The position numbers and the translations under genes were made by a program. The notes under the pieces were generated by a model. It was not told the origin of the DNA. It saw only the letters and a program-made list of their open reading frames with translations, and ran no database searches. Below are positions 1 through 64,000 of a DNA stretch of 64,000 bases, one piece after another. Numbering within the stretch: the first letter of the stretch is position 1; the number at the start of each line of letters is the position of its first letter. The DNA comes from Cloeon dipterum. Its lineage: Eukaryota; Arthropoda; Insecta; Ephemeroptera; Baetidae. The stretch lies in assembly GCF_949628265.1 (NCBI RefSeq), contig NC_088786.1, positions 40,321,681-40,385,680 on the forward strand, given 5' to 3'.

Positions 1-81
1 CCTCTGGAAATATTTACAAATCAATATATTTTAATGATACATCTAAATCATCTAGTTGCTTAAATTTGTGGACGGTAAATA

Positions 82-1030
82 TTAAAGTGGCTGGTGAAGG
101 GCACTTTGCCAGCTCCCAGGATCCTGAGCTTGGAAATAATTCAAGCATGTTGCCCCTGAAAATATATAGGGAAAAAGTGCTTAAGGGGCGTAACTGGCAG
201 TATAATATAAATAATTCCCTGTACCCAAAATAATTTGTAAAGAAATATTCAACATTTTTAAAAAAACAATATTTGAGGATTTAAATCGCAATTTTATATG
301 AAAAAACCTTGGTCTCCTGCTGTTTCTTGGTAATTTTGAGCGTTGCTCGTTGACGGTGAGTACTGAAACTGCCCATTTCCGACGGGAAGAGGACCTGGTG
401 CAAAGTCGTTCGTCTGATAAGAAAAACCTAAAGAAATAAGGAAATAATTTTATAGTATATTTTTAAAACATATTAAACATTTAAAACATAAATAAACATT
501 ATTAAAACATATTAGCACAGCTTGCGCCGTTCTCATATTGGAAGAAAATTTTTCAATGAAATGAACAATGTTTAACACATATTCTAGGTAATTTTCGAAG
601 AAATCTTAGCGTAATTTTCATTTTGGAAATCATAATATCATATACTGAAAATTCTTTAGTCACTAAATAAAATCTGACATGGTTTACCAGGATTCGGAAT
701 GAAAGGAACGGCGTCAAATGAATCAAGATATCCAGGTTGGCGAGATAAATAATTCCAATTTCCATCTGTCAGGCTATAATGGGCTTCCCTTGCTTCTCCC
801 TGACCCTGATGATTTAATGTTTCATACCAGATGGGTTGGCTTGCTGGATACACAAATTTGAATTAATTAAAAATACGTTGCACGCGATCCTACCAGCGAC
901 TTGGGATCCTTGAAAAGATGGTCCTGCTTCGTTAATTTCCTGTGCCGAAGGTCGGTGGTATGTTGGACTAGGTGCTTCTTCAGCGGCAGGAACGACCTGG
1001 ACTGGGTTCGGCATCACTCGCTCTCCTTCC
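82..1030 (-). CDS. Gln/Asn/Pro-rich protein P1, 5' end unresolved
   Basis: I do not recognise this family. Four minus-strand exons join in consistent phase: 894-1030, 688-843, 308-427 and 82-155, ending at a TAA at 82-84. All have GT-AG borders. From the ATG at 1012-1014 the product would be about 156 aa. The reading frame stays open back to the splice acceptor at 1030, so an upstream coding exon is likely. The protein is rich in Pro, Gln, Asn, Ser and Tyr and has no visible globular domain. It is paralogous to P2 at 3.8-4.7 kb: both have an exon starting with a Tyr-Gln-Thr motif and containing the segment SNAQNYQ. Exon phases (1-1-1) are the same in both. Function unknown; a disordered structural or secreted protein is possible but not shown. 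Confidence 0.5.
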
Positions 1031-1914
1031 CTAAAAGAAAGTGTAATTTTTTATGTTAAATTATTGTGAATCCACACCATTCCAAAGCCTGGAAAACACA
1101 GTATTCTCCATTATTGTGTACTACGTTGCATATTGTGCATCTTGGTTGATCCATTTCCAGCAGAGTTCCAATTTTACACTTCGGGAGTGATCCGACTGAA
1201 AAAAATAGCCGAAGAATGTAAAAGAAATTACTCTGTTGGTCGCAATCCTAAAGAAAAAGCCAGAACAAATAATTCCTATCCACCCAATGAATTTTCTGTC
1301 CCTCAGAAATTCGAGTATTTTTATTCAGAAACTAAATATTTTAAATTCTATAGGATTTCACTATCCTTGTAGAATTCATCCTTACAAGGATATTAGCAGA
1401 GAAAACTCTTCCAATTTTTTTAAAATATTTAACGCTTTTTCACTGCACTTCATTTTCCTTTGGATACCCACCAGGGAAGAAATGCTTAAATTGTTTTACC
1501 GAGTTAGAGACATTTGCTTTTTCATAAACTGAATATCCGTCGGAATTATTTCCATTTTGAAAAATCATTGCACAAAAAATTCCACTGAAAAACAGCTTTG
1601 TCTTAGATAGGAAATTGAATTAACTTCACCCTGGTAAATTAAACGATTTTTTATAGTTGAAATCTGCCAGTTTCGGATTACACAGAGGTCTAGCGGAGAA
1701 AAATTACTTGCGAGAAAATGGGAATTAAAATTTTGTAACGGTATTGTGTAGATTGAAGATATTTTAATTTTACTAAAAAGATAAAAAAAATGATTGAAAG
1801 TCGAAATTGTAATTGAGACTAACAAGAAAAATGAACTTACCGGCCACGCTGTCAAACACGTTATGAACGCATTGTCTGTTTTCCAGTTGACGGCATCAAT
1901 TCTTTCTCCTTACC
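1031..1914. other. Intergenic stretch, no gene found
   Basis: I see no exon here that fits P1 or any other family. The missing 5' exon of P1 may lie in this stretch, but I could not choose between several short candidates. Confidence 0.4.
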
Positions 1915-2697
1915 TGCTTCTGCGTAGAGTCCTTGTATTAGAGAGTTGCGCGGAAGAGATATACGAACGCGCCTACGCCTCGCGCATCTCGGCCGTCCTA
2001 TCTTGCCCCATGTTAAAATGAGTTTGCGCCGGTGGCTCTGTGGCAGGTTTATTGAATGCCGCCCACCGTGAAATTGGTGTCAAACGAAAGAGCACGAGCT
2101 TAACTACGTTTAAAGTCGGAACCAAGCTTGCAAACCAAATGGTGTTCGAGAAATCCGCTTCGCAAAAACGCTATTTGGGCTGCAAGAGCTGCCCGCCAGC
2201 GCCACGACGGGGCCGCCGGCGAACGGAAGTAATGACGCTCCCACTACCACCAGACACCGGCGCGACGATTTCGCGCGATCTCATTGGTCGGCTCTCACAG
2301 CTTGCACTATCTTAAACTACTAAAGTGGGAGGCAGCCGACCAATGAGATCGCTTGAAATCGTCGCGCCGGTGTCTGCTGGTACTTCCGATCGCCGGCGGC
2401 ACCGTCGTGGCGCTGAACGCTGGAGCGTGCAGCCAAAATAGCGTTTTTGCGAAGCGGATTTCTCGAACACCATTTGGTTTGCAAGCTTGGTTCCGACTTT
2501 AAACGTAGTTTAACTCGTGCTCTTTCGTATGACACCAATTTCGCGGTGGGTGGCATTCAATAAAGCTACCACAGCCACCGGCGCAAACTCATTTTAACAT
2601 GGGGCAAGATAGGACGGCCGAGATGCGCGAGGCGTAGGCGCGTTCGTATATCTCTTCCGCGCAACTCTCTAATACATGGACTCTACTTCTGCGCTGT
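1915..2697. mobile_element. Foldback element with ~370-bp inverted arms
   Basis: The left arm (about 1915-2292) and right arm (about 2338-2697) are near-perfect reverse complements around a loop of about 45 bp. The arms are GC-richer than the surroundings and differ by scattered substitutions and small indels. No transposase frame is present, so this is a non-autonomous foldback or long-TIR element. Longer open frames inside it are by-products of the arms. I could not define a target duplication. Confidence 0.8.
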
Positions 2698-2845
2698 GTG
2701 ATTCTTCTCCCACCCTTATCAGATATAGGGGAAATAATCGGATTGATGTTTTGTCATTTTCAAGAAGTTGGATGAATAATCGCTCTTAGAAATTCTGAAG
2801 GCATTTTACAAATTACCTCTACTTATTATATGAATTTTAATCTTA

Positions 2846-3014
2846 AAGACCGTCTTTAACGAAGTTTCTTGAGCACACCAATCGATTCCTGAGGTTTGAA
2901 TTTGGGTAAAATGGATTTTTTCCGACAAAAAAACCAAGCGCGACGAAGAACGTTTTTCCCGCCTAAACAATTTGAACACATATGCGAGAACTGCGCATGC
3001 GTCAGAGCTGGCAC
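2846..3014. repeat. Half-copy of the lectin-locus palindromic element
   Basis: This matches one arm of the palindrome found repeatedly in the lectin region. It contains the CCCGCC-AAACAA segment and the GCGCATGCGT-AGAGCTGG core. It is cut at 3014 by the hAT-type insertion. The other arm is not recognisable after that insertion. Confidence 0.6.
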
Positions 3015-3409
3015 CAGGGTTCGCCAATTTTGCAATGCGCAAAAATGCACCACTGGTTTTTTTGCGCAAAAAACCGGCTAGAAAAAACCCACCAGTTTTG
3101 GGTTTTTCCGCATTTTTCCGAATTTATCACAAAAAATAGTCAATTTTCGCTCCAAATCAGTCTGATATTTCATAAAATTACGTTGAGAGTTAAAATTTTC
3201 TGTCTCTTGAAGGAACCCGTGGCTCTAATACTGATTTTGGTGATTTTGAAAAATCCCTATTTTTGGTCATCCATCATGAGAAATTTTTATTTTCCATAAG
3301 AATGCATGTGTTTCGGAAAAATGCGCAAAATTGCAGAAAAACCCGCAAAAAACAGTTTTTTGCGATGCAGTGGGTTTTTCCGGAAAAATGCGGGTTTTTG
3401 CGAACCCTG
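3015..3409. mobile_element. Non-autonomous hAT-type element with 8-bp TSD
   Basis: The ends are CAGGGTTCGC and its reverse complement GCGAACCCTG. The element is flanked on both sides by GCTGGCAC (3007-3014 and 3410-3417). An 8-bp duplication and CAGGG-type ends are typical of the hAT superfamily. The 395-bp body is rich in G/A-T runs with subterminal repeats of a GGGTTTTTCCG-type motif at both ends and has no coding capacity. It inserted into an older palindromic repeat. Confidence 0.85.
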
Positions 3410-3799
3410 GCTGGCACACGCTAACCACCGGCTGTTAGCGGCTTACGGGAATCCTCTCCTCCGCCACACCCTGCGTGCATGTCTCGTTCAAGTACCTGCT
3501 AGCCTTCCCTCGTAATTTCCGATGATGTCACGTACCAACAAGCGATTCTTGCGCCATTTATTTTGATTGTCAGTCCGATTCTTATTATTTTGGTTATTTA
3601 GAGTTAAAGACAGTTCTTAAACCGCATTAATTAAAAACCAAAAAGCTTTGTGTCGGATAAAGATTTTGTTTGAATTTGGTTTTTTTATATTAAGACTTAA
3701 ATATATAGCGTATATGAGGCATGTGCAAATAGAATTGGGAAATGCCATTCACTTACTGTGCGAACCAGAAAAGTCAGCGCTCAGCAATTCAACATTATC

Positions 3800-4662
3800 C
3801 ATAGTTTTTCGACATAATTTGCATTTCAATCTACCTTTATGTTCATTGGTACTCCTGGTGTTTTTTGGTAATTTTGAGCGTTGGATGGAAAGTTCAACGT
3901 TTGTTCAGCTCCGACAGGAAAACTAGGACCTGGCGTGAAGTCGACCGTCTGATATGGACAACCTAAAGGAAGCGTTCAATTTTAACATTTTTTAACGTAT
4001 TGAATGATTTACAGATTGCGCCAATGTCATTTTGGAATATTTTGTTTTTATATAAATTACGTTGAATAAAACATCGCAATGATTTACCTGGATTTTGTGG
4101 CTGAACAGAATTTTCCCTTAGCATATTTAAAAATTGATTAGTGTCAGGATTACCCTGATTTCCATCTTGCAGGTTTTGTTGAGGCTGCTCTTCTTCAACC
4201 TGACCCTGGTTCATTGCTGCAAATAGGAAAGGTAGCTCAGGTTTGTTTGCTGGACATATTTATTTTGTTTGCGTGCAGATTTCTTAAATTTTGCCAGGAT
4301 AAAAATCAAATTTCAAGAAATAGATATTTAATTTTTTAAACAGTCAATTGAAGATAATAAACTATTGAAATCAAAACACTTTGCTGTAAATTTTATATTA
4401 ATAAGCGCTTTTGATTGCCATTTCGAGTTTACTTTATCTGTCATTTCTAGACAATTGTAGAATATTCTTAATATTTTGTTCTCACTCTCATTCACCCAGG
4501 GTTCAGTACGACCGCCATTTTGATCACCTGACTGCAACTCGTGGACCTTGTTAGGGTTCTGCTGCGGATATTGGCCCCCTGCAAAATTTGAATTACAAAT
4601 GATAGACTCGCAAATCAAATGAGATAGATTTCTAAATTATTACCAAAACTGTGCTGGTCCAT
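3800..4662 (-). CDS. Gln/Asn/Pro-rich protein P2, 3' end unresolved
   Basis: Paralog of P1. The exons read as 4644-4662 (ATG at 4660-4662, MDQHSFG), 4513-4578, 4088-4216 and from 3962 down to about 3845. Phases are 1-1-1, as in P1. The product is rich in Gln, Asn, Pro and Gly, with segments such as EEEQPQQNLQDGNQGNP and the shared SNAQNYQ motif. The donor after the second exon (GTCGTA) is weak. I could not place a terminal exon like that of P1, so the 3' end of this model is uncertain and the gene may be damaged. Function unknown. Confidence 0.45.
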
Positions 4663-5050
4663 GATATGTATTTATGGTTACTGCTCTGGGTAATGAAACC
4701 AGCAAACGTGTGCTTCCCTCCGAGCGTATGTTCAGGCACTGACAAAATAATATAATAGGATGGATATGGGGTAGAGTTTAGGCAGTTGCGCAAGCGTGAA
4801 AAACGACGAAATTGCAGTGCTGCCAACTTAACACTTCTTTCGACGCCCCTCTAAAACTTCGAGGTAAATTCAAATTTTGAAAGCGTTGCAATTTATGTCG
4901 CAATTTTGTGCTTTTAGCAAAATTCTTCAATGGGCTCTGGATGAACGCATTTAAAAGTGTAGAAAAAAATTGCAAAAGGAAATCAAGATCAAAACCAAAC
5001 AGTTGAATAAATAAAATGCACAATGAAAACAACAGCTCTAGAACTTAAGT

Positions 5051-5371
5051 TCTAGCCAGCCCCTGCTCACTCATATGGCGCGAAACTGCGCCAGCTAAGA
5101 AGTTCTGCAGCCACACACAGGTGGCAGGTCGATAGCTTTTTAAGCCAATCAAATGCCGTCTCGGAGTTTGTTGCCTGTTTCGCCCACGATAAATAAACTC
5201 CGCACATACACCCCTCTTCGCCTCCCTCTGCCCGTGGGCGTAGCCGGCAACAAACTCCGAGACGGCCTCTGATTGGCTTAAAAAGCTATCGACCTGCCAC
5301 CTGTGTGTGGCTGCAGAACTTCTTAGCTGGCGCAGTTTCGCGCCATATCAGTGAGCAGGGGCTGGTTCTAG
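5051..5371. mobile_element. Palindromic TIR element upstream of the zinc-finger gene
   Basis: The arms at about 5051-5175 and 5246-5371 are near-perfect reverse complements of about 125 bp with a 70-bp loop. It has no coding capacity and looks like a MITE with long TIRs. It ends about 115 bp before the TATA box of the zinc-finger gene. Confidence 0.8.
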
Positions 5372-5486
5372 CTGGAAAACTTGCTAGGAGGTTTGTGTAT
5401 TCAAGGAGGTTTTTGATCTGAACCTGAAACCAATCAAAAAGTGCCACGAGAACGCCGGTGACCAATCAGAGAAGCGAGCAGCTCTC

Positions 5487-5516
5487 TATATAATTGGCTT
5501 TCGTCGCGCTGTCAGT
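5487..5516 (+). promoter_or_regulatory. TATA box plus TCAGT initiator
   Basis: TATATAAT at 5487-5494 is followed by TCAGT at 5512-5516. The A at 5514 lies 27 bp after the first T of the TATA box, the normal spacing. TCAGT is the arthropod initiator. The first ATG of the following gene is 70 bp downstream. Confidence 0.65.
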
Positions 5517-5583
5517 AAGGCAAAATCTCTTCTCCGGGCAACACAAGTTACTCTCATCCCTGGAAGATTTTCGTCTGGAAGAG

Positions 5584-7104
5584 ATGTCTTGGAAAAAAAT
5601 AATTGTGAGGAAATTCCAGATTTCAACCACAGACCCTGACCGTCAAAGGTATAAATTTTAGAGAAGCTTTCAATTTTCACAAAGTTAATCCTTTTAAAAC
5701 CTTAGCCAACAGTCAGAAGTTGACGATGTCTGGCAAATAACAGAAAAACCAGCGGCACAGCTAATAGACGCCCCACTTGATCTGACGAGTTAGTTTCATA
5801 CTTTTATCTGTTTCTTTTAACATCTTCACGCAGTACACTTTCCTCGTAAACATTAATTTAGTTGCCAAAATTTGCATATATATTTTTAAAAATGTTGTTA
5901 AATAATTTTTTCAACCGGAAACCAATATTACAGCCCGAAAAGGCGAGATCCAATCCTTCAGGAATGTCCCTGAAGTTTCAAATGAGTCTCATAGACGTCA
6001 AGATGGGCGCTCGGCTCTAGAAAACTCTTCTTTAATCGGAGCATCGCAGAAGCCGAAAAGACCAAGGAAGAATAAGAATCTCGAAGTCGAATTTGCACAC
6101 GCATCTACAAGCTCTGTTCCTGGTACAAAACATTTTAATCTTTTAAAAACTTTCTTTCGAGCCTTTTTAAAACAGTTGGAACTGTCGTTTCTGAACCGTC
6201 ACTTGCTTTTCGTCAACCCAAACCATTACGCTCGGAGCACATTCCGGCCCGCCCATCGTCTGGTTTACCTCAAAAGCGCAGGCGTAGGAATGTTCAACCC
6301 TCGTCCGAGATGCCAAGCATAGAAGGAACCCCAATGGGATCTATTGTTGAGCAGCCACAAAGGGAAAGCGGGTAAAAATTGCGATGGTTTTATCTTGAAA
6401 AGGAATTCATTTTCATTCTTGGCAGCTCTGGGTTCTGGAAAGGAATTATTGAACAAAATGAAGTTCCTCAGCCTGAACCAATCCAAGAATTCCAGCAAGA
6501 ACCTGAAGATCCCATTCCTGGACCTTCGTCAAAGACAATTAAGGTTAGGAATTTGAAGAGAAAAAACGGCTCTGGAATTGAAGGAAATACGCAAGGAGCA
6601 AAACTGAAGAGAAAGTCTTCTTCGGTTGGACAGGACTCTAACGCGGTCACAACCAAACCTAAAAATGGCAAATGCTGTGCGTGCGGATGCACCGTGGAGG
6701 TTTCCCAAATGTATTATCACTTCTTGAACAAACATAATGGCAAAAAAGCATTAAAGTGCACCGCCTCTCAAGATTGCAAGAAATATTTCGCAACACTTGA
6801 AAAGAGAAAGGAGCACGAGCAACAAAAGCACGAGGAACGAGAAAAATTGCGCTGCCTAGATTGCCATTACTCGACAAACGTGAAGTCCAAGTTGGACTTC
6901 CATGTTCTACGGAAGCATTCGGAGAAGACTATCAAATGTACAGATCCGAAGTGCAGCAAAATGTTTGCTTCGCAGGCAACAATGAAAATTCATTTGAAGG
7001 GGACTCACACAATGGAAACATGTCACAAATGCGGAACAGAAATGAGCATCAATTTACTTAAGAATCACAAAAAGCAAAAAAAGTGCGTAATTATTAAGGT
7101 TTGA
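5584..7104 (+). CDS. C2H2 zinc-finger protein, 403 aa, five exons
   Basis: The exons are 5584-5648, 5706-5788, 5934-6122, 6176-6371 and 6426-7104. Every junction is GT-AG and the phases sum to a 403-aa frame ending at 7104. Residues 1 to about 255 are low complexity, basic and Ser/Pro-rich with KRPRKNK- and KRRRR-like runs that could act as nuclear localisation signals. Residues about 259-401 hold four C2H2-like fingers in tandem and a fifth Cys-rich segment near the C-terminus that lacks a clean second His pair. A sequence-specific nucleic-acid-binding role is inferred. I cannot name an orthologue. The frame upstream of the ATG is open back to about 5493, so translation could start slightly earlier, but no in-frame ATG is present. 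Confidence 0.8.
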
Positions 7105-10100
7105 TGGCTGCTGATTATGAATCGAGAAGCTTAAATTTTAGCTTATTTTTTAGATTACTTTCACTGGAATTTTCACTTAAAATCAAATTAAAATTTAGCT
7201 CTGGGGAAAGAAAAGTATTAAGAAACCGAACAATTCGCCTTTATTTCTAGATAAATCGATTTCCAATTTAGCAAAATCACAAAATGAAAAGATAAATCTC
7301 AGGATATGTATGTCATGTTCCTTGAATTCGAATATATATTTATATATACTTGTACCTTTAAATTCAGATTAGCTGTAATTGCACTTCATTGTACATAGAT
7401 ATAAAATTAGCGTTGTCTGATTTTCCATTTTTCTTCGTAAATTTCTGCGCAAAATTAACATTTAAGAAAATACCTTGTCAATTTTTAATTTTAGTAAAAC
7501 TTGTACAAACCATTAATTGACGATTAACGAATGTCATAATTCCTTTCATGTAGGAATGTAAAATAATAAAATCATCTGGAAAATATCCCGATATCCAACG
7601 AGGGGATTCAATTAACCAAATAAAAAATTTAAAGGTTAATCTCTATTTGACAAACGTGTGTAAATGATCTTTGTATTTTATAATGTGTTTAGACACGTCC
7701 CTTTCAATTTCGATAAGCTATAATCGCACTTCATTGTATATAAATATAGCATTAGCGCGTAAGAAGACTATTTTTATTTCAAAATACCTAATCAAGCAGG
7801 GAGTTAAATTCAAAATAATAATGAATCGATATATCTCTTGCTTTATTCTAGTACGCGCTAAGTACCTTGCCTGCGAGGAATTCTTGGTGTGAGTTGAGTA
7901 TTGTATTCGTCTCGATAAATTGACCGACGCGATATCGGGGTAAAAATTGTTTCAACTTATTTACTGTGATGTCTTCTATTGTTATTTTATCGTATTTAGT
8001 TATGAATTTATAACAATCTATAGGGCTTCAAATTCTTCATTGTATTCCGAAATTTTCAAATTGTTAACCGAATTCTTGCATGTAACCAATTCTTTTTCAA
8101 AACACGGGACTAACAAATAAATCTGGTATTTCAACCATTGAGGGAATTTAACTTCCTTTTCCCAATACTTGAAAGATCATCTCGCAGTGTGCGGATAGAA
8201 GCTGGTAGGGGAACGCAGCGTTGCCACATAGTGCTCAAGGGCAAGCTAAAAAAAGCACCGTGATCCGCCACCATGGGGCGGATTGTAAGATTGATCTTGA
8301 AACACTGTACAATGCTATCCTTATGCTCAGCGTTGCCATTTTCTTTCAAGGTCAAGCTGCCGTGATCCACCCCGATGTCCTAAATATCCAATAGGGTGGA
8401 TTACGGCAACGCAACTTAAAAGGAAATGGCAACGCTGGGCAAAAGGCTTGCATTGTACAATGTTTCAAGGTCGAGCTAAAAAACGGTGCCGTAATCCACC
8501 CCAATGTTAATATATAATAGGAGATATCGATAGAATCGTTTTTTTAATATTAATTTATATATATTATGAAAGGAATATTGCAAAAGAATTTGTGAAGAAA
8601 CACACTGGGCATTAAAATTCTTTGGTAACCAGTTTAAATGTATATCAATCTGAAAATTCGAATTTCTCGGAAAAGATCGAAAAAGGTGACCCTAACCTTT
8701 GACTTGCGATGTTTTTCCAGTTGAAAGGTTATTCAAAACGGAAAAAAAGTTAATTTATAAAAATGACAGGATGATATCTCAACTCAATAAAATAATACAC
8801 ACCATATTTCCATTTTTGGGAATTTTTGAGATAGCCTGAAATTTAAAAAATTCATTTATTAACTTAGAATCGCGTAAATGTCAATCAATGTGTTAACCGC
8901 GCATGCGTGTGATGCGCAGAAACCTACCGCGCATGCATGCAATGCCTACAAACATATTGCGCAGCCTTATATTATCGCTTTTAGGCTTATCATTGAAAAG
9001 AAAATAGTTAAATTTCAACAACTTCTTTTCCCGCCAATTCCGCAATTTCAAAGCACCGTTTGTTGTATGTGCAGAACGTTTCAAAACAGTAAAAGCATGC
9101 GCAGAGGAAGCTTCAATGATCCGCGCAACCTAAAGGCTCTAATTGTACTCGATTGGCAATCGCGGGTCGGGGGATATTTTCGCAGATCTTGAATCTTGAG
9201 TCCTGATGGTACCTCTGAGAATTCCCTTTGTTCCCGCTCACAGGAAAATTCTCCGGCATCTAACGATCATATAACATATATGCAGATATTTCAGTTAATT
9301 ATTCATATACAAATTGATAATGCTTACCTGGATTAACTTTAATGCTGAATGATGGCTTCAATTCACGCGCGTCGGTTTGGCAAAGAAATAATCGATTATT
9401 ATAGTCGGACATTTAGAGGCAAATAATCGGCTTTATAATCGGTTTCTTAGCTAATAATCGGTTTCATATGCGGTTTCCTGTTCATAAAGGCGAAAAATTT
9501 ATATTTAATCGGTGTTATGTTTCGTCCTTTTCTTTATTTTGTCAAAATGTATGTATTTTTCTTTTATTGAAAAATCAAGAGGTTGGTTAAACAAATATCA
9601 AAATTTATAAAATAAAAAATATTTTTACATTGTTGCCTTTAGCAAATTGTTCTTCCTGTTTGTTCATCAGGACTGTCAAGCACTTAAAGTTCAGGTTTTG
9701 CCAAATTCTCGGAGAATTAAAAATTAAATTAAATTTTTCGCTTGATTTTGATCCTTTTGTGGTGATCTGTCCAATTAATGGTGTGTGATTCATGGGCTAA
9801 ATTTCTCTTCTTGTGAAATAAATCATGATTTAATTTCCAATCAAGTGGGAAGGAACTGGCAATATGACTAGCATGCCAGCTTAATAGCCGATTTTTGTCG
9901 CAAATTTAGACGGCAACCCGGCAAAATTCAAGCATTTCCAAAATTTCAGGTAAAGTGTAAAAGTATTTTCTCTCTTTTTATGTAGAGCTATTTTATAATT
10001 AACAACAACTTTTTATACCTGGTTACTTCATGCGTCCTTACAAATTATTTTATTCCAAATCAATCATTGCTCACGTAACATTATTGTTTAAGGATAAAAA

Positions 10101-11054
10101 AAATTCAATTTAAAAAATAGCTAAAAAAGCAATTATTTTTCAATGAACAATTGTTGAAAAATTAACTGAAATATGTGTTCCCTTAATCAATTGGCTTTGG
10201 CAACTTCTCTGCTACTTAAAACATTGTTGCACGTTCGCGGATTGGATTGCGTGGTTTTCGACAAAATATAGTGGAAAATAACCCCTTTTTAAGAAATCAG
10301 ACAATAATCGCTTATTTATGGGAGAGACAATCGAAAAATAGTCGTTTTGGATGCAATGAACGAAAATAATCGATTATGAAAATCTGCCAAAATGCTTAAA
10401 AACTGATGATTCGTACTCATTTGATAGTCCCGAAATCATAGAGGCAAAAGAAAAAATAGTCGATAGTCGGTTTTGCACAACCCTACTGATAACTTAATTT
10501 ATCGACTTATTGGTTCAGGGAGGCATTGTTTTTTTAATTTTGCCTTAAAACACTGTAAAATGCAATCCTTATGCCCAGCATTGCTATATTCCTTCAAGGA
10601 TGCGTTGCCGTGTCGTAATCTGCATCATGGTCTGATTACAAAAATTTTCAAGTATCATTCAATTAATCATTGAAAAGTAAAACAAAGATAGTTATTTAAA
10701 ATTTGATATTAATGTTATGTTGGCACGCCACTAGTTGGCAGCCCTGCGGTAAATAAAAGCTTTAGTTTAACAATGATGCTGAATAAGGGAAAACACTCGT
10801 TTAATTGTTCCTCCCTATTAAGCCTAAAATCATAGTAAGAATCAGTCTGGACGTCCGACGAAGGAATCCGGACAACAGTCGCGAATCTCTCGAACAAGAT
10901 TAGCAGCCGCTGTATCAAAATCGACTTATACTAATTTTTTAACAACACAATACATTTATTTCAATTTCATTCTTCGTACAGAGCAGCGCCATTCGTTTTT
11001 CCTGTTATTTAAAATTTCAACTTAATCGAGTAAGCCTTTTTGTTTACGGCTACA
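7105..11054. other. 4-kb gene-free interval with transposon debris
   Basis: I find no coding exons. The stretch is AT-rich (an AATAATCG-type motif recurs at 9.38-9.48 and 10.3-10.4 kb) and holds the hairpin elements listed separately. At 8640-8800 there is a diverged half-copy of the long-TIR element nested in E. At 8885-9110 there are GCGCATGCGT-type repeats like those upstream of the LRR genes. Confidence 0.5.
8230..8505. repeat. Hairpin repeat with GTGATCC/GGATTAC arms
   Basis: The left part (8250-8375) and right part (8390-8505) form imperfect inverted arms that share the AACGCTG-type and ACTGTACAATG-type segments. A related partial copy lies at about 10520-10640. No coding potential; probably a MITE family. 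Confidence 0.55.
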
Positions 11055-13594
11055 CTAATATAACCTGTAATTCATTCGATTTTGTAAGAACTGAAACCTA
11101 TCCAGTATCTCAACTCTTACAACGCCACTTGAGCGTAGTACATCGCCCAGTTCGTGCAATTCCGCTACGTTCAAGTTGCCTTGTCCTTGATGGACGTCAA
11201 GAAAAATCCAAAAGTCTCTCAATTCGGTCAATATCGAACGATTTCTTATCTGGTTTAAAAGTGACTCTTTGTCGCCCAGATCAAATTTTGAGGAAAAGAT
11301 ATCAATGTGTTCAAGAAGCGGCGCAAGAAAAATTCTGTCAAGACGTGGGGTTGTGCCAACCGAATCCCTGAAAGTTGAATAATAGAGTCAGTTTGATATT
11401 CCTTTGTTAAAAAATATATATCTTACCAGTCATACCACCAAAAACTTTTCAATTTTCCAAAAGAAGCGATCGGTTCATCAAAACTCACAAAGGAGTCGTA
11501 TATACGAAGGGATTCCAATTCATGGCAGTGTTCAAAGATATCATTGAACGTGATATTCAATTCTTCCTCTATAAACTCAAGGTGTAGATATTTCAATGGT
11601 CTTCCTACTCTGCGCAGGTTGCGCAGTAAACAGTCTCTTTCGCTCTGTATGTCCACAGTTTCCCCGGCAAAAATCTAAAATAATAACACTCGAGAATGAA
11701 TAACAGTTTCAAAACCATGCAAAATAATAATTACGTGTAGTTCTGTCAAAGGTGATGGTATCTGGTCGAGGAAGTCAGCATTCGATAGATTGACATGAGC
11801 TTGTCGAAGAGGTGTAGTAACGTTTGTCCTGTTCAAAGTTACGCCAATTTCTCTAGGAAAATTCTGTGCAGTATACTTTTGGTAATCAAACTTTGGGTAG
11901 AGCGTCTTCAGAATATTTTTCATGGAATGAATTGGTACATCGACCAAAATATTATTCGCCTGAATTGACTGTAAGTTTCGGCTTTCTCTACAGAAACGCA
12001 CAAATCCCGAAAATTGGATGTGGACACCGTTAATGTAGAGTTGAGTTAAATTTTCCATTTTCAAGAGCAAGTCAGTGGCAAGTGGCTCCAGCCGTACTCT
12101 GTCGAGCATTTCCCATTCGAGGTATGACATCCTTGGGTCCTGAATTTCGAGCTGTCGCAGGTTTGGAACAAAATCAACCAGGTATTGGAGGAACTTAAAA
12201 ACAATGGAAAAATTTAAAAAATTGAATTTTAGTAACAGAGCTCTGATAATTACCTCTTCCATCGAAACACGACCCTTAGAAATCTCTCCTGTTTCCCCAG
12301 GTGCCATTCTCCGTGGATTCCCGGGGGATCCTCCTAGAACGAGCGAGGGGATTCCCCCGAGAATTGGCGAACTCCTTAAACAAGTGAAATTTGCCCATTG
12401 ATGCGATGAAACACACTTATGTCGGTCTAATTGTTCATAAAATGATGACTTTAGATCCCACACCCCACTTTTTCACCCTAATTTGGGAAATAAATCGACT
12501 TAGAATGAGCGAGGGGGATCCCCAGAGAACGATCCCCTTCGATCTCATTCCACCTCATAAAAATCACTCAGAAATGTCATGATATGAAGCCAAAAGCGAA
12601 ATAACTTAATATTTATTGGTCTTGTCACGCATTTCAGTCATAAAACTTACTAATTAGTTAATTAGGAGAGGTTAATTAAAGCCATTTAGATCTGTTTTTT
12701 CAATTTGCCGCGCAACGTCTTCAGCCGGTTGAGCCGGTTCATTGGCAACACCGCTCCCCTCCACGCCGAACGGCTGATCGCAATCACCTCGCCCACAATC
12801 CCACAAACAATGATAGAAGCTGATCAGATGTTTTTATTTTTGATTTTTTCTTGTTATAATTGGTAAAAGATATTTCTCGTCTTGTGTAAACAAAACCGAG
12901 GATGATGCGGAATAAAGTGACGAGGTGGTGGAAGAGGAATAAAGCGCATATTCAAGGTTTTTCTGGTTTTTTCCTGTCCTTTTTCCTGAAACAAATTTCC
13001 TGTCCTGTTCCTATTCGAATATGTTGGCCTGTCTGCTCGGTCAGCTTATATTCCTGCTTTTTCTGATTTTATTTTTATGATTTTTAATTTTTATTTAATT
13101 AAATTCCATTAATTACAATATGGTCCTTGCACTTTATAAATATATATAGTAACAACACTGCTATCACAGGGATATCAGATTATATATTTATAATTATGAT
13201 TTTTGTGAAATGTTTTTGGACATCGTAAAACAGTATTTTAAGTCTATATTATCATATCTTCAAATTTATTTTTTGATATAAACGTGATTTATATAGACCA
13301 AGATTGAAATTGTTCTGAAACAAAATTCCCGTTATGTCCTGTTCCTGAAAATAATTTCTTGTCCTGCCGGAATGCCAGGGAAAAGCAGGAATTCCTGTTT
13401 CAATTTCTTGTATTCTTTGAATCCGGTCAACAGAGGAACATGCAGAGGATCATATGGTTAAAAAAGGAGCAGCCATATTAATTTTTAGAAAATTGCTATA
13501 TATTTGCGAAATAATTTATTTCGTGCATGAAAAGAAATATAAACACTATTTTCAAATTTTTATTTTATTTTATCAATATTCAGTCAAACTATTG

Positions 13595-14381
13595 CTAAAG
13601 TAACTGCACAGTTTGGTCCACACTATGCTGCATGATGTGGACCACTTCAAGGGAGAGGGCGAGGAGCTCAGTGATGAGTCTGTGCCGCTCAAGCGAGTAG
13701 ACGACGTCAATCCAGAGGATGTCACCGCAAGAAAGCTCGTGCAGCTCTGGAAATAGCGGCTGCAGCGTTTCCTCCTGATAGCAGAGGTAGAGCTTGTCCT
13801 CTGCTCGTCACCACCACACAGCAGCCACACAATCTCGCAGCTGGCTGGTAGCGGTGTTTGGAACAGGTGGTACGGTGCGAACAACAGCTCGAGCGAGAAG
13901 CAGTTCTGGGCAACGCTTTTGAGCAGAGATCCGCCCGCCACGCCCAATTGGAGCAGAAAAGAGGCTAGGCTAGGCGGAACTTTGCCGGCCAACGCTGGCT
14001 TGACGCTCGTGATGCCATCCACCAGGTCGTCAGCCTGCGCATCGAACGCGTCGAGGGCGATGATCTCGGCGCCGTTTGGGATGTAGGTGATCAAGGCCTG
14101 ACACAGCTGGTCGGGCAGGCTCTGCAGATCCATCGAGAACACCTTGCTGCTCGAGATGGCGTAGAAGAACGGTCAGCGTCAGCAGCAGCCCGAGGATCAA
14201 GGTGGCCACAATGCATCCAACCAGTACGAAGGCTGCGACCAGAAGACACACATCCAGGCCCAGCCAGTGCACAGAGATGTCAAGGCCATGGGTCACTGGG
14301 TCTTTCTTGCTCACGCGGTTGAACCCGATGTTGAGCGTCGAGAAGATCTTTCAGTAGAAGTAGTCCCGCAGGTTGAAGTAC
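13595..14381 (-). pseudogene. GPR89 fragment fused to an unknown coding-like segment (E copy 1)
   Basis: After a splice acceptor at 14382 the frame reads YFNL, then a stop codon, then KIFSTLNIGFNRVSKKDPVT, a hydrophobic segment and, after a 1-base frameshift near 14160, FFYAISSSK. This matches the C-terminal membrane region of GPR89/Golgi pH regulator in residue order, with two internal deletions relative to the family. It runs without a break into a second coding-like segment starting VFSMDLQSLPDQL. That segment has a further frameshift near 13805 and a terminal TAG at 13595-13597; I could not identify it. GPR89 proteins are multi-pass membrane proteins of the ER/Golgi. This copy cannot encode one. 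It looks like host sequence captured by E. Confidence 0.7.
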
Positions 14382-14774
14382 CTAAAATCAAGCCATTAAT
14401 GAAGAGAACACGTCAAAATGAGGGTCTTAAAATGACTAAAAAGAAATAATTGCACGTGGATGAAGTATAAGAAAAATAAAATCTAAATATATAAATGCCG
14501 GATCCTTTTTCTTACATTCTGAGGTTAAAAACAAACTGCCGTTTTAATATTTTCCTTCGAAAGAGTTGCCAGATATGAAGTAGATAGATTGTTATATTTA
14601 CTGAGCATAAAAACAACGTTAAAAATATTATTTCAGATATTGAGAATGATTAGAAGGTGCAATTGTGTTTGATATCTGAAAAAACTTTTTAATTTATTTT
14701 CCAGGCCTTTTGCATCTGCTTCTTGTGAGCAGTTCTCTGCAAATTTGGATGTCGCCATTTTTTCATTGATATTT

Positions 14775-16570
14775 TAGGTGACAATAATTATATTGCTTGT
14801 TAATAGATAGTGAAATTCCAAATTCAAAGCTCGAAAATGAAGGCGTTCCCAACTTTTCGGCATGTCAAAAATACCCGGAAATTGAATTCTATAATTGAAA
14901 GGTAGACTTAACTCTTGACTAGGTTGAGATATCACCTTGAAATTTTCACTGACCAACCTAGTTTTCGATCCCGAAAATCTTTTGCATTTCTAAAAAATCG
15001 CAGGTCAAAGGTCAAGGTCACCTTTCGTGACCTTCTTTGAAAATTCAAAACTATAGCATGATAGTCCTCTTCGATTTTTTTGGGTTAAAGACTGAAATGT
15101 AGCCTGTAAAATTTTGCACAAGCACACCAAGTTTCATAGATTCAATCGCAATAGTTTTTCTGCAATTCGAATTAAATAAATAAAAACCGGCTTAACGCCG
15201 CTCGGCCACGGCTGTCCTGTCAGCAGCGAGTTCGCCTCTTTTTCTTAGAGTATATTCATATATATATTTCGCATTTGCTTAGAACCACCAGGGTAGACCT
15301 ATGAAGGTCGAAATCGACCTTCAGGGCCTGTCCCTGACGTGACCCTGACATCAAAAAATTCGAAAATTTCCAATTTCATCGATTTTGGTGTCCTTTAATA
15401 GGTTTTCACCTCCGTAGAGCTCAAATATAAAGCAGAAACTACCGAATGACATTCCTTAAACCGGTTCTTTAATAATTGTGATAGCTATTAATCCTGGCGT
15501 GATGTCACAAAATTATTAGAATTTTGAAATCTTTTATTTATGAATAAATACTTGTTTTGTACACATGAAGTTCATATTTCCTGTTGAAACTAGATAATCT
15601 TATTTTTACAATGTAAAAAATAATGACTATAAAATGCAATAACAATTAGGCTACTGTTACAAATTAAAACTTTTTGTTCCCTAATTTTTTAAATACTCTT
15701 TGTTATTGGAATCAAATTTTTTTGCATTGCAACAACATCGTTAGTTTTCAGCACGAAATATAAACTTCAGGTCTGTATTTCTTCTTAAATTAAAGATTTC
15801 AAAATTTTAATAGTGTTTTGACATCACGCCAAGATTAATAGCTACCACAATTATATAAGGACCGGTTTCAGGAATGTCACTTGGTAGTTTCTGCTTTATA
15901 TGTGAGCTCTGCATTGGGGAAAACCAACAAAAAGACACCAAGATCGATGAAATTGGGAATTTTCGAATTTTTTGATGTCAGGGTCACGTCAGGGACAGGC
16001 CCTAAAGGTCGATTTCGACCTTCATAGGTCCACCTTAGGCCTCCTTGGTGTTTGTAAGCAAATTAAATGCGAAAAAATATATACTTTATGAGAGAGAGAG
16101 AGGCGAACTCGCTGCCCAAAGGCGATTATTATGCGAGCTCAAGCGGCCTCGAGCCGGTTTTTTAACATCCAATTCGAATTGCAGCAAAACAATCGCCGAA
16201 ACAATAAAACTTGTAATGTAGTGCTTGTGCAGAATTTCAGGTGCTAAATTTCAGTCTTGAACCCCACAAAAAATTGAAGGGGGAAATCTATCCTTAATTT
16301 TGAATTTCCGAAAAAAGGTCGCAAAAGGAGACCTTGACCTTCGACCTACCATTTTTTTTTTGCAAATTGAAAAGTTGTTCAGAATCGAATACTAGATTGG
16401 GCAGTGAAAATTTCAAGGTGATAACATAACGCAGTAAAGAGTTACAGTTTAGAATTTGATTTTGGGGGAATTTTAAAATACTGAAATAAATAGGGAATTC
16501 CCGAACTTCAAACTTGGAATTTATCCATTTAGGAAGAAGTACTTTTAGCAAATATAATTAATTGTCACCT
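14775..16570. mobile_element. Nested long-TIR element inside E copy 1
   Basis: The termini AGGTGACAATAATTATAT (from 14775) and its near reverse complement (to 16570) begin arms of roughly 800 bp. The arms include the paired AAGGTCAAGGTCACC-type and GGTCGAAATCGACC-type blocks at about 15295-15400 and 15925-16035. The arms have diverged from each other. There is no coding frame. Half-copies are recognisable at about 8640-8800 and 61195-61540. Confidence 0.7.
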
Positions 16571-18061
16571 AACAATTTCAACTTTCAAAACAAAAAGTTG
16601 CGAGAAATCGTCCTCCAAATTCCCGGAGAACTGCTCTCAATCAAAATTAGTTTTTCTTGATGATGGGTTATTTTTCTAAGATTTCAAATATTTTTAACGT
16701 TCATAACGCAAAATATTTTGGTTTAATCATGCTCAGATCTTATTGAATTTTAAACTTTTAAATTTCAAATCATTTTTTAATTTTCGCAGAAAATAATTCA
16801 ATCTAGCAATTTTTGCAACCTGCTCTTTGACTGTCAAATATTGTCATCTCATTATTAATAACAAGGCTTAAATTAAATAAGGGGCAACAACAAAATACGA
16901 AAAATGGAATTCCAAAAAGAAAAAATATTAAAATATATCAGAGGGCATACTTGTCTTGCGCCCTTCAGGCTGGTTTATCTCAAACTCACCTCCGCTTGCA
17001 CGAAAGACCTCTCTGTGATCCAAAGAACTGCAGCGATTTCATATGTTCCTCTCCAACCCATATCCCATCATCAAGCTCTTGGGTGAACAGTACGCTTTTA
17101 ATGTTCTAATGAAGCTGCCCAGCTGTTCTGTGACAAAATTAAAAGCTTTAATTTATTTTTCATGATTTATAGCAGAATTTTTCGAGACTCACACTTTTCG
17201 CCAAACTCACATTACCCGCTTGGATATTGATTCTTCCCATCAGAGCGAGAAGTATGTGAGTGATAGGAAAAGCGTGAGTCATCCCATCAATTTAAAGCAA
17301 TGATAATTGGAAAATAGTAAGTTACTACATAATCAATTCGTATAATATGTATGTACTCGTAAAAATGAAATGGATAAAATCGCACCTTGCGTGGATGTTG
17401 AACAGCTGCGTGTAGTCCGAACGATACTTTGGCACCTAATAAAGGTTTAAGGACGAAGGCCGATACGCTTTTCCAAGATAAATTAGCAGAAAATCAACAG
17501 AATTCACGACAAACATAAACACCCGACCGGCGAGCTCGCCATTTGTTATGCTCCGTCGCGAACAGGTGATGAGCGGTGTTGCCACGCATGCCCGGCAGAA
17601 ACTTGGCGCGAAAGTTTAGCCGGCTGATAATGATGAAGTTTATTCGGCCGCCGAACGCATTCGGCAGTGAGAGGGTTAATTTTATCAATTAATCATGACA
17701 TGAAGAGTTGTCTGGAGGCAAATTTAATGTAAATATCTGGATTTTTTCGTGGTGGAAAGTTGTGGCTGGGTCCACCGCGAGGTGGATCCTCCTAGAATGA
17801 TCTCTCTTCAATTTTCGCTCTTTATACCCACTTTTATCGTCATTTTCGGTATCCAAGTTACAAATAGAATAGCTCTAAGCAATATTAATTAACTTCGCGT
17901 GACTTTTACGTTAGAAAATTCAACTTCTAAAACGGTGGACGCATCCCCCGGGATTCCCCCGGTGGATCCACGGAGAATGGCACCTGGGGATCATTTTTGC
18001 TTGCGAGGTGAATTTCAAGAAATAATAAGTTTCAATTTGAAGTTGAAATTTAAATTTTCAG

Positions 18062-20360
18062 AGGGAGATAATCACCACTCCACCGCCATTGTGCATCGCG
18101 ACCTGTCCCACTGGTAACTGCACTCGAAACGTAAAAAGATATTAATTTAAACTGTACACAAAATGAGAAAACATGGAATTCAAAATAGGCCTCGCTTTTT
18201 GACTCAACTGGAACTGAACTGAATGGTATAAAACAGGTTTAAAATCAATATCAAATATTTTACCAAGTCTTCAAAGACTTTTTCTCGTATGGAAACTGGT
18301 ACGACGGGTGCGGTCGCAGCATTTTGACCTACACAAAAACCCCGGTAAATTTAAATTAATCAATTATCGATCCTCCTAAATTACAGTCCTTTCCTATAGT
18401 CAAACTGGTCCACTGCCCGTGACAATTGCTGCAAAATCGGTCTGACCCTTACCTCGATGGAGACGGCAGGAAAATTAAGCTGCTTTTCAAAAATCGTCTC
18501 AAGTATTATTATTTTTTTTCTGATCTTACCGAGATTATATAAATTTGGCCTCAAGAATTTTCTCCGGCGACTTTAGGTGACTTCTGGATTTCTGGAACGG
18601 ATCTGGGATGCGATTCAAACTTCCGTTGGTGCTCTCTTAACCGCGGATTTGTTGACGCTGAGCTCAAGTGGAAGCCAGGACACCCTCAAGCAGGTTTACA
18701 TTGCGTCTATCTCGAAGTCAGGAACGCATCCGTGCTGTTGGTCACCGCGAATTGCACGGAGGAAAAAGATTTTTTGTGCGAGATGCGCAAGAAAAACACC
18801 GTCCAAAGGGCCATGCAGACAGAATGCGCTGAAACTTGGGATATTACACCTGGTTTGAACTTTTTTAGGTGGTGGAGGGTTGGAAATTAATTCATTTTCT
18901 CGTCTAGAGCAAATTGACATGCTCTTGCAAGCGAGCCAGTTTCTTACGGCAAATATTTCTATTAATCTGAAGGTTCGTTATTCTATAACTGTTAAAGAGT
19001 GTCTTTGACGAAGTTTCTGAGCACAGCAAACGATTCTTGAGGGTCGAATTAGGTAAAGTGGATATTTTTTCCGACCAAAACGTCGAGCGCGACGTGCGAA
19101 CCGTTTTTTTCCCGCCAAAACAATATGAATGTGAGAAGTGCGCATGCGTGAGAGCTGGTTTGAGCATTTGCAGAGAGACCACCTGTACGAATGACTTTTT
19201 TGTCACATCCAGCCAGCTCTGACGCATGCGCACTTCTCGCATTTAGGTGCATATTGTTTTGGCGGGAAAAAAGTTCACACGTCGCCCTGTATTTTTCGGT
19301 CGGAAAAAGCATCCACTGTACCTAATTCGACCCTCAGGAATCGATTTGTGTGCTCAGTAACTTCGTCAAAGATGGCCTTTAAGCTTTATATGCAACATCT
19401 TTCATTTTTACAGTGCTTTTTGAAATGCATTGGAGTTGAAGTTGGATTGGTAAAGTGTATTCAATCTTTTGTAGGGCTGGGAGTTTTTCAGTAATTTAAA
19501 ATATTCAGTCTGATTTGCCCCGAAACACTGTTTAAATTTTTATTCTTACTTTCATTTTTATATTTTAAGTTCGACTACAATGCATTGGTTAGCATTGCAA
19601 TGCTCCGCCAGATAGAATTCGTATCTCAAGAAGATCCTGTAAAACTGCAGCAAGGATTTATTGCTTACGACGAGTGCAAAGATATAAGTAATAATTATAT
19701 TAATTATTTAAAAATCAATCCTATATGTTTGTATTTCAAAGAATATGACGATGAGTGCGTGACTGCCCACGAGACTTACAGATGTGGCCAGGAAAAGGCG
19801 CCAACTATAGTCTCTGACATAATCAAATTAAACTTTGACAATGGAACATACGTTAGAACCTATATAAGATTTTTAGATTTTCCGAAATTCTTGAAATAAT
19901 TCCATGTACAGCTTTTGCCTCCGACGCCGTGTGTTCCGTTGCGCAACTTTTGTTGGATGTCGAATTCTACTCCTTGCGAATTAAATGTATATATAAATTT
20001 ATGTATAAATATTTATAATAATTTTTTCGATACAGCAAACGGCCAGAGATTTGCTGTTCAACTCTCCAAAAAAATCTGGTAATATTTTCATGAATCTTAA
20101 TTAACGTCTTGCGTTTACATTTTTTAATAGACAATTATGGATTCCTGAAAACATTGCCGAATGATAACAAAACGTATTACGTCGGAAATTACGATAAAGC
20201 TGGAGGGATAGTAAACGTTTTTATTAATATAATTGTCAAACCTCCAGCATTTCTATATTCTAGAATCCGATTGAAGCGTACAAAATATGCTGTGAACGCG
20301 GGTTCAAATTGTACGAGCCTTCGAGCATTGCGCAGATGAAACTGACCAATCAAATAACCG
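18062..20360 (+). pseudogene. Lectin-like gene fragment in M, 13 exons, both ends missing
   Basis: The exons are 18062-18130, 18189-18225, 18277-18344, 18400-18502, 18577-18852, 18908-18972, 19414-19449, 19570-19687, 19742-19851, 19912-19986, 20036-20078, 20131-20210 and 20264-20360. They correspond one to one to exons 13-25 of L1, with the same phases and intact splice sites. The third CTLD is complete, with WISGT, a WKPGHP motif and FLCE. The signal peptide, first two CTLDs and last coding exon are absent, so it is a fragment despite the open frame. It is closest to L3: for the exon at 19570-19687 I count three differences in 118 bases. Both also carry a palindromic element in the intron after the 18908-18972 exon equivalent. 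Confidence 0.8.
18991..19383. mobile_element. Palindromic element of the lectin-locus family (in M)
   Basis: A complete copy. The outer arms carry GTCTTTGACGAAGTTTCTGAG and its complement, and each arm contains a CGATTCTTGAGGGTCGAATTA-type segment. The inner arms hold the CCCGCCAAAACAATATGAAT and GCGCATGCGTGAGAGCTGG blocks. The unit is about 390 bp, non-coding and MITE-like. The same element sits in the same intron of L3 at the right edge. Confidence 0.8.
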
Positions 20361-20386
20361 GTAAAAATTTCCCTTTCTTCATCTAA

Positions 20387-20652
20387 AATCCGTCTTTTGA
20401 CGGAGTTTCTGAGCCCACCAATCGATTCCTGAGGGTCGAATTAGGTGAAGTGGATCTTTTTTACAACCAAAACGCGCGAACTTTTTTCCCGCCAAAACAA
20501 TAAGAGCGTATTTACGAGAAGTGCGCATGCGTGAGAGCTGGTTCGAGCACTTGCAGAGAGACCGCCTGTACGAATGACTTCTTTGTCAGATCCAGCCAGC
20601 TCTCACGCATGCGCAGTGCTCGTATTTACGTTAATATTGTTTTGGCGGGATC
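20387..20652. mobile_element. Truncated palindromic element at the M/E border
   Basis: Same family as the copy at 18991-19383. It lies after the exon at 20264-20360, in the same intron as the copies in L1, L2 and L3. It stops just after TTTGGCGGGA where E copy 2 begins. The rest of its second arm is not found on the far side of either E copy. Confidence 0.75.
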
Positions 20653-21952
20653 CCCCAGGTGCCATTCTCCGTGGATTCCCGGGGGATCCTCCTAGAACGA
20701 GCGAGGGGATTCCCCCGAGAATTGGCGAACTCCTTAAACAAGTGAAATTTGCCCATTGATGCGATGAAACACACTTATGTCGGTCTAATTGTTCATAAAA
20801 TGATGACTTTAGATCCCACACCCCACTTTTTCACCCTAATTTGGGAAATAAATCGACTTAGAATGAGCGAGGGGGATCCCCAGAGAACGATCCCCTTCGA
20901 TCTCATTCCACCTCATAAAAATCACTCAGAAATGTCATGATATGAAGCCAAAAGCGAAATAACTTAATATTTATTGGTCTTGTCACGCATTTCAGTCATA
21001 AAACTTACTAATTAGTTAATTAGGAGAGGTTAATTAAAGCCATTTAGATCTGTTTTTTCAATTTGCCGCGCAACGTCTTCAGCCGGTTGAGCCGGTTCAT
21101 TGGCAACACCGCTCCCCTCCACGCCGAACGGCTGATCGCAATCACCTCGCCCACAATCCCACAAACAATGATAGAAGCTGATCAGATGTTTTTATTTTTG
21201 ATTTTTTCTTGTTATAATTGGTAAAAGATATTTCTCGTCTTGTGTAAACAAAACCGAGGATGATGCGGAATAAAGTGACGAGGTGGTGGAAGAGGAATAA
21301 AGCGCATATTCAAGGTTTTTCTGGTTTTTTCCTGTCCTTTTTCCTGAAACAAATTTCCTGTCCTGTTCCTATTCGAATATGTTGGCCTGTCTGCTCGGTC
21401 AGCTTATATTCCTGCTTTTTCTGATTTTATTTTTATGATTTTTAATTTTTATTTAATTAAATTCCATTAATTACAATATGGTCCTTGCACTTTATAAATA
21501 TATATAGTAACAACACTGCTATCACAGGGATATCAGATTATATATTTATAATTATGATTTTTGTGAAATGTTTTTGGACATCGTAAAACAGTATTTTAAG
21601 TCTATATTATCATATCTTCAAATTTATTTTTTGATATAAACGTGATTTATATAGACCAAGATTGAAATTGTTCTGAAACAAAATTCCCGTTATGTCCTGT
21701 TCCTGAAAATAATTTCTTGTCCTGCCGGAATGCCAGGGAAAAGCAGGAATTCCTGTTTCAATTTCTTGTATTCTTTGAATCCGGTCAACAGAGGAACATG
21801 CAGAGGATCATATGGTTAAAAAAGGAGCAGCCATATTAATTTTTAGAAAATTGCTATATATTTGCGAAATAATTTATTTCGTGCATGAAAAGAAATATAA
21901 ACACTATTTTCAAATTTTTATTTTATTTTATCAATATTCAGTCAAACTATTG

Positions 21953-22739
21953 CTAAAGTAACTGCACAGTTTGGTCCACACTATGCTGCATGATGTGGAC
22001 CACTTCAAGGGAGAGGGCGAGGAGCTCAGTGATGAGTCTGTGCCGCTCAAGCGAGTAGACGACGTCAATCCAGAGGATGTCACCGCAAGAAAGCTCGTGC
22101 AGCTCTGGAAATAGCGGCTGCAGCGTTTCCTCCTGATAGCAGAGGTAGAGCTTGTCCTCTGCTCGTCACCACCACACAGCAGCCACACAATCTCGCAGCT
22201 GGCTGGTAGCGGTGTTTGGAACAGGTGGTACGGTGCGAACAACAGCTCGAGCGAGAAGCAGTTCTGGGCAACGCTTTTGAGCAGAGATCCGCCCGCCACG
22301 CCCAATTGGAGCAGAAAAGAGGCTAGGCTAGGCGGAACTTTGCCGGCCAACGCTGGCTTGACGCTCGTGATGCCATCCACCAGGTCGTCAGCCTGCGCAT
22401 CGAACGCGTCGAGGGCGATGATCTCGGCGCCGTTTGGGATGTAGGTGATCAAGGCCTGACACAGCTGGTCGGGCAGGCTCTGCAGATCCATCGAGAACAC
22501 CTTGCTGCTCGAGATGGCGTAGAAGAACGGTCAGCGTCAGCAGCAGCCCGAGGATCAAGGTGGCCACAATGCATCCAACCAGTACGAAGGCTGCGACCAG
22601 AAGACACACATCCAGGCCCAGCCAGTGCACAGAGATGTCAAGGCCATGGGTCACTGGGTCTTTCTTGCTCACGCGGTTGAACCCGATGTTGAGCGTCGAG
22701 AAGATCTTTCAGTAGAAGTAGTCCCGCAGGTTGAAGTAC
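21953..22739 (-). pseudogene. GPR89 fragment fused to an unknown segment (E copy 2)
   Basis: Identical to the segment in copy 1, with the same internal stop, the same 1-base frameshift before the FFYAISSSK motif and the same later frameshift. The shared lesions show that capture and decay happened before the two copies separated. Confidence 0.7.
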
Positions 22740-23132
22740 CTAAAATCAAGCCATTAATGAAGAGAACACGTCAAAATGAGGGTCTTAAAATGACTAAAAA
22801 GAAATAATTGCACGTGGATGAAGTATAAGAAAAATAAAATCTAAATATATAAATGCCGGATCCTTTTTCTTACATTCTGAGGTTAAAAACAAACTGCCGT
22901 TTTAATATTTTCCTTCGAAAGAGTTGCCAGATATGAAGTAGATAGATTGTTATATTTACTGAGCATAAAAACAACGTTAAAAATATTATTTCAGATATTG
23001 AGAATGATTAGAAGGTGCAATTGTGTTTGATATCTGAAAAAACTTTTTAATTTATTTTCCAGGCCTTTTGCATCTGCTTCTTGTGAGCAGTTCTCTGCAA
23101 ATTTGGATGTCGCCATTTTTTCATTGATATTT

Positions 23133-24928
23133 TAGGTGACAATAATTATATTGCTTGTTAATAGATAGTGAAATTCCAAATTCAAAGCTCGAAAATGAAG
23201 GCGTTCCCAACTTTTCGGCATGTCAAAAATACCCGGAAATTGAATTCTATAATTGAAAGGTAGACTTAACTCTTGACTAGGTTGAGATATCACCTTGAAA
23301 TTTTCACTGACCAACCTAGTTTTCGATCCCGAAAATCTTTTGCATTTCTAAAAAATCGCAGGTCAAAGGTCAAGGTCACCTTTCGTGACCTTCTTTGAAA
23401 ATTCAAAACTATAGCATGATAGTCCTCTTCGATTTTTTTGGGTTAAAGACTGAAATGTAGCCTGTAAAATTTTGCACAAGCACACCAAGTTTCATAGATT
23501 CAATCGCAATAGTTTTTCTGCAATTCGAATTAAATAAATAAAAACCGGCTTAACGCCGCTCGGCCACGGCTGTCCTGTCAGCAGCGAGTTCGCCTCTTTT
23601 TCTTAGAGTATATTCATATATATATTTCGCATTTGCTTAGAACCACCAGGGTAGACCTATGAAGGTCGAAATCGACCTTCAGGGCCTGTCCCTGACGTGA
23701 CCCTGACATCAAAAAATTCGAAAATTTCCAATTTCATCGATTTTGGTGTCCTTTAATAGGTTTTCACCTCCGTAGAGCTCAAATATAAAGCAGAAACTAC
23801 CGAATGACATTCCTTAAACCGGTTCTTTAATAATTGTGATAGCTATTAATCCTGGCGTGATGTCACAAAATTATTAGAATTTTGAAATCTTTTATTTATG
23901 AATAAATACTTGTTTTGTACACATGAAGTTCATATTTCCTGTTGAAACTAGATAATCTTATTTTTACAATGTAAAAAATAATGACTATAAAATGCAATAA
24001 CAATTAGGCTACTGTTACAAATTAAAACTTTTTGTTCCCTAATTTTTTAAATACTCTTTGTTATTGGAATCAAATTTTTTTGCATTGCAACAACATCGTT
24101 AGTTTTCAGCACGAAATATAAACTTCAGGTCTGTATTTCTTCTTAAATTAAAGATTTCAAAATTTTAATAGTGTTTTGACATCACGCCAAGATTAATAGC
24201 TACCACAATTATATAAGGACCGGTTTCAGGAATGTCACTTGGTAGTTTCTGCTTTATATGTGAGCTCTGCATTGGGGAAAACCAACAAAAAGACACCAAG
24301 ATCGATGAAATTGGGAATTTTCGAATTTTTTGATGTCAGGGTCACGTCAGGGACAGGCCCTAAAGGTCGATTTCGACCTTCATAGGTCCACCTTAGGCCT
24401 CCTTGGTGTTTGTAAGCAAATTAAATGCGAAAAAATATATACTTTATGAGAGAGAGAGAGGCGAACTCGCTGCCCAAAGGCGATTATTATGCGAGCTCAA
24501 GCGGCCTCGAGCCGGTTTTTTAACATCCAATTCGAATTGCAGCAAAACAATCGCCGAAACAATAAAACTTGTAATGTAGTGCTTGTGCAGAATTTCAGGT
24601 GCTAAATTTCAGTCTTGAACCCCACAAAAAATTGAAGGGGGAAATCTATCCTTAATTTTGAATTTCCGAAAAAAGGTCGCAAAAGGAGACCTTGACCTTC
24701 GACCTACCATTTTTTTTTTGCAAATTGAAAAGTTGTTCAGAATCGAATACTAGATTGGGCAGTGAAAATTTCAAGGTGATAACATAACGCAGTAAAGAGT
24801 TACAGTTTAGAATTTGATTTTGGGGGAATTTTAAAATACTGAAATAAATAGGGAATTCCCGAACTTCAAACTTGGAATTTATCCATTTAGGAAGAAGTAC
24901 TTTTAGCAAATATAATTAATTGTCACCT
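23133..24928. mobile_element. Nested long-TIR element inside E copy 2
   Basis: Copy of the element at 14775-16570, at the fixed 8,358-bp offset, so it was already inside E when E was duplicated. Confidence 0.7.
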
Positions 24929-27034
24929 AACAATTTCAACTTTCAAAACAAAAAGTTGCGAGAAATCGTCCTCCAAATTCCCGGAGAACTGCTCTCAATC
25001 AAAATTAGTTTTTCTTGATGATGGGTTATTTTTCTAAGATTTCAAATATTTTTAACGTTCATAACGCAAAATATTTTGGTTTAATCATGCTCAGATCTTA
25101 TTGAATTTTAAACTTTTAAATTTCAAATCATTTTTTAATTTTCGCAGAAAATAATTCAATCTAGCAATTTTTGCAACCTGCTCTTTGACTGTCAAATATT
25201 GTCATCTCATTATTAATAACAAGGCTTAAATTAAATAAGGGGCAACAACAAAATACGAAAAATGGAATTCCAAAAAGAAAAAATATTAAAATATATCAGA
25301 GGGCATACTTGTCTTGCGCCCTTCAGGCTGGTTTATCTCAAACTCACCTCCGCTTGCACGAAAGACCTCTCTGTGATCCAAAGAACTGCAGCGATTTCAT
25401 ATGTTCCTCTCCAACCCATATCCCATCATCAAGCTCTTGGGTGAACAGTACGCTTTTAATGTTCTAATGAAGCTGCCCAGCTGTTCTGTGACAAAATTAA
25501 AAGCTTTAATTTATTTTTCATGATTTATAGCAGAATTTTTCGAGACTCACACTTTTCGCCAAACTCACATTACCCGCTTGGATATTGATTCTTCCCATCA
25601 GAGCGAGAAGTATGTGAGTGATAGGAAAAGCGTGAGTCATCCCATCAATTTAAAGCAATGATAATTGGAAAATAGTAAGTTACTACATAATCAATTCGTA
25701 TAATATGTATGTACTCGTAAAAATGAAATGGATAAAATCGCACCTTGCGTGGATGTTGAACAGCTGCGTGTAGTCCGAACGATACTTTGGCACCTAATAA
25801 AGGTTTAAGGACGAAGGCCGATACGCTTTTCCAAGATAAATTAGCAGAAAATCAACAGAATTCACGACAAACATAAACACCCGACCGGCGAGCTCGCCAT
25901 TTGTTATGCTCCGTCGCGAACAGGTGATGAGCGGTGTTGCCACGCATGCCCGGCAGAAACTTGGCGCGAAAGTTTAGCCGGCTGATAATGATGAAGTTTA
26001 TTCGGCCGCCGAACGCATTCGGCAGTGAGAGGGTTAATTTTATCAATTAATCATGACATGAAGAGTTGTCTGGAGGCAAATTTAATGTAAATATCTGGAT
26101 TTTTTCGTGGTGGAAAGTTGTGGCTGGGTCCACCGCGAGGTGGATCCTCCTAGAATGATCTCTCTTCAATTTTCGCTCTTTATACCCACTTTTATCGTCA
26201 TTTTCGGTATCCAAGTTACAAATAGAATAGCTCTAAGCAATATTAATTAACTTCGCGTGACTTTTACGTTAGAAAATTCAACTTCTAAAACGGTGGACGC
26301 ATCCCCCGGGATTCCCCCGGTGGATCCACGGAGAATGGCACCTGGGGTTTACCCTTCAAACTGAAGATGCTAGCAAAATGTCTGGTTGTGAAACTTTCAG
26401 TCGTCCTGTGCTGGTCAAGATAGGGAAGAGCAGCCCAAACTTGGTCTGCTCCAATTTCTTCTATCCTTTCCATTGCTCTCTCAAACACTAGTTTGCGCAT
26501 GGGAGGAGCTAAAATTTGATAAATATTAACATAAATCTCAAACAAAATGCTATTTTATAATACAAATTTTCTTCTTAATAAGCTCTTCGTAGCCTCCAAT
26601 ATTTTCAACGATTGTGTTGATCGCCGACTCTTGCAGGGAAAGAAGAGCAGGGATGAATCTCAGGGAGTCGTGTCCACTCATCTGGAAAAATAAATAGCAT
26701 TAGGTTTGCCAGCTGATTGAATCAGATAATTCACGAATATATAAACCAATATTTTTGGTTTGCTTATAATTTACGCTCCTTCCAAATTCTGTGTGCTTAA
26801 TCATTTCCATACAAACACAAATCGATGGGATCATTGGGTCAAAGGAGCTGCAGGGTTTGTGAAAATTTTAATGTTTAGCTTTCAGTCGTTTGAATCGAGC
26901 ACGGTGTGATTGAAGTCGTGAAGATTTTGATTGATTCTGCCTTTATTTGACGGTATGTGACCCCAACTGAACGTTTGCAGTAATCTCTGAAGCTTAATTG
27001 AGTTAATTACATCAAGATAAATTAAAATCTCACC

Positions 27035-28310
27035 TTGAATTTCGATGAAATCGAGATATTTGAAGTCAGATCAGTGAAGACGCACGCGACTCTTCAATAG
27101 CGAGAGGAGATGTAAACAAACACACCTTCTAGTTACGGCTTGTTCAGCACGGTGGCGCTTGTGAGCATGGGAGCTAGGGTTGCCAGCTGATAGGTCCTTA
27201 AAATCTGAATTTTCTAAGTGTTTTATTCCCAAAACGGGCATTTTCCTGTCAAATCTGGGGAATTAATTTAATTTGAGCTCATCTTCACGCTTTCCGTGCT
27301 CCAAATCCTGATGGTTAAAAAATACTTTTGCTTTACTTTTCACATGTGGCAACCCCCAGCTGATGTTTGGTTCGCCGGAGTAATTTTCACTTGTTTTCCT
27401 GAGCAAGTGCGGGAAAATATAAACTTATCAAGAAGCCCATCCATTTGCACTTCCTCAAACCCAAAATGTCTCCTCAATTTACGAGTGGAAGTTCTTAATA
27501 TCACGGAGATTGATCAAAATCTCGTTTTTATTCTTTTCGCCTGTAAATTGCCCGTTTGATAACAAGGTTTAATGTTTTGGCAGCTTTTTTAATTATTTGA
27601 AGAATATGGCGAGAGAGATAGAAACGTAAAACAAAATTGGCTTGAGATATTTCCCATGAAAATACCATCAACAAATTGAATATATTGTTATTTTTTTAAT
27701 AAAACAGCTGATTTGCCCAGAAATTGGTTAATCAACCGTTAGATGGCACATGAGGCCAATTGAAATGTAAAAAAGGGCGCGGAAATGAAGTTAATTAGGT
27801 TTCCTCAGCTCACTTTCGACACTTTCTTATTGGTCGCCGGACTATCTCCTGATTGGTCTTCTTTATTTCGACGCCATATTGACTTCTGACCGGCGGAATA
27901 ACCCCCACAGATCACAACCCGGGCCCCTGGTAGGAATTTACACTGCGCCGAAGGTTTTAATTTGGTTCACGCATGCGCAGTAAAATTTGTCAGCATTCCT
28001 GTGTGATTAAGAAGCGATCTGAACATACTGCGCATGCTTAAGATGCGCAAAAGCTTACTGCGCAGCTTTAAACTGGGCATATATTTAAACAACTGTAAAA
28101 AGGTCAACTAAAGCACCTTGAAAGCTACCAATTTTTTTGACGGCATATTAACTTCTGACCGGCAAGAACCAGCACAGATCACAACCCGTGCCTTGATGGA
28201 AATTTTGAGTGCGCAGAAGGTTTGAATTTGGGTCACTCATGCGCATTTACAAGTTTCAGTCTCTTTGGGAGATGAAGAAGTTATCTGAACATAATGCGCA
28301 TGCAAAACAT
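27035..28310. promoter_or_regulatory. Upstream block of LRR-B with GCGCATGC repeats
   Basis: The presumed promoter region on the minus-strand side of LRR-B. It contains GTAAACAAAC-CTTCTAGTTACGGCTTGTT (27115-27150), which recurs upstream of LRR-C at 30965-31005. It also holds two copies of a repeat with TTCTGACCGGC, GATCACAACCCG and GCGCATGC motifs (about 27880-28080 and 28135-28310). No coding exon seen. Regulatory function is inferred from position and conservation only. Confidence 0.4.
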
Positions 28311-28615
28311 AAAATCTATAACATTATATTATTCACACCGATACACACTCAAAAAAATTTTTTTGCACCTGAAATAAAGGGTAAGAACGAGTCATTCCAA
28401 ATAAAAAAAACATTTAGGAGGAAATTAGTATTTTTTATACAATTTAGCCCTTGTATAGGCTGTACAAGTTTTCAAGCTATATTTCTACGCAACTCTGAAT
28501 ACTCTCGGCTGGAAAAATTTGTTGCCTAACCTAATTCGAACCTTATTAGATTCGAAATATCCTCTATAAGACGTCATTTATTTGCGAAAATTAAATTATT
28601 TCTGTTGCCGCAATT

Positions 28616-30903
28616 TCAATTATAGTTATTATTACATTGGCATCCGGAATGAAAAGTATAGTATTTTTTATAACGCTGATCGAGACGAAAACACTTCTCA
28701 ATCAAGCTAGTAATGCATGAGGGAGAAACCACATCATCAGCTTCGCTAATCAATCTGTTCAAGTGATTTTCATTCGGATCGTGATCTTTGAAATCTACGA
28801 TCTCAAATTCTCGAACGTTGGTCAAAATCTCGCCACTTTCTATTCGATTGTAAAGTGCCTCTTTGTCACCCAGCTCAAATATGCAATGGAAGGACTTGAT
28901 TACAACTTTTTGAAGAAGTGGCGCTGAAAGAATGCTGTTGAGTGTGATGGGGATCATTTCACTGTGAATTAGAAGAAAATAAGAATCAGATTTCTATAAA
29001 TCAGTTAAAATCATATTACCGCTGCTTGCAGTAGAATTCTTTCAGCTTTCCGAAAGAGTTTATCGGCTCGTCATCATCAGCAACATACGAATCTTCTAAA
29101 TAGAGGAACTCCAAGCATTTGCAGTGTTCAAAAATGTGTTTGAACGTGGTTTTTGATTCATGTGGAATTTGATAGAGGGAAAGGTGTTTCAAATGTTCTC
29201 CAACTTTTCTCAGGATTGGCTGCACCTTTACTTCCCAATCATGCTTAATTTTCTGCGAATCCAAAATATATTTAACAGCCTATATAACAGATATAAAATT
29301 TAAATACCTTCAAATGTGTTAACTCTGGAATTGAGTCAAGGAAATCCAAATCAAGAACACAGAATTTGAGATAAGCTTTCCGGAAGTGATCAACAGCGTC
29401 GGTTTTCTTGAAAATAATGCCAATCTTTTTTGCATAATTCCTGTTATAAGCGTACTCTTGGTGGTCGAATGTTGAGTCGAAAGTCTCCAGGGTCATCTTC
29501 ATAGATTTTTGATCAACGTCAGCCGAAATTCTATCTGCCTTGATTTCCTGCAAATTTTCTATCTCCTCGCAGATGCTCGCAAATCCCGAAAATTTTAATT
29601 TAGCACCCGCGAACGAAATATGCGTCAAATTTTTCATTTGGCAAATCAGATCAGTGGCACTTGTCTCGAGCTGCAGGCTTTTGTATATGTAGCTTTTTGT
29701 ATGGAGCGAAAAGTCCCGTATCTGCAGTTTTTTCAGATTAGGCGCACATTGACCAAGGTACCGCAGAACCTGACAAAGAGAAACAAAATAAAATCAAATC
29801 AGTGCTACATTTTCACTCATTTCCTTTTACTTCTTCTATTGAGACTCGATAACCCTGTTCTACAGTCTGCCCAGATTTCTCCTTTAATTTTAAAAGAAAT
29901 TCCACTTCTATAGTCGAAAAACGTTCAGCTCTCCTGTGCGGCTCAAGATATGTACAAAGTTCCCATACTCGTTTGTTTCCATACTTTCTTCTATTATCCA
30001 TCACTGCGTCGAACAAATTTTTCCGGAATGGTGGAGCTAAAATTCAAATAATTAAATTAATTCATTGTGCTCTCTCTAATTGACGTTCGTTTCTTACAAA
30101 CTTTCTTCTTGAGGAGCCCCTTGTAGCGAAGGATGTTGTTCAAAATTGTTTTGAATGCCAGATTTTCCAGAGATGAGGGGCCCAACCTCAGCATGGTGTT
30201 GCGTAACCTCATCTCGTTGAGTGAACGTATGATTGCATCCATGTCAAACTCTTCACTCATCTGAAATTAGATTAAAATTTTATGTCTACTTCCGCTGTGA
30301 TTTGAGATTCAATCCTGCTGCTGTGCATTCTGCTTCTAGAATATTTTCTTTAGACGTTCTGAAATCCAAAATCATTCCAGCCATTCATTGTAGGTGTTGC
30401 GAGAAAGAAAGAAATAATAAAGAATTCTAAAAATTACTCAAAATTCTTTATTATTTCATTCTATCTCGCAACATATTCTGGTGTCAGGTATTTGTGACAA
30501 CAATCCTTTTTTCCCCAGTCGTAGCAGATAAAATTCCTCATTCCTCAGCCGAAGAATGGAATCGCAACCAGGGCAACAACCCCACATCTTATGTACAATA
30601 GAAACATCGGAATATATTTTTTATTTAAAAAAATAAGTGGTTTTCACGATTCTACGGTGAATGGCTTAACCAATTTAGGTTTTGAGCTCAAAGACAAAGA
30701 TTGAGTCTGAAATCGCAGCGGAAGGTGGCCTGAAATTAAACGGAGTCCGCTGCTTTCGGTTCGTTTGTGCGTGCATATTTAAAAGTGCGAAGATTTTGAT
30801 TCAATCGGGTGATATTTGACGCCACGGAAACCCGGCTACTCGTTTTAAGTAATCCCATAAGAAAAACGGAGATAATTATATCAAGTTTAAATATGAACTC
30901 ACC
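28616..30903 (-). CDS. LRR-C: leucine-rich-repeat-like protein, 469 aa
   Basis: Untranslated exon ending at about 30903, then coding exons 30098-30260 (ATG at 30258-30260, directly after a splice acceptor), 29831-30036, 29308-29769, 29020-29252 and 28616-28961. All junctions are GT-AG and the phases give 469 aa. The third and fourth coding exons hold repeated leucine-rich units (NLKKLQIRD-, LTHISFAGAKLKFSGFASI-type). The N-terminal 120 residues are charged and helical. I do not see a convincing F-box. No signal peptide or membrane segment, so probably intracellular. It is the intact member of a three-gene local family with LRR-A and LRR-B. Function unknown. Confidence 0.8.
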
Positions 30904-32289
30904 TTCAATTCAGTTGAAGTCAAGGACAGAGCAGTTGAACACCCTTTGATTGCAATAAGGGGACATATAAACAAACCTCTTTCTAGTTCTATTTACGGCT
31001 TGTTGGCGCTGGCGAGCACGGGAGCTAGGGATGTCAGCTGATTGGTCTCTATTATGGTTGCATCCCAACCCGTAGACTCTGCTGGCTTACCAAAAATAAT
31101 CCCCGCGTAGTAAATGTATATATAGTTTTTTAATGAATTCCTAAACACGCGGAAATCGTTAATCCTTCTCAAAATCAAATTTTAGCAAACTTCTATCAAC
31201 AAGCTAAACGCAAAATGGTAGAAAAGGTATTTAGAATTAATCTGAACATGATTAAATATTTAAATAATTTGCAACGGTTTAACTGTAGACAGGTTTTTAA
31301 TATTGGAAATAGAGGTTCGCAAGTTTTTTCCACTAAATTCTCATCGAGGCCCAAGCTGTGATCTTTTTGTTAGATCTTGCCAGTCAGAAGTCAAGCTGGC
31401 GTCAAAGTATTGGAGGCTTTCAATGTGATTTAATTAATTTTTTAATAGTAGATTAAATATACGACCATATTTAACCTGCGCATTAAACTTTTGCGCGTAT
31501 TGAGCATGCGCAATATGTTCAGATTGCTTCTTCATTTCTCAGGGAGTCTGAAACTTATCACTGCGCATGCGTGACCCAAATCAAAGCCTTCTGCGCAGTC
31601 GTAATTCCCACTGGGGGCCAGGTTGCGATCTGTATTGGTTCCCGCCGGTCAGAAGTCGATATGGCGTCGAAATAATGGAGGCCAATCAGGAGAAAGTCCA
31701 GCGACCAATCAGAAGCGTCGAAAAAGAGGCGTGCCGACCGAATAATCTAATTCCCGCGTATTTTGTTACATTTCCATTGGTCTGATGTGCCATCTAACGG
31801 TCGATTCACCAATGTAGAAGGATGGAAAATTCAGCGCTTTTCGTACATCCTTGTTCCAAATCAAAATCGTTGCAATTGGAAATTCGGGAAATACTTTAGG
31901 TGCATAATACAGACAAGCGCGTGTTTTGGCAACCCTGGGCTATTATATTTGGTTTGAAAAGTTCACAACTTGCAACAGCTGATGGATTTTTTATCTCTTT
32001 TTTGTTTTAAAATCCACTTTTTTTATCAAAATTCAATTCAGACCTGTGAGATTGTAGCAAAGAGAGCACATTTCCCCTCGCGCCAAAAATGATGCGCGAA
32101 TCAACAGAGGCGGAGCCAGGCAGTGCGTCGAAGGGGGGGCGTAACCTGTTCTCAGACGTAAACAAAACAAGCTACACGTGAGTTTACTGCGCTCTCACGC
32201 CGGGGCAACAAATCTTTAGTTGTTTTAACCTGACTTCTCGCGAATAAACCCAAAAACATCGGCTCTGCAGGTATTTTGACCCTCAAAGA
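30904..32289. other. Intergenic block between LRR-C and TTC27
   Basis: This divergent intergenic block must contain the promoters of LRR-C (minus) and TTC27 (plus). At 30965-31055 it repeats sequence found upstream of LRR-B. At 31470-31700 it holds an inverted copy of the GCGCATGC / TTCTGACCGGC repeat. The last 200 bp before TTC27 are GC-richer. No gene found. Confidence 0.45.
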
Positions 32290-35200
32290 ATGGCAGAATT
32301 CGCCTCGTACGCAGCTCTGATCGAGAATTCCGAGCCGGACAACGCAGACTCGGGACTGAAAATTGAAATAAATGGAGCTGCTGACGGTAAAGCTTTGTTT
32401 TCATTTAGAAAATATTAATAAATTAATTCAGGAGACCTGTGGTTCGTGGAGTACCTGAAAAACAACGCAAGCAAGGAGCTGCTGCAGAGCGAAAAGTGCA
32501 AAGAAATATTAAATTCCATCCTTTTCGAGGAAGGTCGCAGCGTCCAGGCGGTCGTCACGAGCTTTTTCTGCCAAAAATTAGTGAAAGAAAACACTCTACA
32601 AAAGTATCCTTCAATTTAAAACATTAATATAACTTTTTATCAATTATTTTTCTGATTTTCAGCGAGCTGGAGGTTCTCGCGATCGGAATCGCTGCCGTCC
32701 GGTACTTCATCGAGCTGAACTGGACCGGTCCGAAGGTTTCGGACGCCGAAGACGCGTGGCTTCATGACCGAAAATCGGAAATCCGGTCCGAGATGGAGCT
32801 GGACGCGGAAAACCTCAGCCCTCTGGTCGAGGGAACGCAGTGGCTGCTCGTCGCCCGGGCAATTCTGCTCCTTAACACAGAAAATTTCCAATTCCTCAAG
32901 GTCCGTCATTTAAAAAACCTATTTTAAATTAATAAATTAAAAATGAATCAGGTATTTTCGCACTGGTGGGGCGTGCGCTCCTTGTACGCGCACCAAAGCG
33001 TGCTGGAAGACCTCTCGACGCAGCTGCACTCGACCCTGGAGCAGCTGACGGCCTCCCTGGCCGCCTCTGCGCCCTGGCTGGCCGCCTGCCACGATCTCGA
33101 ACCTGAATCCAAAACGGTCCTCGAAGAAATCTTTCCGGAGCTGAAGAATGCGGATCTGAGGGAGATGCGAACCTTGTTTTGGGTGGAGGTCGCGCAGCTG
33201 CGACTCCTCTACGGACAGGTCCACCGGGCCAGGCTCTGTCTCGAGCAGGCCCTCGACGCTGGACACTTCCAGATGTCCCTCGCAGGTGTGTGTTTCTTTT
33301 AATGTCATTTTTAATTTTTTTTTTCCAAAAAATCGTTATTTTTTTTTCAAACTGTCTCTACATCTTACAGATTTTTTAAAAATTAATCTGTTATATTTTA
33401 GTTATCTCAAAAAGAGAATAATTTATGTAAATTATAGCGATTTTGGTGCAAATCTCTAGTTAAAATTTTACAAATTATAACTGGCCATAATTAAATATCA
33501 GATTTAATAATATAATCAGGGGCGGGCCGCGGTGGAAATTGGATTATTAAGACGCAGAATTTCATGTTGAGTCTGAAAACCTTTGGGTTTTCACTCTACG
33601 ACCCATAGAAGCCGAGTTATTAATTTTTTAAGTCTAAAAACGCGATTTGTGACATTTCCAACTTTTTATTTTGGGGCCCAGGCTGGGCCCTATGGGCCTA
33701 ACGGCGCCGATTTTGGTACCATTCGATGCCCCTTTGTAAGGCGCGTTCGCCCGCGTGTGGTTTTTCAAAATTTGACCAGTTTCTGAATTTTTACGATTTT
33801 TTCCCCGATGATTTTTCAAAAAAGTCAAAATTCTTAAAAAAATGGTTTTATTTTTATTAAAATTCGCCCGATCATCTGATTGTAAACCACGCCCCTTCAT
33901 CAGATAGGTCTTTAATTGGGCTTTTACCTGAGATACCTTAGTGACCTTTTTCAGGGTACCCCGACCTGAGATCCGTTCCCAAGCTGGTTTTTCATGATTT
34001 TTTCCCTACTTTCAAAGTACATTTGGCGTTACTCGGTGGTGATTTTTCACCCTTACCAGTCACCGACCTTCCTCAGGTCGTGCGACCTGAGAAACATTTT
34101 TGCGATTTTTCAGGCGCCGTTTCTTGTTTAATTTCATCATTTTCCTCAAGTTGTATTTTAATTTAAGGTGCCCTGGGTAAAAGGACGCATTTCCAGGAGA
34201 AAGAGGTGGCGCAGCTGACGTTGAAAATCGAGAAGAACTCTTTTTTCGAGGGGAACACCAACAGCGTCGGTCTGCCTACAGATGCCAAGGAAATTCTTCC
34301 CACGGTATGTTCCTAAATTTTATATTTTCTTCAAGTTTGGAATATTTTTTGATAGGATTTGAGGCTGGACGACGACCTGAGGCTGCCCCAGATCCACTTC
34401 AGTGTCGAGAACGAGGGCAGATTCCCCAAATTGACTCCTGTCGAACAGTGTGTCGTCTTGGCCTCTTAGTATGTGTTATTTTATTTTAAAAAAATATTAA
34501 ATAAATAAAATTTCAGCTTTCACGTGGTGAAGTCGCAACCAAAAGACGCACTCGCTGAAGAAGAAGTGATGCCTTATTTAAATGCAAGTGTTATAATTTT
34601 ATATTACACTTAAATATAATTTAAAAATAAAATTCTCAGTGCGTGCTGTCGAATCCGCTAATCTGGTCGGTGCAGTTGACGGCCCTGCTGGCGCGCAGCA
34701 AACTCGAAGGCTCCAGCCGACGCACCATCGAGCGCTCCATGACCCAAGCTCAGGTATTTCTCTCTCAAAAATCCAGAGTTAACCTTTTAAAACAAAATAT
34801 TTTGTCTTGCAGCTGCTGGCCGACAGCATTTTCAAGAAGCTGCCGGCCGCGGCCGTCCGAGCGCAGTATCTCTTCGCATCTCGCCTTCCTCCCCACTGGA
34901 AGATTCAGGTTTTTATTTAATAAATTGTAAGCAGGTTAGGAGCTGTTTATTTATTTCTGTTCTGTAGGCGGAGTTGGCGAATCTGCTCATCAGTTTGGGC
35001 GCCGTCAACAGTGCGCTGGAGATTTTCCTCCGGCTGCAGCAGTGGGACGACGTCGTCGCCTGCTACCATTTGTTGGAATTGCGCCATAAGGTTTGTCATC
35101 TGCTCCACTACTGTCAATCGCTCAAATTAGCACGAATTATGCCATTTTAATTGCTGAAAATTACCAAAAAATCATTAGAAACGGATCTCAGGTCGCGGGG

Positions 35201-38200
35201 TACCCTGAAAAAGGTCGTTTGAGATCCGCAGGTTAAAGCCCTTCCCAATACCTGTCTGATGAGGGTTCGTGGTCCACGATCGGACAAACAGCTGAATTTT
35301 AAGAAAAATAAAACTTCAATTTCTGCAGGTCGCGAAGCCAAAAAACCGTAAAAAATTCATTTTAATTTTTCTATGGGCGCAAAAAATTGGAAAATCGGTT
35401 TCCAGACCGGCGGTGGGCTTTGGCGTGCGATAAAGCCGAAAAAACTCTTTAAGATTCCTCCGTTTGGAAAAAATTGCGAATTTTCGGTCCCTGATAAGGT
35501 GAAAGGGCAAAAATCGCGTTTGTAAAAGGTCAAAGTTGATCTCCTCTTAGTATTTTAAACGGATCGGCTCGTTTTTAGTCTTAAAATGATCCTAAATAAA
35601 TTTGGCGTTGACTGATGAGCCAGTTGGTCCTGGACTGGCGGAAGTCAGTTAAAATTTCGACTTTTTCAAAATGTCAGCAGAATAAAATTCGTAAAAATTC
35701 GAAAAATCGTCCGATTTCAAAAAACTAAACACGGGTGGACGCGCCTAATTAAGGGGCGTCAATTGGTACCAAAATTTGGGCAATCTGGCCCATAGGGTCC
35801 CGCCTGGGCCCCGAATTAAAAAGTTGGAAATGTCACAAATCGCGTTTTTCCAATTTTAAAATTAATAACTCGGCTCGTATCGGTCGTACAGTAAAAAACT
35901 AAAGTTCATCAGTCTCGCCGTGAAATTCTGCGTCTTTTAGGCTTGATCGCCGCCGCCGCCCGCCCCCAACGCCCCCAAAATCTGATCTGTTTTAAAGTTC
36001 TATGTTGATTTTTAATTGCCTTTGGTTTGGATTTTGGATTTGAATTCTGAATTAAAAATATGCTTCCACGTGACGGAATGCGTCCATTGATCTGATTTAG
36101 CGCCAAAATTCGCAATTTTGCCAATTAATTTACACAGGAATATAAAAAACGGGTTCAGTTGAGCCTAATTTTTAAATTTTTTTATGTTCCTCGGAAAAAA
36201 TACGTTTTTATGCTTCTTTTAAGCGTGGAATTTCATATCTTCTTTGTTTCGCTGGTTTAGGAAATTTTTAAAAAAGGGTTAAAATCCACATTAAAATATT
36301 TTTCGTAATTTTTTTAGTCATTTTCGTCTAAAAGTAAAAAATCCGGTATCTGTATAATTTTATCCTTTGACCTAATTAATTATTTAAATTATTTTCCAGG
36401 CTGCTGAGGTGATCAAGGCTGAGCTGGAAAAGAAAGAGAGCGTGAAGCTGTACTGCATGCTCGGCGACGCCACCGACGACGCCTCCTGCTACGAGAAGGC
36501 GTGGCTCTTGTCCGGGCAAAGAAGCGCCAAGGCGCAGCGCCACTGGGGATTCTACTTCTACCACAGAAAAGACGTGATTTACTCGCACCTCAGTGTTAAT
36601 ATTATTATTAATTTAATTCTGCAGTACGATCAGGGCATTTCGCACCTGGAAAAATCGGTGGAGCTGAATTCGCTGCAGCCGACGGTGATGAGCAGGCTGG
36701 CGTTCATGTACATGGACAAGGAGGACTGGCACAACTGCGCCAGGGTCTACAGGAGCTTGTGCACCTTGGACGGAGAGGTTGTTTTGATTTTTCTTCAACA
36801 GTCAAACAATTGAAATTGTCCAATTTTCAGAATTTTGAAGCGTGGAACAATTTGGCGAAAGCGTACGTGAAGCTCGGCGAGAAGGCGCGAGCGTGGAAGG
36901 TGCTGCAGGAGTCTATAAAGTGCAACTACGAGAACTGGCAGGTCTGGGACAACATCATGGTCGTCAGCATCGACTGCGCAGAGTATCAAGAGGTACTTTC
37001 TTTCTTTTCTGAGCAGATAGTTCATTTTCTTTGTGGCTGGAAGCTCGGATAACGATTAAATTTTACTTCCACTTGAAATTTTTCAGTTTTTTGCTATGGA
37101 TCTACTCAAAATGTCACCAAATGAACTGAAACTAAGTTTCAGGTCTTTCGTTGCCATAGAAAAATTTTAACAATTTTTGTCTCGACCCGAATGGAAGAAT
37201 TCAACGGGTTTTTGAAATTAAATTCACAAAGTCTCAAACGAATCGAATCAACGAGCCCTACCACCTACCACCTGACCTATCCTGACGACCTTTTTCAGGG
37301 TGCTCCACCCTGAGATCAGTCCAGGAGCCACTTTACGATTTTTCTGCGCTTTGCCGACTTTTTTGTCCTATATAAATAATTACAAATTGAATTGTTTTGA
37401 CTGAGGAACCTTGCTCAGAGGCATCCCTGAGGTCAAATTGGACCATTAAAACAAATAATTACGAGTTTCGAGCAATTTAATTAAAAAAATCAGGTTGCAC
37501 CCGTTTTTTGTTGTCAGAGTGGTCAAAATTTCTTCTAATTTGTAGTTGTTTTCTTTAAAATTGCTCTTTTCTTCTTGAATTTATCAAACAAATTCTCTCT
37601 GACAATTTTTCAAGTAATTAAAGAAGATGCAAAACCAGCCCTGCATTTTTTCTAAAAAAAAATAATTAAATCCTCTAATCGAATATTTTTTGGCAGGCGA
37701 TCAGGGCGTACCACCGGCTGCTCGACCTGAGGGGCAGCCACGTTGACACTGAGGTCTTGGGCATCGTGGTGCAGGCGGTGAACGACGACCTGCCGGACAA
37801 CCACGGCGTGAAGGCCGGAAGGCTGCGCAAGAAGGCGCTCGAGCTGTTCGGCCGGCTGACGAGCGTGGTGCCGAACGAGGCAAAGGTGTGGCAGCTGTAC
37901 GCGCGCCTCTGCAGCGCCGGCCCTGACGCCGACGCCCCCCTCACCCTGCAGAAGGTCGTCCAGTTCCTGCAGAGGGCCCAGCGCTGCGCCACGCAGGCGC
38001 CGCACTGGTGCCGCGAGTTCGCCACTTGCAACGACGCGGTCCAAATTATGCTCAGCTTGGCACAAAGTTAGGAACTGTTTTTTTTTTTAAAAATTATTAT
38101 TCCTATTTTGGGATTTTCGGGGCCGGAAAATATTTTAAAATTTGACAATTCGAATCTTACAGGTTCATTTTATAATTTAAAACGTTTGTTAAAATTCCTC

Positions 38201-38778
38201 TCTTCAATTCCGTTCCAATTATTTCAAATTCAAGGTCAAAGGTTAAAAAATTGGCTTTTTGTCCTATTTAAAATTATCAAAAAATATGAAATGCTCCTCA
38301 AAAATCGTCCCAGGGCACGTGTGAACTCTGTAACTAAATTTTAAATTAACAAATTAATAAAATAAAAATATGTCTACGGCTGAAGACTCGAAAAAGACCA
38401 AAAAACTTGAATTGTTTTTATAAATTTCCCAATAATTGTGGTATTTTAAAGCATTATTTTTTTAAAATTTGATACCAATTTAATTTTTCAGCATGTTTGG
38501 ATTTATGCGGCAACTATTCGTCGCCTGCAGACTGCGTGAAAATCCTCGCATCGCCAAGGCTTGCGATGAAATCGATGCAGACCAAAATCAAAGTCAGTTT
38601 TAAGCTAATTAATTTATTCTTCTAAAATGCATAATCAATTAAATATTTTTAGATGGAACACGAAGACGCCGTGACAAAGGAATTGCACAAAGAAGTGGCC
38701 GACAGCTACGTCAAACTCTCAGAAAAATTGGAGGAAATCGTGGCCAGAAATAACGAGCTGCTGGCCGCTAGTTCCTAA
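32290..38778 (+). CDS. TTC27: Tetratricopeptide repeat protein 27 (TTC27), 16 exons, 858 aa
   Basis: Exons: 32290-32386, 32432-32603, 32663-32900, 32952-33285, 34168-34304, 34356-34468, 34517-34583, 34640-34753, 34813-34908, 34968-35090, 36400-36573, 36625-36777, 36831-36992, 37697-38066, 38492-38592 and 38653-38778. The phases close perfectly to 858 aa, near the family's usual length (about 840). Diagnostic parts are the WWGVRSLYAHQ segment, the YACC-like linker, and TPRs from about residue 498 to 780 including CMLGD-TDDASCYEKAW, NFEAWNNLAKAYVKLGEKAR and CNYENWQVWDN. TPRs bind protein partners. The family (yeast Emw1) is essential, and human TTC27 has been linked to spliceosomal U5 snRNP/chaperone assembly. 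Intron 7 has a GC donor. A polyadenylation signal AATAAA lies at 38808. Introns 4 and 10 carry dispersed repeats. Confidence 0.95.
33517..34130 (+). repeat. Dispersed intronic repeat R, copy 1 (TTC27 intron 4)
   Basis: Non-coding repeat marked by AAAAACGCGATTTGTGACATTT, GGGGCCCAG-TGGGCCCTATGGGCC, GGTACCA-TCGATGC and GACCTTTTTCAGGGTACC-CGACCTGAGATC blocks, in that order. It shares these with copies at 35147-35985, 45325-46260 and 48140-49030. The copies have diverged. Confidence 0.7.
35147..35985 (-). repeat. Dispersed intronic repeat R, copy 2 (TTC27 intron 10)
   Basis: Same blocks as copy 1 in reverse orientation, with an additional middle section (GAAAATCGGTTTCCAGACCGG type) also present in copies 3 and 4. 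A short partial match to the GACCTTTTTCAGGGT end lies at about 37270-37330 in intron 13. Confidence 0.7.
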
Positions 38779-39109
38779 CAAGTACAGATTCTATTTAATT
38801 TTTCAATAATAAAAATCGCAAAATGCATTGTTTCAAATTTAAATAAAGTAAATCCGAATTTTTAGACAAAATTCGGTGTTTTGTAAAACCTGTTTGAATT
38901 TTTTGTCTGCGCAGAATCATTCAATATGGCAAAATGGCGTCTGATAGCGTTTTATCAATTATTTTTAAATAGTTAAAAAACAAAACCAATCAATATACGT
39001 ATGTATTTAGAGTAAATTTCATGTCCTTTATTGCAAATCGATATTTTCAGACCAAGTCTGAATTTTTAAAAATATAATTCGACATTTTTAAAATTTCTCG
39101 ACCTCAAGG

Positions 39110-41647
39110 TCAACAAAACGGCGCAATCAAGTTCTTGGTGACAACATTCCCGTTCCAATCTCGACTATAAAGATGGCAAATTAGTTTTAAATAATTTAAA
39201 AGTTGCAATTTACTCTTACTAGTTTCTCCATTTGAAGTTTCGCAATTGGTCAATGGAATGCCGAGTCTTACTATGACCGTGCACGTACGAATCATCTAAT
39301 GTGAGCGATTCCAGACTTCTGCAACGCTCGAAGATTTGGTTGAACGTAACGTTCGCTTTTTTCATCAGTCCGTTGAGAGAAAGGCTCTTTAAATGTGATC
39401 CAGTTTTCTCCAAAATGTACAAGAGAACTTTGGATTGTATTCTGGTAGGTCTGAGCACGCCCCTCTCAGTGAACGTGAAGAATCCAATCTGAAAAAATAA
39501 AAGCAACACTTCTTATAATGGAGCGAAAAAGAGTTATTCCGTCGAATATGAATTAAGTTTAAGAAGCAGCAACGCTGATTGGCTTACGCCGCTTACGTCA
39601 TCAACTGCCGCGCGATTTGCAAAACATTACATCTGTTGCTAGGCAACCAACCACCGTAGTTGCCGACATTCGCGTTGCGTTCAACCAATCAGCGTAGAGC
39701 TGAAGAATTCTTGCAATTTGCGTGTTTACATTCGATGAATTACTTTCAACTTTGCGAAAATCTGACGTATCAGTAACACGAATTCTTTTTGTTTGAAGAA
39801 TCCTCGATGCTGATTGGCTTACGCCGGTCGCTTGCGTCATCAACTGCCGCGCAATTTGCTAAACAAAAGAGCTGTTGCTATTGGCAACCGCGGAGCTGCT
39901 GACGTGCGCGTTGCGCTCAGCCAATCAGCGTCGAGAATTCTTCGTACTGAAGAATGATTGCTGCTTTTCTTCTATTTGCGTGTTTCCATCCGCAATTATA
40001 TAACGAATTTAAAATGATAAACCGGCTCAAAATAAGAGAGGCATAATTTAACATTGAATTACGTACCGATACATCTGTTAAATCTGGCAGCGACTTGCAG
40101 ATGTCGAAATTAGGGACGAAATCCTGACTGTAATACAAAGTACGTGATGCTTCTTCGGCGTTGTCTGTTTCTTTTTCAAATTGAATGCCGATGTTCTTTA
40201 TTTTACGCATGTCGATTTCCAAATGGAAGTAGCTTTGGATGTGAAATACGTCTTTGAACGAGTCCAAATGGCGCCTCATACATTTTGGTTCGATGTCGAT
40301 CAAGACTGAATCTGCAAAGATTTTCTGCAAGCTTCCGCTGCTGTTGCAGATGCACAAGAAGCCCGTCAGGCTGATGATGATTTCAACAATGTCGAGGTGA
40401 GTCAGTTTTCGCAATTGGCAGATCATCAGTTCATCTCGTGGCCCCAGGCTGGTGATTGTTCGAATGGTCGACGACTGATCAGGATTCACAATCTCCAGAT
40501 ACCTCAGTTCGGGGGCGTTCAAACGCAAGAATTCCAGGAGCTGCGATGAGCAAAATAAAATATTGAAAAATAGAAGAATATTAATTTTACGTCTGTCATT
40601 TTAAGGATTCGATCCGAGGGCTTGATTTTTGGTCCGAAAAGCCGCGCCACTTTATTCGAACTGAATATTTCGGTTATTTGGTTTCCAAGCAGAAAGTGTG
40701 GAACCATGGACCAAACCTGCTTTGTTCCTAAACGTTGTATCCGCTCCATCGCTTTTTCAAACACCAACTCTTTTAAACATGGCTCTGAAATTGTAAAATC
40801 AACATTCTGTCATTTTAAATTCACGTAATTGGTTAAATTGCGAATCAAAACACGAATATCAAGAGAAAGCAAGAATTCTTGGCTGAAGGAATTCTCGACG
40901 CTGATTGGCTGAGCGCATCGCGCACGTCAGCAGCTGCATAGCGGTTGCCTAGCAACAGGTCTTTTGTTTTTAGCAAATCGTGCGGCAGTTGATGACACGA
41001 GTGAGCGGCGTAAGCCAATCAGCGTCGAGGATTCTTCAAGCAAAAAGAATTCTAATTATTTTATTGCTACTCGTAAGATATTTTCGCGTTTTCGTTCTCA
41101 ATTAAATCAGCGAAGAATTCTTCAGCTGGAGAAATTCTCAACGTTGATTGGCTGAATGTCAGAAGCTTCTAAAAAACACGCGGGAAGATTCAGTCATGCG
41201 CGTACGTCAGCCAATCAGCTTGAGGATTTTTCGAGCAAAGAATTTTTGCCGCTTTTTCGACTTCAATCAACTTTTAATGAGTTTCTGCGATGATAAATCG
41301 ATAGATTAGCTGTGTAGACGCCAAAACAAAAGTTAAAAATCTTTAATTTACGATTTTTTGCACTTGCACACCATATGATCGGCACCAAGAAATATTTTTT
41401 TATTTCAAAAAAGATTTGACCGTGATCGGCATGCGATAAATAATTCTTTAAAGCCATGATATTGACCCTGAAAACGCAATGTAATTTTATAAATGCACGG
41501 TGGCGCCACATCTCTTTTGTGATTATAAAATAAAAGACTTTCGTCATAATTGTTACCAGTTATCATTTTAATCAAAGGTCCGTAGGTCCCGATGTTATCG
41601 ACGAATACTTCAATCGTTAGGTTTTTCAGAGTCGAAACAGTCTTCAT
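39110..41647 (-). CDS. LRR-A: leucine-rich-repeat-like protein, 360 aa
   Basis: Coding exons 41557-41647 (ATG at 41645-41647), 40591-40784, 40067-40540, 39220-39488 and 39110-39164, with GT-AG borders and phases 1-0-0-2 as in LRR-C. The product is 360 aa, about 100 residues shorter at the C-terminus than LRR-C. The homologous last exon is replaced by a 55-bp terminal exon encoding about 18 residues. The second exon carries the family motif LVFEKAMERI-QVW, and the third and fourth hold leucine-rich units (LTHLDIVEI-, LKSLSLNG-type). Introns 1 and 3 are filled with short TIR elements. Function unknown. Whether it is expressed or a decaying copy cannot be told from sequence. Confidence 0.7.
39550..39955. 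repeat. Two short TIR elements in LRR-A intron 3
   Basis: Two units (about 39550-39715 and 39795-39955) share inverted ends GCTGATTGGCT / AGCCAATCAGC, and a GAATTCTTC-type outer segment is visible at some ends. Inside are CATCAACTGCCGCGC-ATTTGC and TTGGCAACC blocks. MITE-like, non-coding. Confidence 0.7.
40885..41240. repeat. Two more short TIR elements in LRR-A intron 1
   Basis: The same family as at 39550-39955. The unit at 40885-41050 is in the opposite orientation; a more diverged one lies at 41115-41240. Both end in AGCCAATCAGC-type arms with an AATTCTTC-like outer part. Confidence 0.65.
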
Positions 41648-42644
41648 CTCTCGTCAGTCTTTCACTAAATGGAAAAAGGAAAAAATAATGTGGAATGTAA
41701 TTGTTTTCCCAACAAACAAAAAAAGGAATAGAGTGAAATCTCCTTTGGGTCACATTTTTAAGCAGATGCCTTCATCGATCAGTCTCTAGAAATAAAAAAA
41801 CACGCCAGCTCTGGTATAATTCTATCTGACTGTTTTTTAGTTCAATTCGAGGCCTAGAAATAAAATTATATGCGTCTGCGAGAGCTTGTTCCGCAGTAAT
41901 CTCACACAAATAAAGGTTGAAAAATTCGAAATATCCAATTTTTGGGAATTATTTACCAAGAAAAACTCCCCTGGTCGTCCGTCACAGCTGACGTCTGCCG
42001 AGAAAACGATCAGCCAGCGCTTGACTCTCATGACACACGGGAGAAACTTGTTGTTGTTTGGCGCTTGTTTGAAGTAGAGCTCTGCACGGGTGGATTTTTT
42101 TCACCCCCACCCCACGGTGCGGTTAACCGCGGGTTTAAACTCCCACTTTTACACCCGTGCAGGCCTCTACTCGACCAAATCAAAACTTTCCTTTATCTTT
42201 GATGCGTTTTATTTAACTTAAATGAGCGAGTAGAACGCTAATTTGTTCTAAATAATTCTAATTTACGAAAATTTGTCGTTTAAACATGAAAAAAAATAAT
42301 CTCTGGCTAAACTGTACATGTGGGGGTTTGGCAACCTTAAAATCACCACCAGCTGTAAGGGTAGTTTATACCTGAATCAGGAAAACACCCTGCTTGGCAT
42401 CCGTATTTATTTGAGAATTAAAATACTCTGCAGTTGAAAATGAGTACAGCCATAAATTTATTTGTGGACAATAATAAAATATTAACAATGGAGCGCTGAA
42501 TGAAATAAAACACGAGTAATGAGACACCTACAAAAATAGCTAGGCTTATTGCGTTTTGGTGATTAACGAAAATTGGTCGCCAAAATAACGATGGAATGAA
42601 TGGCACTTGACTTTAGTTCATTGGTCCGACGCCGACGAGAGTAG
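41648..42644. other. Intergenic, LRR-A 5' side to VPS35L 3' side
   Basis: No coding exon found. At about 42072-42175 there is a small hairpin with arms GTAGAG-TCTGCACGGGTG and CACCCGTGCAGG-CTCTAC, which looks like a tiny MITE. The VPS35L 3' UTR must lie in the right part. Confidence 0.5.
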
Positions 42645-45600
42645 TCAACTCGGCTGCTGGATTCGCGCCAGCAGTTCTTTGCACTTTTCTCCGCCTGGCA
42701 AGGCAGCCCTCTGCTGCAAATACCAAACCGTCCTCTCCTGAAATAAAATTAAAACAAATAATTTATTTTTTAACCAATAAAAGATAAAATGTACTTACGA
42801 CGACTTTGCTATCCTGTTTTCCGTGCCTGTGGCACAAATCCCACAGTTTTCCTGCGTACTTGAACGACGAAGGCTGGCTCAGGTCCGCGAGGCTGACGAG
42901 TCGGTTTAAAAGCTCTAACGAGAGACTAGCCTGCCAATTTCAACAGCATCATTTTAGTCCAAAACGTAGTTAAAATAAAAAACCACTCACTTGTTTGTCG
43001 TGGGTTGTGGTGTCGTCGAATGCGCGCAGTTGCGTGAAAATCTCTTCGACCACGACGCCGCCCAAGCGGTTCACCTCGGCAATGAACTTTGGGTCCGAGC
43101 CGTACAGAGCGTCGTTCGAGTCAACTGAAAATAAAATTTATTGTTTAGTATCAAGGGCAGTCCTTTTGGTCTGCGCAGGATAATTAAAGATGGCGTTGGT
43201 GAGCGTCCAAGTAATATATTAAATTAAATTTACTAATTTTCTAATCAATGCGACCTTTTTTCATCTGCTGGACGCTTTCGGCCGCCATCTTTGCGCAGAA
43301 AAATGACTTAAAAATCAATGGGCAGTCATTTTGGTCTGCGCAGAATCAATCACGATGGCGTTGAATAGCGTCCAAGCAATAAATTCAATTATATTTATTT
43401 CAAAATTATGAATTTTCTGATCAAAGGGAAGTTTTCTCGTCTCTTGGACACTTGCGGCCGCCATCTTTGCTCAGAAAAATGATTTTAAAATCAAATTCAG
43501 TCATTATGGCATGCGAAGAATCAATCGAGATGGCGTCAAATAGCGTCCGACCAATTAAATGATTTAAAATACTTTTTCCAAGTTTTAAAATCTCGATCCA
43601 AGGATTGCATTTTCATTTTTCCATAGTTTTTGACGCTGATTTCGCTTAAAGGCTATTTATATCTGTGCACCAATAAACAAAAATATTTATAAAGCCTTAT
43701 AGACACTTTAGGCCGCCATCTTTGCGCGGCTATCTTCAAAAAATTCCGAATTTTGAGCTTCTTTAATTAAAAAACAAATTTTTAAACCTTTTTCGATGTG
43801 GTAAGGATAGGATTCCTGAGCCGAGGCAGCCAAGAGGCAAAGAACTTGCAAGTAGAGATTCGTTTTGGAAAATGCAGCGTCCCACTGGCGATTTTTGATG
43901 CAGTTGAGCAGCCCTCTCGTGAGGAACAGAACACCTTGCTCTGGCGGATCCTGCGAAAAACGTTTTAAACACGATTTTAAAAGGGCTAATCACTATATAC
44001 TTACTGGCACAATTAGCAACGTGGACATAAAATTAGACAGATATGTGGCGAGGAAAAAGTCGGAGCTCTTCGGCTTGCCGTCCACCTCGATCGTTTTCGG
44101 AAAGTCCGGAATCAGATTCAGCGCAGCCTTGAAGCACGCGTCAGCTGCAATTTCAGGTTGTTCTTTTTTATTAATTAATTTTATTGCGGTTGATTTGCGA
44201 CTCGCCTTGGCCCAGGCACTGGTTGGAAAGCGCCACCTGTCCGGAGAGCAGGTACAGTTGCAGACGGAATATCACACTCGAGATGGAAGGCACGCTGATG
44301 AAGCAGTAGGCCGCGCACGCGCGCACGAACGACGCCGTTTTCCGCGTGTGGTGCCCGCCCACGATCTTCCTCGTCTCCACGGCCAGCCGATTCACACTCT
44401 AAAAATGAAATAAATTTTCTTTTTAAAATAACATTCCTATTTTTTACCTTCATTCTCACGGCTTAACTATTAAATTTAATATCAAATTCATCAGAATTGC
44501 AAAAATTAACTACCGTTGGACTCGTCTCGACCTCCTCTGACCAGCTGGAGGGTTTAGGGGTGTTAACCCTCCACCCCTAAGATGCTATACTTCATCAACC
44601 CCCTCGAAAAAGTGTTTTTAAGCCCAGTGGAAGCGTTATTAAATTTTTTTATTAAATTTAAAGCGATTGGGTTGAAAGGTGAAGGGGGTGAGCACCCCCT
44701 ACACCCTTAAGCTTGTAAGGGGAGGTCGAGACGAGTCTAACGGTGGGTAATTTTTGCATTTCTAATGGTTAGAACTCGAGATATCAAGGCACAAAAAACC
44801 AAAAATATCGAAAAAAGGTTATTTTTTCTATTTTTTTAGTTCCATGTCTTGGAAAATGCCCTGGGAGAAATACCTGGACGAGTTGGAGGTGGATGTAGTC
44901 GAGATTGGTAAACGCAGCCCTGGCGTCAACGTAAAAGCCGAGCTGCTGCTCGAAATCTCTGCCGAAATCGACCGATTTTAAAAATCCGCAGATGAGTTGA
45001 GCAATTTGCCGCTTCTCGTCGTCCACCGTCATCGCGCTGAAATTATTTAAATTAAACACAGATGATCTTTGCAATGAAGCTTTAAATGTACTTGACGGAG
45101 TCGTGGAGGACCCTGCAGAGGAACATGACGCCGTTGATGACGACCGGATCGCGCACCGCGTCCTGCTTCTGTCTGCAGTACGCCTCCATTATCAGCTTGC
45201 ACACCTCCACTTTCACCACTTCTTTTTGGAACATGTCGATGAACGTCAGAAATTTGTCCTGAAACGCAAAAAAAATTATTTCCAAGTCTGAAACCAAATC
45301 TGACCCATTGTTAAATGGTTTTGGGGGTAGGCGGGGGTGGCAAAATGGCCTAAAAGATGTAGAATTTAACGGTGAGTCTGATAAACTTTGGTTTTTTACC
45401 ATACGACCCATAGGAGCCAAGTTATTAATTTTAAAAAGTTAAAAACGCGATTTGCGACATTTCAAACTTTTGTTTTTTTGGCCCAGATGGGGCCCTATGG
45501 CTCCGACGGCGCTGATTCGGGTACCAATCGATGCCCCTTAGTGAGACGCGTTCGCTAGTGTGCAGTTTTCCAAATTCAGACCATTTTTAGAATTTTTAAG

Positions 45601-48600
45601 AATTTTTTTCGGTCCAAATTTTGAAAAAGTCGAAATTTTCAATCATTTCCGGTCCAGGGTTAAATTTCGAAAACAAATTGGAACTTCAATCGACGCGAAA
45701 TTCATCAAGGGTCATTTTGAGACCAAATGCGAGCCGATCCAATCAAAATCCTGATTTTTAAATGTGATAAACGGGACTTTTTACTCTCTCCGTAACATGG
45801 GAACTTGAAAATTAGTGATTTTTCCAAACGGAGGAAACTGCGAGAGTTTAACCGACTCCAACGCATGCTTAAGACCGCCGCCAGTCTAAAAACCGATTTT
45901 CCAATTTTTCGCGCCCATAGAAAAATTATAAATAATTTTTTCCGTTCGCGCACGGGTGAAAATGGTTTTATTTTTATTTAAATTCAGCCGTTCATCTGAT
46001 TCTCGACCACGACCCCTTATTGGACAGGTCTTAGCATGGGCTTTAACCTCCGGTACCTTAACGACCTTTTTCAGGGTACCTCGCGACCTGAGATCCGCTC
46101 CGAGGTTAATTTTTATGCTTTTTTCACTAATTTCAAGCACATTTGGCGATACTTGGAGAAGATTTGTGAACCTTGCCTTTCACTGACCTTCCTCAGGTCA
46201 CGCACGACCTGAGGCCAGGCCCCAGATTGGTTTTTTGCCGGTGCATTTACTCATATTTTGGTGTTTTGGTCAATTTCACCGCCTCGATAAATATATTTTT
46301 TAAAATTGATATGAACGCTAATCTGTTTCCGTAATTTAAATTTTGTATTTTATGCCTACAACACGCAATATTTAAATCTCCTGGCTTAATTGTCAGAGAA
46401 AAATGAAAAAAAGCGTTAACAAAATAAATTTAACCTAAATTCCGGGCTAATTAAGAATTTTTCTGGTACAAAATCGGTCTTTCAAGGGGGCGTAACTAAC
46501 AGGAACACTTATAATATTGAAACCCACCATTCCAAACAGGATTTCCGGGTCCTGCGTGTTTCTGAGGAGGATGCTGACAACGGACTGCAGCTGCGGGTAA
46601 TGCTGCTCGTAAGCTCTGTTTGGCGTCAGGTGGCGGATCATGTCGTGCAGAATCGCATTCACCTCGTTTTTCTGCCAAAAAAACAAACATTAAAAATCAT
46701 TTTCCCTTGAACATAAAACAGCGAATTGCCTACCCCGAAATATTTGGCGGCGAACTCGATCCAGACCTCGGCGCAGGCAGCGTAGTGGCCGACGTCCGAG
46801 AGGCGGCTGACCACCTTCCAGACGACGTTGAGCAGCGCGTGGTGCTGCTCCCGCGGCGGCTCGGCCGCCACCACGCACAGCCCAAGCGTCCGGAACAGGA
46901 TGTACTGAGGAAATCCTGTCCAAATTTTCGTAATTAATGGGCTGTCCCAGAGCGGAAATCAGATGATCAATTACCGTCATCATCACAGGCGGTAATTAAA
47001 TCTACAAAATGCGTTGCCCTGGCCGCGATGTACACGGCCTTGAAGCCAACCATCACAGAGTTGAGCACCAAACCACTGAGGACAGTTACCAAATTATTTA
47101 GTAACATTGTTTGAATTTTATTTTATTTATTGAGTTTCCGGGACTTTTGGAGCTTGCAAAATTAAGACTAAATAAAGCTAAGAAATCAAACTTTGGTCTA
47201 AATGTTGATCTTAGTGGGTGTAACATGCCTAGAAAAAATCAGGATGGTGAAACCTTTAGTTTTTGAGATAGAAAGGGTCAAAGGCGGTGAAAAAATGAAT
47301 TTTCGGGTTCAGGGGAATTTTGAGAAAATAAAAAAATCATAATTGGTTGACTTTTACCCTCGGTACAACTTGGGGGATCATTCCTGAGGTCAGAAAATAC
47401 CATCAGAACAGTCAAGAACTCGAACCCTGGCGTCAGGGTAGCCCTCGATCAGTCAAAAACATAAAATTCCCATTTCAAGCCACTTTAACGACGCCTGACG
47501 GGCTCTGGATTAATCTGATGAGCAAGATTTTCACACCGTTGGACTGCCCAAGTCAAGAGCTTTCCGAATATGTACGATTTGACCCTTTTAAAGCCTTCAG
47601 GATGATCAGGGTATTCAGGGTACACGACCATAAATTAAATTAAGCGAGTCTTTCAGATAAACATTGCATTAAAAACAAAAAAATGCCCACCTCTTGACAT
47701 TGAGATTTTTGCAAATGGTGAGAACGTCGAGCAACTGCTGCTCGGTGCCAGGGTGGGCGGCCAGCTGCAAAATCCAGTCGAGGGCCGGCGTGTAGAGGGT
47801 GAGGTAGCTGCCCAGGTCCACCTTCTGCCTCAGCAGCTCCGCCCTGACGCTTCTGCTGTACAGCTAATTGTAAGCAGACAGAAAAATTCAAATTCCTCTC
47901 TGAATAAATAATAATTATGATTTTACTTGTTTGTGCGCGGCGAGGAAGTCGTAGAGGTTCTCGTGGATGAAGGAGCGGTCCCTGGTGATGGACAGACCCA
48001 CCCTGCACAGGTAGCACCTGGCGTAGGCCGCGACCAAAGGATCGCCGATTCCGCGGATCATTCGTGTCAGCCGCAGAAGCGCTTGAGTGAATTCGCTAAA
48101 AAGGACGAAGGAAAGTTAAATTTTTAAGTCATGAAAGAGCCTAAAAGACGCACAAATGTACGGCGAGTCTGAATAATTTTAGTTTTCAATTTACGACCCA
48201 TAGGAGCTGAGTTATTTATTTTTAAAGCCAAAAAACGCGATTTGTGACATTTCGAACTTTTGATTTTGGGGCCCAGGTGGGCCCCTGTGGGCCGGTCGGC
48301 GCCGATTCTGGTACTAATCGATGCGCCTTGGTGGGGCGCATCCGTTTGTGTTTAATTTTTCAAATTCGGACAATTTTTGGAATTTTTACGATTTTTTTCG
48401 TCTTAATTTTTGAAAAAGTCAAATTTAAAAAAAAAATACTGACATGGATTTTCCCGGATTTTCCGCAGAAAGTAGATGGAGCAAGATCCGTGAAAGGTTA
48501 TCAAAGTCGTTGAGACCAATTACGAGCCAATTAGATCAAAATCCTAGTACTAGCAGGATTTTGAAAAAAACGTGTTTTTGCACTTAATGCAGGGGAAATT

Positions 48601-50363
48601 AATTTTTTATCTCAAAACGGAGGAAACTTAAAGAGTTTTACCAAGTTCATCGCATGTGCAGGACCACTGCCGGTCTGGAAACCGATTTTCAGAATTTTCG
48701 CGCCCATAGAAAAATTAAAATTAATTTTTTCCTTTTTTTTCTTCTGTGCGGGACGAAAATGGTTGTATTTTTCTTTAAATTCTGCCGTTTGTCTGATCTT
48801 CCACTACGAGCCCTCATTGGACAGGTTTTGGAGAGAGCTTCAACCTGGGGTACCCTAACGACCTTTTTCAGGGTACCGCGACCTGAGATCGACTCAGAAA
48901 TCATTTTTTATGCTTTTTCAGAATTTTCAGGCATATTTGGCGATGATTATTCACCTTTTCCTGGGACCGACCTGCCTCAGGTTTCAGGTCACGCGACCTG
49001 AGAAATTTAATGCGGTTTTTCCGGCGCCAAATTAATTAATTTCGGTCTCGGCGGCTTTTTTTTCCTCAATAATTTCTCACCTGGATGTGAGGAAACTGTA
49101 GGATCTGAGGATGGCTATTTCGACGTAGAATCTGGGCACCAATTCTCTAATTGAGGCGATTTTGAAGAACCAATTGCGGCACGTCTCTTTGGCTGCCTCG
49201 GGAACCATGTCGGGCGTGAAATCGACCGGCAGCTTGCCCCTCCTGGCAGGAAATAATTAATTAAATTCACATATTTCATTTTAAAGCTTACACTCTGTTC
49301 CCTTCAGCCTTGGATCTCAACCTGTCGTGAACGAGCTGTCCGAAAATGTCCAGAATGTCCGTGATGAGGACAAATTTGCTCGGGTAAAACTGGGTCACGT
49401 TCGTGTCGGCAAGCAATTTTGAGCACTGCAAATGGAAAGTAATAAAAAATTAATTTAAACTCTTGAAAAATCAAACCTGAATGGCGATTTTCAAGGCTTT
49501 AACCCTTTGGTCCGTATTCCAGGCCTGTTTCAGCTCGGAATTGAGTTGTTCTATCCTGGCGACGTACTCGCCTTGCGTCAGGTCGCCCTCCTCCTTCACC
49601 GAGCCCTCTTCGAACTCGTCCAGCTGCTCCAGCCGGTTTTTCACCTTCTCGATGACCGCGTTTTGCGGCGGACCGACAGCCTGCGGCCGCGCTACAACTT
49701 TATCTCCGCCGGACAAGAAGCTGGTCATGATGGACAGCCTTTCGGAGGTGGTGAACCGCGTGAGGATGGCCGCCTTCCTCGCCGACCACTCCTGCAGAAC
49801 GTCGTCCTCGAAACTGTCCGAGATTTTCCGCCGCTCCGGCTGCTCCCACTGATTTAAAAAACAAATTCTTCAATTTTTATTCTTCTCAGGACGTGAATTA
49901 AACCCACATTCGCCTCCTCCACGGCGATTTTAGAAAGAGGATCGAGCTCCTCTTTGGCGAACTGGCTCAGCGGGTCGGTGCCGTCGAGGGCCGCGCCCAG
50001 AGGGTCCGCCAGCACCGCCGTCACGTTTCTGCGCGGCTGCGGCGTGCCGGGCGTCGACGAGTTCGTGCTGCTGCCGGCGCTGCTCACTTTCCTGCTGATT
50101 GATTTGCTCTCGGTCACCTTCAAAACAAAGCCGCGGAGATTAATTAATCAGGACGGATTAAAACAATAATACTGGTCCGATTAACGGCCTCAGAGGGTGG
50201 TCCATCACGTCGTCTCGTTGGCTGCGCAAGAATCTCTTCTCCAACACAAAGTCTCGTTTTCTCGGCGTCCTGAATTGTGCACAGTCAAATTATGTATGAC
50301 ATAATCTGCGCGGAATAATTTGTAAATTTGCACTCACCATTGAAACGGGATTGATTTGGACAT
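42645..50363 (-). CDS. VPS35L: VPS35L (VPS35 endosomal protein-sorting factor-like), 19 exons, 984 aa
   Basis: Coding exons, 5' to 3': 50338-50363, 50173-50269, 49908-50117, 49477-49848, 49292-49425, 49081-49242, 47927-48095, 47691-47863, 46975-47075, 46734-46915, 46528-46671, 45092-45258, 44874-45036, 44206-44398, 44005-44144, 43788-43950, 42991-43124, 42799-42930, 42645-42737. Phases close to 984 aa (human protein about 960). Family hallmarks in order: DPLS-repeat N-terminus, [56 protein letters not shown] and HIEKVDSND-LYG. VPS35L is the alpha-solenoid scaffold of Retriever (with VPS26C and VPS29), which joins the CCC complex on endosomes to recycle membrane proteins to the cell surface. 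Intron 14 has a GC donor. Introns 6, 11, 13 and 17 carry repeats. Confidence 0.95.
43145..43740. repeat. Tandem hairpin repeat in VPS35L intron
   Basis: Three head-to-tail units of roughly 170-245 bp (about 43145-43318, 43320-43492, 43493-43740). Each starts with a CTGCGCAG-like / GATGGCG / AGCGTCC series and ends with the reverse series GGACGCT / CGGCCGCCATCTTTGC, so each unit is itself a hairpin. A related single arm lies downstream of TTC27 at about 38910-38960. Confidence 0.65.
44495..44763. repeat. TIR element in VPS35L intron
   Basis: Inverted ends built on TGCAAAAATTA-CCGTT-GACTCGTCTCGACCTCC face each other around a loop with CCCTCC / GGAGGG-like runs. Non-coding, MITE-like, about 270 bp. 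Confidence 0.65.
45325..46260 (+). repeat. Dispersed intronic repeat R, copy 3 (VPS35L)
   Basis: The block order of copy 1 is preserved, including the GACATT, GGGGCCC, GGTACC and GACCTTTTTCAGGGTACC segments, with a middle section shared with copies 2 and 4. Confidence 0.7.
48140..49030 (+). repeat. Dispersed intronic repeat R, copy 4 (VPS35L)
   Basis: The same block order as copies 1 and 3, ending with GACCTTTTTCAGGGTACCGCG and a CAGGTCACGCGACCTGAG palindrome. Confidence 0.7.
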
Positions 50364-51192
50364 TTTACGCGGGGAATCGTGGCAAAAGAATCTCTACACT
50401 CGTTGCGAATTAATCGGCGTAAATGCATCCGTTCAATTAATTGTCTGCATTTCTGCACCGCCTCTCTGTCAACCAGGCAAACACACAAATTCACAGATGA
50501 CTGCTGAAAATGCCGAGAGAGGTAAATAGCCGACGCCCACTAAATCGCGCCGCTGATTGGCCCGCGAACGCGCAGATCCCTCCGTTTCATTGGCTGCACG
50601 TGAATGCTACTCGGCAGCTCATTAGTTGCAGCCGGGAGTTGGAGTTTTTCGGCGTTGAAGCGCGCTCTTTTTGTTACTCCCTCCCTGTTCCCCCTCAGTT
50701 GAACGAAAAATACAATGTTTTTAACGTTTTTCGTGATTTCTGAGGCAAACTATCGCTGGAAATCTAACAAAATCATCTTCCCCATTGAGCATGGGTGCGT
50801 GGTTTGAAGAATTTATGCCATCGCGTTTATAAAAAGCTAAAAACTCCGTTGTATACGCAAAGAATTTTGATTAGACGTCAAAGAACTTGAGAGTTTAGAC
50901 CAAATGATTCAATGAAACACAATCTGCTGTTTTTTACCAATCAATTTTATTTCAATTTTCAATTAATCTCGTTAAAAATCCATGTCAAAATTATCCTAAA
51001 CAATTATTCAGCCCGAATCCAAACTAAATACCGCTAAATACATAAAAAAATATTTTTTAAAGCCAACTGATTTGGTGTTTCGTCCATAACATGAAAAACG
51101 CGGGAAATTTTAACTGTATTTTAGATGTGAAAATAAATCCTCTGCACAAAATAACATTTTCACACAATAAAAATACAATTATTCCCTCATCC
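50364..51192. other. VPS35L 5' region and spacer to lectin gene L1
   Basis: The VPS35L promoter should lie just to the right of 50363. I see no clear TATA box, and no coding exon in this stretch. Confidence 0.4.
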
Positions 51193-54100
51193 TTATGGTT
51201 CTTCACACAAAAAGATATAAAAGTATCCGGTAACAGGTGTGTAATTTTGGGGGTAGAGGTATCGGTTGAAGAGGATTGGGCTGTAGTATTCATATCTTTC
51301 CAGCAGGAAGTTGTATTTGCTCACTCCCATCAGCGTTTCAACGCAAGGGTACCGGAAGGCGGACGGCGCCGTGTTGAAGAAAGAGTCGTGCAGAATTTGG
51401 CGGCTGCGACACCACACCTCGTGCGTCTGGTTGATCGACTCCGTGTCGCCGGTTGGCACCGTCGTACCAGGGTCCCCTATTTATTCCAAATCAAACATTT
51501 TTTCCCGCCAAAACAATTTGAGAGCTGCGTCAGAGCTGGCTGGATTTGAGAAAGATGTAATGGGGTCTCTGCAAGTGCTCAAATAACCAGCTCTCACGCA
51601 TGCGCACTTATTATTTTGGCGGGAAAAGTTCGCACGTGTAGCGCTGCAGTTTTTGTTAGGAAAAAATGAATATTAACTAATTTGACCCTCAAGAATCGAT
51701 TGGTGTGCTCAGAAATTTCCAAATTTCGTCTAAGATGGTTTTTAAAAGAAGAAAGGGAATTTTCACCGGTTATTGTGTTGGTCAGTTTCAACTGCGCAAC
51801 GCTCGAAGGCTCGTAGATTTTGAACCCACGTTCACAGCATATTTTGTACACATTAACGGGATTCTGGAATATATATAGAAATTCTGGATATATGTGTCAA
51901 ATGTATAAAATAATAAACGTTTATACAATCGCTCCAGAAAGATCGACATTTCCGACGTAATACGTCCTGTTCAGCAATGTTTTCATGGATCCATATTTGT
52001 CTTTTCAAAAATATGTGAACGCATGACTTTAATAAAATATTCATGAAAAATTACCAGATAAAGTTGAAGAATTGTACAGCAAATCTTTGGCCGTTTGCTG
52101 TATCGAAAAATTATTATATACGCCGTATTAAGAATTAATTTTCTATTTACATTTATTTCGCATGGAGTAGAATTTGACATCCAACAAAATTTGCGTAACG
52201 GAATACACGGCGTCGGAGGCAAAACCTATAGAATATTTAAAAAGAATTTCTGAAAATCTCAAGGAGAATCTTATAGGTTCGCCAAGATGTTTTGAAACCC
52301 CCCAATCTCTTTTGCTACCTGGGTTGCGAATGTTCCATCGTTATTGTTTATTTTGACTATATCGGAGACTAAACTTGGCACCTTTTCCTGGCCACATTTG
52401 TAATTCTCGTAGGCAGTCGAACATTCATCGTCATTTTCTATAAAATATTATACTGGGATTGGTTTTTAAACAGTATAAATGATTGTTACTCATATCTTTG
52501 CACTCGTCGTAAGCACCAAATCCTTGCTGCAGTTTTGCGGGATCCTCTTGAGATACGAATTCTATCTGGCGGAGCATTGCAATGCTATCCAATCCATTGA
52601 AGTCGAACTTAAAATATAAAAACGAAATATTAAGAATAAATTTTAATCAGTTTAATAACTGAAATAAAACTCCCAGCCCTACAAATGATTGAATACTATA
52701 CCAATCCATTTTCCACTCCAATGCATTTCAAAAAGCACTAAATAATATAACGTTTGGTCAAATAAAAAAGCTTCAAACTTATATAATAACGACCTTCTGA
52801 TTAATAGAGATGTTTGACGTAAGAAATTGGCTCGCGTTCAAGAGCATGTCGATTTGTTCTGGGGGAACAAAATTAATTAATTTTCAACAAACACAAATCC
52901 CGATTAAAACCATTCGAAACATCCCAAATTTCTGCACATTCGGTCTGCGTGGCCTTCTGGCTGGTCGCCTTCTTCCTCACTTCGCAGAGAAAATCTTTCT
53001 TCTCGGCGCAGTTGGCGGAGGCGAGCAGCACGGATCCGTTTCTAACCTCGAGATAAACACAATTTAAACCGTCTTTCGGATGTCCAGCCTTCCATTTCAG
53101 CTCAGGGTTGATGAAATTCTTGCTCAGGGAACACCATCGGAAGGTGGAAGGACAGCCCTGGTCCGTCCCTGAAAGCCAGAAGTCTCCAAGTATGTACGCT
53201 GGAAACCCTTTAGCTAAAATAAAACCAGAATGTCAATAAAAGTTTTTAATTGACACTTTGGCCACATACTCTGGACATTTTTGAAAAGCAACTCGCTTTT
53301 CCCGCCGACTCCATTGACATCAGGGTCAAGCTGACCTGGCAGCACCAATCCCATGCATTTTCCCAGCTCGACTTAAAGTTAAATAATTTTACAAGGTTTC
53401 GTATTTCAGGTTCAAATACATCAGTTGAAATGATTGTAAAGTAATTTACCGGTTTAGTTGTAAAAGTTAAAATGTTCCTGCCACACCCATCGTACCAGTT
53501 GCCGTACGAAAATATTTCTAGAGGTTTATATGTATCAAAATACTCAATATAAATATTTTTTCGTTAGAAATACCAAGAAGCTCATTATTAGCATTGAAGA
53601 GCGTTTGCTATGTATTTTATTTTAATATTATTTTAGTATAAAATCATTAAATAAAGCGAGATTCCTACATTTCGCTTGCATTCAATCGGACACGAAGCAA
53701 CACATGGTTTTGGGGTTGTACTTCTAGGACCCTGAAGGAATATTTAATCAAATTTACAAAAATTAACTTATTAATTAATCCACCTTGCAAGCGAATATGT
53801 ATTTATTTGTGCAGTTTCTATCGGTCATGATGGTGCCTGTGGAATTCAAAACGAAGCGGAAGTGGACGCAGCTCTCGTTGCTGCCCGCGTTGTCCGGCTG
53901 TCCCTTTTCCCAAACCAAATCGCCGGCGAGAACGGACGGCCCGCTGGGTTTGCACCAAGAAAACTGATTCGGAGGAGCGCCTTTCCACGTGCCGGAAGTC
54001 CAGTAATTATAATTTGCTTTCCAGTTTGCTACAAATGCAAATTTCGTAAGGGAAAATTGCACCATATTGCATCAGACTTGTAGTAAAGTTTAGAGAAAAC

Positions 54101-56207
54101 ATTTTAAGGGCAATTTGCTCTGCCAAATTGTCAATGCTGAGCGTCTCCATTCCCAAAGCGCAGCAACGGAGGTAGTTGGACTGCCAGGTCATCTACCCAA
54201 ATGTATTTAAGACAAAAATTAAGGGTTAGTTTTTATAAAAACCGGCTTGTTTCCCAGGAGATAAGTGTAGTTGCCAATCCCGATCCAAATTCCGTAGGAA
54301 GTTTTATCTAAATGATATGCAAATTCCTAAAATATAATCCAGAGTGTGATATTTCTGTATACTTAATAAATTTCCAGTCGGGTCAAACAAGGAAACCTTT
54401 TAAAAAGTTTAATTGAAAAGTTTTCCAAGAATAAATGAACACACATCTTTATCGCATAATTTCGGGCAGTCGACGTTGAACTGGCAGATGAAGCGCAGCG
54501 CTTCGTCACATCTTTTTAAAATCATCCCGCTTTCTGCTGCAGCGTTGACGACTGCCAGACAGCTTTCGGTGGAAGAAGGGGCTTTGGTGGTTGGAAGGAA
54601 ATAATTGGGCGCTGAAAGAAGGGTTTGCAACACTTTGAACCCAGTTGAACACCACCCGAAAATCTCGCCACAGCTTGGATTGTCGTTTCCCTTTGTGCCA
54701 CTCGTCCAAAACGTTCCATCTGGAAATTAAATTGAATTTTCTTTTTTTATACATGCAGTAAATGAAAATGTGCGAAAACCTTGCAAACCGCTGAGACAGG
54801 TCAGTTCTTCGATCGAGGTAACGGTCAGGAGAGACATGTCCATCGCTTTGCACCGCAGTCCTGCTTCATTTCTCGACATCTTTTGAATACAACAATTTAA
54901 AAAAGGCCTCGTTAGCATCTTGAAATTTCTACTTTAGCTGTCGAAACGTAATATTGCCTGTTGCCACACTTTGTAGACTTTAGAATTGAGCCATCAGCTA
55001 TAGAAACACAAAATTAACCCTTTTGTTGCACTGATAAATATTGATGCTATATGAATACTCTGAGATGGTTTTGATGTTGGATTAGCCTATGGAGAAAATC
55101 TTGCATTCAACAAGAATTAAAGAATAAATATTTTCGGTCACCAATAAGAATTCATCAAAATCCTTGCACGGCAATAAGCATGGGATAGGCTAAATTATTT
55201 TTTAATTAATATTTTGCCGCAAATTAAATATTGAACTATGTCAATATAATACCGTCGTGCTTGTAGTTGTTGTTGAAGTCTTGGTTGTTGTAATTGTTGT
55301 CGTGATGGTTGAAGACGTTGGAGCAGGATTTAATGCCAAAGTGGTTGTTCCAATTGGCGGCACACTTGGTGGTAAAGTTATTGAAACTGGCAAATTGCTA
55401 AATGATGAGGTCTTTAAAGTTGAAGTTATTCCTGAAGCTGGATTATTTCCTTGAATGGTGACGTCAGTAGGCGCATTTATAGTCATACCTTTAGATGATG
55501 TGATGCTGACTGCGTTATTTTCTGTAGAAATCGCGCTCGAATCTTGAGAATCTTGAGCTGCTGTTTCCAACATTTGAACCAAATATTATAAAATTTTCAT
55601 TTTTCACTACTTACTCGTCATTTCACTGTTTGCAGCAGCACTTTCCCCGTTTGTAATGGCAGAACTTCCTGTCGCAATGGCCGCATTTTCCAGAACCGTG
55701 GTTGGTATCGCACCGTCGTCGTCAGTCACAGGAAGCGTAGGTGGGAAAGTTTGAGTAGTCGTTTTGTATTTTGTCCCGTTTTTAGTAGCTTTTCCCATGC
55801 ACTTTTTGAAGCCGCAACACCTGATTACATTTTGTCTTCGAAGTGTTTTCACGAGACGTATTTTCACACGACCTTTTAAACATATATCTGTTCATTAAAA
55901 TGAATACATAATAGGATAGGAGTTTAATTTTGAGGGCTTTTTAAAAACATGAAATATTTTTATGTTACCGATTAGACCAAAATCTTTGCTTCATTATTTA
56001 TCCTAAAATTATTGTGATTACCCGCATTATTGCCGCTGATTCGCACCGCCTTAATTATCTGCTTCTTCAATTAAACAAATTTAAATAACGAAAGTAGGTT
56101 CGTTTTATTAAACATTTAAATATAAATTGACTTACTTGTTCAGCTTGCGAGATGGTGATTGCAATCAAGATGACCGATAAAAGGATAATTGAACAGATGG
56201 AAGTCAT
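51193..56207 (-). CDS. L1: secreted modular C-type lectin-like protein, 26 exons, 1,035 aa
   Basis: ATG at 56205-56207. Exon 1 (56136-56207) encodes a signal peptide. Then 56022-56064, 55615-55872, 55253-55560, 55059-55086, 54933-54997, 54780-54879, 54445-54719, 54363-54396, 54243-54307, 54063-54192, 53784-54028, 53669-53731, 53574-53607, 53450-53517, 53266-53371, 52911-53213, 52794-52858, 52702-52737, 52490-52607, 52319-52437, 52151-52225, 52055-52097, 51927-52000, 51767-51863, 51193-51476. Phases close to 1,035 aa. Layout: signal peptide; basic segment; Ser/Thr-rich linker to about residue 235; CTLD-1 (237-383); CTLD-2 (384-541) with WTSGTW, a QPD motif and FACK; CTLD-3 (563-730) with WLSGT and FLCE; then a Cys-rich C-terminal module ending FLCEEP. 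QPD in CTLDs usually favours galactose; the WND position is altered (TDRNC). Probably an extracellular recognition protein. The donor after exon 16 is my least certain junction. Confidence 0.75.
51495..51740. mobile_element. Palindromic element in the last intron of L1
   Basis: Lectin-locus family, about 245 bp, more eroded than the copies in L2 and L3. Both arms retain the CCCGCCAAAACAA / TTTTGGCGGG and GCGCATGCG cores. Confidence 0.7.
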
Positions 56208-56494
56208 AATTGCTAAAAAGAACCAAAAAGGCTGGACATGGACCACACTCTGATATCTACATCACTGCTTGCACAGGAGCAAAATAAAAAGCTAGATAGG
56301 TGCGAGTGTTTTGCTCTGGCTTTCGTGCTCTGTATTCTAAATATCCTGTTCGGCGAGACTGCACTTCCGGCATGACATATGGGAAAAATGATTTTGCGCT
56401 CACAAATAGTCAGAAATTTTGTAAAACTTCATCATCATAGTTAAAAATTTCAGCTTACCGACTAAAATAAAAAAAAATGCATAAGCAGGTCAGG

Positions 56495-56875
56495 AACTTA
56501 AAGAGCGTCTTTGATTAATAAGTTTCTAAGCCCACCAATCGATTCTTGAGGGTCGAATTAGACAAAGTGGATGTTTTTCAGACCTAAACGTCCAGCGAGA
56601 CAAAGAACTTTTTTCCCGCCACAATAATATGAATGCGAGGAGTGCGCATGCGTCAGAGCTGGTTTGGGCACTTGCAGAGAGACCGCAGCTGTAGGAATGA
56701 CTTATTTGTCAGATCCAGCCAGCTCTCACGCATGCGCAGATCTCGCATTCATTTTTTTTGGCGGGAAAAATGATCGCTGCAAACGTTTTAGTTGCAAAAA
56801 TATCCACTTTACATAATTCAACCCTCAAGAATCGATTGGTGTGCTCAGAAAATTGTAGCTTTTTATATAACACTA
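56495..56875. mobile_element. Palindromic element upstream of L1
   Basis: A complete member of the lectin-locus family with both CGATTC-TTGAGGGTCGAATTA-type outer arms and GCGCATGCG inner arms. Confidence 0.75.
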
Positions 56876-57069
56876 CAGATAATTGTTTTTTATTTCCCTA
56901 CTTTTTCACTGACCAATTAAAATTCATTATTTATTTTTAAAGTATATTTTGCGTAACAGGATTATTGAACTTATATAGATGAAAAATAAATCTTTCGCGC
57001 GTTTCATTACAATAAAAATATATATTATGCAAAACATTTATTCGCAAAGATGTGTATAATGTAAATTTT

Positions 57070-57610
57070 TGCTCATTGTCAGTCCACAGTTGGATTCTGC
57101 GACTGATGCAGTGCCGATGAAAATTGGCGCATCAGTTGCGCCGCTTCCTGCCGCCATGCTGGCCGTATTTTTCTCTGACGTAGCAGTTGCTGGCGTGCTG
57201 TTGATGTTCATGTCCTTTGAAAAGCACAGCTGGATAGTTGATTTTTTGTTGAAAGCAATTTTTTAAAAAGCATTATTGCCCGATTACAAAAAAAATTAAG
57301 GCCAAAATTTTTAAAAGGGTAAACAAACACAATCAGGGCCTTGGGGCGGACTACGGCACGGAATTTAAAAATATCGGTTGATACTGGGCGATATATTGAT
57401 GTTTCCATATCCTTTAACACGACGCGATATCGAAGTATCGCCCAGTATCGACAGATATTTTTTAAAAATGCTTGCCGTGATCCATCCCCTTATCTACGTC
57501 TACAACAATGGTATTGCATTAATTTTGGAATCGAATTGGTGAATAAAGTGAATAAAGATAAATTAAGGTGTGCTTGCATGGCTTGTTACCGACGTTTCTT
57601 TAATTAGCGT
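57070..57610 (-). pseudogene. Remnant of an L2-like 5' half (exons 2-3)
   Basis: About 57075-57220 is a near copy of L2 exon 3 (segments DMN-INSTPATATSEKN and SMAAGSGATDAPIFIG). About 57540-57605 matches the end of L2 exon 2, including the GCAAGC donor. Signal-peptide exon and C-terminal exons are missing, and L2 ends only 450 bp above. This is a decayed partial duplicate. The hairpin between its two exon pieces sits where L2 has a different hairpin (60500-60597). Confidence 0.6.
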
Positions 57611-58063
57611 CGTAAGGATTTAAACAAAACTATAAATAATCACTATATCATGCTGCTTAAATTATGTATTTTTATTTTTTACCATCACTATCAACCACTT
57701 CACAAAATAATTCAGGTTTAAAAAAATTTATACAGTTCAGCGGGGGCCATAGATTTGCGATAAAATTAGTTCGCACTATAAGCAGAAGCAAGATGGCGTC
57801 TGAATGTGGGAAACAAAAAGCCGTACGAGTGTCAAGAGTTTGTTTTTACGATCGAAAAGACGCAATTAGTACAAATTAGGTCACAATATTGAGCAAAACT
57901 TGCTTTCTTTCGCGCATTTTCAGGTGACATTTTATCGCGCCATTCTGCTCCACCGCGCGATGGTACAATTTTTCAAACTCTATTTTGTTGTGAGGAAAAC
58001 CCTTGCACAAATCAACATGTTCAAACAATTTGAAGAGGTAAAAATACAATTTTTGCCTCAACC

Positions 58064-60934
58064 TTATGGTTCTTCACACAAAAAGATAAGAAAGTAATTG
58101 GTAACAGGTGTGTAATTTTTGGGGTAGAGGAATCGGTTGTAGAGAATAGGGCTGGAGTATTTATATCTTTGCAGCAGGAAGTTGTTTTTGTTCACTCCCA
58201 TCAACATTTCATCGACGCAAGGGTACCGGAAGGCGGACGGCCCAGTGTTGAAGAAAGAGTCGGGCAGAATTTGGCGGCTGCGACACCACATTTCGTGCGT
58301 CTGGTTGATCGACTCCGTGTCGCCGGTCGGCACAGTTAAAGTACTTTTCCCTATTTTCAAATCATAGAGACCGTGTTTGACGGAGTTTCTGAGCCCACCA
58401 ATCGATTCCTGAGGGTCGAATTAGTTAGAATTGATGTTTTTGCCGTTAAAAAAGTGCAGCGCGACGTAAGAACTTTTTTCCCGCCAAAATAATATGAATG
58501 CAAGAAGTGCGCATGCGTGAGAGCTGGCTGGATCTGACAAAGAAGTCATTCGTACAGGCGGTGCTCAAACCAGCTCTCACGCATGCGCACTTCTCGCATT
58601 CATTTTGTTTTGGCGGGAAAAAAGTTCTTACGTCGCGCTGCTCTTTTTTAACGGAAAAAACATCCACTTTACCTAATTCGACCCTCAGGAATCGATTGGT
58701 GAGCTCAGAAACTTCGTAAAACACGGTCTTGAAATGAAAAGAAATTGAATTTTTTTACCGGTTATTTGACTGGTCAGTTTCATCTGCGCAATGCTCGAAG
58801 GCTCGTACATTTTGAACCCGCGTTCACAACATATTTTGTACACATTAACGGGGTTCTAGAACAATAGAAATGCCGGAATCTTAACAAATATGATAAATTT
58901 AATAAACGTGTTTACAATCCTTCCACCTTGATCGACATTTCCGACGTAGTAAGTCCTGTTCTGCATTGTTTTCAGGTATCCAAATTTGTCTTTTCAAAAA
59001 TGTAAACGCGAGACTTTAATTAAGATTCATGAAAAATTACCAGACAATTGTGGAGAATCGTACAGCAAATCTTTGACCGTTTGCTGTATAAAAAAATTAT
59101 TCCTGCACACAAAAATTATTTTATATAAAATCTATACATTTATTTCACATCGAGTAGAATTCGACATCCAACAGAAGTGGCGCAACGGAGCACACGTCGT
59201 CGGAGGCAAAAGCTACACATTAAAATATTTAAAGAATTGTTGAAAATCTTAGATGTTCTAACGCTTGATCCATTGCCAAATTTTGTGGTTGCTGGTGGAT
59301 TCGTCGTAGTTGTAGTTGAAGTTGTTAATGTGGTAGTTTCTGAATTGATCTGCTCTGTCAAAAGTGTAGGCGTTGAAGTAACTGTTGAGTCAGTTGACAA
59401 TGAAGGGATGAAGGTCGTGACTGTCGTGAGCGAAGAGGTTTCAGATTCCGCCGTCGTGTCACTGATGACATCATCAAGTGGGGAGGAAAAGGTCAGTTCA
59501 ACCGGCGAAGGGGATGTTTCGGCTTCATTCGTATTAATTATTTGATCAGCAGCAGTTGAAGTGCTTTTAAAATCTTGAATGTAAAAGGAATTAATTTAAA
59601 GGTGAGAGGGTAAATTAATAATATAGTTAAAAGCTTTACAGAAAATTCATCAGTTGCATAAGCTCTTAATGTTCGAAGCCGCCAATAGATGGCGCCACCG
59701 TATACATTCGTAATAAATTTAGTTTTAAGTCATTTATGCTGGGATTTCAGACTCAAACCTTCTACTGTGCATTCTTCACTTAATTTTCTTTCTTTTGACG
59801 CGCTGAAAACCAAAATCGGTTTAGCCAATCGCAGTAGAATCGTGAAAAAGCTATTTTTTGAAATTTCAAATCTTTTCGAACGTTTCTGTGGCGAATGGAT
59901 GGACTCTGATTTTGGTTTTCAGCACTTCAAAAGAAAGCATATAAAATTAAGAATGCGCGGTAGCTAGATTGAGTCTGAAATCGCAGCGGAAGTGCCTTAA
60001 AATCGAAAGTCTACGGTGGCGCCATCCGTTGGCGGCTTTGAACACTAAGGGTTTATACAACTGGTCAATTTTGATCTTTATTTTAATCGAGAATGCTTTG
60101 TTTTAAAGCAATCCAAGTCGCGAACGAAGAGGACACCATAGTTTTATTAATAATTCAATTTCAAATATTTTTTAATGAAATTTAATAATTTATTTTATAG
60201 AGGACCGTATTTATTCGCAAGATGAATAAAATTCAAATTATTTTACTCGGTTCAGAGTTTGATTGTGCAACAACCGATGAAGTGCCGATGGAAATTGGCG
60301 CATCAGTTGCTCCGCCGCTTCCTGCCGCCATGCTGGCCGCATTTTTCTCTGACGTAGTGGTTGCTGGCGTGCTGCTGATGTTCATATCCTTGGAAAAGTA
60401 TAGCTCGAAAGTGCGCGTTATTACAACATTTGATAAATTAATTTTCAATATACTTGGGTGTGATACATAGTCGATTATATATAAAAGTGAATAGAAAACA
60501 CCCAGCAAGAAAGTGGATATCCGAGGATATCCGCCCACTGACATCCTCCAGATATCCATGGGATATACCAGAGGATATCCAATTTCTTGCTGGGACTGTA
60601 TATGAAAATTGCTTGCTTGCCTGGCTTTTTAGCGGTGTCCCTTTAATTATCGTCGTCGTCGTCGCATCCACCGTCGGCGTCGGCAGGCACTTAAATCCAC
60701 TACAACACTTGATGATATATTTCCTCCGCAACGTCTTTGACACGTGAATTGCGATTGGACCAGAATTTCCTTTTTTCACAATGATCTTCACTTGGGGCTT
60801 CACGTCATTCAATTGTTTCACACGATTCAAAGACAAGTAAAAAAATAATTACGTACTTGTTTTTGTGCGTGTGCAACGGTGGTAAAAATAATTACTAAAA
60901 CACTGCTCCAGTATAAGCAGAGAGAGCACTGCAT
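58064..60934 (-). CDS. L2: short secreted lectin-family protein, ~427 aa
   Basis: ATG at 60932-60934. Exon 1 (60857-60934) is a signal peptide ending AHAQKQ. Then 60621-60797, 60247-60388 (or from 60403), 59263-59573, 59138-59212, 59041-59083, 58916-58989, 58759-58855 and 58064-58350. The phases close to about 427 aa. It shares with L1 the basic exon after the signal peptide (SKTLRRKYIIKCC / VKTLRRQNVIRCC), a Ser/Thr-rich linker, and the C-terminal module from NFCW-MSNST to FLCEEP. It lacks all three CTLDs found in L1. Exon 2 ends at a GC donor (CAG-GCAAGC). A hairpin element (60500-60597) sits in that intron. Secreted or extracellular; ligand unknown. Confidence 0.65.
58366..58737. mobile_element. 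Palindromic element in the last intron of L2
   Basis: Full-length lectin-locus palindrome at the same intron position as in L1, L3 and M. Confidence 0.8.
59668..60052. repeat. Palindromic element in L2 intron 3
   Basis: The ends GTTCGAAGCCGCCAATAGATG and its near complement GGCGCCATCCGTTGGCGGCTTTGAAC frame a 380-bp imperfect palindrome. It includes a TTGAGTCTGAAATCGCAGCGGAAG segment that also occurs at about 30700, in the 5' intron/UTR region of LRR-C. Confidence 0.65.
60500..60597. repeat. Short hairpin element in L2 intron 2
   Basis: The arms CCCAGCAAGAAA-TGGATATCC and their complement face each other over about 95 bp. It contains three further GGATATCC-type units. MITE-like. Confidence 0.7.
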
Positions 60935-62044
60935 TCTCGTCGAAATTCAGTTTGAAAACTGAACTGAAAAATCGAGTTGAGCTCTCGCATCTGCTGCTGA
61001 ATTGATGGAATTGATGACTAGCTCGAATCGCTTCACTGATCTCATTTTCCTGTTCATAAACAGCGGAAAAAATTCACATACGCTCGCTAGGCATGCGAAA
61101 AACGTCTGCAGAATTTTTGCTCTATGCAACCTGCATGACTGCATGAATAATGTCGACTGCTTTTCAGTCTCATATCTGTTCATAAAATTTAGATCAGGGG
61201 CGTTAGTTGAGATATCATTCTGAAACTTTCATTAAACAACCTAGTTTTTCACCCTGAACAACGTTCCTTACGCTGAAAAGGTTGAAAGACAAACGTCAAG
61301 AACACATTTTGCAAAATTTTCAGAGAAATCGATATTTTAAAAAAAGTCGATTTCTCAGTGTCCTGTTTACTTCAACGCACTGTCGGAATCAAAATTGAAC
61401 CACCGAAGGTTGATTCCGACCCTCAGGTTCATACCCTGACATGGCCCTGAGGGTCAGATTGAGAAAAAATGCCCAAAATTGTCGAGTTTGGTGTGATTTG
61501 ACCAATCAGAGCCCAAATTTTGCTATCAATATTTTTCACAGCACAGTTTGGACCAAATGAAACACATTATAAGTTCTCTTTTTATACCAAACGATTTATT
61601 TATTTCTAATTTCCAATACAACTTGTCAAGAAGAAATTATTCAGCACAAAACCAAACAAACATGAAACCAACAAGTCTCTCTATTTTTTGTCCAATAGAC
61701 TCTCGCATAAAAAGATAAAAAGCCGCTTACTAAGTAAACTCTATTTCACAAAAAAACGATTTTCTTGTGGTTATTGTCCAATCGAGGATATCTTTTCGCC
61801 TACCCACACCGAGATTTTTTTTGAAACGCCAGAAAATTTTGTCCCTATAAAGCTGCAGATTTCACAAAACAATAAACGTTTAGAAAATTTCATACAATTT
61901 TTCAAACTGTTAATATCTTGTCTTGTGTTTTGTGCATAACAAGAAAAATTCCAACTTATGTATTTTCAATGTGAATAAATTTCCTTGCACAAATTAACAC
62001 TCTCAAATAATTGAAAGAGGTAAAGATAAATCATTCCCACAAAA
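60935..62044. other. L2-L3 spacer
   Basis: It holds the presumed L2 promoter and a diverged half-copy (about 61195-61540) of the long-TIR element nested in E, recognised by GTTGAGATATCA, AACAACCTAGTTTTTC and CCGACCCTCAGG segments. No exon found. Confidence 0.45.
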
Positions 62045-63697
62045 CTATGGTTCTTCACACAAAAAAATATAAAAGTATCCGGATACAGGGGTGTAGTTTT
62101 GGGGGTAGATGAATCGGTTGAAGAGCATTGTGCTGGAGTATTTATATCTTTGCAGCAGGAAGTTGTTTTTGTTCACTCCCAGCATCATTTCAGCGCAAGG
62201 GTACCGGAAGGCGGAAGGCCCAGTGTTGAAGAAAGAGTCGGGCAGAATTTGGCGGCTGCGACACCACATCTCGTGCGTCTGGTTGATCGAATCCGTGTCG
62301 CCGGTCGGCACGGTTAAACTCGTTGATCCTGTTTTCAAATCGTTTTAATTCCTCGAGACCGTCTTTGACGAAGTTTCTGAGCCCACAAATCGATTCCTGA
62401 GGGTCGAATTAGGTAAATTGGAAATTTGACCAAACAAAAAAGTCCAGCGCTGCGTGCAAACTTTTTTTTCCCACCAAAACAATATGAATGCCAGAACTAT
62501 ACGCATGCATCAGAGCTGGCTGGATGTAACAAGAAGTCATTCGTACAGGTGGTCTCTCTGCAAAAGTGCTCAAAACCAGCGCACCTCTCGCAAATACGTT
62601 CATATTGTTTTGGCGGGAAAAAAAGGTTCGCACGTCTCGCTGCACTTTTTCGAGGGAAAAAACTTGCACTTTACCTAATTCAACCCTCAGGAAGCGATTG
62701 GTGTGCTCAGAAACGTCGTCAAAGACGCTCTTTAAATGAAGAAATGGATTTTTTTACCGGTTATTTGACTGGTCAGTTTCATCTGCGCAATGCTCGAAGG
62801 CTCGTACAATTTGAACCCGCGCTCACAACATATTTTGTACACTTCAATTGGATTCTAGAATATAGAAATGCTGGAAGTTTGACAAATATGATAAAAGAAT
62901 AAACGTGTTTACAATCTTTCCACCCTTATCGACATTTCCGACGTAATACGTCCTGTTCAACATTGTTTTCAGGAATCCAAATTTGTCTTTTCAAAAATAT
63001 AAACGCAAGACTTTAATCAAGATTAATGAAAAATTACCAGATAATTGTGGAGAATCGTACAGCAAATCTCTGGCCGTTTGCTGTATCGAAAAAATTATTA
63101 TACATATTTGTACATAAATTTATAGATACATTTAATTCGCACGGAGTAGAATTTGACATCCAACAAAAGTTGCGCAACGGAACACACGGCGTCGGAGGCA
63201 AAAGCTGTATGGAATTATTTAAAGAATTTCTGAAAAACCAAAAATCTTAATATAGGATCTAACGAATGTTCCATTGTCAAAGTTTAATTTGATTATGTCG
63301 GAGACTATACTTGGCGCCTTTTCCTGGCCACATCTGTATGTCTCGTGGGCAGTCACGCACTCATCGTCATATTCTTTAAAATAAATACATAGGATTGATT
63401 TTTAAAAAGTATAAATGATTGTTACTTATATCTTTGCACTCGTCGTAAGCAACAAATCCTTGCTGCAGTTTTACAGGATCCTCTTGAGATACGAATTCTA
63501 TCTGGCGGAGCATTGCAATGCTAACCAATGCATTGTAGTCGAACTTTAATTATAAAAATGAAAGTGAGAATTAAAATTTAAACAGTGCTTCGGGGCAAAT
63601 CAGACTGAATTTATTAAGTTACTGAAAAATTCCCAGCCCTAGAAATGATTGAATACTTTACCAATCCGACTTCAACTCCAATGCATTTCAAAAAGCA
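62045..63697 (-). CDS. L3: lectin-family gene, C-terminal part; continues past the right edge
   Basis: Exons 63662-63697, 63426-63543, 63264-63373, 63130-63204, 63038-63080, 62913-62986, 62758-62854 and 62045-62328 correspond to exons 19-26 of L1 with the same phases, and end with FLCEEP and a stop at 62045. Earlier exons should lie beyond 64,000, because a palindromic element fills the rest of the window. The donor after 63264-63373 is GTTAGA, the same as in M and different from L1. Its exons are the closest match to those in M. Expected product: a secreted modular lectin-like protein. Confidence 0.7.
62355..62737. mobile_element. Palindromic element in the last intron of L3
   Basis: Full-length lectin-locus palindrome, same position and family as in L1, L2 and M. 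Confidence 0.8.
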
Positions 63698-63737
63698 CTG
63701 TAAATAAAAGATTATGCATAAAGGTCAAATAAAAAAA

Positions 63738-64000
63738 GGTTAAAGACCGTTTTTGACGAAGCTTTAGAGCACTACGATCGTTTCTTGAGGGTCGAATTAG
63801 GTAAAGTGGATCAATTTTTCCAACCGAAAAGTGCAGCGCGACGTGCGAACTTTTTCCCGCCAAAACAAAATGAATGCGAGAAGTGCGCATGCGTGAGAGC
63901 TGGATGGACGTGACATAATTCGTACAGGGGGTCTCTCTGCAAATGCTCAAACTAGCTCTCACGCGTGCACATTACTTGCATTTAGGTGCATATTGTTTTG
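63738..64000. mobile_element. Palindromic element cut by the window edge
   Basis: Left part of a lectin-locus palindrome, in the intron that also carries one in M (18991-19383). It ends at the window edge inside the second arm. Confidence 0.75.

What the first reader, a model, noticed from the sequence alone, without database searches (positions are those of the whole stretch)
12295..26347. E-M-E array: two 5.7-kb TIR elements carrying a lectin-gene block into an LRR gene
Two E copies in the same orientation flank a 2.66-kb block of foreign gene sequence, and the whole array sits inside one exon. The outer flanks of the array match each other (TTT/TTT). The inner flanks also match each other (ATC at the end of copy 1, ATC before copy 2). 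The LRR frame is restored if the array and a 2-bp duplication are removed. That is what a eukaryotic composite transposon would leave: two elements mobilising the DNA between them. Alternatives are integration of an E-plus-M circle by recombination with an E already in the LRR gene, transfer of M by recombination between dispersed E copies, or a false assembly join.
Basis: partly seen in the sequence, partly recalled or inferred. Interest (0 to 1): 0.85.

Follow-up and report, generated by a model that had tools for sequence, protein, structure and literature searches.

The report
Twin transposons carrying a lectin-gene fragment
Two identical copies of a jumping DNA element, with a piece of a lectin gene caught between them, sit in another gene as what looks like one insertion; this may be a rare joint jump of the kind worked out in maize.

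Summary
The array is in the assembly as described. Two E copies (12295-17989, 20653-26347) are identical over 5,695 bp and in the same orientation, around M (17990-20652).

E insertions make a 2-bp target duplication in 7 of 7 other copies found with both ends. Neither array copy has its own (TT/AT and TC/TT), but the array as a whole does (TT/TT). Removing the array and 2 bp reopens the host frame; of 40 scored matches to the joined site, 39 run through it and one is the array's own flank. So the pair looks like one insertion event.

M is an internal piece of a C-type-lectin gene, cut at both ends. The only near-full-length relative found lies about 42 kb from M, inverted (8.6% substitutions).

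TC before E2 is foreign to the broken MITE: 1 of 1,007 such sites genome-wide, the array itself. That argues against two ordinary E insertions flanking M.

Best reading: outer ends of two Es were used together (alternative transposition), giving a composite insertion or macrotransposon as in maize Ac. Recombination of an E+M circle with a solo E, or misassembly, cannot be excluded without reads.

The parts
12293..12294 (.). left copy of the 2-bp target duplication (TT) of the whole array
   Evidence: array 2-bp match true; the 3 fetched host relatives align best with 2 bp removed
12295..17989 (+). E copy 1, TIR element, 5,695 bp, no transposase family recognised
   Evidence: Pfam scan of 10 ORFs of E found no match over a cut-off
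14726..16654 (.). palindromic repeat nested in E1 (about 1.9 kb, many copies elsewhere at about 75%)
   Evidence: (E nt about 2432-4360)
17990..20652 (+). M: 2,663-bp internal fragment of a C-type-lectin gene, cut in an exon on the left and in a MITE on the right
17990..17992 (.). ATC at the E1/M junction; the corresponding codon in the nearest relative is CTC
18992..19390 (.). complete palindromic MITE inside M, also present at the same place in the relative
20391..20650 (.). truncated MITE at the right end of M
20650..20652 (.). ATC at the M/E2 junction; TC is not native to the MITE family
20653..26347 (+). E copy 2, identical to E1 over 5,695 bp
26348..26349 (.). right copy of the 2-bp target duplication (TT)
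11675..12294 (-). downstream part (gene on the minus strand) of the interrupted host gene, member of a large gene family
26348..26700 (-). upstream part of the interrupted host gene; the interrupted exon continues here
62469..64000 (-). nearest relative of M (continues beyond the window to C1:40386810), colinear with M, 8.6% substitutions

Best explanation
The array is one insertion made by the E transposase using the left end of one E and the right end of another (alternative transposition), so that E-M-E entered a host-gene exon as a unit with a single 2-bp duplication. Shown: anatomy, outer duplication, uninterrupted site in relatives, no duplication for either E alone, identity of the two Es. 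Inferred: E sat in an exon of a lectin gene closely related to the one about 42 kb from M; during or after replication two E ends, on sister chromatids or neighbouring copies, were used together; the attached flank M was copied or carried along, broke in a MITE, and was joined to a few bases outside the left end of the other E. The product is a composite insertion, which is also a potential macrotransposon.
For: 2-bp duplication in 7 of 7 other two-ended copies, absent for E1 (TT/AT) and E2 (TC/TT), present for the array. Host site: 39 of 40 scored matches cross the join; all 18 that cover the whole query span one base more than my 3-bp-removed query, and the best fit is at 2 bp removed in the 3 relatives fetched. 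E1 = E2 over 5,695 bp, while the next closest copy differs by 18 substitutions and 7 gaps. M starts exactly at E1's end and ends 2-3 bases before E2, at bases foreign to the MITE. These are the parts described for maize composite insertions: outer duplication, transposon copies outside, copied flanking DNA inside, a join between (PMC4270019, abstract and passages).
Against: No donor E insertion in the lectin gene was found in this assembly; M's closest relative found is 8.6% diverged and has no E at the matching place. The inner ATC/ATC match would need a 3-bp duplication at the donor, seen in 0 of 7 copies. ATC before CCCC also occurs inside E's own ends, so its source is ambiguous. Only 2-3 bp of the second donor flank would have been kept. 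No transposase gene was recognised in E. Outer duplication and uninterrupted relatives are also expected under recombination with a solo E.
Confidence: 0.45

Rival explanations
1. Plain macrotransposon: two independent E insertions flanked M at the donor, and E-M-E then moved as one piece into the host gene.
For: Outer 2-bp duplication and lack of individual ones are exactly as expected; E1's right flank AT fits a target one base different from the relative.
Against: E2's left flank TC is not native to the MITE: 0 of 39 sites in 20 fetched loci and only the array itself among 1,007 sites genome-wide. Two independent Es would also have to be identical over 5,695 bp.
Confidence: 0.2
2. Recombination: a solo E stood in the host gene (TT/TT) and recombined with an extrachromosomal circle or ectopic copy carrying E+M, giving E-M-E.
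For: Also predicts the outer TT/TT and the lack of individual duplications. An E+M circle made from one E would give matching inner flanks such as ATC/ATC.
Against: Needs two unlinked E copies to be identical, while the next copy differs by 18 substitutions and 7 gaps. The inner flanks do not form an in-register 2-bp duplication. M is colinear with its relative, not permuted, so the circle must have closed at the E edge.
Confidence: 0.2
3. Misassembly: reads from a solo-E host allele and from another place holding E-M or M-E were joined inside the identical E sequence.
For: E1 and E2 are identical over 5.7 kb, the kind of repeat that invites false joins; no second E-M-E and no closer M were found.
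Against: The M/E2 junction occurs at one place in the assembly, the array, so reads with that junction should exist somewhere. The E1/M junction was looked for only in the 62 fetched loci (0 found), not genome-wide by itself.
Confidence: 0.15

Closest known systems
Composite insertions by reversed-ends transposition and re-replication, maize Ac/fAc (Zhang et al. 2014, PMC4270019)
   Same: Two transposon copies outside, copied flanking DNA inside, one outer target duplication, an internal join; target on the same chromosome near the donor (13,392 bp to 1.7 Mb in the seven maize candidates; here M's relative lies 36 kb from the array's edge, on the assumption that it marks the donor locus).
   Different: Maize Ac makes 8-bp duplications and the events were caught with their twins; here an unassigned element with 2-bp duplications, an event seen only in its result, donor not seen, and only 2-3 bp of one flank kept.
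Ac macrotransposons (Sharma and Peterson 2022, PMC9910405; Huang and Dooner 2008, cited there)
   Same: A segment bounded by two elements moves as one unit and leaves one duplication; composite insertions are reported to excise and reinsert.
   Different: No second copy of E-M-E was found here, and excision could not be tested.
Drosophila P-element hybrid element insertion (mentioned in PMC3744419)
   Same: Ends of two separate elements used together in an animal.
   Different: The passages read speak of flanking rearrangements; its products were not compared with this array.
CMC (Chapaev-Mirage-CACTA) DNA transposons
   Same: 2-bp duplications are reported for some CMC elements (PMC6004678 passage).
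   Different: E ends in CCCC...GGGG, not the CAC...GTG of those elements, and no transposase was recognised, so membership is unproven.

Membership tests
Composite insertion (alternative transposition) | Target duplication at the outer ends of the pair only | tested here: met
   array TT/TT; E1 TT/AT; E2 TC/TT; 7 of 7 other two-ended copies have 2 bp
Composite insertion (alternative transposition) | DNA between the elements is a copy of the donor element's flank, adjoining the inner ends | tested here: inconclusive
   M adjoins E1 exactly and is colinear with a lectin gene, but no donor with E was found
Composite insertion (alternative transposition) | Internal join with short or no shared sequence, or by homologous recombination | tested here: inconclusive
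   At the M/E2 join one A is shared with the MITE; TC is foreign
Composite insertion (alternative transposition) | Reciprocal deletion or duplication product | not testable with these tools
   needs sister or other haplotypes
Plain macrotransposon from two ordinary insertions | Each inner flank is a normal insertion site of the element | tested here: not met
   Not met on the E2 side: TC is foreign to the MITE, 0 of 39 sites, 1 of 1,007, the array itself. The E1 side is compatible. A rare mutation of the MITE is not ruled out.
CMC transposon superfamily | 2-bp target duplication, as in some members | tested here: met
   7 of 7 other two-ended copies
CMC transposon superfamily | Superfamily transposase | tested here: inconclusive
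   10 E ORFs scanned, no Pfam match over cut-off; E may be non-autonomous
CMC transposon superfamily | CAC...GTG termini (CACTA branch) | tested here: not met
   termini CCCC...GGGG

The most novel reading that the evidence does not exclude
A natural animal case of a composite insertion by alternative transposition in an element family with 2-bp target duplications: a single E next to a lectin gene copied itself and 2.7 kb of gene sequence into another multigene family in one event, and left a unit that could move again.
Probability: 0.35. Interest if true: 0.6.

Novelty: new member of a known kind. Interest (0 to 1): 0.42.

Why it matters
In the papers I saw, alternative transposition is worked out in maize Ac/Ds and Drosophila P. 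A base-resolved natural case in another element family, probably in an arthropod, would suggest that other cut-and-paste elements can carry gene pieces between multigene families. It is also a ready test case, since its possible intermediates (donor with one E, uninterrupted host site, solo-E host allele) give different predictions in population long-read data.

Tried and rejected
Rejected: a 3-bp target duplication for the family (0 of 7); M as a circular permutation of its nearest relative (it is colinear); a complete lectin gene inside M (M starts in an exon and stops in a MITE). Not found: a second E-M-E or a closer M (one search scored 40 of 1,673 candidates, one search scored 40 of 570).

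Sample of duplications: the 26 ends are 9 pairs (E1, E2 and the 7 other copies) and 8 single ends. Two singles were in L012 and L017; the other six and extensions of those two were fetched as 8 regions and gave no credible second end, only hits with 7 of 22 mismatches in L047, L048 and L051. All 8 singles were left out of the count of 7.

Codons at the M left break were looked at in 10 of 96 related exons listed, one of them the relative itself; too varied to decide whether ATC is native. Transposase search in 10 E ORFs gave nothing over a cut-off, one sub-threshold VirC2 hit at E 0.29; ORFs of L009-L017 were only listed, not scanned. Host organism: a nematode splice-leader family and a nematode receptor family gave no match, but no control genome matched either, so these say nothing; 94 cuticle-domain matches point to an arthropod (my inference; that the domain is typical of arthropods is recalled).

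Literature: PMC4270019 (abstract, outline, passages), PMC9910405, PMC12312487, PMC3744419 and PMC6004678 (passages only); PMC9339288 is not held; all others were seen as search listings only. I saw no report of such an array in an animal in the listings of searches, which cover open-licence papers only. Listed papers on Drosophila Galileo (PMC2775673), Anopheles P elements (PMC1562414), Teratorn (PMC10175614) and root-knot nematode Tm1 (PMC3169594) were not opened, so this is weak.

Full report
The window is G000:C1:40321681-40385680 of an unnamed 190-Mb genome in 10 contigs. 94 matches to the Chitin_bind_4 cuticle domain suggest an arthropod; this is inference.

Observation. E1 (12295-17989) and E2 (20653-26347) are identical over 5,695 bp and in the same orientation. 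Both end in an imperfect TIR of about 37-39 nt that starts CCCCAGGTGCCATTCTCCGTGG. This end occurs 26 times genome-wide (16 forward, 10 reverse) at up to 2 mismatches, against 0 for the reversed-pattern control. Between the copies lies M, 2,663 bp.

Target duplication. The 26 ends form 9 pairs (E1, E2 and 7 others) and 8 single ends. All 7 other pairs have a 2-bp direct duplication (TA, CA, GA, TA, CA, TC, AA) and none a 3-bp one. The 8 single ends were left out; regions fetched for them gave no credible partner. A looser 15-nt search listed 9 more ends that were not examined. In the array, E1 has TT on the left and AT on the right, E2 has TC on the left and TT on the right, and the array as a whole has TT/TT. 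So neither E shows an insertion of its own, while the pair does.

Host site. A query of the two host flanks joined (typed with 3 bases removed) gave 107 candidates, of which 40 were scored; one is the array's own right flank, and 39 run through the join. The 18 that cover all 214 query bases each span 215 bases, so one base more belongs there, that is, 2 bp are duplicated. In the 3 relatives fetched, alignment is best with exactly 2 bp removed (L022 also). The host frame is open across the 2-bp join. The closest relatives lie at C1:40.02-40.29 Mb, others at 38.3-38.8 Mb.

Age. E1 and E2 do not differ. The next closest copy, C1:42021005-42026705, differs from E1 by 18 substitutions and 7 gaps (36 gap positions). 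Other family members match in pieces at about 75-95%.

M and its source. Apart from itself, M has one near-full-length match, C1:40384149-40386810 on the minus strand (window 62469 and on), colinear from M base 2 to 2661 (one search scored 40 of 1,673 candidates). It lies about 42 kb from M and 36 kb from the array's edge. Over 2,585 aligned positions 223 differ (8.6%); with gaps, BLAST gives 86% identity. Both share the same MITE insertions. M's left end lies in a lectin exon: the relative reads CTC|ATTTTTG, M reads ATC|ATTTTTG. M's right end lies in the middle of a palindromic MITE. So M is an internal fragment of a lectin gene. No closer source was found, so the true donor was probably another haplotype or is lost (inference).

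The inner junction. In M the MITE reads GGCGGG, then ATC, then E2. In 20 fetched MITE loci, 38 of 39 such sites read AAA and 1 reads AAC. Genome-wide, TATTGTTTTGGCGGGA occurs 1,007 times (517 forward, 490 reverse), and only the array itself continues with TC. So TC next to E2 is very unlikely to be MITE sequence, and E2 does not look like an ordinary insertion into this MITE. ATC also follows E1. One reading is that ATC is a donor duplication copied to both sides of a single E; against this, the family duplicates 2 bp, not 3. Another is that ATC before CCCC was copied from E's own ends, where ATCCCCC also occurs. ATC makes up 1.5% of trinucleotides in the window, so a chance match is about 1 in 65. 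The source of ATC is left open; that E2's left edge is abnormal is well supported.

Mechanism. The outer duplication belongs to the pair, so either the transposase used the left end of one E with the right end of another (alternative transposition), or a solo E in the host gene later recombined with DNA carrying E and M. The identity of the two Es and the abnormal E2 edge favour products of one E over two independent insertions. In maize, alternative transposition of Ac with re-replication gives composite insertions: transposon copies outside, pieces of flanking DNA inside, an outer duplication, and internal joins with 0, 3 or 4 bp of shared sequence or by homologous recombination (PMC4270019, abstract and passages). 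Composite insertions are reported to excise and reinsert as macrotransposons (PMC9910405, passages). Drosophila P elements undergo related hybrid element insertion (PMC3744419, passages), and Arabidopsis VANDAL21 elements are suspected of alternative transposition (PMC12312487, passages). The array works like these; membership is only partly tested, because no donor or reciprocal product is available.

What E is. No Pfam family was found over its cut-off in 10 E ORFs. E holds a nested palindromic repeat of about 1.9 kb with many diverged copies elsewhere. It is probably non-autonomous (inference). A 2-bp duplication is reported for some CMC elements (PMC6004678, passage), but E's CCCC...GGGG ends differ from their CAC...GTG, so I leave it unassigned.

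Limits. No reads were available, so misassembly remains possible, although the assembly holds the M/E2 junction at one place only; the E1/M junction was searched by itself only in the 62 fetched loci (0 found). Sequence-similarity searches of the genome score only the best candidates, so their counts are lower bounds.

Noticed in passing
window 18992-19390 and 20391-20650; genome-wide: A palindromic MITE of about 390 nt with 1,007 exact sites of a 16-nt core motif (517 forward, 490 reverse). The 100 or so places listed, all on C1, lie at 1.0-2.6 Mb, 6.6 Mb and 34.4-36.5 Mb; the listing is truncated.
   Followed up: partly
window 14726-16654 and 23084-25012: A palindromic repeat of about 1.9 kb nested in each E, with tens of copies elsewhere at about 75% identity on both strands.
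   Followed up: no
G000:C1:40307834-40313288 (L015): A related E-family element with its own 2-bp duplication (TC) about 21 kb left of the array.
   Followed up: partly
G000:C4:33.58-33.82 Mb: A dense run of lectin-exon relatives; more lie elsewhere on C4 and on C1, C2, C3 and C5.
   Followed up: no
G000:C1 about 40.3870-40.3877 Mb (L018), in the relative of M: An intron-like stretch rich in CCAGGGTTAA/GGTTATTCC-type repeats.
   Followed up: no
G000:C3:1957624-1963391 and C2:1425484-1431256: Two older E copies of almost the same structure (same gaps against E1) on different chromosomes with different target duplications (CA and GA).
   Followed up: no
G000: C1:1320577, C1:39064630, C1:39064783, C1:39065082, C2:2962709, C4:19432299, C4:34348358, C4:34357466, C5:25733160: Nine further 15-nt E-like ends, three of them within 0.5 kb of each other on C1, not examined.
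   Followed up: no
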